The notes under the pieces were generated by a model that worked only from the letters and a program-made list of their open reading frames with translations, did no database searches and was not told where the DNA came from. Shown here one piece after another: positions 1 to 64,000 of a DNA stretch of 64,000 nt. Made by a program: the position numbers and the translations under genes. This DNA is from Sorex araneus (Eukaryota; Chordata; Mammalia; Eulipotyphla; Soricidae). Position 1 is the stretch's first letter. Every line of letters begins with the position of its first letter. The DNA lies in NCBI RefSeq assembly GCF_027595985.1, contig NC_073306.1, positions 96,422,926-96,486,925 of the forward strand, read 5' to 3'.

Positions 1-177
1 TGACAAAGGGTATAAGCATTTTAGCAGGAAATATGTTTTTGAAACTTTCCACTTAACCACAGCAGAAATGGCTATAGGTCTACTGCTGTGTGACTTGTTA
101 AAACTGGAAACTCTTAGAAGTACAATAGAAAAATATCACATGAATTCCTTCAAACTATGAATTTATTTAGGTATTTC
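1..177. other. Intronic single-copy sequence
   Basis: AT-rich DNA with no gene or clear repeat. It is the left flank of the RTE insertion and probably lies in an ST7L intron, because the next recognisable exon is downstream on the + strand. Confidence 0.5.
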
Positions 178-191
178 ATTAATATTACTTG
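178..191. repeat. Left target-site duplication of the RTE element
   Basis: ATTAATATTACTTG here is repeated exactly at 4126-4139. The two copies bracket the whole RTE insertion, so the inverted and direct parts arrived in one event. The last two bases (TG) also fit the element sequence, so the boundary is ambiguous by 2 bp. Confidence 0.9.
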
Positions 192-957
192 ATGTGATCG
201 ATGTCTTCTCGTTTCAGTCAGACCAATGACATCGTACTTGATCTTCTGCACTTGCACCATCAGGTCCTCGATGGATGCTTCCGATGCCAGCGTACTTGTG
301 TTGAAAGTTATTTTAGTCTTTCTTCCTTTTGGCAATCTAGTTCGTCCCTGAGATTTTTCAGCCTCTCCTTGCTCATCTTTCTTAACAGTGCCGTATTGGG
401 GGCTCTTTTGGTGTCAGGTGAATGAGGCCCATTGTTGTTACTGTTTTTGGCATATCGAATACACCACGGGTAGCTTGCCAGGCTCTGCCATGCGGGTGGG
501 GTACTCTCGGTAGCTTGCCGGGCTCTCCGAGAGGAATGGAAGCTTTTAGGGCGGCCTCCAGTCGCCCTTAGAAGTGTTCCCATAGTTCACACCATATTTG
601 AACCCAATCAAATATGGTACAGGAATTATGGAAAATGGGTATTAAGTGTCTTATGGTGTGTTCTGGAAAGTAGCCTGGAGTGTGGCGGTGGCTGGGTAGT
701 AGAAGTAGTGGGGGTCGGCCAGTGAGGTATTTATCTGGCTTGGGTAGAGCGGGGCATCTGGGTTTGACCCCCTCCCTAAGGTGCCAGAGATTGGAGGAGG
801 CAGACAGAGGATCTTGTTTCCGGGTCTCGTTGATCCTAGAGTCCAAGGTTGCAAAGTTCTGCTTACCTGTGGGGCTTCACTCATGGGTAAGGTTCAGCCC
901 AAGTGTCTGAAGAGTGGCCTGGAGCATCGTGGTGGGTGGGTAGTGGAGATCACATCA
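192..957 (-). pseudogene. Inverted RTE 5' leader and N-terminal endonuclease
   Basis: On the - strand this reads 5' leader (from about 957 down to 336), then an ORF start resembling PKGRK (about 335). The APE endonuclease N-terminus follows, with the motif VIGLTETRR near 210-240; its E is the expected metal-binding glutamate. The usual initiator is TTG here, so the start codon is degraded. The segment stops at TETRRHRSH, exactly where the direct part resumes with HAVFDTG at 948-960. Both ends share GATCACATCA (reverse complement at 190-199, direct at 948-957). Confidence 0.9.
430..534 (-). repeat. RTE leader segment homologous to a SINE body
   Basis: Read on the - strand this starts CTCTCGGAGAGCCCGGCAAG and runs to ATATGCCAAAAACAGTAACA. 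The same ~100-bp sequence forms the middle of the RTE-tailed SINEs at 15943, 16307, 20066 and 29472. No tRNA head or SINE tail flanks it here, so it looks like part of the RTE leader rather than a nested SINE. A partial SINE insertion in an ancestral RTE remains possible. Confidence 0.8.
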
Positions 958-1600
958 TGCCGTTTTTGACACTGGAAAAGAATTGTTCCTCGGAACATGC
1001 AACAACAGAGGCATCAGTGGTGTTGGTGTCCTTTTCAACATGAACTTGGCCATGAGCATTGATTCATTTGAATGCCTAATCTGAATCGGACGATTATTCT
1101 TGAATAGATGTGGCTCACTGTGGCAGTTTCTATCTTTGTTGTCTATGCACCAACATCCAACTACGATGAAGAAGAAATTGAGAAGTTCTACATGGAACTG
1201 GAGAGGTTCTATAAAGAATACCACACCTTCTACAAGATCATTTTTGGTGATTTTAATGCCAAGATAGGACCGAGAAGGTCGCCCTAAGAACTCCACATTG
1301 GGACCCATGGCCTAGAATGGAACGATCAGGGTGAGAGACTGTCTGAATTCATCATGTCGACCAAGACCATCCATGATAACTCACAGTTCCAGAAGTCCAA
1401 ATCTAAATGCTGGACATGGGAGTCTCCAATGGGCAGTTACACAATGAAATCGACCACATCATATTCAATCAAAGGTTTTGCCTGACCGATGTCGCTGTTA
1501 TCCCAAAATTCCAAACAGGATTGGACCACAGTCTCCTTCATGCAAAATTCTACTTCACAGAGCTGGGAGAAAGGTCTGCAAAGTTTAAGTTTAAGAAGGA
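958..1600 (+). pseudogene. RTE endonuclease domain, C-terminal part (disrupted)
   Basis: Direct continuation of the inverted segment. Conceptual reading gives GKELFLGTCNNRG near 972-1010, then GDFNAKIG at about 1246-1270 (the APE GDFN motif). EIDHIIFN follows at about 1447-1470, and LDHSLLHAKF at about 1522-1550 (the DH motif). The frame shifts repeatedly between 1070 and 1400. The order and motifs are those of an RTE APE endonuclease; no functional protein is possible. Confidence 0.88.
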
Positions 1601-3331
1601 AACTCCCAGAATGACCACTAACTGGGAGCTCTTTGGCACTATTGCGGCAATGTGGGAAGATGCCGTCCTTGACAACATCGACAAGGAATATGGTCGACTG
1701 GTTCAGCACCTCCATGACTGCTCGAAGAATGCTAAGAGTGAGAAAGCCACAAACAGACGCCTGTCTTTGGAAACTCGAGCTTATTTGTCAACGTGGTTTG
1801 GTGTGAGCCTCAGGCAACCACAAGCTAACGTCCGAGCTCGCAAAGCTGTGCTGAGAAGCGATAAAGGAAGATCTTAAAGAGAGAAGAGCAGTAATGTTGG
1901 CCGTTGTGGCAGAAGCTGGGAAAAGTATTCGCAATGCTCGCCTGTCCTTTGCCAACTACAAGACCAAGATGACTGCCCTCCGACGTCCTGATGAATCTAA
2001 CACATCTTCCAGAAAGGCAATGGAGAGGATTATTCACGACTTCTACTCGGATCTCTTTGACAGCCATGTCCACCTGCCCACATACCAAATTCCGCAGGAT
2101 GGATATGTCATTCCCAATGTCCTCCCTTCCGAAATCCGACATGCCATTTTGTCGGTAAAGATGCATACAGCACCTGGTCCAGACAAGGTCAGACCCGAAC
2201 ACCTGAAGAATCTGCCTCCAGTAGTCATCAGTACACTGACTCAACTCTTCACACGCCACCTGTCTGAATGCAAGGTTCCATTTCAATGGAAAACCAGCAG
2301 GTCCGTTCTGTTGTACAAGAAGGGAGATATCCACAACATCGGCAACTATCGCCCAATCTGCCTGCTGTCTGTCGTCTACAAGTTGTTCACTCGTGTCATT
2401 CTGAATAGAATAGGAAGAACACTAGATGATGGACAACTATACGAGCAAGCAAGGTTCCGAAGGGGATTCAGCATGATCAACCATATCCACACAGTGACCA
2501 AATTCATTGAAGTTTCGCAAGAGTTCAAGATGCCGCTCTGTCTAACGTTCATCAACTTAGAGAAGGCCTTCGATTCTGTTGAGACTGAAGCGGTCATCGA
2601 AGCCCTAGCCAAACAGGGCGTTCAAACTCAGTACATTAAGATCCTCCGCCAGGAAGATTCACCACCAGGATCTCATTCTACAAGGAAGTGATCATTGACA
2701 TAAAGAGAGGAGTTCGGCAGGGCAATACCATTTCACTAAAACTCTTCAGTACCACCCTCAAGAACATCATGTGATGGCTGGAATGGGAAGGAATGGGAGT
2801 GAAGATAGATGGTCGTCAACTATACCACTTCTGCTTTACTGATGACATCATTCTCATAACACCAAACATTAGCCAAGCGGCACAAATGCTGGCCGACTTC
2901 GACCATGAGTGTGGAAAGGTCAGCTGCAGCTGAACCTCAACAAGACGATGCTCAGGAAAAATGAACTAGTCCCTGACGCTCCATTTGCTGTCAATGGAAT
3001 GAGCATCTCCGAATGCAGCAGCTATGTGTACCTGGGTCGAGAACTCAACATGCAGAACGACTTGGCTCCAGAGCTGTGCAGGAGGAAGAGAGCAACGTGG
3101 AACACCTTCAAGAGCATCAAAGAAGTGGTTAAGAGGACAAAGGACCTCTGACTCCAGGCACATCTTTTTGATTCCACCGTTCTTCCTGCACTAATGTGCG
3201 CCTCAGAGATCTGGGCCCTACGTGAACAGGATGAGAACACTATTCGGGTATCCCAAAGAGGAATTGAAAGAGCTATGCTACGAGTATCAAGTGAGAGAAG
3301 GAATCCGGAGTTCCGACCTCGGTCGACGGTC
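1601..3331 (+). pseudogene. RTE reverse transcriptase domain (disrupted)
   Basis: One frame is open for 265 codons at 1894-2691. Visible RT blocks are APGPDKVRPEHL (about 2170), the NYRPICLLS block (about 2344), FINLEKAFDSV (about 2548, catalytic D block), the RQGNTIS block (about 2715) and FTDD at 2835-2846 (normally F/YADD). The thumb and C-terminal region with ECSSYVYLGREL is near 3010-3045. Stops and frameshifts occur near 1877-1893, 2691-2775 and 2909. The frame is cut at 3332 by the nested L1 tail. Confidence 0.92.
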
Positions 3332-3339
3332 AAGAATCA

Positions 3340-3609
3340 ATTTTTCGGTCAAAAATGGAATGTTATCATAGCAACGAGAGAGTTAATTGAAAATCATCTG
3401 CCACACAGGCAGAGGGGGAAAGGGAGGGAGGGTGTCTGGGGTTCTTGGTGGTGGATTATGTGCACTGGTGAAGGGATGGGTGTTTGATCATTGTATGACT
3501 GAGACTTGATCCTGAAAGCCCTGTAACTGTTCTCATGGTGTCTCAATTAAAAAGCATAAAAAAAATAAATAAAATAAATGTTTGGAAGAATTCACTAGTA
3601 AAAAAAAAA
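3340..3609 (+). mobile_element. L1 3' end nested in the RTE
   Basis: A 5'-truncated L1 tail: the G-rich 3' UTR (GCACTGGTGAAGGGATGGG near 3462) ends in TCAATTAAAAAG and poly(A). It is flanked by an 8-bp TSD, AAGAATCA (3332-3339 and 3610-3617), and it interrupts the RTE coding region. L1 activity therefore continued after the RTE arrived. Confidence 0.82.
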
Positions 3610-3622
3610 AAGAATCAGGGAC

Positions 3623-3804
3623 GTTGGGGCTGGAGTGATAGCATAGCGGGTAGGGTGTTTGCCTTGCACGCGGGCCAACCCGGGTTCGATTCCCAGCATC
3701 CTATATGGTCCCCTGAGCACAGCCAGGTGTAATTCCTGAGTGCAAAGCCAGGAGTAACCTCTGTGCATCGCCAGGTGTGACCCACAAAAGCAGAAAAAAA
3801 AAAA
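3623..3804 (+). mobile_element. SOR-type SINE nested in the RTE
   Basis: tRNA-derived SINE with A box (TAGCATAGCGGG), B box (GGTTCGATTCC), body and A-rich tail. TSD CAGGGAC occurs at 3616-3622 and 3805-3811. It inserted after the L1 tail, because its left TSD overlaps the L1 right TSD. Confidence 0.92.
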
Positions 3805-3811
3805 CAGGGAC

Positions 3812-4125
3812 ACTGTCTCATTTGCCAAGGCATCAAAAATCAGATGGGCCAGACATATAATGCAATTCAGAGACAACTGCTGGACTAGAGCTGTTACCGA
3901 CTGGATTCCACAGGACATCAAAAGACCACGTGGCTGCTCACTAACGAGATGGTCAGACTTCTTCGTCAAAACCCTGAACGAACGATTTGAGGCTCTTCCT
4001 GTTCCTGGAGCGAGCAGATACATTGGGCTACACTAGCATGCGACAGGGACAAATGGAGACATTACTGGCTCCCACTCGAGCAAATTGAAGATCAGTGGGA
4101 AGACAAGTGAGACAAGTGACAAGTG
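3812..4125 (+). pseudogene. RTE C-terminal region and 3' end
   Basis: Resumes the RTE after the nested insertions. The reading gives KIRWARHIM-like and WTRAVTDWIPQDIKRPRG segments (about 3838-3935), then RWSDFFVKTL (about 3950). The last ~75 bp (TACTGGCTCCCACTCGAGCA onward) match the tails of the RTE-tailed SINEs, and the end is a short AAGTGAGACAAGTGACAAGT repeat. Confidence 0.9.
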
Positions 4126-4139
4126 ATTAATATTACTTG
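4126..4139. repeat. Right target-site duplication of the RTE element
   Basis: Exact copy of 178-191 (ATTAATATTACTTG), immediately after the RTE 3' terminal repeats. Confidence 0.9.
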
Positions 4140-4224
4140 GACAGATTTTTTCAGTCTATTGAATGAATTTCACTGTACAGTAACAGTACTACAGTTAAAA
4201 ATCAGAATGGCATATTTTCATGGC

Positions 4225-4490
4225 TTTGGACTCATTCGGCCTAGAGCATGGTGGCAGTTGGGTTGTGGAGGTCGGCTGCCGGGGCTGGGTCCCTTGGGGC
4301 AGGGAGGGCACTCACCCCCCTCTGGGGCAGCCCGAGTGAAAACAGCCTGGTGCGGAGTCCTGTGGCATGGCTATGGGGGCCTCATGTTATGCTCCTTTCC
4401 AGGAGAAGCAACCATATGATCTCGCATGCACATCTTTATGATAAAAAATATAATGTTCTCTAGCCCTTTGAGCCATCCTCCTGCCCAAGA
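4225..4490. repeat. Unclassified dispersed repeat, copy 1
   Basis: A GC-rich stretch (CCTAGAGCATGGTGGCAGTT, CCCTTGGGGCAGGGAGGGC) that resembles 5321-5500 in the same orientation and weakly resembles the RTE leader at 669-706 and 917-950. The class is unknown; it may be an older LINE leader. Confidence 0.45.
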
Positions 4491-4544
4491 TATTTTTTAG
4501 TATATATTCACAAGATTATACAATTATTACCAATAATTCTAGAA

Positions 4545-4700
4545 CATTTTAATTTTATTTTTTTTATTTTATTTTTATAAAGTAGTTCACAATGTTTGAT
4601 TACATTTAATATTTGAACACCAATCCCACTGCCATTATACCTTCCAACCACCATATTTCAGATGTTTTGTGCCCCAATGCACCCGTGCCCTGAAGCAGAA
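4545..4700 (-). mobile_element. Old L1 3' UTR fragment
   Basis: A T-rich run followed by CACCAATCCCACTGCCATTA, the diverged minus-strand form of the L1 3' UTR seen elsewhere in the window. No TSD was found. Confidence 0.5.
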
Positions 4701-4861
4701 CCAAAGTAATTTATTTTGTATTGTTTGTTATAAATAAACCACTGAAAATGCTCCAAAAAAGTTTCCTTAGAGGATAGTATGTAAAGATTGTTATATTTCA
4801 CCCAGGGGCCACTAAGCCCTTCTATAAGAAATTACTAATATGTTGTTAAAGGTTGAGCCTT

Positions 4862-4925
4862 GTATATATATATATATACATAATATATTATATATAATAT
4901 ATTATATATATTATATATATGTAAA
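4862..4925. repeat. (TA)n simple repeat
   Basis: About 64 bp of imperfect TA/ATATATT repeats that could form hairpins. Confidence 0.9.
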
Positions 4926-4984
4926 AATATATTTCCTATAAGATTGGTTGCCTTCAACTTCAAACCCCATTAAATGTGGTGTGC

Positions 4985-5320
4985 TACCCTTATTTTTATT
5001 TATTTTTTTATTAATGAATCACCGTGAGGGTACAGATACAGATTTATGTATTTTTGTGCTTATACACTGTTATAAACTGCTTGAGTACTCATTCCTCCAC
5101 CAGTGCCTGTTCTCCACTGATAACCCCAGCATCTCTCCCACCCCCCCATGCATCCCCCCCCCACACCCTGCCTTTTCTTCTCTCTCTCCTTTTGGGTGTT
5201 GTGGTTAGCAATGGAGATATTGGGTGGTCATCGTGTTCAGTCTATAGTCTGCTTTGAACTGTGTGCTACTCTTGGAGTATGAGTGGTGTGAGGTGTGAGA
5301 TGTCCAGGTATATGTTCACT
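4985..5320 (-). mobile_element. L1 3' UTR fragment, older subfamily
   Basis: The reverse-oriented L1 tail begins with a T-rich run and GAATCACCGTGAGGGTACAG. It continues through the CCACCAGTGCC-type block and TTTTGGGTGTTGTGGTTAGC. It is more diverged than the copies at 6071 and 31718. Confidence 0.75.
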
Positions 5321-5625
5321 CATGGGTGAGACTTGGCCTGAGCATGTGGAGAGCAGCTGTGAGCATGGCTACGGTTGTGTTCTGGAGTTTTTCGGCTGCT
5401 GGGGCCGATTCCCTTGGGGTGGGGCAGGGCAGGGCCTCACTTGCCCCCCTCTGGGGTACCCCAAATGAAATAGCCTGGCTTGGAGTCCAGCATGGCTTCT
5501 GGATCATGGTCATTAATACGATTATCAGGCACCAGCCAGAGGTGGCTTGTGGGTGTGACTGCCAAGTTGCCAGAAATAGGAGGACATGGGGGGAGGTCGC
5601 CCATTCCCAGTACCATTGAACCTGG
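5321..5625. repeat. Unclassified dispersed repeat, copy 2
   Basis: Shares CCCTTGGGGTGGGGCAGGGC-type and CCCCCCTCTGGGG motifs with 4225-4490. It begins TCACTCATGGGTGAG, like the RTE leader at 877-890 (TCACTCATGGGTAAG). It could be the upstream 3' part of the adjoining L1 or a separate family. Confidence 0.4.
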
Positions 5626-5736
5626 TGTTTTCAGGAATTTACCGATTTGAAGTAGTTAGTACCCTGAGGACTATTCATTTGTGTTTTACAGGAGAAGCCC
5701 TTACGGTAGTAGTAAAATAGAACATTTGAAAACAAA

Positions 5737-5880
5737 ATGGGGATCTCGAGAGATAGTACATGCCATGTGCATGGCCAACCCGAGTTCGATCCCCAGCACC
5801 CCATTTGGTTGCCTGAGTGTTCCCTAAGTGCAGAGCTAGCTTTCTGAGCACAGATGGGTGAAGCCTCCAAACCGAAAAGA
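5737..5880 (+). mobile_element. Diverged SOR-type SINE
   Basis: GAGAGATAGTACATGCCATG followed by a recognisable B box (GAGTTCGATCCC) and the CCTGAGTGTTCCC body. Older than the SOR consensus copies. Confidence 0.7.
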
Positions 5881-6070
5881 AATAAAACAGTAAAACATTT
5901 TTCAAAATAAAAATTAAAAATGGTTTAATTTCTGTAATGAGCACAGGTTTAAGAATGTTATCTGTAACTTTAAAAATTACTATATTTTGTTTTACAGTAA
6001 AACTTTATTATTTTTCTGCCAAGAAAGTAGATTGCACCTGGAGAATTTTCTCAGCACAAGAGGAATTTTA

Positions 6071-7015
6071 TTTTATTTTATTTTATTTTTTTAATTATTT
6101 ATTTATTTATTTATTTATTTTTTATAATTTATTTATTTTTAATTAGAGAATCACCGTGAGGGTACAGTTACAGATTTATACACTTTTGTGCTTATACTTC
6201 CCTCATACAAAGTTCGGGAACCCATCCCTTCACCAGTGCCCATTCTCCACCACCCGTAAACCCGGCGTCCCTCCCACCCTCCCCACTCCCATCTCCCCCC
6301 CACCCCACCCTGCCACTGTGGCAGGGCATTCCCTTCTGTTCTCTCTCTCTAATTAGCTGTTGTGGTTTGCAATAAAGGTGTTGAGTGGCCGCTGTGCTCA
6401 GTCTCTAGCCCTCATTCAGCCCGCAACTCCCTTCCCCCACATGGCCTTCAACTACAATGTAGTTGGTGATCGCTTCTCTGAGTTGCCCTTTCCCCGGAAC
6501 GTGAGGCCAGCCTCGAAGCCATGGGGTCAACCTCCTGGTACTTATTTCTACGGTTCTTGGGTATTAGTCTCCCACTCTGATATTCTATATACCATAGATG
6601 AGTGCAGTCTTTCTATGTCTGTCTCTCTCTTTCTGACTCATTTCACTCAGCATGAAACTTTTCATGCCCATCCACTTAACTACAAAATTCTTGACCTCCT
6701 TTTTTCTAACAGCTGCATAGTATTCCATTGTATAGATGTACCAAAGTTTCCTCAACCAGTCATCCGTTTTGGGGCATTCGGGTTTTTTCCAGATTCTGGC
6801 TGTTGTAAACAGTGCTGCGATGAACATACATGTGCAGATGTTGTTTCGATTGTACTTTTTTGCCTCTCTGGGATATATTCCCAGCAGTGGTATTGCTGGG
6901 TCAAATGGGAGCTCAACCTCTAGTTTTCTGAGAATCGTCCATACTGTTTTCCAGAAGGGCTGAACTAGCCGGCATTCCCACCAGCAGTGTAGAAGGGTCC
7001 CTTTCTCCCCACATC
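6071..7015 (-). mobile_element. 5'-truncated L1 with 16-bp TSD
   Basis: The reverse L1 starts at its poly(A) (T-rich at 6071-6145). It carries the C-rich complement of the G-rich 3' UTR (6270-6310) and the last ~140 codons of ORF2 in broken frames (ending near 6585). TSD CACAAGAGGAATTTTA at 6055-6070 and 7016-7031. The insert is 945 bp. Confidence 0.93.
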
Positions 7016-7318
7016 CACAAGAGGAATTTTAAATTTGTTTATAAACGGTAAAATCTATTCTGGTTGATTAGAAACTGGAGCTTGCACATTATTTTATTTT
7101 ATTGTATTTTTAAAAAAAATTTATTAGTGAATCACCGTGAGGTACACTTACAGACTTTTAACCTTTCGTGCTTGTGTTTCAGTCATACAATCCTCCACCA
7201 GTGCCCATTTTCCACCACCAATGGTCCCAGCATCCCTCCCACCACCCCTACCCTGTCCCCTCCACCCCACTCCACCTCTCTGGCAGGGCATTCCCTTTTG
7301 CTCTCTCTCTCTCCTTTT

Positions 7319-8139
7319 TTTTTTCACATTGTAATAAGCTATTTTATTGTGTTTGTACATTTTGTTAACTCTAAGTTAATTTATTGTCATAAATAATTTA
7401 TGTTAGTCTGTGGTCTCAGCGCTACAAAGGAGGCAAGTCTTTTTTTTTTTTTTTTGCTTTTTGGGTCACACCTGGCGATGCACAGGGGTTACTCCTGGCT
7501 CTGCACTCAGGAATTACCCCTGGCGGGGCTCAGGGGACCATATGGGATTCTGGGAATCGAACCCGGGTCGGCCGCGTGCAAGGCAAACGCCCTACCCGCT
7601 GTGCTATTGCTCCAGCCCCAAAGGAGGCAAATCTTGACAGGGCCAGCTTCCAACTCCTGCTGTCTGCAGACAATCATCTGCATCTCAGGTTTTCTGCTGG
7701 CTCATTCACCTTCCCAGGCCTCTATCCATATCCCATGTCCATTCACCATCATTTGTATTCTTTTTTTTTTAATTGTTTATTTATTTATTTATTTATTTTT
7801 AATTAGTGAATTACCGTGAGGGTACAGTTACAGATTTACTCATTTTTGTGCTCATGTTTCCCTCATACAAAGTCCGAGAACCCATCCCTTCACCAGTGCC
7901 CATTCTCCACCACCAGTAAACCCAGCATCCCTCCTACCCTCCCCAATCCCATCTCCCCCCACCCCACCCTGCCACTGTGGCAGGGTATTCCCTTTTGTTC
8001 TCTCTCTCTAATTAGGTGTTGTGGTTTGCAATAAAGGTGTTGAGTGGCCACTGTGTTCAGTCTCTAGTCTACATTCAGCCCGCATCACCCTTCCCCCGCA
8101 TGGCCTCCTACCGCATTATACTTGGTGATCCCTTCTTTG
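7319..8139 (-). mobile_element. 5'-truncated L1 with probable 3' transduction
   Basis: On the - strand, an L1 3' UTR (about 8139 to 7760) with its own A-rich end is followed by ~250 bp of non-L1 sequence, which is interrupted by a later SOR SINE. That sequence ends with AATAAA (complement of 7343-7348) about 18 nt before a second poly(A) (T run at 7315-7324). TSD TCTCTCCTTTT at 7308-7318 and 8140-8150. This fits read-through of the L1 poly(A) site into flanking DNA and insertion of the joint RNA. Confidence 0.68.
7442..7619 (-). mobile_element. SOR SINE
   Basis: Consensus-like SINE in reverse (poly(T), TTTTTGGGTCACACC, ending GCTCCAGCCCC). TSD AAAGGAGGCAARTCTT at 7426-7441 and 7620-7635, one mismatch. 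Confidence 0.95.
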
Positions 8140-8178
8140 TCTCTCCTTTTGGATGTTGTGGTTTTGCACATTATTTTA

Positions 8179-8873
8179 AGTTTCTCTCTACCAAAGAAGT
8201 TGTTAACTTTTTTAAAGCTTTCTATTGTTAAACCACTGATATTTTTGCACAATACCTAGTAGATATTCAGTTGAGCTTCCGAGTGGCATAACAGAAATAA
8301 AGGGAGAAAAGGGAAGATGATATGGAAATGATCACACCAAAATTAGAACTCAGGGTTTTTCTTTGTATTTTATTGTGCTGTAGCTAAGCGTAAGTTCTTA
8401 CCAAAAAATGCTTATCTCTTGAGGTATTGCTTTATAATATCATATAAGAAGGAGTTTTTCTGTTGTAAATGCCCTCTTTCCCTGCTATGTAAGGTCTCTT
8501 TTCCTTTGATCCTGAAGCTCTTAGATAGCAGTATGTTTTCTTTCTGTTTATTCACAGAGCATTTTTGTTTATTTTGTACCTAGGAACAGTTTTTAGATGT
8601 CTCACTAATACACACCCCATGTGGACTCTGTGTTCAGCCTGCCTGTCCAATCTCATAAAATGTGCACTGAGAAAACTAATTGCAGAGATAAATTGGTTCT
8701 TTGTGTGCATGACTGATCAAGAGCAAAGTACTTAATTTCAGATGCCTTCAGAGAGATTTTTCTTTAACCTCTGCCTTTTAAGAGGAAGATTATAAAGCAT
8801 TATCATTACTTCAGGTCAGAATTATATTGCTTTGGTCAAAAGCTGTTGTAAGATTTACAAAGTAATACAAAAA
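8179..8873. other. Single-copy ST7L intron sequence
   Basis: About 700 bp of AT-rich DNA in which I see no gene, exon or clear repeat. Confidence 0.5.
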
Positions 8874-9053
8874 AAGTAATCTGAAGATAAATTATAAAGA
8901 TCAAAGCGCTCCAGAATTAAAGTGAATTTGAGAGTAAGCATAGGTTTAGTTTTAGATTTATAAAAAGAAACCATCAGACCATATAGCATTTTTTTTTACC
9001 TATAGCTTACAAAATTGTTTAAATTTTTAACATTTTTGGTTAAAAGCAAGTTA
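8874..9053 (+). repeat. Local direct duplication, copy 1
   Basis: About 180 bp from AAGTAATCTGAAGATAAATT to TTTTGGTTAAAAGCAAGTTA, repeated at 10379-10573 with scattered substitutions and small indels. The sequence is not SINE- or L1-like. Confidence 0.85.
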
Positions 9054-9364
9054 TTTGGGCATATTGTCTCTATCTAGATGCTAGTTAAGATTTCTCAAGG
9101 AAGTTATGATTTATTCCAGTTATAATAAATAGGGTGGCTCAGAGATAATGTGAAACATCCCACAATGCATATATTAGGAGACAGTCTTGGTTTATGTCTA
9201 ACTATTTCTTACTTATTGGTAATTTCCAAATCTGTACCTCTCTTTTATTCTGGCTTCTTTCATCTCTGGATTTATATATTTAATCGTGGAACATTTTACA
9301 TATATACCTTATAAGTACTTCAGACAGTTTAATTGGATCAAACTCAAATTTGGATTGTAACAGG

Positions 9365-9870
9365 GAGGTCGCAGTAGTGGTGTTTTGGAGTCAGACTGCT
9401 GGGGATGGAGCCCAGGTCTTTTGCATGCAGAACCTGTGCACTCCGACTCCTTGAGGGATCCTGGTCATCAAACTGAATTTTCTAAAATTTATTTTTAGGC
9501 TATCTTTAACCTGCCTCTCCTCCCATGCTTCTGTAGTTTCTCTTATGGCCTTATGATACTCTTCCGCCTTAATCGTTATTTCTACTTTTCTAAATTACCA
9601 ACTCATTCACATTCATATAACATTGAAATGTTTTTTATATCTTGCCATCTTCTCCATCCCCACTATCACTGAATATTGTGTGCATTCAGGGTCTTTTCTT
9701 TAAAATTGTTGTTGTTGTTGTTGGGCCTGGGGTATGGGTCGTACTTGCATTTAATCTTACAAGCATGAGACCAGGGATTCCATCCCTGGCTTTGCTCCAT
9801 ATGCAGAGTGGAGTCTCCTTGGCACACTGTTTGTAGTTCCTGGCACCACCACCACAACTAAAATGTAGCT
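9365..9870. repeat. Two old degenerate SINE-like fragments
   Basis: Near 9365-9465 and 9720-9850 there are phrases such as GCATTTAATCTTACAAGCAT and a (GTT)n tract, recalling very diverged tRNA-type SINEs. Single-copy AT-rich sequence lies between them. No TSDs visible. Confidence 0.35.
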
Positions 9871-10378
9871 CAGTGACTGATCCCAGCTAGTACTGCAACT
9901 TAGAACAAGTGCCCAAACCAAGTGTGTCACCTCTGCTTATCACAGGTGGGAAAGGGGGGAAACTATTATTGTTATATTAAAACTGGAAAATTTCTTTCTC
10001 CCAGATCTGTTCTTGAGATAGCTCAAGATAGTACTTTTTTTCTGTGTAGTTATTGCCATACATTTTTCTATGTATTTCTAAACATGCAAAAATAGATAAT
10101 CTCAAATACTTTCTTGGGCTATTTAGAATAATTGCTCGCTGGTTTTCCTGACCTCTACCCATTGCCAAAGTTGTCTCCCTGTAGCACATCCTTCTCTGCT
10201 TAGAGTCCTGCCTTCTTCCTGTTGGTACTGAGCAGTGCCTTAGTAGTGTGTATAGCCAGAAACCCTGTGTGGCCTAGTCTGGTGGCTGCCTGCATCCTTC
10301 CTGTTGGCCATTTCAGTCTTCTTCCTAAAATCCAGGCTCACCATCCCTGGGATTGGGCATGTCTTCCTACCTTGAAAC

Positions 10379-10573
10379 AAAGTAATCTAAAGATAAATTA
10401 TAAAGATTGAAGCGCTCCAGAACTAAAGTGATTCTGAGAGTAAGCATAGGTCTAACTTTGGATTTATAAAAAAGAAACCATCAGACCCTATATAGCATAG
10501 TTTTATTTATTTTTTTTTAGCTATAGCTTACAAATAGCTTAAGTTTTTAGCATTTTTGGTTAAAAGCAAGTTA
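10379..10573 (+). repeat. Local direct duplication, copy 2
   Basis: Second copy of 8874-9053, 1.5 kb downstream in the same orientation. It contains an extra T-rich insertion near 10500-10520. Confidence 0.85.
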
Positions 10574-10659
10574 CACATGGCCCAGTCTCCGCCAGCTGAT
10601 GGGTTTCTGTTTGTTCTTTAAGACTGTTTATCTTTTTCTCCTCTATAGACAAAGCAGAG

Positions 10660-10862
10660 ATGATACTTTGGGGGGTAGGGAGCGTTATTTAAGGGAGGGA
10701 GATGGCCACACCTCTCATTGCTCAGGGGCAACTCCTGGCTCTGTGTTTGAGGGCTGTTCATGGCAGTGCTTGTGGGAACATACAGTGCCAGGAATCCAGA
10801 CTGGGCCTCCTGCAGGCAAAGTATCCTTCCAGCCCATTGAGCTATCCTTCCAGCCTGCAGAA
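10660..10862 (-). mobile_element. Diverged SOR-type SINE
   Basis: Reverse body phrases GCTCAGGGGCAACTCCTGGC and a degraded head (ATTGAGCTATCCTTCCAGCC). Confidence 0.7.
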
Positions 10863-11056
10863 AGAATGCTTTACATATTGGATACTTTGCCTAGCACATA
10901 ACAGCATTCAATTAATTTTCAATGCATATGTCTGTAATTTAGGTCTAAGTTACTATTAAACTTATCTAAGTTACAGTAAAACTTTATGTCCACCATTTTT
11001 TTAAAATTTTGTTATTTAATTTTTGAATTAGTTTTGCTCTAATTAAAAGCTTTAAG

Positions 11057-11254
11057 CTTTATTTATTTATTTATTTATTTATTTATTTTACTTTTTGGTT
11101 CACACCTGGCAATGCACAGGGGTTACTCCTGGCTCATACACTCAGGAATTACTCCTGGCAGTGCTTGGGGGACCATATGGGATGCTGGGAATTGAACCCG
11201 GGCCAGTGGCATGCAGGGCAAATGCCCTACCCACTGTGCTATTGCTCCAGCCCC
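11057..11254 (-). mobile_element. SOR SINE with (ATTT)n tail
   Basis: Full reverse SINE whose tail has become an (ATTT)n microsatellite. TSD AAAAGCTTTAAG at 11045-11056 and 11255-11266. Confidence 0.93.
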
Positions 11255-11589
11255 AAAAGCTTTAAGTTTTTAAGGGTGGTAGTACAATTCCAGAATGGTT
11301 ATTTCTTTTTTTTTTTTTTTTAGGAGTTTCCTTAGTTTTATTTTTTTTGTTTTCTGTACCTGCGAAACTATCTCTCCACCGCACTCTTTATTTTTTTCTG
11401 GATCATACCCAGAACTGCATAGGGGTTACTTCTGGCATGGTGCTAGGTGGATATGGGGCTGAGTATTGCTCCCCAGAGAGGCCAGGGACTGAACCCAGGA
11501 CTCCTGCAATGCAAAGCATGTGCTACAGCCCTTTGAGCAATCTCCCTGATCCCAAGATGTTGCCTTTGAGGTTTAAGAATGCATTTTCA

Positions 11590-11766
11590 GGGGGCTGGAG
11601 CGATAGCACAGCGGGTAGGGCGTTTGCCTTGCACGCGGCCGACCTGGGTTCAAATCCCAGCATCCCATATGGTCCCCTGAGCACGGCCAGGGGTAATTCC
11701 TGAGTGCAAAGCCAGGAGTAACCCCTGTGCATCGCCAGGTGTGACCCAAAAAGCAAAAAAAAAAAA
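11590..11766 (+). mobile_element. SOR SINE nested in the chimeric retrocopy
   Basis: Near-consensus SINE with a poly(A) tail. TSD AAGAATGCATTTTCA at 11575-11589 and 11767-11781, exact. Confidence 0.95.
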
Positions 11767-11785
11767 AAGAATGCATTTTCATATT

Positions 11786-11830
11786 CATTGACATTGAGTA
11801 AACTGAGGCTTAGAAAGGAGGCACTGACCG
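11786..11830 (+). mobile_element. MIR core fragment
   Basis: GTAAACTGAGGCTTAGAAAG is the conserved MIR core phrase. It lies inside the chimeric retrocopy and so shows that the 3' part came from ordinary mammalian DNA. Confidence 0.6.
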
Positions 11831-12540
11831 TACAGGGCCCACAGGGCAAGTCGGAAGCTCAGTGGCTTATTCCTACCTAAGCTTGTTCTGTGTTCTTACT
11901 TGGATCTTGGTCAGAGCAGGGTGGGGAAGAAGGTTCTCATCTCTCCCAAAACAAGGGCGTAGGAACTAGATAAGAGTTTCTGAGCGAAGCAAAGTGTGGA
12001 CGGTCATACTGTGGTTGCTGCAACTGATTTAGATTTTTGCCTTCACCTTCGTTTGCTCACATGTCCTTTCCCCTCCCGGGCGGGCACAGGGCCGAGGCTT
12101 AGTTCTCAGGCTGGAGACATTCTGCGAGGAGTTGCTCACACCGAAAGAGGTTTTGCTGGGTCTGGATTCACGCTTGTACAGCTGCGGTGGGGCCGCACAT
12201 GCATGCGGCCCCCAGGATCACATCTCGGCGGTGGGGAGGGGCCGGTGCCTCCCACCTTCCCAAGAGCACCCTCGTGTCCTTTTGCTGCAGTTTTTGTCGT
12301 AAATCCCATCTGTGGTCGTCTTAATATGGCGGCCACCGCGCCCTTCATCCCCGGAGAGAAAGAGGCGAGAGAGAGAAATACCTTTCCCCTCCCGGGCGGG
12401 CACGGGGCCAAGGCTTAGTTCTCAGGCTGGAGACATTCTGCGAGGAGTTGCTCACACCGAAAGAGGTTTTGCTCCAGAATGGTTATTTCTTAACTTATGA
12501 AATAACTTTTAATAGAGTATTATACAACAGTTAAAAATAA

Positions 12541-12620
12541 ACTGAATGTAGCTCATTGGTAGAGAACATTCCTGGCATGTATAAAATCCTGAGTTTGAAT
12601 CCTAGTATTAGGAAAAAGAT
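12541..12620 (+). mobile_element. Old tRNA-type SINE
   Basis: A-box-like TAGCTCATTGGTAGAG and B-box-like GAGTTTGAATCC spaced as in a tRNA, then an A-rich end. Similar units are at 21225, 23722 and 62728. It is a different family from SOR. Confidence 0.5.
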
Positions 12621-12729
12621 AAATATATTTTACTATCTATAATTATATAGTATTTTATACATTGTGTATAATTTACTTGATAAGATATATATATAAATAT
12701 AAATGTTTAACCTCAATAATTTATAAGAA

Positions 12730-12890
12730 CATAGGCAGAGTGATAGTACAATGAGTAGGGCACGTGCTTTGTTTCGATCCCCTGCATCCCATATGGTTCC
12801 CCAAACCCACCAGGTGTGAGTTCATAGCCAGGAATAACCCTTGAGCACTGACAGGTGTAACCCAAGAACAAAACAAAAAATAACAACAAA
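12730..12890 (+). mobile_element. SOR-type SINE
   Basis: GAGTGATAGTACAATGAGTA head, TTTCGATCCC B box and an A-rich tail; moderately diverged. Confidence 0.75.
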
Positions 12891-12894
12891 AAAG

Positions 12895-14555
12895 AATAAT
12901 ATATCAATTAACAAGTATTTTAGTGCCTGCTTTGCCTAATGTTCTAGATGCTGTAGAAGATAGTGAAGGCTGTGGTTATTTTTATGCAGTAACAAATCTT
13001 TGTACTGGAGAGCAGAAATTCCAGATTAAAAATTTGTGAAGAAGAAAAAATAAGTATTAACTTTCTAATTATCTGTTTTAAATATATTTTTCTTAAGCTG
13101 ATACACTCCCTTAGATTTTAAGTGTAAAAGTTTAAGTATTTTATTAAAAGCTGAAAAACAAAACTCTTTTGTTTTGTTTTTATTTTCTTCCATTTTTTCT
13201 TTTTTGTTTTAAAATCTAGTTACAAATGACATTGTCAGTATGTAAGACATATCAATAAAAATTAAGATAACATAAAAACATTTAATGATTAAATAACAAT
13301 GATCAAATAGATCTATAGTTACTATTCAAAACCCTTTTTATGACATAACAAGTTGATATTTTTTGTATTATATTTTACCAATATGTTCACTCACCATTTT
13401 CTAAGAGACTACTAAGATAGATTTTAGCTACATGCTTCTAGGGTCTAAAGCTCGCTGAAAATAATTTGAGATGTATTGTTTCCTTTCTTTGTAAAATCAA
13501 GCAGAATTTTAATAGCAGTGGTTTTATTTTACTTAAGAATTAGTTTTCTTCTGAAAATGAGATGCTCTTTCTGCTTGAGAGTCCGCTGCTTTTCTCTGCT
13601 TCCCATTGAAGAAGCTCTCTGCACTTGCACAGAGCCCAGAGACTCATGTCAGAGGTCACCTGTGTGAGTCCATTTTCCCACAGCCGCCTGGTGTGAGTGA
13701 TCTTCGACTGTGTTTTTTAAAAAATGGGCATGGATTAGAGAGGATTAGAAAGACTATTACTCTTCTGAGTATAGGCCCAAGGCGCTAAGGGGAGAAAACC
13801 CAACCAGGCAGCAAAATGGGCTTTGCTTGACCAGGACACAACCTCTGCTGCATTCCTTTAAGAAACTGAATGGGAAATGTTAAGTCCCAAAACTGGATTA
13901 GTAAATAATCTCATAGCTTGTGACATCTGCCAAAATAAATTGATGAGCATTCTTAAACTTTGAGAAGAGAGCCAGGCATCAAGAGTAAGAGTAATTACTA
14001 TTTTCCTTTTTGTATTTCAAATTTTCTGTTTGGTGTAATACCTAAAGTGGGCATTAAGTCCAGCAAGTGTTGGAAAAGCACATTTCACACAAAAAAGGAA
14101 AATTTATTCAGATATATTAATGTGACTGGTATCTATGTGTTGGTTAATAGCCTAAGGTATGCATTTTAAACTGTTATCATTTTTGCTTTTAAAATTCTTT
14201 GTGTCTGTAGCAGTTTTACAAATTCAACTCTTTAATTTATGTTGTTTATCTCATTAGTTTGTGTAACAAAAAAACTTCGAATTTGAAAAGTATGTACTTT
14301 TGATATAGCTTTATTTTGTAATAGGATTTTAATCTTGTATAATTTCTATCACATTATTTAGGAACAGTGAGCTTACTTGGGAATTATTCTAGTAAGGAAA
14401 GTATGCTCTCCTCGATCTTTGGAAGAAAGTATTTAGCTAATTAAATATGAATTTAAAAGGTTAGTTTTAAATTGATATCTTTAATAGTAATGGTGTCATA
14501 CAAGTTTTGTAACTTCAAGTAATTTGATTAACATAGTAACTGTAGTTATGCTGCT
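12895..14555. other. Single-copy ST7L intron sequence
   Basis: About 1.6 kb of AT-rich DNA with no recognisable exon or repeat. Short open frames near 13476-13788 have no recognisable product. Confidence 0.45.
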
Positions 14556-14559
14556 TTTG

Positions 14560-14706
14560 AGATTTTGGTTTTGTTTTGGGACCACACCACTGGTGATGCT
14601 TAGCGTTTATTCCTGGCTCTGCACTCTGGAATTGCTCCTGGTGGTGCTTGTGGGACTATATGGGATGCTAGGGATCCCTACCCACTGTAAAATCATTCTA
14701 GCCCAG
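14560..14706 (-). mobile_element. Old SOR-type SINE
   Basis: Reverse phrases TTCCTGGCTCTGCACTCTGG and GGACTATATGGGATGCTAGG; tail and TSD not clear. Confidence 0.7.
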
Positions 14707-15026
14707 ATTATGCTACTTTAGTTATAGATTAATATCATAATCCTAAACATAGAGCTATGATATGAGTTATCAGTTCCACACCTGCATATTCAAAAGATAT
14801 AGAAATACAAATTTTACATAGTATCAAGCACAATTGCAGTAGTTTTCATACTAACCAAATAGTTAAAAGCAACTACCTACCAAATGATCAATAGATAAAC
14901 AAATGTGAGCTATTCATAAAATGAAATATTATTCAGCCACAAACAGGAATAGGTACTGATATAATGTGGATATACCTTGAAAACATACTAAATGAAAGAA
15001 ACGATTACAAAAGAACATATTATGAG

Positions 15027-15335
15027 GCTGGAAAGATAGTGTAAGGGTTAAAGCTCATTTGTGTCTTCCACGTGACTAGTTCCTAGCAATACTGGATGGT
15101 CTCCTTAGCATCACTGGATATAACCTTGAGGGCCCCTGAGCATCACCAGGTGTGGACCTGGAGGGCCCCCTCCCAGCACCATTAGGGTGACCTGGCTAAT
15201 CCTTAGCACAACAGTACCTAAGCAGAATCACATCCTTGGATCTGTTCAACTCCCAGCTCTATTAGCTAAGAACCCCGGGAGGACAGAAGGCAGCCTTTTG
15301 AGCATCACTTGGGAATATCCCACACCCCTGAAAAA
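15027..15335 (+). mobile_element. Old SINE, longer variant
   Basis: GAGGCTGGAAAGATAGTGTA head followed by a long body (CCCTGAGCATCACCAGGTGT, AGCACCATTAGGGTGACCTG) and a purine-rich tail. Related longer bodies occur at 31175 and 42590, suggesting an older relative of SOR. Confidence 0.6.
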
Positions 15336-15942
15336 AAGAAAAAAGAACATATGTTATTCTGTTCATGTGAAATGTTCAGAGTAGACAAATTTATAGAGAT
15401 CATGAGTTACTGATTATTTAGGCTAGAGTGAGTGGGGAAGTAAAAGGTCTAACTGGAGTCATGTAGTTTCCTTTTTAGGTAATAAAAATGTTCTAGCATG
15501 ATGGGGATAGTTCCACAGATCTGTGAATATGCTAAAATCTATTGAAATGTATACTTTAAATGGGTAACATTTAAAGTATCTTAATTATAGGTTCATAAAC
15601 CTGTTATTAATAATAGCAAATTAAAAGAAATTAATACCTCCTATCTATATTCCTATGTGGATTGTTAATATCTTTAATAAAGCACTCCCCACAATCTGAT
15701 TATAATTATTTAATTAAGATGTCTTTCTCATTACATTAGGAAGCTCCCAAGAGTAGACCGCATTTTTTTCGGGATATTCCATGACAGCCATGATGTTTTG
15801 CATTCAGTAAATGTTTATGTGATTGAGCATCACCGTCAAATTAATCTATATAGATGAATTCACTCTAATTATTTATAGAATAAAAATAAGAAAAAGACTT
15901 AAACATTGTCATGAAGTGTTTTTCCAAGATTATACTTTTATG

Positions 15943-16190
15943 GGCAGAGCGATAGCACAGCGGTTGGGCATTCGCCTTTCACGCGGCCAACCCGAGATCG
16001 ATTCCTCCGCCCCTCTTGGAGAGCCCGGCAAGCTACTGAGAGTATCGAGCCCGCTCAGCAGAGCCTGGCAAGCTACCTGTGCGTATTAGATATGCCAAAA
16101 ACAGTAGCAATAAGTCTCTCAATAAAACTGAGATACGTTACTGGTGCCCGCTCGAACAAATCAATGAGCAACGTGATGACAGTGATAGTG
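15943..16190 (+). mobile_element. RTE-tailed SINE, full length
   Basis: TSD ATACTTTTATG at 15932-15942 and 16191-16201. Three parts are visible. A tRNA head contains GATAGCACAGCGG and a weakened B box. A body (about 16015-16115) is homologous to the RTE leader at 430-534. A tail (CTGGTGCCCGCTCGAACAAA to GACAGTGATAGTG) is homologous to the RTE 3' end at 4050-4125. There is no poly(A). Mobilisation by the RTE machinery is inferred from the shared 3' end. Confidence 0.88.
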
Positions 16191-16306
16191 ATACTTTTAT
16201 GATTTTTATGCTTAATTTTTTTTGTTTGTAATACCCAGGTTTGAACCAAGATCCTCAACCCTGGCTCTATATTTCATTTTAAAAATAATAAAAATTTGTT
16301 CTCACA

Positions 16307-16497
16307 TTATTCCTCTGCCCCTATCGGAGAGCCCGGCAAACTACCGAGAGTATCTCGCCCACAACGGCACAGCCTGGCAAGCTACCCGTGGCGTATTCGA
16401 TATGCCAAAAGCAGTATCAGCAAGTCTCATGATGGAGATGTTACTGGTGCCCGCTCGAGCAAATCAATGAGCAATGGGATGACAGTGATACAGTGAT
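16307..16497 (+). mobile_element. RTE-tailed SINE, 5'-truncated
   Basis: Contains the leader-derived body and the RTE-like tail (GCCCGCTCGAGCAAATCAAT) but no tRNA head. Short probable TSD ATTATT. It lies 110 bp from the previous copy. Confidence 0.85.
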
Positions 16498-16697
16498 TAT
16501 TTCCTTAGCTTGAGTTTTCATTCTGTAGCAAGCAAGGTCACACATAAGCCTTTTAATTGTGTTTTACTTATAGAAATATTTTGACACTTCAGCATTTGCA
16601 TCTATAATAATTTTGTACACATTATCACTAGGATGTTCATGTCACTTCAACTATTTTGATATTTACTCTTAAAATTAAATTGAGTATGAAATTATGT

Positions 16698-16872
16698 AGG
16701 AGTTGGAGTGATATTACAGCAGGTAGAGCTTTTGCCTTGCATGTGGGCAGCCCTGGTCAGTCCCCGGCATCCCATATGGTCCTCCAAGCACCACTGGCAG
16801 TGATTCTTGAGTGCAGAGCCAGGAACAACCCCTGAGCATTGCTGGGTGTGGCCCTAAAACCAAAAAAAAGTT
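16698..16872 (+). mobile_element. SOR-type SINE
   Basis: GGAGTTGGAGTGATATTACA head, CATCCCATATGGTCC body and poly(A); moderately diverged. Confidence 0.8.
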
Positions 16873-16968
16873 AAAAATAAATATAATACTTTACATTTTT
16901 TCTGGGTATTTGAATTTAACAGTTTAATTTTTCTTTTTGTGGTGTGTCTGTGTATGTTATTTCTGCAG

Positions 16969-17119
16969 TATTTACTAGAGATGAAAAGTCTGATTTTACC
17001 TCCAGAACACATTCTGAAACGGGGTGATAGTGAAGCAGTTGCCTATGCTTTCTTTCATCTTCAGCACTGGAAGAGAATAGAAGGTGCTCTTAATCTGTTA
17101 CAGTGTACATGGGAAGGCA
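16969..17119 (+). CDS. ST7L: ST7L coding exon (third from last)
   Basis: A 151-nt exon encoding 50 residues plus one base. It contains [20 protein letters not shown] and [18 protein letters not shown], a highly conserved ST7-family segment. The acceptor is a pyrimidine-rich tract plus TTCTGCAG (ending 16968); the donor is A/GTAAGT at 17120. The exon starts in phase 0 and ends in phase 1, matching the next exon exactly. ST7L is the ST7-like paralogue of the tumour-suppressor candidate ST7, a predicted multi-pass membrane protein of uncertain biochemical function. ST7L rather than ST7 is chosen because WNT2B, not WNT2, lies downstream. Earlier exons are not visible in the window. Confidence 0.93.
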
Positions 17120-17761
17120 GTAAGTATTCTTTTAAAGATGTGGCACTAATACCTCTGACCAATGCTAGCAGACCATCTACTGTGCTGGGGACTGGTAGGG
17201 TTGGCTGTGTGCAAGGTAGGGGGCTTAATACTGGTGAAAAGGCTCTAAATCACTAATTCTTCTTATGAGAAAAACAAAATCTGTATTTTGGAAAAATGTT
17301 AGGGAGCCTAACAATAATATAAAAACAAAACTACGTCACCATTTTGCTAAGTACTCGGCTACTTGATCAGATCTATAAAGATCCCTTTTTCAAGAGGTTT
17401 GCAAGGAGCCTCAGGGTAGCTTCATGCTGGAGCACCTTTTGCGGCCAGTGAGAGTGTGATCCTGGAAACACTGTTGTTTGGTGATTTGGTGCCCCAGCAC
17501 CAGAACCTTGTATATGAGGTCTGCAACCAGGTGTGTGCAAGCCCTGTCATTCTAACAGCAAAGGCAGAGTCGTAATCTAGATCAGGTATGGGTAATCTCT
17601 ACCTAATAATGATACTTGGTCTTTGTGGCCAGTCTCTGTCACAACTACCCAATTCTTGTGACGTGGAAGCAACTTGAGATATTATGAATAGATATGACTA
17701 TTCTATTCAAATTTTTATATAAAACAGATAGTGGGCCAGGTTTGGCTAAAGAGCTAGACTT

Positions 17762-17920
17762 TGGGTCCAGAGCAATAGTGTAGCAGGTAGGGTGCATGCC
17801 TTGCACGCTGCTGATCTGGGCAGGCCCCTGATACACCGTAGGGTCTCTGATGCCCACCAGGAGTGATCTCTGAGTACTTCCAGGTATGGTTCCCAAATGA
17901 AACAAAACAACACAAAGATA
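17762..17920 (+). mobile_element. Diverged SOR-type SINE
   Basis: CCAGAGCAATAGTGTAGCAG head and GGTAGGGTGCATGCCTTGCA; the body is degraded. Confidence 0.7.
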
Positions 17921-18011
17921 CTTTGTAACTCTTTATATAAAATTAGCTCTGCTGAGTGGAAAGCTTTGGTGCTATCCTACACATGAATTTAAGAGTCTTT
18001 AAGAATTTGGG

Positions 18012-18196
18012 GTGGGGGGGCTGGAGCAATAGCACAGCGGGTAGGCGTTTGCCTTGCACGAGGCTGACCCGGGTTCGATTCCCAGCATCCCATATGGTCC
18101 CCTGAGCACTGCCAGGAATGATTCCTGAGTGCAGACCCAGGAGCAACCCCTGTGCATCTCCAGGTGTGACCCAAAAAACAAAAACAAAACAAAAAA
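18012..18196 (+). mobile_element. SOR SINE
   Basis: Near-consensus SINE with an A-rich tail of (CAAAA)n type. TSD AAGAATTTGGG at 18001-18011 and 18197-18207. Confidence 0.93.
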
Positions 18197-18345
18197 AAGA
18201 ATTTGGGTGGGGGTGACCATACCTGGCAGTGCTGGGAAACCAACCATGTGGTGCCAGGGATCACCTACACTCTCGCCCTTGGGGCCACCCTCCCTGCCCA
18301 TTGAGAGCTTTTCTAAAGGTCATGCAGCAGTTACACATTCCGACT

Positions 18346-18505
18346 GCATAGTATAGGAGGTGAAGCACTTTCCTTGAATGAGATTTGCCCCAGTTCAGAT
18401 CCCTAGCACTGCATCCGGTCCCCCAAGCACCACCACAGGTAATTCCCAAGTGCACAGAGCCAGGAGTAAGCTCTGAGCACTGTCTGGTGCGGCCCCCAAA
18501 TTTAC
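18346..18505 (+). mobile_element. Diverged SOR-type SINE
   Basis: Head degraded; the body phrases CACCACAGGTAATTCCCAAG and GAGCCAGGAGTAAGCTCTGA are recognisable. Confidence 0.65.
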
Positions 18506-18871
18506 ATGTTTCAATTTTATGAAGATTCTTTAAAGTAGAAATGGTAACTTTGAAGGTGAGTTAACTTTAGTATCTTTTTTTCCATTTGGATTTTTCTTTT
18601 GTAGGGGGTGGGGGGACACATCTGACTGTGCTCTGGACTTGCTCCTGGTGGTGCGTGAGGACTATCTGCCACAGTCTGGCTAAAGTCTGAAGTCTTAACC
18701 CTTAACTGTGTCTCGGGCTCCCTCTTACTGTATTTTTAATGAGAAAAACTGAGGCAAGGGGAAACCCGGCAATGTTAACTCCCTTTAATTGTATTCCAGC
18801 CAGATAATTCATTGTTCTCTAAAACTTAGATTTACCAATGAGTAATTCTTTCACTTAAAAAAATCTCCCTC

Positions 18872-19782
18872 AGAGGATGTGGGGAGAAAGGGACCCTTCT
18901 TCACTGCTGGTGGGAATGCCGACTGGTTCAGCCCTTCTGGAAAACAATTTGGACGATTCTCAAAAAATTAGATATTGAATTCCCATTTGACCCAGCAATA
19001 CCACTGCTGGGAATATATCCCAGAGAGGCAAAAAAGTACAATCGAAACAACATCTGCACATGTATGTTCATCGCAGCACTGTTTACAATAGCCAGAATCT
19101 GGAAAAAACCCGAATGCCCCAGAACGGATGACTGGTTGAGGAAACTTTGGTACATCTATACAATGGAATACTATGCAGCTGTTAGAAAAAAGGAGGTCAA
19201 GAATTTTGTAGTTAAGTGGATGGGCATGAAAAGTTTCATGCTGAGTGAAATGAGTCAGAAAGAGAGAGACAGACATAGAAAGATTGCACTCATCTATGGT
19301 ATATAGAATAACAGAGTGGGAGACTAACACTCAAGAACTGTAGAAATAAGTACCAGGAGGTTGACTCCATGGCTTCGAGGCTGGCCTCACGTTCCGGGGA
19401 AAGGTCAACTCAGAGAAGCGATCACCAACTACATTGTAGTCGAAGGCCATGTGGGGGAAGGGAGTTGCGGGCTGAATGAGGGCTAGAGACTGAGCACAGC
19501 GGCCACTCAACACCTTTATTGCAAACCACAACAGCTAATTAGAGAGAGAAAACAGAAGGGAATGCCTTGCCACAGTGGCAGGGTGGGGTGGGGGGGAGAT
19601 GGGATTGGGGAGGGTGGGAGGGACGCTGGGTTTACGGGTGGTGGAGAATGGGCACTGGTGAAGGGATGGGTTCCCGAACTTTGTATGAGGGAAGTATAAG
19701 CACAAAAGTGTATAAATCTGTAACTGTACCCTCACGGTGATTCTCTAATTAAAAATAAATAAAATTTTAAAAAAATATAAAA
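18872..19782 (+). mobile_element. 5'-truncated L1, young subfamily
   Basis: Begins in the ORF2 C-terminus (GATGTGGGGAGAAAGGGACC), ends ORF2 near 19306, then has the G-rich 3' UTR (19578-19622), AATTAAAAATAAATAAA and poly(A). TSD AAAAAAATCTCCCTC at 18857-18871 and 19783-19797. The ORF2 remnant is in two frames. Confidence 0.93.
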
Positions 19783-19799
19783 AAAAAAATCTCCCTCTA

Positions 19800-19968
19800 G
19801 GGGGCCGGTAGGGCATTTGCCTGGCACGTTGGCCAACCTGGGTTTGATCCCCAGCATCCCATATGGTCCCCTGAGCACCATCAGGAGTGATTCCTGAGTG
19901 CAGAGTCAGTAATAATCCCTTAGCATCGCTGGGTGTGACCCAAAAAGACAAAAAAAAAAAAACCCTCT
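19800..19968 (+). mobile_element. SOR-type SINE, head truncated
   Basis: Starts GGGGGCCGGTAGGGCATTTG, so most of the A box is missing; body and poly(A) are present. Confidence 0.8.
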
Positions 19969-19982
19969 AAAATGCTGTGGGA

Positions 19983-20412
19983 ATATATATATATCATATA
20001 TACGATATATATAATATTATATATATCATATATATTATATATCATATATAATTATATATAACTGTCATTGTCACTGTCATCCCGTTGCTCATCAATTTGC
20101 TCGAGCGGGCACCTGTAAAGTCCATTGTGAGACTTTGTTGTTACTGGTTTTGGCATATCGAATACACCATGGGTAGCTAGCCAGGCTCTGCTGTGCAAGC
20201 TAGATACTCTCAGTAGCTTGCTTGGCTCTCCAAGACGGGCGGAGGAATCAAACTCGGGTCGGCTGTGTGCAAGGCCCTACCCATTATGCTATCACTCCAG
20301 CCTATATATAACTGTACATAATATATTGTATATGATATATCACATATATATGTGATGTAATTATATATTATATCATTATTATATAATTATATACAATTGT
20401 ATATAATTGTAT
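19983..20412. repeat. AT-rich dinucleotide tract split by a SINE
   Basis: Imperfect (AT)n with ATATCATATATA units at 19983-20065 and 20303-20412. The two halves are separated by the RTE-tailed SINE at 20066-20302. Likely hairpin-forming. Confidence 0.88.
20066..20302 (-). mobile_element. RTE-tailed SINE, full length, reverse
   Basis: Reverse copy. The RTE-like tail is at the left (CATCCCGTTGCTCATCAATT, TTGCTCGAGCGGGCACC), the leader-derived body in the middle and the tRNA head at the right (CTATCACTCCAGCC). TSD TATATATAACTGT at 20053-20065 and 20303-20315. Inserted into the AT tract. Confidence 0.88.
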
Positions 20413-20782
20413 ATAATACTGGGAAATATTGACCTGGGTTTGATGCCCAGTACTACATGGTCCCAGAGCATCACTGGGAGATACTGATCTGGGTTTGAGT
20501 CCTGGGAGCACATGGGGCCCTGAGCATTGTTGAGTGTAGTTCTGGGAACCCCCAAGCAATGCTGGGTGTGGCTCCGGAGGCCCCCCGCATTGCTTGGGTG
20601 ACCTGAATGTCTCTGGCACTGCAGGGCCCGAGCTGCCTTGTGTCTTCAGGCCCTTACACTGAACCGTTGGTAATGACCCCCACACCCCAACCAAAATACG
20701 TTTACAGAATGGTTTTTGTCTGTAGTATAGGGTAGATGTGATTATTGATTGAGCTGTCAACATGTGTATTTTCTCCCCTCAG

Positions 20783-20875
20783 CTTTTAGAATGATTCCAT
20801 ACCCGTTAGAGAAAGGCCATCTCTTTTACCCGTATCCCAGCTGCACTGAGACTGCTGATAGAGAACTCTTACCTA
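20783..20875 (+). CDS. ST7L: ST7L coding exon (second from last)
   Basis: A 93-nt exon. It completes a split Thr codon and encodes [20 protein letters not shown] followed by [10 protein letters not shown], a conserved ST7-family block. Acceptor CTCCCCTCAG ends at 20782; donor TA/GTAAGT at 20876. It enters and leaves in phase 1. The intron before it is 3663 bp and the one after is about 15.3 kb, both filled with SINEs and L1s. Confidence 0.95.
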
Positions 20876-21224
20876 GTAAGTAAATATTCTAAGATTTGTA
20901 TACTTATGATGTCAAGTTCTTTTTTAAATACGATATCTCTCATTTTAGATATCTTTGTTTGAAATTTAAAAAGAGTCTAAATGTTGGAGGGAAGGCGACA
21001 GTGGCAATGTGATTGGTGTTGGAATATTGAATGCCTGTAACAAATCATCGTGAACAACTTTGTAGATCATGGTGTTTAAATAAAGTGTGTGTGTGGGAGA
21101 AATCATCTAAATACTATTTAAATGCTATTTTAATTTTGGGGGAGAGCTGAAGAGAAAACTACTATTTCAGCTTTCTGTAGGATGTATTTGAATAATGAAT
21201 AATTTATTTCTAAATATCTTTTGA
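20876..21224. other. Single-copy ST7L intron sequence
   Basis: I see no exon or repeat apart from a short (TG)n near 21085. Confidence 0.45.
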
Positions 21225-21310
21225 GGACAGAGATTTGGTTTACTGGTAGAGTACATGCCTTGTACACATGAGGCCCTGTGCTCAATACTTGTACCATATA
21301 AATGCATAAA
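21225..21310 (+). mobile_element. Old tRNA-type SINE
   Basis: GGTTTACTGGTAGAGTACAT (A-box-like) and GTGCTCAATACTTG (B-box-like); related to 12541. Confidence 0.4.
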
Positions 21311-21394
21311 TAGACAAATAAATATTATTGACTAAAATCCTGTGCAGATGTAATAAAGGACACAAAAATTTTAAATGATAAAAAGAAGGCCATA

Positions 21395-21579
21395 GGGGCT
21401 GGAGCAATAGCACAGTGGGTAGGGCGTTTGCCTTGCACACGGCCAACCCAGGTTCGTTTCCCAGCATCCCGTATGGTCCCCTGAGCACCGCCAGTAGTAA
21501 TTCCTGAGTGCATGAGCCAGGAGTAATGAGCCTGTACATTGCTGGGTGTGATCCAAAAAGCAAAAAAAAAAAAAAAAAA
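21395..21579 (+). mobile_element. SOR SINE, CATGAGCCAGG variant
   Basis: SINE with CTGAGTGCATGAGCCAGGAG in the body, a small insertion shared with the copies at 38424 and 48327. This suggests a subfamily. TSD AAGGCCATA at 21386-21394 and 21580-21588. Confidence 0.93.
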
Positions 21580-21639
21580 AAGGCCATAAAAGTGGCTTTT
21601 CAGTAAAGCACTTGTCTTGTATTCATGAGACCTGGAGAT

Positions 21640-21833
21640 CTTGCCCAAAGGAAGGAGAAGGAAGGGGAAAGGAGGGAGCAGAGACCTGAGGGAGGGAAAA
21701 GTAATAAAAGAAAGAAAGGATGAGAGAAAAAAGAGAATGGGGAAAGGGAGGAGGGAAAGTAGAAAAAGAGATAAAATGCAGAGAGGAAGAAAGGAGAAAG
21801 GGAGGGAAGGGAAGATACAAAAGAAAGTGGGGG
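21640..21833 (+). repeat. Purine-rich (GGGAAA)n tract, left half
   Basis: Almost pure A/G for about 190 bp; it continues at 23594-23740 after the L1 insertion. Apparent open frames across it are repeat artefacts. Confidence 0.85.
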
Positions 21834-23593
21834 TTGGGAAAAAGAAAATGGGAGGAATCAACCTCCCCAACTTCCAACTCTACTACAAAGCGGTAGTCAT
21901 TAAAACAGCTTGGTACTGGAACAAAGGCAGAGCGGCAGACCAGTGGAACAGGGTTGAATACTCTGACACATCCCCCCAAATATATGACCATCTAATCTTT
22001 GATAAGGGAGCAAAAAAGGCGAAGTGGAGCAAGGAAAGCATGTTTAACAAATTGTGCTGGCAAAACTGGACAGCTACATGCAAAAAAATGGGCTTAGACC
22101 TCCACCTATCACCATGTACAAAAGTCAGATCAAAATGGATTAAGGACCTCAACATCAGACTAGAATCCCTAAGGTACATTGAAGACAAGGTTGGCAAAAC
22201 CCTCCACGACATTGAAGCCAAAGGTATCTTCAAAGCTGACACAGCACTGGCCAAGCAAGTGAAAACAGAGATAAATAAATGGGACTATCTCAAACTAAGA
22301 AGCTCTGCACCTCAAGAGAAACAGTGACCAAAGTACAAAGACAATCTACAGAATGGGAAAGGATATTTATGCAGTACCCATCCGATAAAGGGTTGATAAC
22401 AAGGATATACAATGCACTGGTTGAACTCCACAAGAAGAAAACTGCCAACCCGATCAAAAAATGGGGTGATGAAATGAACAGAAACTTTCCTAAAGAAGAA
22501 ATCCGAATGGCTCAGAGGCACATGAGAAAATGTTCCACATCACTAATCATCAGGGAAATGCAGATCAAAACAACCATGAGATATCATCTCACACCACAGA
22601 GACTGGCCTACATCCCAAAAAACAAAAGCAACCGGTGTTGGCGTGGATGCGGGGAGAAAGCGGACTCTTCTTCACTGCTGGTGGGAATGCCGACTGGTTC
22701 AGCCCTTTTGGAAAACAATATGGACGATTCTCAAAAAATTAGAAATTGAGCTTCCATTTGACCCAGCAATACCACTCCTGGGAATATATCCCGGAGAGGC
22801 AAAACGGTATAGTAGAGATGGCATATGTATTTCTATGTTCATTGCAGCACTGTTTACAATAGCCAGAATCTGGAAAAAAACAGAGTGCCCCAAAACAGAT
22901 GACTGGTTAAAGAAACTCTGGTACATCTACACAATGGAATACTATGTAGCTGTAAGAAAACATGAAGTCATGAAATTTGCATATAAATGGATCAACATGG
23001 AAAGTATCACGTTGAGTGAAATGAGTCAGAAAGAAAGAGACAGACATAGAAAGATTGCACTCATATGTGGAATATAATGTAACTGAGAAGTACAAGTTGG
23101 CAACGATGCAACTTCTGGCAGATATCTCTCTGGACTTAGTTACTAAAATACTAAAATACAGAAACCCAAAACCGAGAGGCCGCTAAGTGTGGTCACTCGA
23201 CCTCATACCTCTTCATCCTCAGCAATGGAAAACAAATTATCTAATGCTTCCTTTTCAGCAGGTCTGACTTTAGGGGAGAGACTCTCCAAACAATAATAGT
23301 GAGTTTTGTTGAAATATTGTATGCAATCAAAGTGAAAGTAAAGTGAAATTTATTAGTTACACAGGTGGGGGGGCTAAGGGTGTGGGGGCTAGGGGCGTTG
23401 GGGGGGTTAGGGGTGTGGGGGTGCGGGGTGGAGCTATACTGGGATTCTTGGTGGTGGAATATGTGCACTGGTGAAGGGATGGGTATTCGAGCATTGTATA
23501 ACTGAGATTTAAACCTGAAAACTTTTTAACTTTCCACATGATGACTCAATAAAAAAAATTTAAAAAAATAAAAAGAATCAGATAATACAAAAA
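21834..23593 (+). mobile_element. 5'-truncated L1, older 3' UTR subfamily
   Basis: ORF2 C-terminal region in three frames (21850-22327, 22279-22749, 22643-23077), with motifs such as TAWYWNKGRAADQWNRVEYS and FIAALFTIARIWKK. A 3' UTR of a different type from the copy at 18872 follows, then A-rich DNA. TSD AAAAGAAAGTGGGGG at 21819-21833 and 23594-23608. Frameshifts near 22320 and 22650. Confidence 0.9.
23364..23435 (+). repeat. G-rich tandem in L1 3' UTR
   Basis: About five imperfect units of GGGGGCTAGGGGYGTT type with runs of 4-7 G; a strong G-quadruplex candidate on the + strand. Confidence 0.8.
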
Positions 23594-23740
23594 AAAAGAA
23601 AGTGGGGGAAAGGAAAGGAAAATGGAGAGGAAATGAGGGAGGGAAGGAGAAAGGCAGGAAAAAAAGGAAGAAAGAGAAAGAAGGGAGAAACAGTGAAAGA
23701 CAGAAAGAGAAAGAAAAAAGGAAAGATGTGGCTTAGTGGT
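23594..23740 (+). repeat. Purine-rich tract, right half
   Basis: Continuation of 21640-21833 after the L1. It runs into an old tRNA-type SINE at about 23722-23800 (GTGGCTTAGTGGTTGAGG). Confidence 0.8.
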
Positions 23741-23829
23741 TGAGGAATTGCTTTGCATGTGTGTGGTCCTAGGTTTGGTTCTCGCCTCTATCACCACCAG
23801 ATGATAAATAATAGGAGCAAGTCATCTTT

Positions 23830-24127
23830 TTGTTTTTGTTTTGGCTCCAGAGCTGACTCAAATTCTACTCCCGGGTCTGCACTCAAGCATCACTCCTGAC
23901 CTTGCTTGAGGGACCATGTGCATTGCTGAGGATCAAACGGGTTGGTCCGTGTAAGGCAAGCACCCTACCCACTGCACTATCACTTTGGCCCCAAGAACAG
24001 TCATTTTACAACTATTTTGAAAAGGGGTTTGTGCTTTGTGGAGGGATCATATTGAGTGCCTGGGATTAAGCCTGGGCCGGCCATGGATAAGGCAAGTGCC
24101 TTATCCCTGAACTATCACTCTGGCCCC
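23830..24127 (-). mobile_element. Two old SOR-type SINE pieces
   Basis: Reverse bodies at about 23845-23992 and 24020-24127, each ending in CTATCACTYTGGCCCC. Confidence 0.7.
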
Positions 24128-24369
24128 ATTATAAACATTTTTTTCCATTTTAAATATTTAAAGAAGAAATATCAGTTTCAGAAAATAAAGGAATTCAAGA
24201 AAACATTTCCCAATTCATTCTGAGACCAGTATTACCTTGATATCAGTATGAGAAAAGACACTACCAAAACCAATATCTTTTATAAAATAATACAGGACAA
24301 TATCTTTTATAAATATAGATGCAGTGGTTGTCAGCATATATATTTTTATTTTTTTAATTTTTTGGTATG

Positions 24370-24945
24370 TAAACAGTTTTTTTTTTAAAAAATTTAATGA
24401 ATCACCATGAGGTACAGTTACAGACTTACAAACTTTCATGCTTATGTTTCAGTCATACAATGATCAAGTACTCATCCCTCCACCAGTGCCCATTCTCCAC
24501 CACCAGTGTTCCCAGTATCCCTCCCGCCACCCCCACTCCATCACCCCACCATCACACCCCCACAACCCTACCTCTGTAGCAGGCACATTCCATTTTACTC
24601 TCTCTCTCTCCTTTTGGGTGTTATGGTTTGCAGTACAGGTATTAAGTGGCCATCATGGTTCGTGTATAGTCTGCTTTCAGCACATATCTTCCATCCTGAG
24701 TGAGCCCTCCAAGCATCATTTACTTGGTGGTCCCTTTTCTATCTCAGCTGCCTTTTCCCCCAGCATGTAAGGCCGGCTTCCCAGTCATGGAGCAACCTTC
24801 CTGGTCCTTATCATACTATCCTTGGGTGTTAGTCTCCCATTATTTTACTTTATATTCCACAAATGAGTGCAGTCCTTTTATGTCTGTCCCTCTCTTTCTG
24901 ACTCATTTCACTTAGCATGATACTCTCCATGTTGATCCACTGATA
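24370..24945 (-). mobile_element. 5'-truncated L1, older
   Basis: T-rich start and GAATCACCATGAGGTACAGT, then the C-rich 3' UTR complement and an ORF2 end near 24850-24915. No clean TSD found. Confidence 0.8.
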
Positions 24946-24957
24946 TGTCAGCATAAT

Positions 24958-25139
24958 TTTTTTTAACTTTTTTTTTTCTTTCTGGGTCACACCCAGCGAT
25001 GCTCAGGGGTTACTCCTGGCTTTGCACTCAGGATTTACTCCAGGCAGTGCTTGAGGGACCATGGGATGCCAGGGATCAAACCCAGGTCAGCTGTGTGAAA
25101 GGCAAAAGCCTTATCCACTGTGCTATTGCTCTGGCCCCA
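24958..25139 (-). mobile_element. SOR SINE
   Basis: Reverse SINE. TSD ATGTCAGCATAAT at 24945-24957 and 25140-25152. Confidence 0.93.
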
Positions 25140-25152
25140 ATGTCAGCATAAT

Positions 25153-26008
25153 ATTAACAAACTGAAACAACATCTAAAAAGCGTTATACTCTAAGACCAA
25201 ATGGGATTTACCTCATAAATTAAAAGTTTACTTAAATTTGAAATATTTGATACTAACAAACAGTAAATGTAAAAAAGGCAGTTGAGAGATTCAGCACAAC
25301 TTCATGATAAAAGTTTTCTACAACAGGAATAAGAGAATTTCCTTAATCTGATAAAAAAGCATCTATGAAATAATAACCTCTTTAATGGTGAAAGTCTGAG
25401 TGCTCTCTGTAACCATTAGTAAGGCTGTCTTCTCTCACCAGTCTAATTCATCATTATAAAGGAATTTCTAGTCAGTGTAGACAAACAAAAAAATAAAAGG
25501 CATTCATATTGAAAAGGAGGAAGTGAAATGTCTTATTTACAGATGACATGATTTTCTGTGTAGAAAGTCCTAGTATATGTAAAAAAATTAATTGAGCAAG
25601 ATTGCTATAAATTATGATATGTACTAGCATGGACATTTTGAAACAAAATTTAGAAAACAAAGGAATTGTTTTCTAAATTCAAATCATTATAAGTTTTTTT
25701 ATAATGGAGAGAAAACCTATACATTAAAATGTATAGAATATCACTGAGAAAAATTAAATTTAAATAAATAGGAATACATTCCATGTTTATGAATTAGAAA
25801 ACTCAGTATTATTTATTAGTCATACAGTGATTAACAAAAGGGATGTTTCATGAGAAATGTTAGGTGATTGTGTATATTCATGGAATTATTTATACAACTC
25901 TGATGGCCTGCTGAAACACCATCATATTGGTGGCCAGTTGTTGACCAAGGCATTGTTAGGTCATTGATGTATGATTATACCAATTCTCTGCAAATTGATG
26001 TATTGATC
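25153..26008. other. ST7L intron sequence, possibly old L1
   Basis: AT-rich; no exon seen. Phrases near 25160-25600 loosely recall a very old L1 ORF2, but I cannot support a call. Confidence 0.35.
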
Positions 26009-26014
26009 CTTGGG

Positions 26015-27309
26015 TGTGTAAAAACACAAAAAAGAAGAAGGCCACTCGGGGCTCTATCTCTCCCACTGCCAGCGTTCGGTAGTCTCCAGCCGCTTCCCCC
26101 ACCCCGGGGAGATTGATGGCGATGAAGAGGCAGGTGAAGGAAGGAATGGAGCCAAGCTGGTTGGTCTCAATCACAGTTTATTCCAATCTCCTCTCTATAC
26201 ACTCCTGTCTCTCTCGTTGCTTCCTCCCCGTTCTCAATCTCTCTCTGGATCTTCCTCTAATTCCCTTTCTGCCCCGCTCGCTCTCACTTCTTTCACCTTG
26301 TGCTCTGCTTATGTGTGTGCCACTGTGCTCTCTTCGTCTGTGTCTCTGTGTCTGTCTCTGTGTCTGTCTCTGTGTCTGTCTCTGTGTCTGTCTCTGCGTC
26401 TGTCTCTGCGTCTGTCTCTGCGTCTGTCTCTGCGTCTGTCTCTGCGTCTGCTTCTGTGTCTTCTTCCTCTGTCTTCTTCTTCTGCCTCTCTGTCTCTTCT
26501 ATCTCTCTGTCTTCTTCATCTATCTCCCTCTTCTGTCTCCTTCTTCCTCTGTCTCCCTTGTCTTCTTTTTCCCCCCGTCTCTTCTATCTCCCCCCAGTGC
26601 CCCACAGTCTTAGTTTATATAGCAAATTACACAGGGTGGTGACACAAAAGTGGGTTTAACATCAACAAATAAACAAAGGAGAGTAAAACCATTTCTCGAG
26701 GAGATTAACAAAATCTCATCTAAGGAAATCTCATCTAAGAAGATCAGCTCAAGGGTGGGGGTTCAAACAAGGGTGTGTCAGGGTGTGAGCTAGTAATCTG
26801 CTTAAATAGTTATAGTAAATCTACTTCTAATATTTCTAACACTGTTATTCTGTATGAGCACAGTAAGAGATATAAAGTTTGGTTTTCCTGAGGACATCTC
26901 CAGACCACAGTCCTCAGGTTAGGTTAATCTTCCTAACCCCAGCAGGGTCCTAATCTCGTCGTTACTTTTGTATCATGACAGCATTGTCCATGATCATGCC
27001 CTCAACTTAATAGTTGAGTATTGTGGCACTTTGGCCTAGCCCATTTCGATGCCAGGGTAGCACATAACTCACCGCTTGCCCTGGATCCGTCCTGTCCCTC
27101 GTCGGGATCCTGCTTTTGGGGTGCTAGGAACTGAGGGCAACTTGAGTTAAGAAAGCAGATGCCCAGAAGTAAATATTATTGGAGTCAATCAACTCCCAAG
27201 TTACAAGCAAAATATTATCTTCCTGTGTCCATACAGAAAGGACATTGCTTTAAGGTAAATTATGTTCCCTAAGGCAAGGGTAAAAGGACAAACCCCATGT
27301 TATCCTACA
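26015..27309 (-). mobile_element. Solo LTR of a class II-like endogenous retrovirus
   Basis: A 1295-bp segment with TG...CA ends and a 6-bp TSD, CTTGGG (26009-26014 and 27310-27315). Six bases is the size typical of betaretrovirus/IAP-like (ERV2) elements. On the - strand it has a U3, a TATA-like TATATAAACTAAG (complement near 26612-26624), an R region with a long GA-rich repeat, and AATAAA (complement near 26180). No internal gag, pol or env is present, so it is a solo LTR left by recombination. Confidence 0.85.
26335..26460. repeat. 12-bp minisatellite inside the LTR
   Basis: About ten units of GTCTCTGTGTCT or GTCTCTGCGTCT. The T and C versions are grouped (T first, then C), showing stepwise expansion. 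It is open in several frames purely because of the repeat. Confidence 0.9.
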
Positions 27310-27439
27310 CTTGGGTATTTAATAAATTGTTTATTAGTGCTTTCAAAATACCATAAGGAATTTTTCAAAAATGACCCAAAAAAATGACAAGCTGAGCCAA
27401 AATGTATATGGAAAGTTAAAGGATATGAAATACCAAAGT

Positions 27440-27600
27440 AGGGGGTGGGTAGAAAGGCCAGTAGTCCACGTGGTAGAGCATGTGCCCAGTAGTGCAAGTC
27501 TCCGGGGTCAGGCCCCAGCACTGAATGGTCTCCTGGGCATGACCCTGTTGGTCCTGTGCCCTGCTGGGAGTGATCGCTATTGAAAAAGATATCAAAAACA
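27440..27600 (+). mobile_element. Old SINE-like fragment
   Basis: GTAGAGCATGTGCCCAGTAG, GGCCCCAGCACTGAATGG and CTGGGAGTGATCGC recall an old tRNA-type SINE. Confidence 0.45.
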
Positions 27601-27897
27601 AAGTTTACACTAAAGAACAAAGTTGGAGAAACTCTGCTTCCCAATTTTACAAGGAACAGTGAATTAGGACACCCAGAAGCTTGTAGACTGATTCCTGAGA
27701 TTGTTTGCATACCTTTTCTTTTGAGATGCTAACCTTCACTAGAGAATAGGCTAGACCAGTGTTTTTCAGCCTTTTTACTTCAGTGGCCCAGACTAGCAGT
27801 TGAAAACCTCTCATCTGTATTTTCTGTCTCAGCTGTCTTGTTATCCGCTCAGTAGTTTCCTCTACGAACAGCTAGCTTCCTCTTCGAATTTTATTTT

Positions 27898-28093
27898 ATT
27901 TTATTTATTTATTTATTTATTTATTTTTTGCTTTTTGGGTCACACCCAGCGATGCTCAGGGGTTACTCCTGGCTTTGCACTCAGGAATTACTCCTGGCAG
28001 TGCTTGGGGGACCATATGGGATGCCGGGGATCGAACCCAGGTCGGCCGCGTGCAAGGCAAACGCCCTACCCGCTGTGCTATCGCTCCGGCCCC
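27898..28093 (-). mobile_element. SOR SINE, GCTCCGGCCCC subfamily
   Basis: Reverse copy with CACACCCAGCGATGCTCAGG and GCTCCGGCCCC. The same variant is seen at 43820 and (as GGGGCCGGAGC) at 47713. TSD TCGAATTTTATTTT at 27884-27897 and 28094-28107. Confidence 0.93.
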
Positions 28094-28261
28094 TCGAATT
28101 TTATTTTTATCATTTAACCAACAAGAAAGCATTGTGAAGGTTATAAATACTAGCAACATGTCTCATATAATACAAACCTCTGCCAGTTTTTAGTCTTGAA
28201 GCCCATACATTAGAATTAAGATCTAGGAAGAAAGTTGCAGTTTTCCAACGCTCACATTTAA

Positions 28262-28395
28262 TGAGCCTGGGCCAGTGGATAAGACCCTTGCCTTGCCTGT
28301 GCCAGGGTTTGTGCCTGGCACCACCAGGAGTGATTCCTGAGCCAGGAGGAACCCCTGAGCATTGCTGGGTGTCGTCCCAAAACAAAACAAACTAA
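28262..28395 (+). mobile_element. Diverged SOR-type SINE
   Basis: GGCCAGTGGATAAGACCCTT head and CACCAGGAGTGATTCCTGAG body. Confidence 0.65.
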
Positions 28396-29470
28396 GAATT
28401 TAATGAACGTAAAATGTTCAAACAAGTAAATGAAAATTTAGGGGAGATTATGGAAGCTAAAGTATACTTTTGTTTTTGCTCAGGGCCTTTTATTTTTCTC
28501 TATTACATAAGAGAAATTATCTGGTATTCTGAGCTTTCAAAGTTCTTTGGGTATCTCTTAATATCTCCCTTTTACCTAGTAAATTTATAGGCTAGAGTTT
28601 CCTTTATTCTATAATATTTTTTATATAAATGGTACCCAAATATTATTTGAATTAGTTGGATTTATTAATTCTTGCGAGATCTGCTGTAAACAGTGCCTTT
28701 TTTATTCTTGCCCTTCTCTGAACTCTGCTGCTCATAGGTTAGTAAAAAGACTGGTAAACCGTGTGTTATGTGTGATTTGTGTGGGATAAACTGTAAGGCA
28801 GTTATGGGCAAGTGCTTGGGAGGCTTGAAGAAGGGTAAATCTATCATGCAGTAGGAGAAGCATGTTTGGAAATAAGAGCGGGAGAAGTTGTGAAGTTCAG
28901 GATTTGAGAACATCACATCTCTAAGGTCTCACGGGTATGCACATACATACATTTGTATAGGTTAAAATATTATGTAATCTATTTGGCATATATACATATA
29001 TAGTCTTTCCCCTCCCTCTCATACTTTTTTTGGTTGCTGCTGTTGCAGTGACCAGGGGTTACAAACATGAATGATTGTAGTGTTCACATATTGGCCACAG
29101 TGCTCTTCGGGGCTGTACACTTACAGCTGTAGGACGTGGACACTTGCTTGCCAGGGGTTGCACTTTTAGTTGTGCTTATGCACATTCTGGTTGTAGTGTT
29201 TGTTGAAGGTTGCACACCCCTGACCAAGATGCATCGAGGCTGTGTGTTATTTGGCAGTATTGCGTTCCAAACATACATTGCAAGGACAGTTATTGGTGTT
29301 AGAGGATGGCCCCAGAAGCAAACTTGAGGCCTCACACTTTTTAGGCAGGTGCTTTTACCACTCCTGGGCCCTCATGAATAGCCTTTTTAATTTTTTCTAA
29401 TTGAATATATAAGGCATACTTTCTACCTCTGAGCGACATTCCCCAACACATACATTGTTTTTACATTTTA
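28396..29470. other. ST7L intron, mostly single copy
   Basis: No exon recognised. 29030-29370 has a GT/GC-richer stretch with old SINE-like words but no clear family. Confidence 0.4.
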
Positions 29471-29471
29471 T

Positions 29472-29690
29472 TTCACAGCGGGTAAGGTATTTGACTTGCA
29501 CTCAGCCGACCCTCTCGGAGAGCCCAGCAAGCTCCCGAGAGTATCTCACCTGCAAGGCAGAGCCTGGTAAGCTACCTGTGGCATATTCGATATGCTAAAA
29601 ACAGTAACAAGTCTCACAATGGAGATGTTACTATGCCCGTTCAAGCAAATCGGTGAACAACAGGATGACAGTGACAGTGCTACAGGGCTC
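29472..29690 (+). mobile_element. RTE-tailed SINE
   Basis: CACAGCGGGTAAGGTATTTG head remnant, the leader-derived body (CTCTCGGAGAGCCCAGCAAG to ATATTCGATATGC) and tail (GCCCGTTCAAGCAAATCGGT, GATGACAGTGACAGTG). More diverged than the copies at 15943 and 20066. Confidence 0.85.
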
Positions 29691-29989
29691 AATAATATAT
29701 GGGACTAAGATATACTTATATACTAAGATATACTTATATATAATATAGTACAAAAGTATAGTCTTTAAACAGTAAACATTATACATTCTTTGTGTATAAA
29801 TAATGGAAAATTATTCAAACTAGCTTAAGAGGAAATTGTTGGAAAGAACCTGGATAACCCCAAAGAATCTAAAGGCAATAGAAAAGAAATTGCAGTAGCA
29901 TTTTCTCCTATTCTTACTTTCTTTTTTCTCTCTTCCCAGTTCTATCATCTCTTTGTATGAGCTCCCATTTCTGTTTCCCAGTCAGTCTG

Positions 29990-30317
29990 CTTATTGGGGG
30001 AGGGGGGCATAGCGAGCACAACTTGCAATGCTTAGGCTTACTCTTGGTTTCTGGCAGGCTTGGAGTACCATATAGAGTGCCAGGGATCAAACCTGGGTCA
30101 GCTGTATGCAAGGCAAATGCTCTACCTGCCATACTGTGTCTCCAGCCCCATATCTCTTTCCCTTTTTAATTTTTTTTTCCTTTTTGGGTCACACCTAGCA
30201 GTGCACAGGGGTTACTCTTGGCTACTCAGGGGACCACCATATGGGATGCTGGGGATCAAACCCAGGTTGGCCGAGTGCAAGGCAAGCGCCCGAACTGCTG
30301 TGCTATCCCTCCAGCCC
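29990..30317 (-). mobile_element. Two SOR-type SINEs in tandem
   Basis: An older copy at 29990-30148 and a younger one at 30159-30317. The younger has TSD CATATCTCTT (30149-30158 and 30318-30327); it inserted at the end of the older copy. Confidence 0.85.
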
Positions 30318-30917
30318 CATATCTCTTGCTGTACATTTTGACTTCCCTTCTCAGACTTCATGTAGTTAAATTGATGTCCCTATACGGTTCTGAATTTACA
30401 TGACATCTATTCAGACAGATGATAGAGCATGACTAATGTCTTAATCCCACTTTATAAAAATTTTAGGAAGAACCTCAGATTTATTCAGATATCCATCCCA
30501 TATCTAGTTATTGTGGTCTAATTAATTATTTATCACATTGTATAGACAAAACATCAAGGGATCCTAATATGTCTCTCTCTCTCTCCATCACCAAACCAAC
30601 TTGGGTTCTAGGCATGAATTCAATCATAAAAAGAAGTTATAAAGTGAAAAAATAAGGGTGTAATCACAGGGACACAGAAAAATCTAAGGAGTGGGTAAGG
30701 AATCTACAAGATTCAGTGAAGGACTCGGAACTAGACATCTTAGACACTAAGAGGAAGAAGAGATTTCCAGTGAGGAAAATCTGAGATTTTATAAAGTAGT
30801 TACTGAGAAGAACACATTGACTTTGGCAATTAAAAGGATGAGAGAAATTTTATTTTTTCTTTCTAGAATGGTGATGATAGAAGTTTTTTTAATGTTCTAT
30901 ATAAATAGGAATAAGGA

Positions 30918-31600
30918 TAGAGATCAGAGCGATAGTACAATAGGTAGGGCATTTGCCTTGCATAGAGCTAACCCAGGTTCCATCTCTGGCATCCCATATG
31001 GTCCCCTAATATTTCCAGTAGTAATTCCTGAGTGCAGAGCCAGGAGTAGCCTCTGAGCATCACTAGGTGTTGCCAAAAACAGACAAAAAATGTTAGTAAC
31101 AATGATACTTAAGACAGAGGAGCAAATCTTCAGTTATGGAACTGAAATGCAAGTTGAAATGCAAGACTGTAATTTGGGGCCAGAGAAGATAGTACAGGGG
31201 TTGAGGCAAATGCCTTGCATGTCTATTCCCCAGTATCACATTGTCCCCTGAGCATTACAGTCCCTGGAGGCCCCAGGTGCTGACCAGATGACCTAGATAA
31301 TGCCTAGTACTGCAGGTCCTGAGCAGTACCATATCCTTAGGTCATCCAGCTGTCTGCCAGGTTGACTGAGAATTGCCCGGAGCAGCCCCTAGTGTTCCTG
31401 AAGCAGCACTTGGGAGATCTCACAAAGAATGTACTAGGCCAGAGAGAAAATACAGCAGGCGGGGCACTTGCCTTGCATGTGGCCCACCCAGGCCTGACAC
31501 TCTATATAGCCCCCCAAGTGCAGGATGATCTCTGAGTGCCTAACCACACATAAGCTAAGTATCCCCTACCACTCCTCCCCTGGCCAAAAATAAAAAAATG
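30918..31600 (+). mobile_element. Cluster of three diverged SINEs
   Basis: Copies at about 30918-31090 (SOR type), 31175-31435 (longer variant) and 31437-31600. Heads contain GATAGTACAATAGGTAGGGC or similar, and each has an A-rich tail. Confidence 0.7.
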
Positions 31601-31717
31601 TATCTCAAATCATTATAAAGATTATCTGGCATAACACCATCTTCACACAGTAACGTGAATAAAGTCCTAGTTGGGATTGAGTGTTGTGAGAGAGACATAG
31701 GCTTTAAAAAGTAGTTT

Positions 31718-33425
31718 GTTTTTTTTTAATAATAAATTTATTTATTTTTAGTTAATGAATCACCATGAGGGTACAGTTACGGATTTAAACACATCTGTGC
31801 TTATGCTTCCCCCATACAAAGTTCGGGAACCCATCCCTTCACCAGTGCCCATACTCCACCACCAGTAAACCCAGCATCCCTCCCATCCTCCCCAATCCCA
31901 TCTCCCCCCACCCCACCCTGTCACTGTGGCAGGGCATTCCCTTCTGTTCTCTCCCTCTAATTAGCTGTTGTGGTTTGCAATAAAGGTGTTGAGTGGCCAC
32001 TGTGCTCAGTCTCTAGCCCTCATTCAGCCCGCAACTCCCTTCTCCCACATGGCCTTCGACTACATTATAGTTGGTGATCCCTTCTCTGAGTTGCCCTTTC
32101 CCCAGAATGTGAGGCCAGCCTCCTAGCCATGGAGTCAACCTCCTGGTAGTTGTTTCTACAATTCTTGGGTGTTAGTCTCCCACTCTGTTATTCTATATGC
32201 CATAGATGAGTGCAATCTTTCTATGTCTGTCTCTCTCTTTCTGACTCATTTCACTTAGCATGAAACTTTTCATGCCAATCCACTTAAATAAAAAATTTGT
32301 GACCTCCTTTTTTCTAACAGCTGCATAGTATTCCATTGTATAGATGTACCAAAGTTTCCTCAACCAGTCATCCGTTCTAGGGCATTCGGGTTTTTTCCAG
32401 ATTCTGGCTATTGTAAACAGTGCTGCAATGAACATACATGTGCAGATGCCATTTCGATTATACTTTTTTGCCTCTCTGGGATATATTCCCAGCAGTGGTA
32501 TTGCTGGGTCAAATGGGAGCTCAATTTCTAATTTTTTGAGAATCGTCCATATTGTTTTCCAGAAGGGCTGAACCAGTCGGCATTCCCACCAGCAGTGTAG
32601 AAGGGTCCCTTTCTCCCCACATCCTCTCCAACAGCGGTTGCTTTTGTTCTTTTGGATGTGCGCTAGTCTCTGTGGTGTGAGGTGGTATCTTGTGGTTGTT
32701 TTGATCTGCATCTCTCTGATGATTAGTGATGTAGAGCACTTTTTCATGTGCCTTTTGGCCATTCGTATTTCTTCTTTGGTAAAGTTTCTGTTCATTTCTT
32801 CACCCCATTTTTTGATGGGGTTGGATGTTTTCTTCTTGTAGAGTTCAACCAGTGCTTTATATACCATTGATATCAACCCCTTATCTGATGGGTATTGTGT
32901 AAATATCCTTTCCCATTCTGTGGATAGTCTTTGGATTCTGCTCACTGTATCTTTTGCGGTGCAGAAGCTTTTTAGTTTAATGTAGTCCCATTTGTTGATC
33001 TCTGTTTTTACTAGATTGCTTAGTTCTGTGTCACCTTTGAAGATACCTTTATCTTCAATATCGTGGAGGGTTTTGCCGACCTTGTCTTCAATGTACATTA
33101 TGGTTTGTGGTCTAATGTTGAGGTCTTTAATCCATTTTGATCTGACTTTTGTGCATGGTGTCAGGTCAAGGTCTACGCCCATTTTTTTGCATGTGGTTGT
33201 CCAGTTGTGCCAGCACCATTTGTTAAAGAGGCTTTCCTTGCTCCACTTCACATCTCTTGCTCCCTTATCAAAGATTAGATGATCATACATTTGGGGTTGT
33301 GTGTAAGGGTATTCCACCCTGTTCCATTGGTCTACGGCTCTGCCTTTGTTCCAGTACCATGCTGTTTTAGTTGTTACTGCTTTGTAGTAAAGATTGAGGT
33401 TGGGGAGGGTGATGCCTCCCATCGT
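31718..33425 (-). mobile_element. 5'-truncated young L1 with open ORF2 end
   Basis: TSD AAAAGTAGTTT at 31707-31717 and 33426-33436. Poly(A) is at the left (T-rich 31718-31750), then the C-rich complement of the 3' UTR, then ORF2 sequence to the right end. Low divergence and an uninterrupted frame make it one of the youngest L1s here. Confidence 0.95.
32193..33422 (-). pseudogene. L1 ORF2 C-terminal fragment, 409 codons open
   Basis: Runs from MGGITLPNLNLYYKAV to RDRHRKIALIYGI and stop. It covers the region after the RT domain, including the cysteine-rich C-terminal segment: [18 protein letters not shown] fits the L1 C-x3-C-x7-H-x4-C-type motif. EN and RT were lost by 5' truncation, so it cannot act alone. 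No frameshift or stop is seen over 1.2 kb. Confidence 0.9.
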
Positions 33426-33436
33426 AAAAGTAGTTT

Positions 33437-34180
33437 TATTTTGGGCAGGTCTTCAGCTCCATATAGGGTGACACTCATTTGCAAATTTATAAGGTACCAA
33501 AGGAGAGATGTGCTAGGGGTGGAGATAGTTTGATTATATTGTATGTCCTTAGGTTATTTTCTCTAGTCTCTAACTGTGACAGAATGAACAGTTTATTAAA
33601 ATAATGTGGAATTCTTAATACCCAGGAGTATGTAATGTTTTTTGTTTTCAATTTTCCTTCAACTTTGATATGACTTACAACATTCTGGAATTCAAGCTCA
33701 AACTTGAACTATTCCCCTCGATCACATAGCTGTTTAGTTGTTTTTTATGCCTCCTGATACATTTTTCTCAGCAAGCCGGTGATGAAATTTGAACTTGAAT
33801 TCCAAGAGACTCTTTCTATACTGGTGATTCATAGTTTGATGAATTAGCCAAATATTGACTGACAAATGATTCTAGAGAAAGCAATATATAGAGAAATGGG
33901 TTTCTTCTGCTGTATAATTTTAGGAAAGTATTTCAATGAAACTTCATTTTTTTTTACCTTAAAAAGTAGGGTTAGTACTATCTCATAGGGCCATTATTGA
34001 AAAAATCAAACAAACCAATATAAATTATTTTGTAAACCACAAAATGATGGGATAAACTACTAATTTTGGTATTTCTCAAATGATGGGAACTATATCAACT
34101 ATTAGCACATGAAGGTATTTGTTCCCAGTCTTTGCAAGTGCCTTGGTTGGTTTCTCTTGGTGTGCTAAGAGAGTTTTCTT
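33437..34180. other. Single-copy ST7L intron sequence
   Basis: AT-rich; I see no exon or repeat. Confidence 0.45.
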
Positions 34181-34186
34181 CTCGGG

Positions 34187-34366
34187 GCTGGAGCAATAGC
34201 ACAGCGGGTAGGGCATTTGCCTTGCACGTGGCTGACCCAGGTTCGATTCCCAGCATCCCATATAGTCCCCTGAGCACTGCCAAGGGTGGTTTCTGAGTGC
34301 AGAGCCAGGAGTAACCCCTGTGCATCGCCAGGTGTGACCCAAAAAGCAAAAAAAAAAAAAAAAAAA
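34187..34366 (+). mobile_element. SOR SINE
   Basis: GGGGCTGGAGCAATAGCACA head, GGTTCGATTCC B box and poly(A). TSD not secure (CTCGG shared on both sides). Confidence 0.9.
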
Positions 34367-34382
34367 GATGATTTTTTTTTCT

Positions 34383-34552
34383 CGGCTTATTTTTGGGTCT
34401 CACACAGCGATGCTGAGGAGTTACTCCTGGCTCTGCACTCAGGAATTACTTCTGGTGATGCTTGGGGGACCATATGGGATGCTGGGAATTGAATCCGGGT
34501 CTGCTGTGTGCAAGGCAAACACCCTACCTGCTGTGCTATTGCTCCAGCCCCA
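34383..34552 (-). mobile_element. SOR-type SINE
   Basis: Inverted relative to the preceding copy, only about 16 bp away, so the pair could form a long hairpin in RNA. Confidence 0.88.
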
Positions 34553-34559
34553 TCTTCTC

Positions 34560-35240
34560 ATGATTAAGAGATTGGAAAAATGAACCTGTTGGATCTTTGG
34601 ATGCTAAAAACACAGTGTTTCTAAAGCTTTAAAAGTTTCTAACTTTAAGAGAAATTCAGATTTAGTATTTTTTACTTTAAATAGTGCAGGGCTAGAAGTT
34701 TTCTCTATTTTTAATGGCTTTGGGTTTTGGTATATACTTTCTGAATATAGTATAGAAAACTCCATGACTACTGATGAAAACTGAGGTGTAATCTTCTCTG
34801 TGAATCATTATGTCTAAAAAGGAGTAAAATTTATAGCTGACCTTGACTCAGTACAGAATTAGTCATTCTTTACTTATGCAGGATATTACATCAGGAATTC
34901 CTGGGTTTGTGTCCAGCTCTGAGTGGTCAACTTTCTGGACTAAAGAAGTCCCAGAATAGTTCTCAGTTTCATAGACATGTATTGAGCACCTACTGTTTGC
35001 CAAGCATTATAATAGATTTATGTCAGCATTGTTAAAATTTCAGATAAGATATGAATAGTTTAATATGATTGGTACCGAAGTATCCAATCATTAAAAAGAT
35101 TATACTGAGTAAAATTGTACTGTGAAAGTGGTAAAATAACAGAGAACTTCACGCATGCTCTTCAGTCTAGGACTTTATCATACTAACTCATTTTTTACTC
35201 TACTGAATGTAAAGGCCACATAATAGAACACCTTTTTCCC
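34560..35240. other. ST7L intron, single copy with a MIR-like piece
   Basis: TATTGAGCACCTACTGTTTG at about 34980 matches the MIR/L2 3' phrase. The remainder shows nothing. Confidence 0.4.
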
Positions 35241-35244
35241 CCCA

Positions 35245-35580
35245 TTTTAGGTCACACTGGGCTTTGGGGACAATATGGGGTGCTGGGGAGCTAATCTGGG
35301 TCAGGTATGTGCAAGGCAAATGCCTTACACACTATATTAACTCTCCAGTCCTGGAACACTTATTAATAACTGAATAAAACTGGGGGCCAGCATAATAGTA
35401 CAGCAAGTATGGCACTTGCTTTCCACTCAGCTGACCTGGGTTCAATCCTTGACATCCCACATGGTCCTCACCCCCAACCCTAAGCCCAGCCAAGAGTAAT
35501 TCCTGAGTGCAGAGCCAGTAGTCACCCCTGAGCATTACAGGAGTAACACAAACAACACCAACAACAAAAAAATTTTAAAA
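35245..35580. mobile_element. Two SOR-type SINEs, opposite strands
   Basis: A reverse head-end piece (about 35247-35352) and a forward copy (about 35385-35578, head CAGCATAATAGTACAGCAAG). Confidence 0.75.
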
Positions 35581-35761
35581 CTGTTCTTTAAAATAAATAG
35601 CTGAGTAAAACTATAAACTGATGATTCTAGGAAATCTGTATATAAATATATATTTGTAGTGCTTTGTCTCTGGCTGTGTAGACAAATATCTGGCTCTGTA
35701 GATATGCTTTTATTGTGGGAGCGAATAATGAAGAGCTAGCTCTGCTCTGCTTAGTCACACA

Positions 35762-35845
35762 CTTTTCTGACCTCTCTCCCCCTCCCTTCTTCCCTTCCTC
35801 CCTCCCTTCCTTCCTTCCTCCTCTTCCCTCTCCCCTCTCCCTGCC
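35762..35845. repeat. Polypyrimidine tract
   Basis: (CCTT)n/(CCCTT)n rich; nearly pure C/T for about 80 bp. Confidence 0.85.
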
Positions 35846-35879
35846 TTTCTCCCTTTCTTCTACACTCTTTTTGTTTGTT

Positions 35880-36055
35880 TTGTTTTGGGGGCCATACCTG
35901 GCAGTGCTCAGAATTTACTCCTGGCTCTGTACTTAGGGGTCACTCCTGGTGTGCTTGAGGGACCTTATGTGGTGCTTGGGGTTGAATTAGGAATTAGGGC
36001 AGCTGTGTGCAAGGCAAGTGCAACTCCAGCTTCCTGCTGCTCCAGAACCTCTCTC
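35880..36055 (-). mobile_element. SOR-type SINE 120 bp before an ST7L exon
   Basis: GGGGCCATACCTGGCAGTGC and GCACTCCTGGTGTGCTTGAGG-like body, reverse orientation, degraded head. It ends about 120 bp upstream of the last exon acceptor. Confidence 0.75.
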
Positions 36056-36172
36056 TCTTTTAAAAACTGTTTTCTCTTGTTGTTGTTGTTTTTAAAAAGA
36101 GATTGTTTTGAAATATTAAAGCATTTATACTATTACTCTGAAAAACTCCATTTCTACTTTTCTCCCTCGCAG

Positions 36173-36351
36173 CTTTTCATCATGTTTCTGTTTACCCCAA
36201 GAAAGACCTTCCTTTTTTCATCCATTTCACAGCAGGACTGTGTTCTTCCACAGCAGTGATAGCCCTTCTCACACACCAGTTCCCTGAAATCATGGGTGTT
36301 TTAGCTAAAGCTGTAAGTATGATCTCAAGGACTTTTGTAGAATATTTGTAA
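36173..36351 (+). CDS. ST7L: ST7L terminal coding exon
   Basis: Acceptor TCTCCCTCGCAG ends at 36172. It completes a split Thr codon, then encodes 58 residues: [20 protein letters not shown], a hydrophobic membrane-type segment, [16 protein letters not shown], then [12 protein letters not shown] and a TAA stop at 36349-36351. Its phase matches the previous exon. A strong splice donor (GCT/GTAAGTATG) lies inside at 36313. The last 12 residues are therefore encoded only if that donor is skipped; use of it would give an isoform with another C-terminus. I see no convincing further exon. The poly(A) signal at 36521 supports the read-through form as a real end. Confidence 0.9.
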
Positions 36352-36545
36352 AATGCAAGAAACCATATGTGATCTGTTTGTACAGTTGAGCAATGGAAGA
36401 TATTTGTTACAGTAAATTATAGGAATTGATTTCTAAAGTGTTGCTATAAATATGTCATTTTTTTGTGACTTGAACCATAGTTTTGTTGCTTAAAAGTTTA
36501 AAGTATATAATGCTTTATATAATAAAGTTGTTCTTTGTAGAACAT
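36352..36545 (+). other. ST7L: ST7L 3' UTR
   Basis: About 195 bp of AT-rich sequence between the TAA stop and the region just after AATAAA. The extent is inferred from the signal, not from transcript data. Confidence 0.6.
36521..36526 (+). terminator. ST7L: ST7L poly(A) signal
   Basis: Canonical AATAAA followed by a GU-rich stretch (GTTGTTCTTTGTAG, then TTTTTGGTGG), the arrangement of a functional cleavage site. Confidence 0.65.
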
Positions 36546-36589
36546 TTTTGGTGGTAAATGTGGTACTTGTTACTAATTAAAGTAATTAG

Positions 36590-36660
36590 AAACTTTCGTG
36601 CTTATGTTTCAGTCATACAATGATTGAGTGCCCATCCCTTCACCAATGCTTTTTATTTTT
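36590..36660 (-). mobile_element. Short L1 3' UTR fragment
   Basis: TTTCGTGCTTATGTTTCAGT and CCCATCCCTTCACCAATGC match the reverse L1 tail near 24440. Confidence 0.7.
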
Positions 36661-36966
36661 TTTAACTAAATGAATTAATTAGTTCTAAGGATTTTCTGTT
36701 CTTTAAATTCCTGATCGCAGTTATAAGGTGGGACAGAAGAAACATTTGCTCTGGGTATAGAATGTACTTCTTCATCCAGTATTACTGTGTATGCCAGTTC
36801 TTATTAACCTCCTCCAAACTTAGGTATAGAACTATGTAAGACTTTAATTTTTTAATATTTTAATTTTGAACTACTTCTCTATTTTCTGAGCCAGGTCAAG
36901 GAGTTTGTCAGGACTGATAGTAGAAAAGATGTTTCATGATTATTTTGTTCTTTTGCTTAAAACTTT

Positions 36967-37920
36967 AATTTATTTATTTGTTTGTTTATTTTATTGAATC
37001 ACCATGTGGAAAGTTATAAAGTTCTCAAGCTTATGTCTCAGTTATACAATGCTCAAACACCCGTCTTTTCACTGGTGCCCATATTCCACCACCAAAAAAA
37101 CCCCAGTATACCTCCCACCCCCCACCCCGCCACCCCCACCTGCATAACTGAAAAATTTCACTTCATTTCTCTTTACCTTGATTACATTCCATATTTCAAC
37201 ACAAAACTCACTATTGTTGTTGGAGTTTACCCCCAAAAAATACGGCCCTACTGACAAGGAAGCATTTGATAATTAGTTTTCCATTGATGAGAATGAAGAG
37301 ATATGAAGTTTAGGATTTCTGTATTTTATTAATTAAGTTCAGGGAGATTTATGTTGGAAATTGCACCATTTCCCTTCCTGGGGCAGCATGGGGCTGAGGC
37401 TTAGTTTATAGTCTAGAGACATGGCAGCAAGTACTTGCTGGGACCAGAAGTAGTGTAGCTGGCTCTGGATCTTGCTTGTTCAGCAGCAAAGCGGCCATGC
37501 AAAAGCATAGCCACCGGGGTCGCATCTCGGTGGAGCCCGAGCCGGTATCGGCCCTGGCCCGAGACTGCCCAAGTGTCCCACTGTTTCAAGTTCAAAACAC
37601 ATTTTTTTTTCTCCTTCCCATGCCACCAAGTTCATACCTGCTTAAAAGTCCCATAATATGGCGGACGCCATGCTGTTTCTTCCCACAAAGGGAAGAAAAA
37701 CCGAGGAAGAAGGATATTTCCCCTCCTCGGCCAGCATGGGGAAAAGGCTTAGTTCACAGTCTAGAGACATGGGTGCAAGCACTTGCTGGGACCAGAAGTA
37801 GTGTAGCTGGCTCTGGATCTTGGTCATTCAGCAGCAAAGCGGCCATGCAAAAGCATGGCCACCCGGGTTGAATCTCGGCGGAGCACGAACAAGTATCGGC
37901 CCCAGCCCAAGATTGCCCCT
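36967..37920 (-). mobile_element. Composite element: promoter-type monomers fused to L1 3' UTR
   Basis: TSD GCTTAAAACTTT at 36955-36966 and 37921-37932; poly(A) at the left, so it reads -. From its 5' end (37920) it has about 1.6 copies of a GC-rich monomer of roughly 345 bp (37376-37920), with an ATATGGCGGACGCC site near 37657. An L1 3' UTR of the 21834 type then follows directly (37330-36967), joined close to where ORF2 would have stopped. ORF1 and ORF2 are absent. It resembles an L1 with the whole coding region removed, by RNA splicing, template jumping or inheritance as a non-autonomous family. Confidence 0.8.
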
Positions 37921-38034
37921 GCTTAAAACTTTTAAATTGAAAGTTTTACTGGGTCAAGTAAAGCTACCTAGATACCCATAAAAGTCTCTAAACCTTTTTT
38001 TTAAAAAGCCTTTCTTTACATCTCTCCAGTTGTT

Positions 38035-38415
38035 CAGGCTCAGAAAGAAAACACTGGGTAAAGTGCCTGCCTTGTGTACTGCTGACATGGCTTCTTCCCT
38101 GGCACCCTATATAATCCCCAGAACATTGCTGGGAATGATTTCTGAGCTCAGAGCCAGGAAGAAGCCCCGAGCACAGCCAGATGCACCCCCATCAAAAGTA
38201 AAAGGGAGAAAAGAAAGAAAAATGTTGGTTTAGTACAGTCCCACACAGAAAAACAGAGAAACAGGGGCCAGAGAGATAGTACAGTGGGTAGGGTGCTTGG
38301 TTTGCACGTGGCTGGCCAAGGTTTAGTTCCAGGCACCCTGAAGCCACATCAGGAGAGATCACTGTACAGAGCCAGGAGTAAGCCCTAAGCACTGCCAGGT
38401 GTAGCCCCCCAAACA
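38035..38415 (+). mobile_element. Two diverged SOR-type SINEs
   Basis: Copies at about 38035-38215 and 38262-38415 with recognisable GAGCCAGGAGTAAGCC-type bodies. Confidence 0.7.
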
Positions 38416-38423
38416 AAACATAA

Positions 38424-38604
38424 GGGGGCTGGAGTGATAGCACAGCAGGTAGGGCATTTGCCTTGCACGTGGCCGACCCAGGTTCGATTCCCAGCATCCC
38501 ATATGGTCCCCCGAGCACCGCCAGTAGTAATTCCTGAGTGCATGAGCCAGGAGTGACCCCTGTGCATCGCTGGGTGTGACCCAAAAAACAAAAACAAAAA
38601 AAAC
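38424..38604 (+). mobile_element. SOR SINE, CATGAGCCAGG variant
   Basis: Near-consensus copy with an (A)nC tail. TSD CAAAACATAA at 38414-38423 and 38605-38614. Confidence 0.92.
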
Positions 38605-38754
38605 CAAAACATAAAACCCAAAACAAAATCAGATAACCTTTTAAACAATTTATCCCTTAATAATGTATATTGTACATTTTTCTCTGTAAGCTTACATTCT
38701 AATTCTCTGTTTCTTCACAATTTGTTTTCCTTCCTTCACAACCCCTCTCCTGCC

Positions 38755-38895
38755 AGGGACTGAGAGGACAGTGGGTAAGGCAATCAGCTGACTTGGGCTT
38801 GGTCTCCGGCACTGCATAGGGTCCCTCATATGGAGCACTGCCAGGGATGATCCCCAAGCACAGAACCAGGAGGGAGCTTGTGCACCACCAGGAAG
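38755..38895 (+). mobile_element. Old SOR-type SINE
   Basis: GAGAGGACAGTGGGTAAGGC head and CACTGCCAGGGATGATCCCC body; degraded. Confidence 0.6.
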
Positions 38896-38899
38896 TAAA

Positions 38900-39865
38900 A
38901 AAAGAATGTGAGAAAAGTAAAGAAAAGAAGGACAGGGTTGGTTCGTTTTCTTCTGGCACCAGTATTCAGAGCACTGGTTTCTCTTCTTTCCCTAAATGTC
39001 TACTGTTTAACATATGAAGTTCCACTAGTTATAGGCCCAGGAGTCCGTGTCTGACCTTGATCTGGGTCAGGCTTCAGGAAGAATGACTTTACATTGTTGC
39101 TCAGGGATTGTTGATATCTGGGTGGAAAAATGTTTTCGTTTAGTGTAAAGAAGGTTTAGTAATTGTATCATCTGTATTGGCTGTCGTGCTGACTGGGGAG
39201 TCAGTGAGTCTCCATCTGAAGTGACTGTATTGTGTTATATGACATGGAAAAAAATTGTACTAGAAAGGGAATCCATTTAACAACTGGAAAAGATAGACAC
39301 TGTGTATTTGAGACTGTAGACAGGAAGAAGAAGAGATAGTTCCTGAATTTATCTCGGGGATTGGAAGGAGGTAAAATGAAGTGAGGAGGGAGGTACAGAC
39401 TGTAGTTGGTATGTAGCAGTTGTTGGTAAAGAATGTGGAGTATTCTCATCATTTGTTCGATCCATCAGCGTTAGGATGTAGCGTTTACCTTTACCTGTGG
39501 CACCGTCACTGCAGCAGAAGAAGCTGTAAGGTGGTATCACAGAAGCGCCATAGCGCTCCCTCAGTAGAGTGGAGAATGAAAAATCACACATTTTAAAATC
39601 AAAGCTTTTATTTTTGACCACATGCTATTCTAATTGATGGACAATAAATAAGCATTTACTATTTTTGGTATTTTTGTGACTAGTGTAGATTTTTACAGCC
39701 ACATTTTGTCCCTGGGACTTTAACATGTATATTTTGAGCTCCAAAATGCTAAATATTTCCTGAAAGTGCCTGAAAAAATCAATATTTGGTGTACAGTAAT
39801 TTCAAGACTGATTCCATTTACAAGTTAATGGCAAATGATTACAGAGTGGGCAGTCTCTAACTTTT
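38900..39865. other. Intergenic single-copy sequence
   Basis: No repeat seen. A - strand open stretch at 39349-39621 (90 codons, no family recognised) lies here. Confidence 0.4.
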
Positions 39866-39867
39866 TT

Positions 39868-40035
39868 GGGGGGGGGGTCATACCCAGCATTGCACAGGGA
39901 TTACTCCTCGCTCATGAACTCAGGAATTACTCCTGGCGGTGCTTGGGGGGACAATATGGGATGCTGGGAATCGAACCCTGGTCGGCCAAGTGCAAAGCAA
40001 ATGCCCTACCTACTGTGCTATCGCTCCAGCCCCCA
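39868..40035 (-). mobile_element. SOR-type SINE
   Basis: Reverse copy with the CATGA insertion (GCTCATGAACTCAGGAATTA) and a G-rich tail junction. Confidence 0.88.
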
Positions 40036-40074
40036 ACATTGTATTCCTTATGAGCATTTGAACTAGACACTTGC

Positions 40075-40215
40075 TTTGAATTCTAGCCCTGTCACATATT
40101 AGCTATGAGCCTCGGGTAAGTTATTTAAATCTTTGTTCCCTTAGTTGTAAAGCAAGAAGCATACTGCCTCATGTATTTTAGTGAGGGTTTAATGCATTTA
40201 AAATATGTAATGTAT
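40075..40215 (+). mobile_element. MIR fragment
   Basis: TAGCTATGAGCCTCGGGTAA, then TTATTTAAATCTTTG and TGCCTCATGTATTTTAGTG follow the MIR order (GTGACCTTGGGCAAG...). Confidence 0.6.
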
Positions 40216-42180
40216 TTTTAAAAAGCTCTGCTCTAGGTGTTAGCAGTTGTTATTGCCATTTTTATCATCAAGTCACCAAATGCAGCACTTCACATTTGAA
40301 CTCCTCGTAATAAATAGCAAATTCAAAATGCACTTCCCCATAGAAACACTAGCATCAGTGGTGGTTAGGAATGGCTCACATAGTACATTCGTGCTCTCCT
40401 GGTACATCAGTATCTGAGGACTACAGAAACTTGAGAAATGTTTCCAGTTCTCAGCAGTGGCAAAGTGACTTATAGAAAGAAATCTGTGATAAGTTTCAAA
40501 CTGCCCTGGCTAGGATCTTCAATTAAGTTAGCTATTTGATAGCCAAATATGGTAGAAATAGATGGACAATCTAAGAAATTTTCCTTTCCTCCATTATTAC
40601 CATTGTTCCTGATAGCTTTTATCTGATAAATCTTTTCCTATTGTTCACCAGCTAGAATAACTTCAGTTTAAATTTATTAAAAAGCATTTGCTGCAAAACT
40701 GCTATTTTTGTGAGGACTTTCCAGTAGAATTAATGATTTTTGATAATGTTTGCTGTACAACAGATTTAGGTAAATGAAGAAAATGAACTAGAATATTAAT
40801 GGTTCTAATATCCCATGCATGTGTGTCCATTTGCATAGTAAGAAGCTATGTGGACTAAGACTTCACTTTCAGCAAGTTGGAACTTTGTCTCCTCCCTGAC
40901 TTTTCTCCTGGCTCAGATTAAAACCAAGTCTGACATTAGACCTAGAGTAATGAAAAAAAAAATTGCATAAATCCCTGGAGATGTGGAATGTGCTTATATC
41001 AGAGCTGATACTTACCAAGGCCAGAATTCCTGAAAAAGGAAAAATTGCTTTTAAGTGGTAGGTCATTTTCTCACCTGCTTTGAAGCCTGCTGGGTTAAAT
41101 ATGAGAGTTCAAAGTAAGGGTAGCCAGCAAAGCAAATGAACTGGAATCTGATTCTGCTTATCTGAAAGGAGCTTCTTTATTTAAGAACGGCACTGCCCTC
41201 TCCTTAGAGAACCAGTCTTCATCTGCTCTGGCCCCTTTCGTTTGTCTTGTGCAAGGAAAGCTTTCTTCTTAGTAAACCTTGGGAGGGCGTTGTCACAATG
41301 GTCAAAAGACTAAAGATGTTCTTTGGGGATTTCACTAACTTACTAATGAATTTAGGTTTGTGGCATGTGACTTTAGTTCTTTGAATTCAGAAGAGTGTTT
41401 GGATATAAAATCTCTTGTTGCATTTAACTAAATAGGGCAATCTGAGTGATGCTGGCAGGAGAAGGTATTATGGGTAAAGACAGAAATAGGATTTTCAAGT
41501 CATTTGTTTCACTAAGGCAAGACTGTTGAAATTTATTTCACTGAACACATGTTGTAGCTGTGCTGGGTGGAAATGGCCTATCTCCACATATTTCTACTAA
41601 GCTTTATGTGGGAAACTGTGGTTGGACATGCCAGTGATGAATTTCTGAGCAACTCATAATTGGCTGGCTCAGCTGTAACTAGGGCCTAACAATCTACTTG
41701 ATTAATTCTTTAAGGACAACATTAGCCAAGTTGTATGATTTCCAAAGATATAGGAGGTCAAATGTTACACTAACAAAAGACCTCTCTACAAAATGTTTCA
41801 CTGAGATTTCTTCAGTTCCCTACACAAAAATGATTAACATTTTTCTCCTCAAATTACATTTTAAAAAATAATAAGCAAATATAATTGCCAAGTGTTTTTT
41901 ACTGACTAGTGATCAAAACTTTGGGGAAGGTTTGTCCACTCTTCTCCACTTTTTCTGGGACAATAGATTATTATAATATTAATAATTAGGGCTGTTTTTT
42001 GTAATTTTTTAAGTTACTTAATTTTCCATTGCTGTAACTATGAAATCTTTTCAGAGAATAAAGATTTTTTCATTCACCTTCTGACTTCATCAGTACTAAA
42101 AGTCTGTGATGGTTGTATACCTCTCTATTAAAACTAAGGGCCAATCAAGAATTAAATTGGCAATTAAAATAAGTTTCTTG
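40216..42180. other. Intergenic single-copy sequence
   Basis: About 2 kb with no gene, SINE or L1 that I can recognise; one of the longest repeat-free stretches here. Confidence 0.5.
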
Positions 42181-43010
42181 GGGCTAGAGAGAAAGTACAG
42201 CCAGTAGGGCACTTGCCTTGAATGCAGCTGATCTGGGTTCAATTCCCGGTACCCCAGATAGTCTCACTGAGCTGCCCCATTAGGAGTTATCCCTAAACAC
42301 TGAGACACTGAGCCAGGAGTAAGCCCCAAGCATTGCCAGGTATGGCCATAAAACAAACAAACAAGTTAGAAATAAAATAAGTTTCTACCCTTTGTTTGAA
42401 AATGTATTCTCTTTTTAAAAAAGATGGAATTTATTTTAATTCATAAAAATTTATAAGAGCTTTTAAAACATTTTGAATTATAACTAAGCTTATATTTGTA
42501 TGAAATGCTAATCTGGAACTATGATGTTTGTACAGTGGTTTCTGAACTATTTTCTAGAAACTATCCTGTAATAAAAGCACCCCATTCTGGGGCTAAAGTG
42601 ATAGTCTAAGGGTTAAGGCATGCACCTTGCAGGCAGAAGACTCTGGTTCAATCCCCAGCATCACCTGATCTTCCGAGCATTACTGGATATGGTCCAGGAA
42701 GCCCCCAGCACCACCTCAGTTGGCCAAGATAATCCGGCACTGCCAGACCTATGGCACTGCATGATGGCTGTAGCACTGAACTACCAGCCCTGTTGGTCAA
42801 GGATCACCAGGAGGGACCTCCCTAAGAGCCCCAGAAAATAAAAATAACTTTAAAAATAATAGAGGGTCGGTGCAATAGTACAGTAGGTAGGGTGCTTGCC
42901 TTGCATGCGGTTGACCCAGGTTCGATCTCCTCTACCCCCTGTGGTCCCCTGAACCCAGTGCGAGTGATCCCTGAGTTGCTGGGTATGATCCCAAAACAAA
43001 AATAATAAAA
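42181..43010 (+). mobile_element. Three diverged SINEs in series
   Basis: Copies at about 42181-42370, 42590-42845 (longer variant with CTGGATATGGTCCAGGAAGC) and 42862-43010, each with an A-rich tail. Confidence 0.75.
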
Positions 43011-43126
43011 GAACGAAATTAATTTATTAATTTGCTAGTATTTTCTTTATCCAAATATTGTATATCCAAATATAAAAGACTACAAATCAGGACAGTGTAC
43101 TTTTTGTTGCTTTGCTTTTATTTCCT

Positions 43127-43202
43127 AAATATAACCTGAGAGTATATAATAGGTAGAACTACAGAGTGGTTATAGTGACACAGTTTTGCCTGAGAGGTCT
43201 TT
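43127..43202 (+). repeat. Local direct duplication, copy 1
   Basis: A 76-bp sequence containing AGGTAGAACTACAGAGTGGT and CACAGTTTTGCCTGAGAGGT, repeated at 44339-44414 with only two or three differences. Confidence 0.9.
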
Positions 43203-43375
43203 CGGTGCTCTGGGGCTGTTCCTGGCTCACTGGCTCAGTGCTTGTGAGTCCCCTCTCTCCCCCACCACCCCCGTGGTGCTTGGTGAACCATGCATGGTAC
43301 ATGGTATTGAGCCCAGGCTTCCTTCATGCAGAGTATATGCTACATTCTTCTGAACTGTCTCCCTAACCGGGGCAG
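43203..43375 (-). mobile_element. Old SINE-like fragment
   Basis: GTTCCTGGCTCACTGGCTCA and GGTGCTTGGTGAACCATGCA; heavily diverged. Confidence 0.5.
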
Positions 43376-43819
43376 TGTACTTTTAATGGGTATCTCTATG
43401 CCTTCCTCAGCATTTAATTATGAAGTTTGTGGGAAGTTTCTGATAAGTATGAAGTTCACCAAAGCATGACTTAAATTTATTTGGCAGTATAATCATCTTT
43501 TCCCCCTCATAATGAAATCTCAGAGCTAAACTTTAGAACTTCTATCTGCAACTGCTACTAATTTATTTATTGCTCAATCACTTGTACTTGGGAAGTTGGA
43601 CTATATAGTAGTTTGTGGAAGAACTGTGATTAGAAGGAAACCACTCATTCCAAATCTATTATACTAGTGAACTAAAATTCACATTAGAAGACTTTATTTT
43701 ATTTATTTATTTTAGGAAAATAATTGTATTTTGCTGCTCCGGCACGGTGCTCCAAAAGGAGAGAATAATGGGATACAAGAAAATTCTCATCTTGAGGAAT
43801 ACTAGTTAGCTTTTTTCTT

Positions 43820-44004
43820 TTTTTTCTTTTTTTTTTTTTTTGCTTTTTGGGTCACACCCAGCGATGCTCAGGGGTTACTCCTGGCTTTGCACTCAGGAAT
43901 TACTCCTGGCAGTGCTTGGGGGACCATATGGGATGCCGGGGATCGAACCCAGGTCGGCCGCGTGCAAGGCAAACGCCCTACCCGCTGTGCTATCGTTCCG
44001 GCCC
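43820..44004 (-). mobile_element. SOR SINE, GCTCCGGCCC-type subfamily
   Basis: TSD AGTTRGCTTTTTTCTT at 43804-43819 and 44005-44020 (one mismatch). Nearly identical to the copy at 27898. Confidence 0.94.
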
Positions 44005-44338
44005 AGTTGGCTTTTTTCTTGAATGGAATTGCATTCCCCCACTCCCCAGTTAAATTTCTAATTCCCAAAAGAACTAAGTTAGTATGACTTCTTAATATAT
44101 TACATTTCTAAACTAAGAGTAATTTGTATTTTTGTTAGTTACCTTTAAAAAAGTTTTACTTACACTCTTATTTATAGTGTCAGAACTGTTAGGATTTTCC
44201 AGTGTTAACTGATGGGGAAGAGTGAGTCATTAAAGTTAAGTGATTTTCTTGAAAATCACACAATAGACAGTACTTTAGTCATGGCATTTATATACTTGTT
44301 TCAATAACATACCGCTTCCCAAGTACAAATTTGAAGCC

Positions 44339-44414
44339 AAATATAATCTGAGAGTATAAAATAGGTAGAACTACAGAGTGGTTATAGTGACACAGTTTTG
44401 CCTGAGAGGTCTTT
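44339..44414 (+). repeat. Local direct duplication, copy 2
   Basis: Second copy of 43127-43202, 1212 bp downstream in the same orientation. Confidence 0.9.
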
Positions 44415-44454
44415 TGTAGGGGTTGAATTTGAAGAATAATTTGTTTTTTGCTTG

Positions 44455-44605
44455 TTTATTTTTGATTTTGGGTATTTGGGCCACACCCACCATTGCTTAG
44501 GGCTTACTCCTGGTTCTGTGCTAAGGTTTAGGGTACTATAATGTGCCAGGGATTGAACCAGGCATTCAGCTAATGCAAGGGAAGTGCCTTAATTCCTATT
44601 TCTCT
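44455..44605 (-). mobile_element. Old SOR-type SINE
   Basis: GGGCCACACCCACCATTGCT and AGGGCTTACTCCTGGTTCTG; followed by a (CT)n tract. Confidence 0.7.
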
Positions 44606-44658
44606 GTCTCTGTCTCTCTCTCTCCCCACCTCATCCCGCCCACCCCGCAAGGAGAAGG

Positions 44659-46215
44659 TTTTTTTTTTTTTAATTTTTATTTATTTATTTATTTTTAAAA
44701 TTAATTTTATTGAATCACCATGTGGAAAGTTACAAAGTTCTCAGACTTATGTCTCGGTTATACAATACTCAAACACCCGTCCCTTCACCCATGCCCATAT
44801 TCCACCACCAAAGACCCCAGTCTACCTCCCAACACCTGCCCCCCCATCCCCGCCTGCGTAATTGATAAATTTCACTTCATTTTCTCTTTACCTTGATTAC
44901 TTTCCATAATTCAACACAAAACTCACTATTGTTGGAGTTTTCCCCCAAGAAAGACAGCCCTACTGCCAATGAAGCATTTGATAATTAGTTTTCCATTGCT
45001 GAGACTAGAGAGATATGAAGTTCCACTGTCAAGTACATAGAATTTTTTTCCCCTCCTTCCCGTGCCACCAAGTTCATGCCTGCTTAATAAATAGTCCTCA
45101 TATTATGGCTGACACCACACCGCCCGACGAGAAAAAGAGATATTTCCTGTCCTGGGCTAGCATGGGGCTATGGCTTAGTTCACAGTCTAGAGACATGGCT
45201 GCAAGCAGTTTCTGGAACCAAAAGTAGTTCCTCTGGATTCTGGTTGATCTGCAGCAATGTGGCCACACAAGTGTGTGGCCGCACAAGTGTGTGATTCCAC
45301 CCGGGTCGAATCTCGGTGGAGCATGCTCTGGTATCGGCCCGAGACTCCCCAAGTGTCCCGCTGTTCCAAGTACATAATTTTTTTAAATTTTAATTCCCGC
45401 ACCTCTAAGTTTGTGCCTGCTTCATAGACCTCATAATATGGTGGACGCCACACCGCATTTCTCCCAGAAAAGGGAAATGAACTGAGAAAGGAGGCTATTT
45501 CCTCTCGTCGGCCGGCGTGGGGCTATGGCTTAGTTTACAGTCTAGAGAAATGGTTGCTACTTTGATTACCTTCTATATTTCAACAAAAAACTCAGTATCA
45601 TTGTTTGGAGTTAACCCCCACAGTCAGACCTGCTAAAAAGGAACCCTTTCACATTGCTGACAATAAAGATATAATAGGTCGCGGCCGCGCGGTTTTGGTT
45701 GTTTTTTTTTTGTATGAAGTCCAAGGAAAATTCTGCCAGTATTTGCATCCCTGCAAACTTTTACTTTCCTTTTGTGGTGCTCATATGGAGAAGCCTGGAG
45801 AGAAAAACCCTGCCCTGCTGGCGGCGAATGGGCCAGGGGCTCCCATCCAGTCTGGGGGCTTCTCCGGGAGCTGCTCATGTCCAAAGTAGCTCAGTTGCCG
45901 CTGGGGTCGAGCTCGTAGGGCAGCAGAAAAGACCAGGCCCGAGTGGCGCTGTGCTTAAATATCGGTAAAGGGTGGGACCGGCAAACCCACCCTCTGGGAT
46001 CACCTGGACGTCCTGCTGGTACCTGCATTCTGTGTTCTAAAACCGGCTGTTGCCTTGCTGTGCCCAATAAGGAAGAGTTGAGAGAGAAAGCCCTGCCCCG
46101 CTGGCGGCGAGTGGGCCAGGGGCTCCCATCCCAGTCTGGGGGCCTCTCCGGGAGCTGCTCGTGTCCATAGTAGCTCAGTTGCTGCCGGGGTCAAGCTCGT
46201 AGGGAAGCAGAAAAG
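44659..46215 (-). mobile_element. Composite element: two monomer arrays alternating with L1 3' UTR pieces
   Basis: TSD GCAAGGAGAAGG at 44647-44658 and 46216-46227; poly(A) at the left, so it reads - as one insertion of 1557 bp. From its 5' end: two copies of a GC-rich unit (46215-45690; CGGGAGCTGCTC and GAGCTCGTAGGG recur at 45875/45906 and 46155/46192), then an L1 3' UTR piece (about 45690-45555). The YY1-site monomer type seen at 36967 follows (about 45550-45035, 1.6 copies), then a second L1 3' UTR (45010-44659) and poly(A). No ORF1 or ORF2. A NotI-like GCGGCCGC lies at 45681. Confidence 0.8.
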
Positions 46216-46229
46216 GCAAGGAGAAGGGT

Positions 46230-46690
46230 TTTAAGTGAAAAAGTTGATTTCTTTTTTACAGAAAATTGTAGAAATGTTTAACGCAAAAGTAAAGACATAA
46301 GTAGATTTACTTTTTTTAATAGACACTGTCTCTTCTAACAAATAACCTTAAAAAACTGAACATTTGTTTTCTGTTTTTTTTTTTTTCAAACTGATTCACT
46401 GTAACTTCATTCCTATTTTTCCTAGTTAACCACTTAAGGATGCTGTTTAATCATAACATACTCAACCATGTGAAGAATTTCAGCTTATCTTCTAAAATAT
46501 ATAACAGTACTAGAGAGACTATAGGCACTGGTTTATAATGGGAGGGAATTTGGTTCTGAAACGATTTAAACTTTCAGCATAAGCTATAATGTGTATCTTA
46601 GGTTTTCACATTATTTTATTTTCAAAATTAAAGGGTATGTTTGTGAAGGATTATGGGGGGATGTATAAGTGAACAGAATAAAATTTTGGT
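46230..46690. other. Intergenic single-copy sequence
   Basis: AT-rich; nothing recognised. Confidence 0.45.
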
Positions 46691-47615
46691 CTAAAACATT
46701 ATAACTCGAGGGTATGGTGCTGTCAGCAGGGCTAGTGCATCAGCAACGTGATGGTGTCTTCAGGCTTCCTGATACCTCAAAATTGCCTCTGTACCTTTGG
46801 CAGACCCCAGAAACTTGGGACCAAGTTTATCAAGAAATTAAATGGCCAAAAATTAGGTATGTGGGAGCCATGTCCACAAACCACCTCCGGCTCAGCTATA
46901 CAAGCTCATTTATTGGCCTTATTTCAGAGACCCATAGATAAATCTCAAAAGAGATCAAAAGCCACAGTTAATCTCAGACCTGCGTATGGCTGAACAAACA
47001 GACTCTGGTAAATCAGAGGGGGGCAGGTTGGCTTGGTGCCTACCCAAGCAGAGCCCCCAGCACTGCTTGCTTCCACAGTCCAAAATCACCGTCATACTCC
47101 CTGGCTGAATCCACCATCTCAGGATGGACCTCACCAAGATATAATTTGCTGAAAATTCTGGTAGGTGGGTTTTGTGACTGAAATCTCCAGGCTTTCTCGA
47201 AGTTCGGATGGGCTACTTCCCCCAACTTCCCTGTACTTCCAGAAGCCTGGGAAGTCACATCCACACCCAGAGTGACCACTAAATTGAAAAGCTACTCCAG
47301 CCTTACTGTCCTGATAAAAATACTGAATGCCCTGAACAAACACTGTGACCTGTTAACACCTGTATTGCAAACCGTAATGCACAAAAAGAAAAGGAGAAAG
47401 AGAGCAAGAAGGAAAGTGCCTGCCATAGAGGGAGGCTGGGGCTGGGGGTCTGGGGGAATGGGGAATGGTGGTAGGGAAATGGGGGACATTGATGGTGGGA
47501 AATATACACTGGTGGAGGGATGGGTGCTAGGTGGAGGGATGGGTATGACTGAAACCCAATTATGAATAGCTTTGTAATGATCTATCTCATGGTTATTCAA
47601 TTAAAATTTTTTTAA
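46690..47615 (+). mobile_element. Unclassified element with an L1-type 3' end
   Basis: 46690-47290 is non-coding sequence unlike L1 ORF2 (GCAGAGCCCCCAGCACTGCT, CTTCCAGAAGCCTGGGAAGT). It runs directly into an L1-type G-rich tail (47385-47545, ACACTGGTGGAGGGATGGG) ending TTCAATTAAAATTTTTT. It may be another non-autonomous L1-tailed family; no TSD was established. Confidence 0.5.
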
Positions 47616-47712
47616 TTTTAATAAAGTAATGTGGTATTCATGCTCAGTTCAATCAGCTTAATCAATGGCTGAAAAATAGCAGTACTCCTACATTAAAAAA
47701 ATAAACATAACA

Positions 47713-47894
47713 GGGGCCGGAGCGATAGCACAGCGGGTAGGGCGTTTGCCTTGCATGCGGCCGACCCGGGTTCGATCCCCGGCATCCCATATGGTCCCCC
47801 AAGCACCGCCAGGAGTAATTCCTGAGTGCAGAGCCAGGAGTAACCCCTGAGCATCGCTGGGTGTGACCCAAAAAGCAAAAAAAAAAAAAAAAAA
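47713..47894 (+). mobile_element. SOR SINE, near consensus
   Basis: Perfect A box (TAGCACAGCGGG) and B box (GGTTCGATCCC), long poly(A). TSD ATAAACATAACA at 47701-47712 and 47895-47906. Confidence 0.96.
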
Positions 47895-48059
47895 ATAAAC
47901 ATAACATTATAACTTGTGGGTTTTATTTTTCTTATGCTGTAGTGAGAACTTTACATAGCAGGTAGCAGAAAGTTGCATTGGTACAATCTTCTAACAGTTG
48001 TCCCAGTAGGTCGGAAACTGTTGTATTTCTAATATTGAAAAGACCTTGAAAAAAGTTTG

Positions 48060-48234
48060 GGGGGCTGGAGCAATAGCACAGCTGGGAGGGCATTTGCTTT
48101 CACACAGCTGACCTGAGTTCGATCCCTGTGGCTTCCCATATGGTCCCCAAAGCACCACCAGGAGTGATTCCTGAGCACAGAGCCAGGAGTAATCGCTCAG
48201 CATTGTTGGGTTTGGCCCTAAAACTTAAAAAAAA
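48060..48234 (+). mobile_element. SOR-type SINE
   Basis: GGGGCTGGAGCAATAGCACA head, poly(A). TSD AAAAGTTTG at 48051-48059 and 48235-48243. Confidence 0.9.
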
Positions 48235-48326
48235 AAAAGTTTGAGTAGTGTTGATATTCTACTTGAGTATGAGGATAAAGTAAAATTCTCTCAATTCTTT
48301 TATAACCTTAAGATTGCTTTAGTTTT

Positions 48327-48870
48327 GGGGCTGGAGCAATAGCACAGTGGGTAGGGCGTTTGCCTTTCACGTGGCCTACCCGGGTTCGATTCCCAGTATC
48401 CCATATGGTCCTCTGAGAACTGCCAGGAGTAATTCTTTGTGGGGTCCTCCCTGCGGGCGTCATCCTGTCCTGCAGGGAGGACCTTTCACGGGGCTAAGGA
48501 GGGGACGCAGCCGAATGAACAGATGCAGACGCAGAAGGAGGAGGAGAGAAAGAGAGAGAGTTTATTCTACTGCAGTTACAATACTTATACCTCTTGGTGG
48601 GAGGGGATGGTATGCATGCTTGGACCCCCATAGGAACAATAGTAAAATGCAGATCAGGCATGGGCGTTGGCTAGTGAGAGATGAATGGCGAACTGATAAG
48701 ATCAGTAAGGTCAGCAGTGGTGACCTTGTTACAGGAATCCCAAATAAGCCTCCGCTTGACTAGAGGATAAGAACCAGGCTTGTAAAATGTCTCCCTACAA
48801 TTCCTGAGTGCATGAGCCAGGAGTAACCCTTGTGCACTGCTGGGTGTGACCCAAAAAGAAAAAAAAAAAA
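48327..48870 (+). mobile_element. SOR SINE split by an LTR
   Basis: The head and B box at 48327-48437 and the body and poly(A) at 48800-48870 belong to one SINE. TSD AAGATTGCTTTAGTTTT at 48310-48326 and 48871-48887. CATGAGCCAGG variant. Confidence 0.94.
48438..48799 (-). mobile_element. IAP-like solo LTR inside a SINE
   Basis: A 362-bp segment with TG...CA ends and a 6-bp TSD, ATTCYT (48432-48437 ATTCTT, 48800-48805 ATTCCT). On the - strand it shows a TATA-like TATAAGTATTG, AATAAA (complement near 48561-48566) and a GC-rich U5. Size, TSD and layout fit a class II/IAP-like LTR; no viral genes remain. Confidence 0.82.
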
Positions 48871-48887
48871 AAGATTGCTTTAGTTTT

Positions 48888-50600
48888 ATCTTAAGTATCC
48901 AGCTTTAAGGGAAAAATTATTTGGGCTTCAGGTGATGCTGAACAAAATTAAGACAACTGATATTCTGAAAATTCAGAGTACATAATTCTCTTCTATCTTC
49001 ATGTGTAATTTGAAATTTAAATTTAAAATATTCTGGAATTAAGCCATATATTTACTAATCAAAGTTTAGGGAAGAGCTATGGTTCCAAAGAACTTGTAGT
49101 GAGCACTTGCAGATTACCAACACAGCAATCAAAGAAGCATTTTTGAGGAGGATTTGAGAAGGCAGTATTTTCTCACACTCTTTATTATGAACATGCCAGT
49201 TATTGTTTTCATTTTTTCAATATGCTGGAATCCAAAAGTCAAAGTTTAAGCTTTTATTCCCAGGTAGCAGCTGCTTTACAATTAAATTTTAATCCCTCAG
49301 TTTGTTAGACTTCTATCTAGAATATACTTATAACTATTCTTGGCAGGCAAGTACATTGCTGTTTTTCTTTCAGTCACAATGAGATAGAAGAATGTTCTCT
49401 GGCTGGGGTGTGGATGAAGGCACTTTACTAATCTTATACATAATTCATCCTTGGTTGCTGGGGTACCCAAAGTTGAAATTTTTCCCTCTGATAAAAATTC
49501 AGCTGGAGTTTTTATTTACTTGACTCTGATCCCTTTAGGATTTAGCTCTATTGGATGCCTTCAGATTCTAATTCAACTTAACCCTAACTGAAAACTTTTC
49601 TTATTAATTTTCTCTCAGTATAGTTTAGCTATTTTAATACTGCCTTTAAAAAAAAAAACTGTCAGAAAATGAAATTAGGAATCTTGGACGCTCTGAAAAG
49701 ATTCTTCTTTCCATACTGTTTTATTGAGTGGAGGGATTCCAATAAGGCATTTCTTAGTTGTTTCAAAGTTTAGTTTTTAATCAAGGCTTCACATTTTTAA
49801 ATAGATTATCTAGTGTCCTATAACATGCTGTATCATGGTAATAATTATTCTGTAGTATAATACAAGCCTAATGTTTGAATTCATTGCGTCAAACTGTAAC
49901 TACTCACAAAATTGTTCTCTTACTCTTTCAATGAAACAGTCTGTACTGGCATCATCATAAAATACAAGTACAATCCCTGTTCAAAAGTAACTTATGGTCT
50001 GCCTATTGGAAGTGTATTTAAGAAGGGCAAGAGGGTGTAGTATAAGAGAGAGGCTACTGCCTTAGCGGTAGATCAATTCATCCTTGCATTCATCGGACTG
50101 TGAGTTATTTTCATATGCCTCACATAAGATAAAGTGACCCCCAAAAGCCAATCTAGATTTATAGAGGACTCTTCCTTTTATAATTAATTTGGTTAGGATT
50201 GTTTTCAAACAAAAAGAGACAAATGGAGAACTTGCATCTTAAACCTAAGTGGCAAAATTCAGGTTTGTGAAAAAAGTAGCATTCATAGTGTTTATCTGGA
50301 TAGTTCAGAATTTGTTTTTAAAAGTCAAGCATCTAGCAGTTCAAACATTAAAGAAACTATCTCTCCTCAGGTTTACTTTGTAGCAGTCATAAGATTCATA
50401 CATTTTCATCTTTCTTGTGTATACTTGCTCATTCATGATATTGACAGACTAATGTGGGCTAAGGACATCCTAGGACCTCCTGGTTTAGAAAATGAAGCAG
50501 CACAGTATCATTGTGAAGCAGATTTAGAATAGCAAGAGTCAAGACTAAAATTATTTGGCTCTGTTGATACATGAAAGAGTGAATAGTTAGCATCAAAGCT
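48888..50600. other. Intergenic single-copy sequence
   Basis: About 1.7 kb without a recognisable gene. A possible very old tRNA-like SINE lies near 50060-50110. Confidence 0.45.
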
Positions 50601-50624
50601 GTGTCCTGTAGTTACTGATTTTTT

Positions 50625-50803
50625 TTTTTTTTTTTTTTTGCTTTTTGGGTCACACCTGGCAATGTACAGGGGTTACTCCTGGCTCTGCACTCAGGAATTA
50701 CCCCTGGCCATGTTCAGGGGACCATATAGGATGCTGGGATTTGAACCCGGGTCGGCCGCGTGCAAGGCAAACGCCCTACCCGCTGTGCTATCTCTCCAGC
50801 CCC
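50625..50803 (-). mobile_element. SOR SINE
   Basis: TSD TAGTTACTGATTTTTT at 50609-50624 and 50804-50819. Confidence 0.94.
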
Positions 50804-51139
50804 TAGTTACTGATTTTTTAACTATTTTCAAAATATGCCTATTACACATCCATGTTCATTAAAAGTCTTAGTTCAAAAAATTAGTCATTTTTGGTTTATA
50901 GATAATATGAGGATATTGGGACAAAGCACTAAAATATTCTGTATTTTAGTATAATTCTATTTTTATAATTGCTCTTTCTTCCAAGCTGAATTTAGCTGAT
51001 CAGTTCTTTTTTACAGGAGGAAATACCAAGATTACTTCTCAAGTAATAAAATTCTACTTTTATTAAGCTTAGTTAACTATATTAACTGGATCACTGGAGT
51101 GTATGATTTTGGTGTGTATATTGCTTTTATTGCAATGTA

Positions 51140-51308
51140 TATATATTGCTTTTTGGGTCACACCGGCAATGCACAGGCATTACTCCTGGTTTTGCACTCA
51201 GAAATTATTCCTGGCAGTGCTCAGGGGACCATATGGGATGGGGATTGAACCCGAATTGGCTGCGTGCAAGGCAAACACCCTACCCGCTGTACTATCGCTC
51301 CAGCCCCT
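51140..51308 (-). mobile_element. SOR SINE
   Basis: Reverse SINE body ending GCTCCAGCCCC. TGATTTTGGT occurs on both sides (about 51104 and 51308) but the left one is 40 bp from the SINE tail, so the TSD is uncertain. Confidence 0.88.
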
Positions 51309-51309
51309 G

Positions 51310-52530
51310 ATTTTGGTATATTTTAAACTGGACATAGACCCAGTCCTTGGAAAATAGTAATTAGGCACATTTTCAATAAATATGATTAAAGCATATGGAG
51401 TTGAAAAAATAGGTCAGTAGTTTTACTAGAGGGCTAAGGAATATATTGCTGCAGAAGAAAGGAAGAGGAACAATTTGCACAGCTTGCATGCTGCGGAATT
51501 TAATGTGACTTAGCTTTCTAGCATCCATTTGAGCTTGCGACTCTTAAGGGAAAAGAACTTATTTTTATCTGGCAAGGCTAACAGAGTTTACAGCTCTGGA
51601 CAGTGAGAGGTGTGAAGACATTGTCCAATTCAGAAGTCTGGTCGTTAGGAAACATTTCTGTTTTGCAGTTGCAGGGGAGCCCGCACTCCTTCATTCTCAA
51701 ATGTGCCTATTCAGACTGGGCCAGGTCTTCTGACATTTGGTCCCCAGAAAAAAATACATTAACTGTAGTCTTCTGCCTTCCTGCATAGCTGCCACCTGTC
51801 CTCAAAGGACTTGGCCAAAGAAAATGAACAGTATTACTTAACTTTAAAAACAAAAGCAAAACCAAAAGAAACTTCTATATGTCAGATGATATTGAGAGGA
51901 ACCACATCTCTTAGTTGGCCTCAAGCTCCATTTTGAGCAATAATTTTTCCCTGCTTGCTTAACCAGTTGTACAGGTTCAGACTTCTGTCTAATAGCTTCT
52001 CAGAGAGAACAGATGAAAATAATAAGTCAGTTAGATATTTTATGAGTATTGAAATCCCTTCCATTCAGAAATGTAAATAAAATAACCAGCATGAGCAATC
52101 AGCTTATGTCAGATTCCATAGGTTTATGTTACATGGGGAAATTATAGTGCAACCTGAAACATGCTTCTTAATGAATCCATAGTGGTGTCACAGTTGAATG
52201 TAAACCCTTGAGCTTTTCTATTGTGAAGGGTTCCAGAAATCACCTTTTATAAACTAGGGGAGGAGAAAAAAACTAAAAAAAGATACCAACAAATGCTATC
52301 GTCAATGAAGGGCTGCCTCCCTTCAGCACCAAATGCCGTTTAAGTACAAACTTAGAATATGACTTATTCTTTGGCTTATTCGAGTTTTCTCTCATTCTTC
52401 CCTTCCTCCCACCCCCCATCTTTCTTTCTCCCCTGCCTTATTGCTAAGCTCGTCTTTCTGAAAATGACACCAGGAAAGTCCGTGGAAATACAGGATTGTT
52501 CATGTGGTTTTGCCCTCAAAGGTTAGGGAT
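51310..52530. other. Intergenic single-copy sequence
   Basis: No gene or repeat recognised. Confidence 0.45.
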
Positions 52531-52534
52531 ATTC

Positions 52535-53010
52535 AGGGCTGAAGCGATTGTTTAATAGGTAGGGCATTTGTTTTTTATGTATCTGACCTGGGTTTGATCT
52601 CCTGCACCCAATATGGTCCCCGAAGCCCCACCAGGAGTGATTCCATGAGCACAGAGCCAGGAGTTAGTGCTAGAATAGTCTGGTTTGTTGCCAAAAAAAC
52701 AAACAGAAAAAAGGTTAGAGACATTTAGTTGGGTAGTATGACAGGAGCCTGATAAACACCTGTTTTTACCTTCCACAAATGCAAGAGGCTAGACACCTAA
52801 CTGAAACAAGAATTTGTACCATCTGATTGCTGTACTAAGCCTATAGCACACAAGACATATCTTTGAGGGGCAGGAGTGATAGTACAGTGGGCAGAGTGTT
52901 CTTACACACCGCCGACCTAGGCTCAATCCCCAGTACCTGGTCTCCTCAGAGCCAGAGTAAATCCTGAGCACCACTGGTGTGGCCCAAAAACAAAAACAAA
53001 AAAAAAAAGA
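52535..53010 (+). mobile_element. Two diverged SOR-type SINEs
   Basis: Copies at about 52535-52710 and 52866-53010 with degraded heads and (CAAAA)n tails. Confidence 0.75.
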
Positions 53011-53014
53011 AGAA

Positions 53015-53920
53015 GAAAGGAGAAAAAATATACCCTAGCTTATTAGTGAGCTTGTTTTAACTCTCTAGAGCCCTTTGCTAGCTCCCTTCCTAGTTCCTAT
53101 GGGCTCAGATATGAAGAGTCTGCTAGCCACAGAAGCCAGTATTTCAAGCAGGGTTAAGGGGACCAGTCATATTTTACAATTGGGAATTAAGGAAAGACAC
53201 AAGTATTTTCTATTTAAAATGCTTTTCCATTTTTTACTTTCTATCTAAAAGTTTGATTTAACTTATTCAGGTTCTGGGCCTGTAAGTCTACATGAGCACA
53301 TCACAGTTCTGGACGGGCTATTTGATATCTTATTTAGCGCTTATTCCTGTCATGTGATAGGGCACTGTGGTTACTGATTCTGAGAATTTTCCTGGACTTG
53401 ATGCTGTAGATCTCTTTTATTCCCCATCTGTAACAAATGGACTCATCCTTGTGTTTTCCCAGAGGTGCCTGGTGTTCACTGACATAGATCAAGATGCTGC
53501 GTGCTTCTCGAGAGGTGTGGACCATTGGACACTCCATGCATCCCCTCACATTACTCAAACCCTGATCTCAGCATTCCGATTTCTCTATTCCCCAGTGTGT
53601 ATAATATGTTCTTGTTTGAAATTCTTTATATATTGCTTGCACATTCTCCTAGGTTTCAGCACATACCAGTTCCTTCTATTTGGAATATCTGCCTTACTCT
53701 GACTGCCCTCAACCAGTCTATACTGTAAAAACCCAACCAAAAGTCACCCCCTCTGGAAAACCTGATTAGTCTCTTTGCCTGATTCCTTTCTTCTGAAATT
53801 TCTACTTCTTAGCACTTCACTGAAATTGCTTCCTTTGTCATTGTTGTTTCTGTTATCAAACAATGATCTTCCTCCATCTCCGTGACTTTTTTTATTATTT
53901 ACAGACATTTCGGGTTTTGT
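53015..53920. other. Intergenic single-copy sequence
   Basis: No recognisable gene. A short open frame at 53367-53702 has no family resemblance I can name. Confidence 0.4.
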
Positions 53921-53924
53921 TTTG

Positions 53925-54065
53925 GGGCCACACACAGCTCTTCTCAGGGCTTACTCCTGGCTCTGTGCTCAGGGGTCACTCCTGGTGGGGCTCGGAAGAC
54001 CATATGCTATGCCGGGGAGCAAACTTGGGTCAGTTGCATAGAAGGCCCCACCTGCTGTGCTTTCT
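53925..54065 (-). mobile_element. Old SOR-type SINE
   Basis: GGGGCCACACACAGCTCTTC and GCTTACTCCTGGCTCTGTGC; short head. Confidence 0.72.
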
Positions 54066-54069
54066 CAGT

Positions 54070-57000
54070 GTCTATTATCTACAGACATTTGCAGGTCTAC
54101 TGAGGTTTGGGGCCCAGTACTGTCCACCTTCCTTCCCCTCCCCTTCCTTTCCTAGGGGGAGAAACAGAGTGTGTCCCGGGGTTTGCCTTCACCTCAGGAT
54201 ATGTGGGCAGCTGAACAGGTCCTTAAAATTGGGGCCTGTGGCTTGACACCCTGTGTTCTACTCACACACCTTCAGGAAGCAGCTGTGAGATCAGGACTAG
54301 TCCGGAGAGGGGAGGAGGGATGTTTCCACGGGAAGCCAGACTAGTTTTCCCTTCCTTTCTACACAAGACCCATGGAGCTGCTGTCGTCAACAACTCACCG
54401 ACACTCTCCTGCGCCGCCTCTTTTCCAGGAGTCAGGGTGAGTTTAAGCAAAAGCCTCTTGCTTGAAGCCATGCCCTCGTACTTTTATCCCCTCCATCTGG
54501 TGTGCGGCCTCGTGGGGCTGTGCAGCTATGCAGGAGGTGAGCAGTGGAATTCTTTAGATGATGACTTCTGAGGCCACATGCAGAGTCGGGGAGAGGGGGG
54601 AAGCAGGGAGAGCAGGGAGACTTAGGATGGATGGTGAAGTTTGCTCGGGGAGAAATCCTGACACCACCTCCTGACACCAGGCCAGCTCTTTCCATGAGGT
54701 TCTTCGCCTTGCTCAGGTGGGGGCCCACAGGAGGGAGCCGGAGCATCCCTGCTGTGCAGTAGAGGAGTCCCTGCAGTTTGCCCTTCTGCATCTTCACAGT
54801 GGGGGTACAGGAGTGGGAGAGGTGGGGCACGAGAGCTTGCACTCTCTAGCGAAACACATTCCAGGGGCAAACAGGGAAGGGTTCCCCTTGCATACATCCT
54901 CTCTTGGAGCTGCTTTGTCTCACTGTCCTAGAACTAAACACAAGTCCAGATTTTGAATTAGGGCAGGAGGAGGGGAAGAGAGCAGCAAAAGTTTTTGATC
55001 AAGTGAAAATCTGTTGGTCTGCCTCACCTTGCGGGGTTTCTCTGTAGGGTAGGGCGCTCCCAGCTCCGTTGAGATACATTGCTTTTCTCAGCTAGAGGTC
55101 CCAGGCCCTTTCCTAAGCTGTGAGTAGGCATCTGGCCTGTGGACAATGCTTACTTTCTCATTACATGCTTACTTTCTGAGCCCAGGGGTTGACAGCATTT
55201 TGAGTTAGGGCTCAAAGGAAAGTCTTAATAAATCCTCAAAAGCACAAAGCCTTCTAACTTTTCCTGGCTGCTTTTTAAGACTTCTCTCTGCCTATACATA
55301 AAAACAACTAGCTAAAATGAAAACAAAATCTTAAGTGTTAATTTGAAGAAGACAAAAAGACAAAGATGAGGAGCCAGAACTGATTAAACGTGCACCACTT
55401 AGCAGAGAGATCATTTGGTGGTGATAGTGGCAGGGAGGGGAAAAGAGAATCCTTAGCAGTTCCTTTCGTAAATTCTCCCTGAACGTATTCTACTGGTAGA
55501 TTTTACATCAATTTCTGTTCCAAAGGTGCTGGGCTCAGTTCCTCCAACCCCAGGTACCCATTGGACTTAGAGAAGAGCACAGATTTGTGCAGAACCCTTG
55601 GACTGGACCTAGCTGAGCCTGTCACTGTCCACATGGCCTTGGGCATGGCACTAGCCTCTCTGAACAGCACCTATACAATGAGAGTGATTCTTGTCCTGTG
55701 GGACGCTGTGATAATTATATGTGTATGCTAAAGTGCTTTTTTTTTTTTAAATAAATGTCACAATTATTCTTAGAGAAGTCCCACCTTTAAATGTGTTGGC
55801 CTGGATAGCCATGGATTAAACTATCTTCCTTTTCTTCTTTTCAGCTTAGCTCTTCTGTGCTGCTGACAGAGGTTGGTGGTATTGTAGTCATCAAATTTCA
55901 GCTCTGTTTTCAACTCCATCATAGACATATAGGCAGAATGGAAGGAACCAAAGGCAACATGTAAGCTCAGACAACACTGGAGCAGGGTCCCAGGGACAAT
56001 GCTTATGTTGCTTTCTCAGATCTAGGATGAGTAAACTGTTAAGTAAATGATTTGCCCCAAAGATGTCCAGAATGAGACGTGGAGTAACATGCTTATAAAC
56101 TGGTTATCTTCTATCCCTTTGACTTTGGAGGTCAGGGATAGCCATACAGTGACATCCTACTGGCCACTGCCTGAAACCTGCCAGTCACCCAAAGAGAAAA
56201 TCAGCTTCCGAGAAAGCTTGGTGCAGTGCAGCCCCAGGGCTCGCTCCCTTATTAAAGCCGCTGTCTCCCCACACTGGCTCCTCACTCCCGAGGGCGTCTC
56301 CGTACCCCAGAGCGACCCTTTTTCTAGCCAGGGACCAGAACAGCAGGTCGTGAGGAGCTGGCTTGGTGAGGCTGCCTCAGCACCCTGGTGTGCGAGTCAC
56401 AAACCTCACCTTCTCCAGGGCAGTGGACATTCTCCTCTGCCCCCCCGACATTCTTCTGTCTCAGCCACTCTGCCCAGGTGGTCATTTTTCCTGCCACCTG
56501 ATTCTCTCTGTGACCCTGGGAGTGCCGGGCCCCCACACCAAACAGCTGCTGTTGTGTGTACGGATAATGGAAACTGGAACAGTCCCCATGCCACCTGTGC
56601 CCCTGCTGTGGTGTTGGAGGGGGGTGACTAAACCCTCGCTCTTAGTTTATGGGTGGGGAGAGGATCCCTAGCACTCGCACACAGCTGGAGAGAATCTCCA
56701 CGTCCACATGTGTGCCACACATGTGTTCATGGCTGTGGCCATGCAGAGGCTGACGAGGAAAAGCAGCCTTTCTCCCTTGGTTTCCAGCTTCACTCTGAGT
56801 TTGCCCCACCCCCGGCAGAGCAAGCAGTTCCTGAGTGGAGGGCAGGGGCAGAGGCCTCTTCCAAGGCCATCAATAACCAGGTGTGAGCCCCAGGTCTCTG
56901 TGTAATGTGAAGCTCTCCCGTATTTCATTTCTGCACCCAGGGGGGCCCTGCAGGATTGCTTGTGGAGAGCTCTGTGTCTGGCACCTCTCTCCAGGGCCCA

Positions 57001-57445
57001 GTCCAGGGTCCCCCCGACCTGCCCAGGAATGCACCACATTGTTCTCCTGTGCCGTAATTTGGCTCCAGACCGGGCTGACGGCCTCACAGGGATGAGAAAC
57101 AGACTCTCCCTGGTGTCCTCTTGGGCTTCTGCCTTCTGACCAGGAGGGCATTTAAATAAAACCCCTAGAAAGGCTTGGAGTGGGGCTGGAATATCCTGAT
57201 GGTTCAATGTCTTTAGCAGATCTGAGGATTTGGCCAGGGCACCAGTGATAGATATTCTTGCTCGGTGGGGTGAATGGAAGTGAGGTGTGGGAGTGACTCA
57301 GACTGCAAAGCTTCCTAACAACCCTTCGCCCAGACAGTGCTTGATTCTTCTAATTAATCTGAAGCCTCTGTTGTCCTTTTCCCAGCTTCATTCTGAGGAA
57401 GAGCATGGGTTAGTGCTGTTGTTCAGGGCTAGCTGTAATACAAGT
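54070..57445. other. SINE-poor, GC-richer intergenic block with one MIR
   Basis: A 3.4-kb stretch without L1 or SOR copies. A MIR lies near 55615-55735 (GGCACTAGCCTCTCTGAACA, CAATGAGAGTGATTCTTG). Short open frames at 54320, 56047 and 56668 have no recognisable product and no supporting splice pattern. Possible WNT2B downstream regulatory DNA, but nothing here proves it. Confidence 0.4.
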
Positions 57446-57451
57446 CAGCTC

Positions 57452-57810
57452 TGGGGGCCAGAGAGACACTACAGCAGGTGAGGCACTTATTTGCAACTGA
57501 CTCCTGTTCTGTCCTTGGCACTGCATGTGGCCCGAGCACAGAGCCAGGAGTAGTAAGTGCTGAGCACTGCTGAATGTGACCAAAACACACATGCACACAC
57601 ATACACATGAACTTGGCATTTTTCTATAGGGCTTGGTTAAGGCTGGCATTCTTTTTGTATGGGAGCTATACCCTGTGGTGCTCAGGGGCCACTCACATGG
57701 GGTTCATCCCCCTGCAGACTGGGGGACTGCGGTGCAGTGCCAGAATCAAACTTGGGCCTCCCGCTGCGAGGCATGAGTTTCAGCTCATTGAGCTACCTCC
57801 CCACCCAGGC
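57452..57810. mobile_element. Two old SINEs, opposite strands
   Basis: A forward copy at about 57452-57600 (CAGAGAGACACTACAGCAGG) and a reverse one at about 57655-57810 (GAGCTACCTCCCCACCC end). Confidence 0.65.
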
Positions 57811-58269
57811 TGGCGTTCCTCTACGTGAGAGAGCCTGGCTGCAGGCTGTGTGGACAACGTACTTCAGCGTACTTGATCCTAAAAAAGGATTGAGGCTTTT
57901 AAGTTAACATTGTATGTAAATAGCACTTTCTGCAATGCTCTGTACTAAAATTGAACACAAAACTAAAAGGAATGAGGACCAAAAGGAAGGAGTTGAAAAG
58001 GGGAAAGAGGCAGAGACCCCACTGGTCTGCTGAAAGGAGGTGGGATGGAAAGGGAGGGATGAGACAGTGAAGAAGGACAGCAGGACTCGATGGAGTCTTG
58101 ACTGCACCAAAAAAGTTCTCATTTTGCTGCTTGTTCCAAATAAATTAGTTTCTGTTTGCATAGTGCAGAATGGATGCCAGGTGTCGAACGCCAGCCGGAA
58201 TGCAGAAGCAAGCTAAAGGAGTTAAGAGGGAAAATGAATTCTTGGCCATCATTCTTGGCATTGCTTTGC

Positions 58270-58442
58270 TGTTGCCTTTGATTGTTTGGGCCACACCAAG
58301 CTATAACTCGGGGCTGAGTCCTGACTCTGTGCTCAGGGTCACTTGTGGAGGGGCTCAGGGGACCATGTGTGGTGCCAGGAGTCCCAGCTCATCTGAGTGC
58401 ATGGCAAACACCTTATCTGTTGAACTATCTCTCTAGCCCCAG
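58270..58442 (-). mobile_element. Old SOR-type SINE
   Basis: TTTGGGCCACACCAAGCTAT and ACTATCTCTCTAGCCCC. Confidence 0.75.
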
Positions 58443-58449
58443 GGCCATC

Positions 58450-59620
58450 ATTCTTTCTTGGGATCATATAGGCTCAGATGAACCTCTTTTCTCCTGCCAT
58501 CCACTTCACTTTTCAAGCTTCTCATTCTCTGGATAGCTTTGCTTTTCTCTTAACCATGTATAGGAAATTGCAAAACTTGCGTCTTGATGAGCTAAAATTT
58601 GGAGCTCCGGGAAAACAAGGAGCACTCTAAGAGCCAGAAGACACCCCCCCCCTTTTCCCACAGGGTAAGAGGCAAGACCAGAAAGGGTCGTGAAGCCTAG
58701 GTAGATTCACACCAAAATCAGTTGATTTTCCATGGGCAGCCTCTGCCGTCACTGCGGTGGATCTGAGGTGTTCTCGAGAGGCCCGGAGCTGACAGGGACT
58801 TTGAATGCAAGGCAGCACCAGCCTGTAAAGTCACTCTGCTCCTTTCTTAAGTTCAGACTATGGCCACTTACCTTCCTGCCACCCCACAGCTTTCCTCCTC
58901 TTAATTTCAGCTCAAGATGTCAGAAGTTCTTCACTTCTCCGCCCGCTCCCCCTCCCTAATCCCACCATTGGCTCATCAGTTATCCAGTTGCCTCCACTCT
59001 GCAAGGAAGACATTCCCCTGGTCTGACTCACTCCATCCCTTTTCTCCACAGGAATCCCCTCACCACAGACCACAAGGGCTCTGACTAGCTCATGTTTTGT
59101 GTTAATGGATGTGAAACCGGAGTGAACCCCCTCACCAAAAAAAAAAAAAAAAACACCCTAAACTCTCCCACACAGGTCTTGGCAGGTTACACAAATATTA
59201 GTCCTATCATCTAAATAAATCTGCCCCATGGCCCAGGGCTATGGCTCCCTCATCTCTTTTGTTTCCTACGCAGAGTGAAGCAGCTCCACAAACATGCTAG
59301 CACCCCAAAAGATGCTGGGGAGCAACTTAGGAATGGAGAGGGGGCTATCCCCAGAATTCCTTGGATAGGCCGAGTCTCCTGACCCCTCATCTGCTGTCAG
59401 TACCTGTTGGGCAGAGAGGAGTCCTGAGGAGCAGACAGCAGTTAGAGCCGACAGTAAGAGGGTGCTGGCTGGAGTTTAGGGCATCATTAAAACACAACAT
59501 CTGAGGAAAGTTTTTGCTTTCTTTTTACAGTGAAGAGGCAGAGATCAGGTCATTAGAGTATCTTGCTTAACATGTGATACCAGTGAGTGGCTTAACTCTG
59601 ATTTTAACCCATCTGTCATT
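58450..59620. other. Intergenic single-copy sequence
   Basis: No gene or clear repeat; an (A)18 run at about 59140. Confidence 0.45.
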
Positions 59621-59634
59621 TACTGTAGATTTTT

Positions 59635-59820
59635 TTTTTTTTTTTTTTTTTTTTTGCTTTTTGGGTCACAACCAGCGATGCTCAGGGGTTACTCCTGGCT
59701 TTGCACTCAGGAATTACTCCTGGCGGTGCTTGGGGGACCATATGGGATGCCGGGGATGGAACCCGGGTCAGCCGCGTGCAAGGCAAATGCCCTACCCGCT
59801 GTGCTATCACTCCAGCCCCC
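59635..59820 (-). mobile_element. SOR SINE
   Basis: Long poly(T), near-consensus reverse body. TSD TACTGTAGATTTTT at 59621-59634 and 59821-59834. Confidence 0.95.
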
Positions 59821-60221
59821 TACTGTAGATTTTTAACAAGTCAGTAGAACAGACTTGTTCTACTGAAATATCAAACACAGCAAGATGTAACCACTGTCCT
59901 ATGTGACAGAAAATGGAGGATATGTCTAATATATAGTTGTACACACAAATGTATATATGTATATATGTATGTAAATGTAGGACGTCACGGTCTAGGGAGG
60001 GAGTTCCTAGGCCCTGCCATCGAGTTTACAAAGCCCGTTCTGTCTAGGGGCTCTGCTGCTGCATGGCAGTGATGGGGAAGGCACTCACCATTACTTATCT
60101 CCTACGTAAGCCAAACACAGAGTGAATGGTGACAGCCAAGAGTCACAAAGTAGAGATCTGTCAAATAATGGGGGCAAGGTTGCCTTCAAAGCTCTTTACC
60201 GCTTGGCACAAGCCTGAGCTC

Positions 60222-60227
60222 TTTATT
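60222..60227 (-). terminator. WNT2B: Candidate WNT2B poly(A) signal
   Basis: AATAAA on the - strand, 1.1 kb beyond the WNT2B stop. It is the nearest canonical hexamer I noticed; use is unproven and the 3' UTR may be longer or shorter. Confidence 0.3.
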
Positions 60228-60402
60228 CTCTACAGCCCCGGGCTCCTGCTCCTGCTTCAAAGACTCCTAAAAAATCACCAATGATTTCCACCCTGCCTTT
60301 ATAGCCAGTGATCAGGACTGCTTCCCTCCCCCACCCTCCATCAGTCACATTCCTTTTACTGTTTCCTACACCTGCCGACCACAAGAAAATAATACATTCA
60401 GG

Positions 60403-60585
60403 GAAGAGACAGTATAGCAGGCAGAGCATGTGCCATGCACACAGCCCACCCAGGTTCAATTCCTGCACCACATAAGGACCCCTATGCCCCTCCAGGAGTG
60501 ATCCCTGAACACAGTCAGCAGTAAGCCCTAAATGCTGCCAAGTGTGTCCCCCAAATCGAAACAAAAAAGCATTGAAAAAAAAAAA
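60403..60585 (+). mobile_element. Diverged SOR-type SINE, antisense to WNT2B
   Basis: AGAGACAGTATAGCAGGCAG head, GGTTCAATTCCTG B box and poly(A). It would lie in the WNT2B 3' UTR if the 60222 signal is used. Confidence 0.78.
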
Positions 60586-61311
60586 AACAAGGTCTAGGCA
60601 GACCTAAATAAATCTCTCCCAGGAGTGTTGTTAGGCCGAGGAACTGTGCCATGCCATGTGAACACACTGGAACAAAAAAGGCAGCACTGTCCGACATAAA
60701 GAAAAACCAAAGGAATGATGGAAGAGAATATATGTTTGTATAGTTATATAACTTTTTCCTCTATAAAACACAGCGATTCATAAACATGAGCATGTGAATG
60801 GAACCGTGTCCGCCATGGCAGCTCTTATATCACAATCCCAGTTTCTTGATAATGGAAGAATGTTGGAGCCTCAGAGTTCTGCTTGGGACAGCAGCAGTGG
60901 GACATGGTTTCATCTCTCTTCTGTCTATCTTTAGCCAGATCGGAGCATGAAGAAGCTCTCTCCGGGTACCCTTCCTCCTGCACACATGAGTGCCAAGAAG
61001 GCCATGCAGGGAAGAGGGAACATGGGCTGGACTGTGCGTTAGTGTGACTCACGTTACTCTGAAGACCCCCTACCTCATCCACACTCCCTTCTAACCTGCA
61101 GTGGGGGAGTCGGAGCCATTCCATTCCTCACATCCCCTGTCAACAACTTCCCAGGGCTAAGTCAGGACACCAGAGTCACCCCTGGACCACTCTTGAGTCC
61201 TTCAGTAGAAGCTGTGGCAGCCCATGGCGAGGGTGGCAGAAGGTGTGCATGCAAAGATCTCGTGCTTCTGAGTCAGGTTTGCAGTGGCGGGCGTGTGAGT
61301 TTTCCGTAGGC

Positions 61312-61541
61312 TCAGGTCTGGTCCAACCATTCTGCCTTCTTGGGGGCCTTGCACGTGTGGACGTCCACAGCGTTCCTGCACTCCTTGCACCTCACAGCAC
61401 AGCACCAGTGGAATTTGCATTCACACTGGGTGACACGGGTAACTCGAGTCGTGTCATACCCTCGGCCACAACACATGATCTCACAACCGTCTGTTCCTTT
61501 CGATGTCTTGCTACAGACCCGGCCTGCAGTACCCAGGGAAC
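61312..61541 (-). CDS. WNT2B: WNT2B terminal coding exon
   Basis: Encodes the last 75 residues of a Wnt ligand, from [20 protein letters not shown] to [12 protein letters not shown], with TGA at 61312-61314. The - strand acceptor (CTGCCCTGATGCAG) ends at 61542; the exon begins by completing a Gly codon. Eleven cysteines, including CCGRGYDT and CKFHWCC, mark the Wnt C-terminal disulfide-rich domain that contacts Frizzled. The KKAEWLDQT ending identifies WNT2B rather than WNT2. WNT2B is a secreted, lipid-modified activator of canonical Wnt signalling. Upstream exons lie beyond 64000. It is convergent with ST7L, as in other mammals. Confidence 0.96.
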
Positions 61542-62041
61542 CTGCATCAGGGCAGAGTGAGAACCAAGTTAGCTTCCCTTCAGCTACTCTGAGCTCTCTC
61601 CCCACATCCTCTGACGAAACTACAGAAAATCCCATTTCCTGGAAATACACTCACTAGCCAAAATGACCGTGCTTCACTCTGGCCTTTCTCCCACCCCCAG
61701 AACTCCCCTGAGGCTGCTGACTTCACCTGCAGTCTCCCCTTTCCCGCCACATCTCCACATTCCTTTAAGCCAGCCTTGAGAGCTATTTTATGTAGGACAC
61801 TTTCCATAATAAACTATTTCCAAAGTGTGAAATTGTACCCCTCAAACATATGCAATATCATGAGCCAAAGTTACCTCAATAAAAAAAGAAAAAGTTTAAA
61901 AAAACAACACAACCTATAATTTATCGTTTCCAAGAAGTCTTGCCACAGCTCGGATCCTGCTGTCCTGTGTGCGCATTTTGGGCCCTTTGTTGACATTTTA
62001 TTAAGTTGGGCTGCATAGGGCAGTGGGATGGTGAGATGACT
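61542..62041. other. WNT2B intron sequence
   Basis: Single-copy; no further WNT2B exon recognised. An A-rich stretch (about 61875-61910) is a possible old retroelement tail. Confidence 0.45.
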
Positions 62042-62158
62042 ATTAAAAGTATGGATGCAACATCAGATTGTCTTGGGTTAAATTCCAGTTCTGCTGGGTT
62101 TTAGCTGAGTGAGTTAGCCAGTTGTTTACAGTCTCTCTGGGCTTTAGTTTTCTCCTGT
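62042..62158 (+). mobile_element. MIR split by a SINE
   Basis: TGGGTTAAATTCCAGTTCTG, GAGTTAGCCAGTTG and CTCTCTGGGCTTTAGTTTTC follow MIR order; it continues at 62311-62350 after the SINE. Confidence 0.7.
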
Positions 62159-62170
62159 GAAAATAGGCAT

Positions 62171-62310
62171 ATGGGGCTGGAGAGATGGTACAACGGGTAA
62201 CCTAGGTTTGATCCTTGGCACCACTGAGCCATGCCAGGAGTGGTCCCTGAGTGCAGAGCCAGGAGTAAGTCCTGAGCGCAGCTGGGTGTGGTCCAGAAAC
62301 AAAGCAAAAA
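62171..62310 (+). mobile_element. SOR-type SINE inside a MIR, B-box region shortened
   Basis: GGGGCTGGAGAGATGGTACA head and GAGCCAGGAGTAAGTCCTGA body. TSD GAAAATAGGCAT at 62159-62170 and 62311-62322. About 30 bp of the head between the A and B boxes is missing. Confidence 0.9.
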
Positions 62311-62727
62311 GAAAATAGGCATGATTATAGAACTTATCTCCACAGATTGTTCTGTTATCTCTGTTCAATTGAGAGGGTTAACCGATTAGCACACTGGAGG
62401 CCTACCCCTAAGGAATTCCTAAAGAATTCCTTGCCTTACCCCGAGAAGACAGTGGGAACACCCAAGGAGAGGCTATCTCCTGCACAGAGGATACACATGA
62501 CTTCATTCTCACTGATCTTAGCAAAGACACCCTGCCAACAGATAGGCATTCGGGAAGGGATGGATCCTAGAGCATCTTGTGCTATCCTTATCCAGAAATG
62601 GTAAATACCTAGCCTGGGGTTACAAAATGGGAAATCAATTCAGTGATTCCTGCACATGCAGATTTGAGAAGACATTGCTAAAAATCTTACAGTTTAGAAA
62701 TTTCATCAATTTAACATTTATTCTTGA

Positions 62728-62810
62728 GATTGGAGCTTATAGCTCATGTAAGAGTACATGGTTTGCATGTTTGAGAGCCTGGCTTAGATCCCCAGCACAA
62801 CCACATATAC
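62728..62810 (+). mobile_element. Old tRNA-type SINE
   Basis: TATAGCTCATGTAAGAGTAC (A-box-like), GGCTTAGATCCCCAGC (B-box-like); related to 12541. Confidence 0.45.
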
Positions 62811-63000
62811 ACAAGCAAAATATGTATTGTATATGTACATATTAGTACGATGGAACGTAGACATAACATAAGAACATTACATATAATCGAGGTATATGCA
62901 AGGCTTTTGTTTGTTTTCAGTGACAGGAGTTTAAATCCAAAGTGTAGGAGATCACTGCTTGAGTATGGACTGACCAGCTCTGCTTTTTACATAGTACATA

Positions 63001-63112
63001 ATAGCACTGTAGCACTGTTGTCCCATTGTTCATCGATTTGCTGGAGCGGGCACCAGTAACGCCTCTATTGTGAGACTTGTTGTTACTGTTTTTGGCATAT
63101 CGAATACCTCTC
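63001..63112 (-). mobile_element. RTE-tailed SINE, 5'-truncated
   Basis: Reverse copy: the tail complement is GTCCCATTGTTCATCGATTT and TGCTGGAGCGGGCACC, then the 3' half of the leader-derived body (TTGTTACTGTTTTTGGCATA). The head is missing. Confidence 0.85.
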
Positions 63113-64000
63113 AAGTGCTATTGTGTACTCTACCATGTAAGTTACTAGCTAGATGTATTTAAAATTTCCTTGGGCAAATCCTCAGGTACCTGGAAAGCAT
63201 CAGTGGAGAACATTTTTCTCACTACAGAAAACTCAGCCGGATGCGGCTGCTTTGGAAGGGGTTCTTAGTTCCATGCTCCTTTCTAGGAGGAGAGACCCTT
63301 CGAATTCCAGGTCTCACTTTGGGTTTTATGATTTTATGCCTCTGAGAAAAACCAACAGGCGTGGGGCCATCTTCCCAAGCTCCAAAGATCTGCGCACAGA
63401 TGCACAGGCATCCATGTTCCTTACAGAATGATCCGAGGCCTTTGGAGAGCTGCTCTCCAGACTGTCCCCAGTGCAATTGGCCCACCTGATGACAGGGAAT
63501 CCCTAGGTGAATCCAGACCCTCCTGGGCCAGCACACAAACTATTTCCTCTGCCTCTTGGGTTGAGCCCCACCCTCTTTCTGTGCCAAGTCTTGCTCCGAG
63601 CCACTTGACTCTCCAGGAACAGCAGTGCTGGTGAAAACAAACAGTCCCAAAGAAGCTGAGGTTGCCTGGCTCCTCCTCACCCACGTCCTGATGACAGAGC
63701 GGAGCCTGGCAGCCCATGAAGAGCTGGGCAGCATGCAGTTCTGGTCCTAACTGGACCAGAACCTCTCTGGGCCTGAAACAGGAGCAGAGGTGGCAACGCA
63801 TTCCCATTCTTTGGGAGACTATTTATTTTTATCATCTTCCAGCATCCCCAAGGTACCGCCATTATCCGGGCTGCAGAGTGAGGCTCTGCCACCTCCTGCC
63901 AATGTTCGCCATTGGTGAGGATCTCCTCTGTCCTCACTTCCCCTACTCCCACTCCAGAACCTTGGATGGTAGCGAGGCGGTCCTCACAGCCGCCCTCTCC
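63113..64000. other. WNT2B intron sequence
   Basis: Single-copy, GC-richer toward the end. Open stretches on both strands (63153-63952) show no Wnt motifs and no recognisable family. Confidence 0.45.

Follow-up and report, generated by a model that had tools for sequence, protein, structure and literature searches.

Two groups of described elements are close precedents for the short interspersed elements (SINEs) analysed here. The AviRTE SINEs (ManaSINE1, GymnSINE and others) are described as having a two-part tail, one part taken from each UTR (5' and 3') of AviRTE, an RTE retrotransposon common to birds and nematodes (PMC4844689). In Table 1 of PMC3747384, Bov-tA combines a tRNA head with a Bov-B tail, and Bov-A2 combines the BovB 5' end with a Bov-B tail. 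The same table lists an RTE 5' end for MAR4, RTESINE1 and RTE1-N1_LA; these three and the Afro SINEs are non-autonomous elements with RTE tails, their hosts are marsupials and afrotherians, and the displayed part of that paper does not report their partner RTEs as acquired from parasites. Regarding shrews, an A-tailed SINE named Sor has been described (PMC8466645), and transfer of an RTE, RTE1_Sar, between a strongylid nematode and the common shrew has been reported (PMC6542046), with the shrew RTE adjoining H. polygyrus and N. brasiliensis in that report. The window, which is the whole 64-kb stretch of DNA analysed here, contains one RTE copy and five SINEs that very probably belong to a composite non-autonomous family, composed of the head of an existing SINE, about 100 bp of the leader of a strongylid-type RTE, and the RTE 3' end.

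A perfect target-site duplication of 14 bp encloses the RTE, which is organised as follows.

178..191, no strand: left target-site duplication of the RTE, ATTAATATTACTTG, identical to 4126-4139
192..953, minus strand: inverted 5' part of the RTE (leader and endonuclease N-terminus), placed by nematode residue matches and the duplication edge
430..534, minus strand: leader segment homologous to the SINE body, from blastn, consensus alignment and shuffles
954..4110, plus strand: sense part of the RTE, with a broken reading frame and nested insertions at about 3414-3800
4052..4110, plus strand: 3' end of the RTE, matching the SINE tail at 81.4% over 59 columns and also by codon reading
4108-4110, plus strand: RTE stop codon
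4126..4139, no strand: right target-site duplication of the RTE, the same 14 bp as 178-191

A reverse-transcriptase domain (PF00078, RVT_1) was identified in 1855-2652 (E 2e-11), and the endonuclease model gave a match below cut-off in one RTE fragment, while three other fragments matched nothing. The 898-residue read-through of the RTE found 204 proteins, the best of them 62-66% identical over 97-99% of the read-through. Among the best 120 of these 204, a strongylid nematode was named in all 111 rows with a legible organism, as judged by eye, and the genera among the matches listed include Ancylostoma, Necator, Haemonchus and Nippostrongylus. Because strongylid-type protein matches fit an RTE reported for a strongylid and the common shrew, the element is probably RTE1_Sar; by this match and the earlier note, the window probably comes from a shrew.

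The leader on the minus strand and the RTE body on the plus strand pose a puzzle, which is resolved by a 5' inversion, as the endonuclease N-terminus is also found on the minus strand, at 192-383, and continues on the plus strand from about 947-962. On the minus strand, about 317-180 codes for residues 2/4 to 40/47 of strongylid RTE proteins; the plus strand takes over with residues 41/44 onwards, from 947/956. The minus-strand reading begins at the duplication edge, and the inverted and sense parts join at about residue 40-44, inside the single 14-bp duplication. This RTE is a single insertion whose 5' part is inverted, so that the leader, running from 534 to 430 on the minus strand, precedes the endonuclease in the same orientation. 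Inversion of 5' ends by twin priming is a mechanism known from L1 work. Twin priming at insertion would have inverted the 5' end of this RTE copy, hence the position of the leader 430-534 on the minus strand. Two further elements are nested in the RTE: a repeat at 3414-3610, of which the window has at least 10 further copies (66-78% identity) and which may be an L1 3' end, and a tRNA-Ala-like A-tailed SINE at 3626-3800, from the family that gives 53 matches in the window when one copy is the query.

The five SINEs are distributed over both strands of the window. Flanking duplications of at least 11 bp are present in two of them (11 and 13 bp), one in simple sequence, and the other three are unclear in this respect.

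15943..16192, plus strand: complete SINE (whole head, body, tail), flanked by an 11-bp duplication (15932/16191)
16307..16497, plus strand: SINE truncated inside the head, body and tail complete; duplication of 6-7 bp at most, not clear
20065..20304, minus strand: SINE comprising head, body and tail; flanked by a 13-bp duplication (20053/20303) that lies in AT-rich repeats
29467..29690, plus strand: SINE without the B-box part of the head, with body and tail; no duplication of at least 6 bp in the scanned flanks
63003..63112, minus strand: 5'-truncated SINE that keeps the tail and the 3' part of the body; scanned flanks show no duplication of at least 6 bp

It had been claimed that the segment of about 100 bp in the RTE leader matches the body of SINEs at 15943, 16307, 20066, 29472 and 63001, and comparison of positions 400-560 with the whole window by blastn agrees with this. 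Matches were obtained at 29511-29610 (89%, E 3e-33), 16320-16423 (87.5%), 16012-16113 (85%), 20135-20235 (85%) and 63077-63107 (31/31 bp, E 6e-11). Four SINE bodies match the leader over 100-104 columns with 85-89% identity; the shorter fifth match, of 31 bp, reflects the 5' truncation of that SINE. When a majority consensus of the five copies is compared with the leader, 95 of 103 positions agree and the score is 174; none of 2000 dinucleotide shuffles was as good, their maximum being 35. Random stretches of the window reached the leader score in 5 of 2000 cases and the tail score in 15 of 2000; we infer that these stretches are SINEs themselves, four whole SINEs being in the sampled range.

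The other end of the RTE gives a second, shorter match. The RTE 3' end alone finds three of the five SINE tails by blastn (E 5e-9 to 3e-5), and the remaining two are below cut-off singly, but align with the family. Compared with the five-copy consensus, 48 of 58 ungapped positions are identical (81-83%), and the score of 71 exceeds the shuffle maximum of 35, again with 0 of 2000 dinucleotide shuffles as good. The match of the last 65 bp or so of the SINEs to the RTE 3' end, given as 4050-4125 in the earlier note and placed here at 4052-4110, is better than chance, and the 20-base example given for it is correct, with 17/20 identical by eye. Translated in the RTE frame, the SINE tail reads WRRYWCPLEQIDEQRDDSD, and this peptide is identical at 15 of 17 residues to the C-terminus of P0083 from N. 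brasiliensis, the best of 30 nematode C-termini picked by motif from the fetched proteins. This match scores 91; the highest of 2000 letter shuffles reached 37, and the two alternative frames gave 7 and 9. The window RTE copy is identical to the P0083 C-terminus at 12 of 18 residues. Derivation of the tail from the RTE 3' end stands, with one correction: by this 17-codon match the SINE tail reads mostly as the end of the RTE coding sequence and not as UTR. At the junction of leader and tail, the SINE consensus has GTCTC, which is absent there from both RTE ends and makes a small inverted repeat with the following GAGAC.

Nematode-type RTE proteins were examined for the leader as well. An upstream extension of more than 15 residues before the endonuclease start is present in 21 of the best 120 of the 204 proteins, and one of more than 25 residues in 28 of 121 further proteins (P0121-P0241). 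In the window, the match to the H. contortus protein P0018 spans the last seven body codons and the linker (E 1e-13). P0110, also from H. contortus, matches the last body codons and the linker (E 2e-7), the Necator protein P0009 the linker and the last body codons (E 6e-4), and P0099 the linker only (E 6e-10). Full-length coverage of the segment comes from P0133, a nematode-type RTE protein from a contig of 1106 bases, which matches 580-359 on the minus strand (E 4e-11) and, in another frame, 509-312 (E 2e-6). Elsewhere in the 64 kb it does best at two SINE bodies, 16049-16105 (E 0.002) and 16328-16408 (E 0.017).

The body was also aligned by itself, with frameshifts tolerated, as SINE consensus body and as RTE segment, using 60 shuffles each. 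P0133 scored 71 on the SINE consensus body (null maximum 40) and 70 on the RTE segment, with 0/60 shuffles as good in either. The Necator protein P0012 scored 39 on the SINE consensus body (0/60 shuffles as good) and 31 on the RTE segment (5/60), and P0109 was borderline, with 33 on both and 3/60 and 2/60 shuffles as good on SINE body and RTE segment, respectively. P0018 was not significant on the body alone (26/60 shuffles as good on the SINE body and 5/60 on the RTE segment), and the leader of P0109 used as query returned P0109 itself and one Necator protein. The check proposed in the earlier note, whether nematode RTEs carry the leader, thus has a positive answer at protein level (P0133, 0/60 shuffles), over the full length in one protein. 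On these alignments we regard the leader segment as having been present in a nematode-type RTE; P0133 is the source of the full-length match, and the proteins of named nematodes cover only the 3' part of the body. P0133 is identical to P0018 of H. contortus at 68 of 83 positions and to the window RTE copy at 56 of 81, and because it is nearer H. contortus than the window RTE, it is unlikely to be a stray host copy. With the nematode-type proteins there is no break in homology between the SINE body, the linker and the endonuclease. In a search for nematode or shrew DNA, two SINE patterns gave 0 matches each in viral contigs, and none of the pattern matches of an alignment was confirmed (160 in viral contigs, 106 in genome contigs).

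Some further features of the 5' part of the RTE were recorded. Within 430-534 there is a near-duplicate of GAGCCYGGCAAGCTACC, about 50 bp apart, to which the P0133 peptides RARQAT and EPGKLP, in two frames, correspond; since P0133 has matching peptides in two frames, this duplication may be old. The stretch 581-953 is inside the duplication-bounded insertion, yet has no match to P0133, and may contain another host repeat. Related repeat units are found at 662-703, 906-947 and 5315-5387, and likewise at 4244-4372 with 5361-5497; some lie within the RTE insertion, in its 5' part, and others downstream. A palindrome lies at 571-640 within the insertion. The leader was compared with Rfam for self-cleaving ribozymes and other described RNAs; every family stayed below its gathering score, with mir-1 scoring best, at this palindrome (23 against 45.6 bits). 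Folding of the leader and four SINE bodies gave z values from -0.6 to -2.9 and no shared structure, and folding of the RTE 3' end gave a z of 0.14.

The head is whole or nearly whole in two of the five SINEs (15943 and 20065) and partial in the copy at 29467. When one A-tailed SINE of the window was used as query, 53 matches were found in the window, three of them to SINE heads, with identities of 82% over 60 bp, 74% over 65 bp and 84% over 38 bp; the heads diverge from the A-tailed SINE just past the B box. Because the head is common to an abundant A-tailed SINE up to the B box, it was probably taken from this existing SINE rather than directly from a tRNA gene. The tRNA-like character of the head claimed earlier is supported in the sense of a tRNA-type head, and a direct tRNA gene source is improbable, the head being shared with the A-tailed SINE. 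ARAGORN called a tRNA in copies of the A-tailed SINE and none in the heads of the five RTE-tailed SINEs. The segment 48332-48404 received a tRNA-Glu call from ARAGORN, yet aligns with A-tailed SINE heads. Judging from its description, Sor (PMC8466645) is probably the A-tailed SINE of the window.

The composite origin is proposed on what the sequences show: which parts are homologous, how they are ordered and oriented, that a nematode-type element carries the leader (at protein level), and that the head is shared. The three-part build suggested by the earlier note, with a tRNA-type head, the RTE 5' leader and the RTE 3' end, agrees with the shuffles for leader and tail and with the shared head. 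A deletion or a template jump in RTE RNA would have joined the leader to the 3' end, the latter consisting of the last 17 or so RTE codons and a short 3' repeat, and a second jump would have joined this product to the SINE head. The composite SINE would be transcribed by pol III from the head, and the RTE reverse transcriptase would recognise its 3' end and insert the copies. The loss of the RTE middle, which had been claimed before, we only infer, and no headless copy of leader and tail was found among the SINE matches in the window.

The direction of the exchange has to be considered, since a host SINE body could have been caught in the leader of an RTE copy or lineage after its entry into the host, so that only the tail would be RTE-derived. 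An apparent conflict in divergence between leader and tail (about 3% versus 20%) had seemed to favour such a capture; on the consensus alignment it shrank to 8 differences in 103 positions for the leader and 10 in 58 for the tail, which leaves the leader nearer the SINE consensus but is not significant (p 0.075). If real, the greater closeness of the leader would need later exchange. Capture by the RTE is distinctly improbable, as P0133, which is nearer H. contortus than the window RTE, has the segment, and as homology is continuous from the body via the linker into the endonuclease. The direction from RTE to SINE is favoured because a nematode-type RTE carries the leader and the SINE tail corresponds in translation to the C-terminus of a strongylid RTE protein. 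Simple proximity, in which an older SINE fragment beside the RTE or a later nested insertion is no part of the RTE, would account for a match limited to the body, without head or tail; it is hardly credible for a segment that is inside the duplication-bounded insertion and whose nematode-type leader homology goes on 3' of it.

The place of the exchange is a separate matter. A derivative of leader and tail may have arisen in the strongylid donor and crossed to the shrew lineage with the RTE, leaving only the head to be added by the host. Head-independent derivatives are possible, since AviRTE SINEs with different heads are described as having one common two-part tail (PMC4844689). The SINE tail is also nearer N. 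brasiliensis (15/17) than the window RTE copy is (12/18), which decay of the RTE copy fits as well. The absence of a headless copy among the window matches argues against such a joint crossing, and we consider it unlikely; if true, the transfer included both a non-autonomous element and its helper. With the composite assembled from the RTE and a resident SINE as the preferred reading, DNA passed from a parasite to its host appears to have given rise to a new repeat family.

Compared with the described systems, the window SINEs resemble the AviRTE SINEs in having a head, here a putative promoter, followed by a tail from both RTE ends, and in a partner RTE common to nematodes and a vertebrate. 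They differ in that AviRTE, a different RTE, links filarial worms and birds (PMC4844689), whereas here strongylids and apparently a mammal host are involved, and in that their head probably comes from a SINE already present and their tail is mostly coding-derived. The analogy with Bov-A and Bov-tA drawn in the earlier note holds, with the AviRTE SINEs as an equally close precedent: the partner LINE of Bov-tA and Bov-A2 is itself horizontally transferred, although Bov-B is a different RTE lineage with a reptile link, and the likeness is one of description. Sor, as described, probably has the head in common with the window SINEs, but has an A-rich tail, a different body and no RTE parts. In the literature, the terms SINE, UTR, tRNA and non-autonomous do not occur in the main text of the RTE1_Sar report (PMC6542046), a second paper naming RTE1_Sar mentions it once, and the mammal rows displayed in Table 1 of PMC3747384 have no shrew entry. 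Among the matches listed, judged by title or start of abstract, no paper on an RTE-tailed shrew SINE was found. The family follows a known two-ended design, was not found in print, and may be catalogued in Repbase or Dfam.

The founding of a mammalian SINE family by a parasite-derived RTE would, if true, be the second case between nematodes and vertebrates, with AviRTE, of this two-ended design. Both designs retain the 5' leader in addition to the 3' end, which the reverse transcriptase presumably requires; this suggests a role of the leader in mobilisation. The SINE copies would then also be additional, independent markers with which to date the transfer and name the donor lineage.
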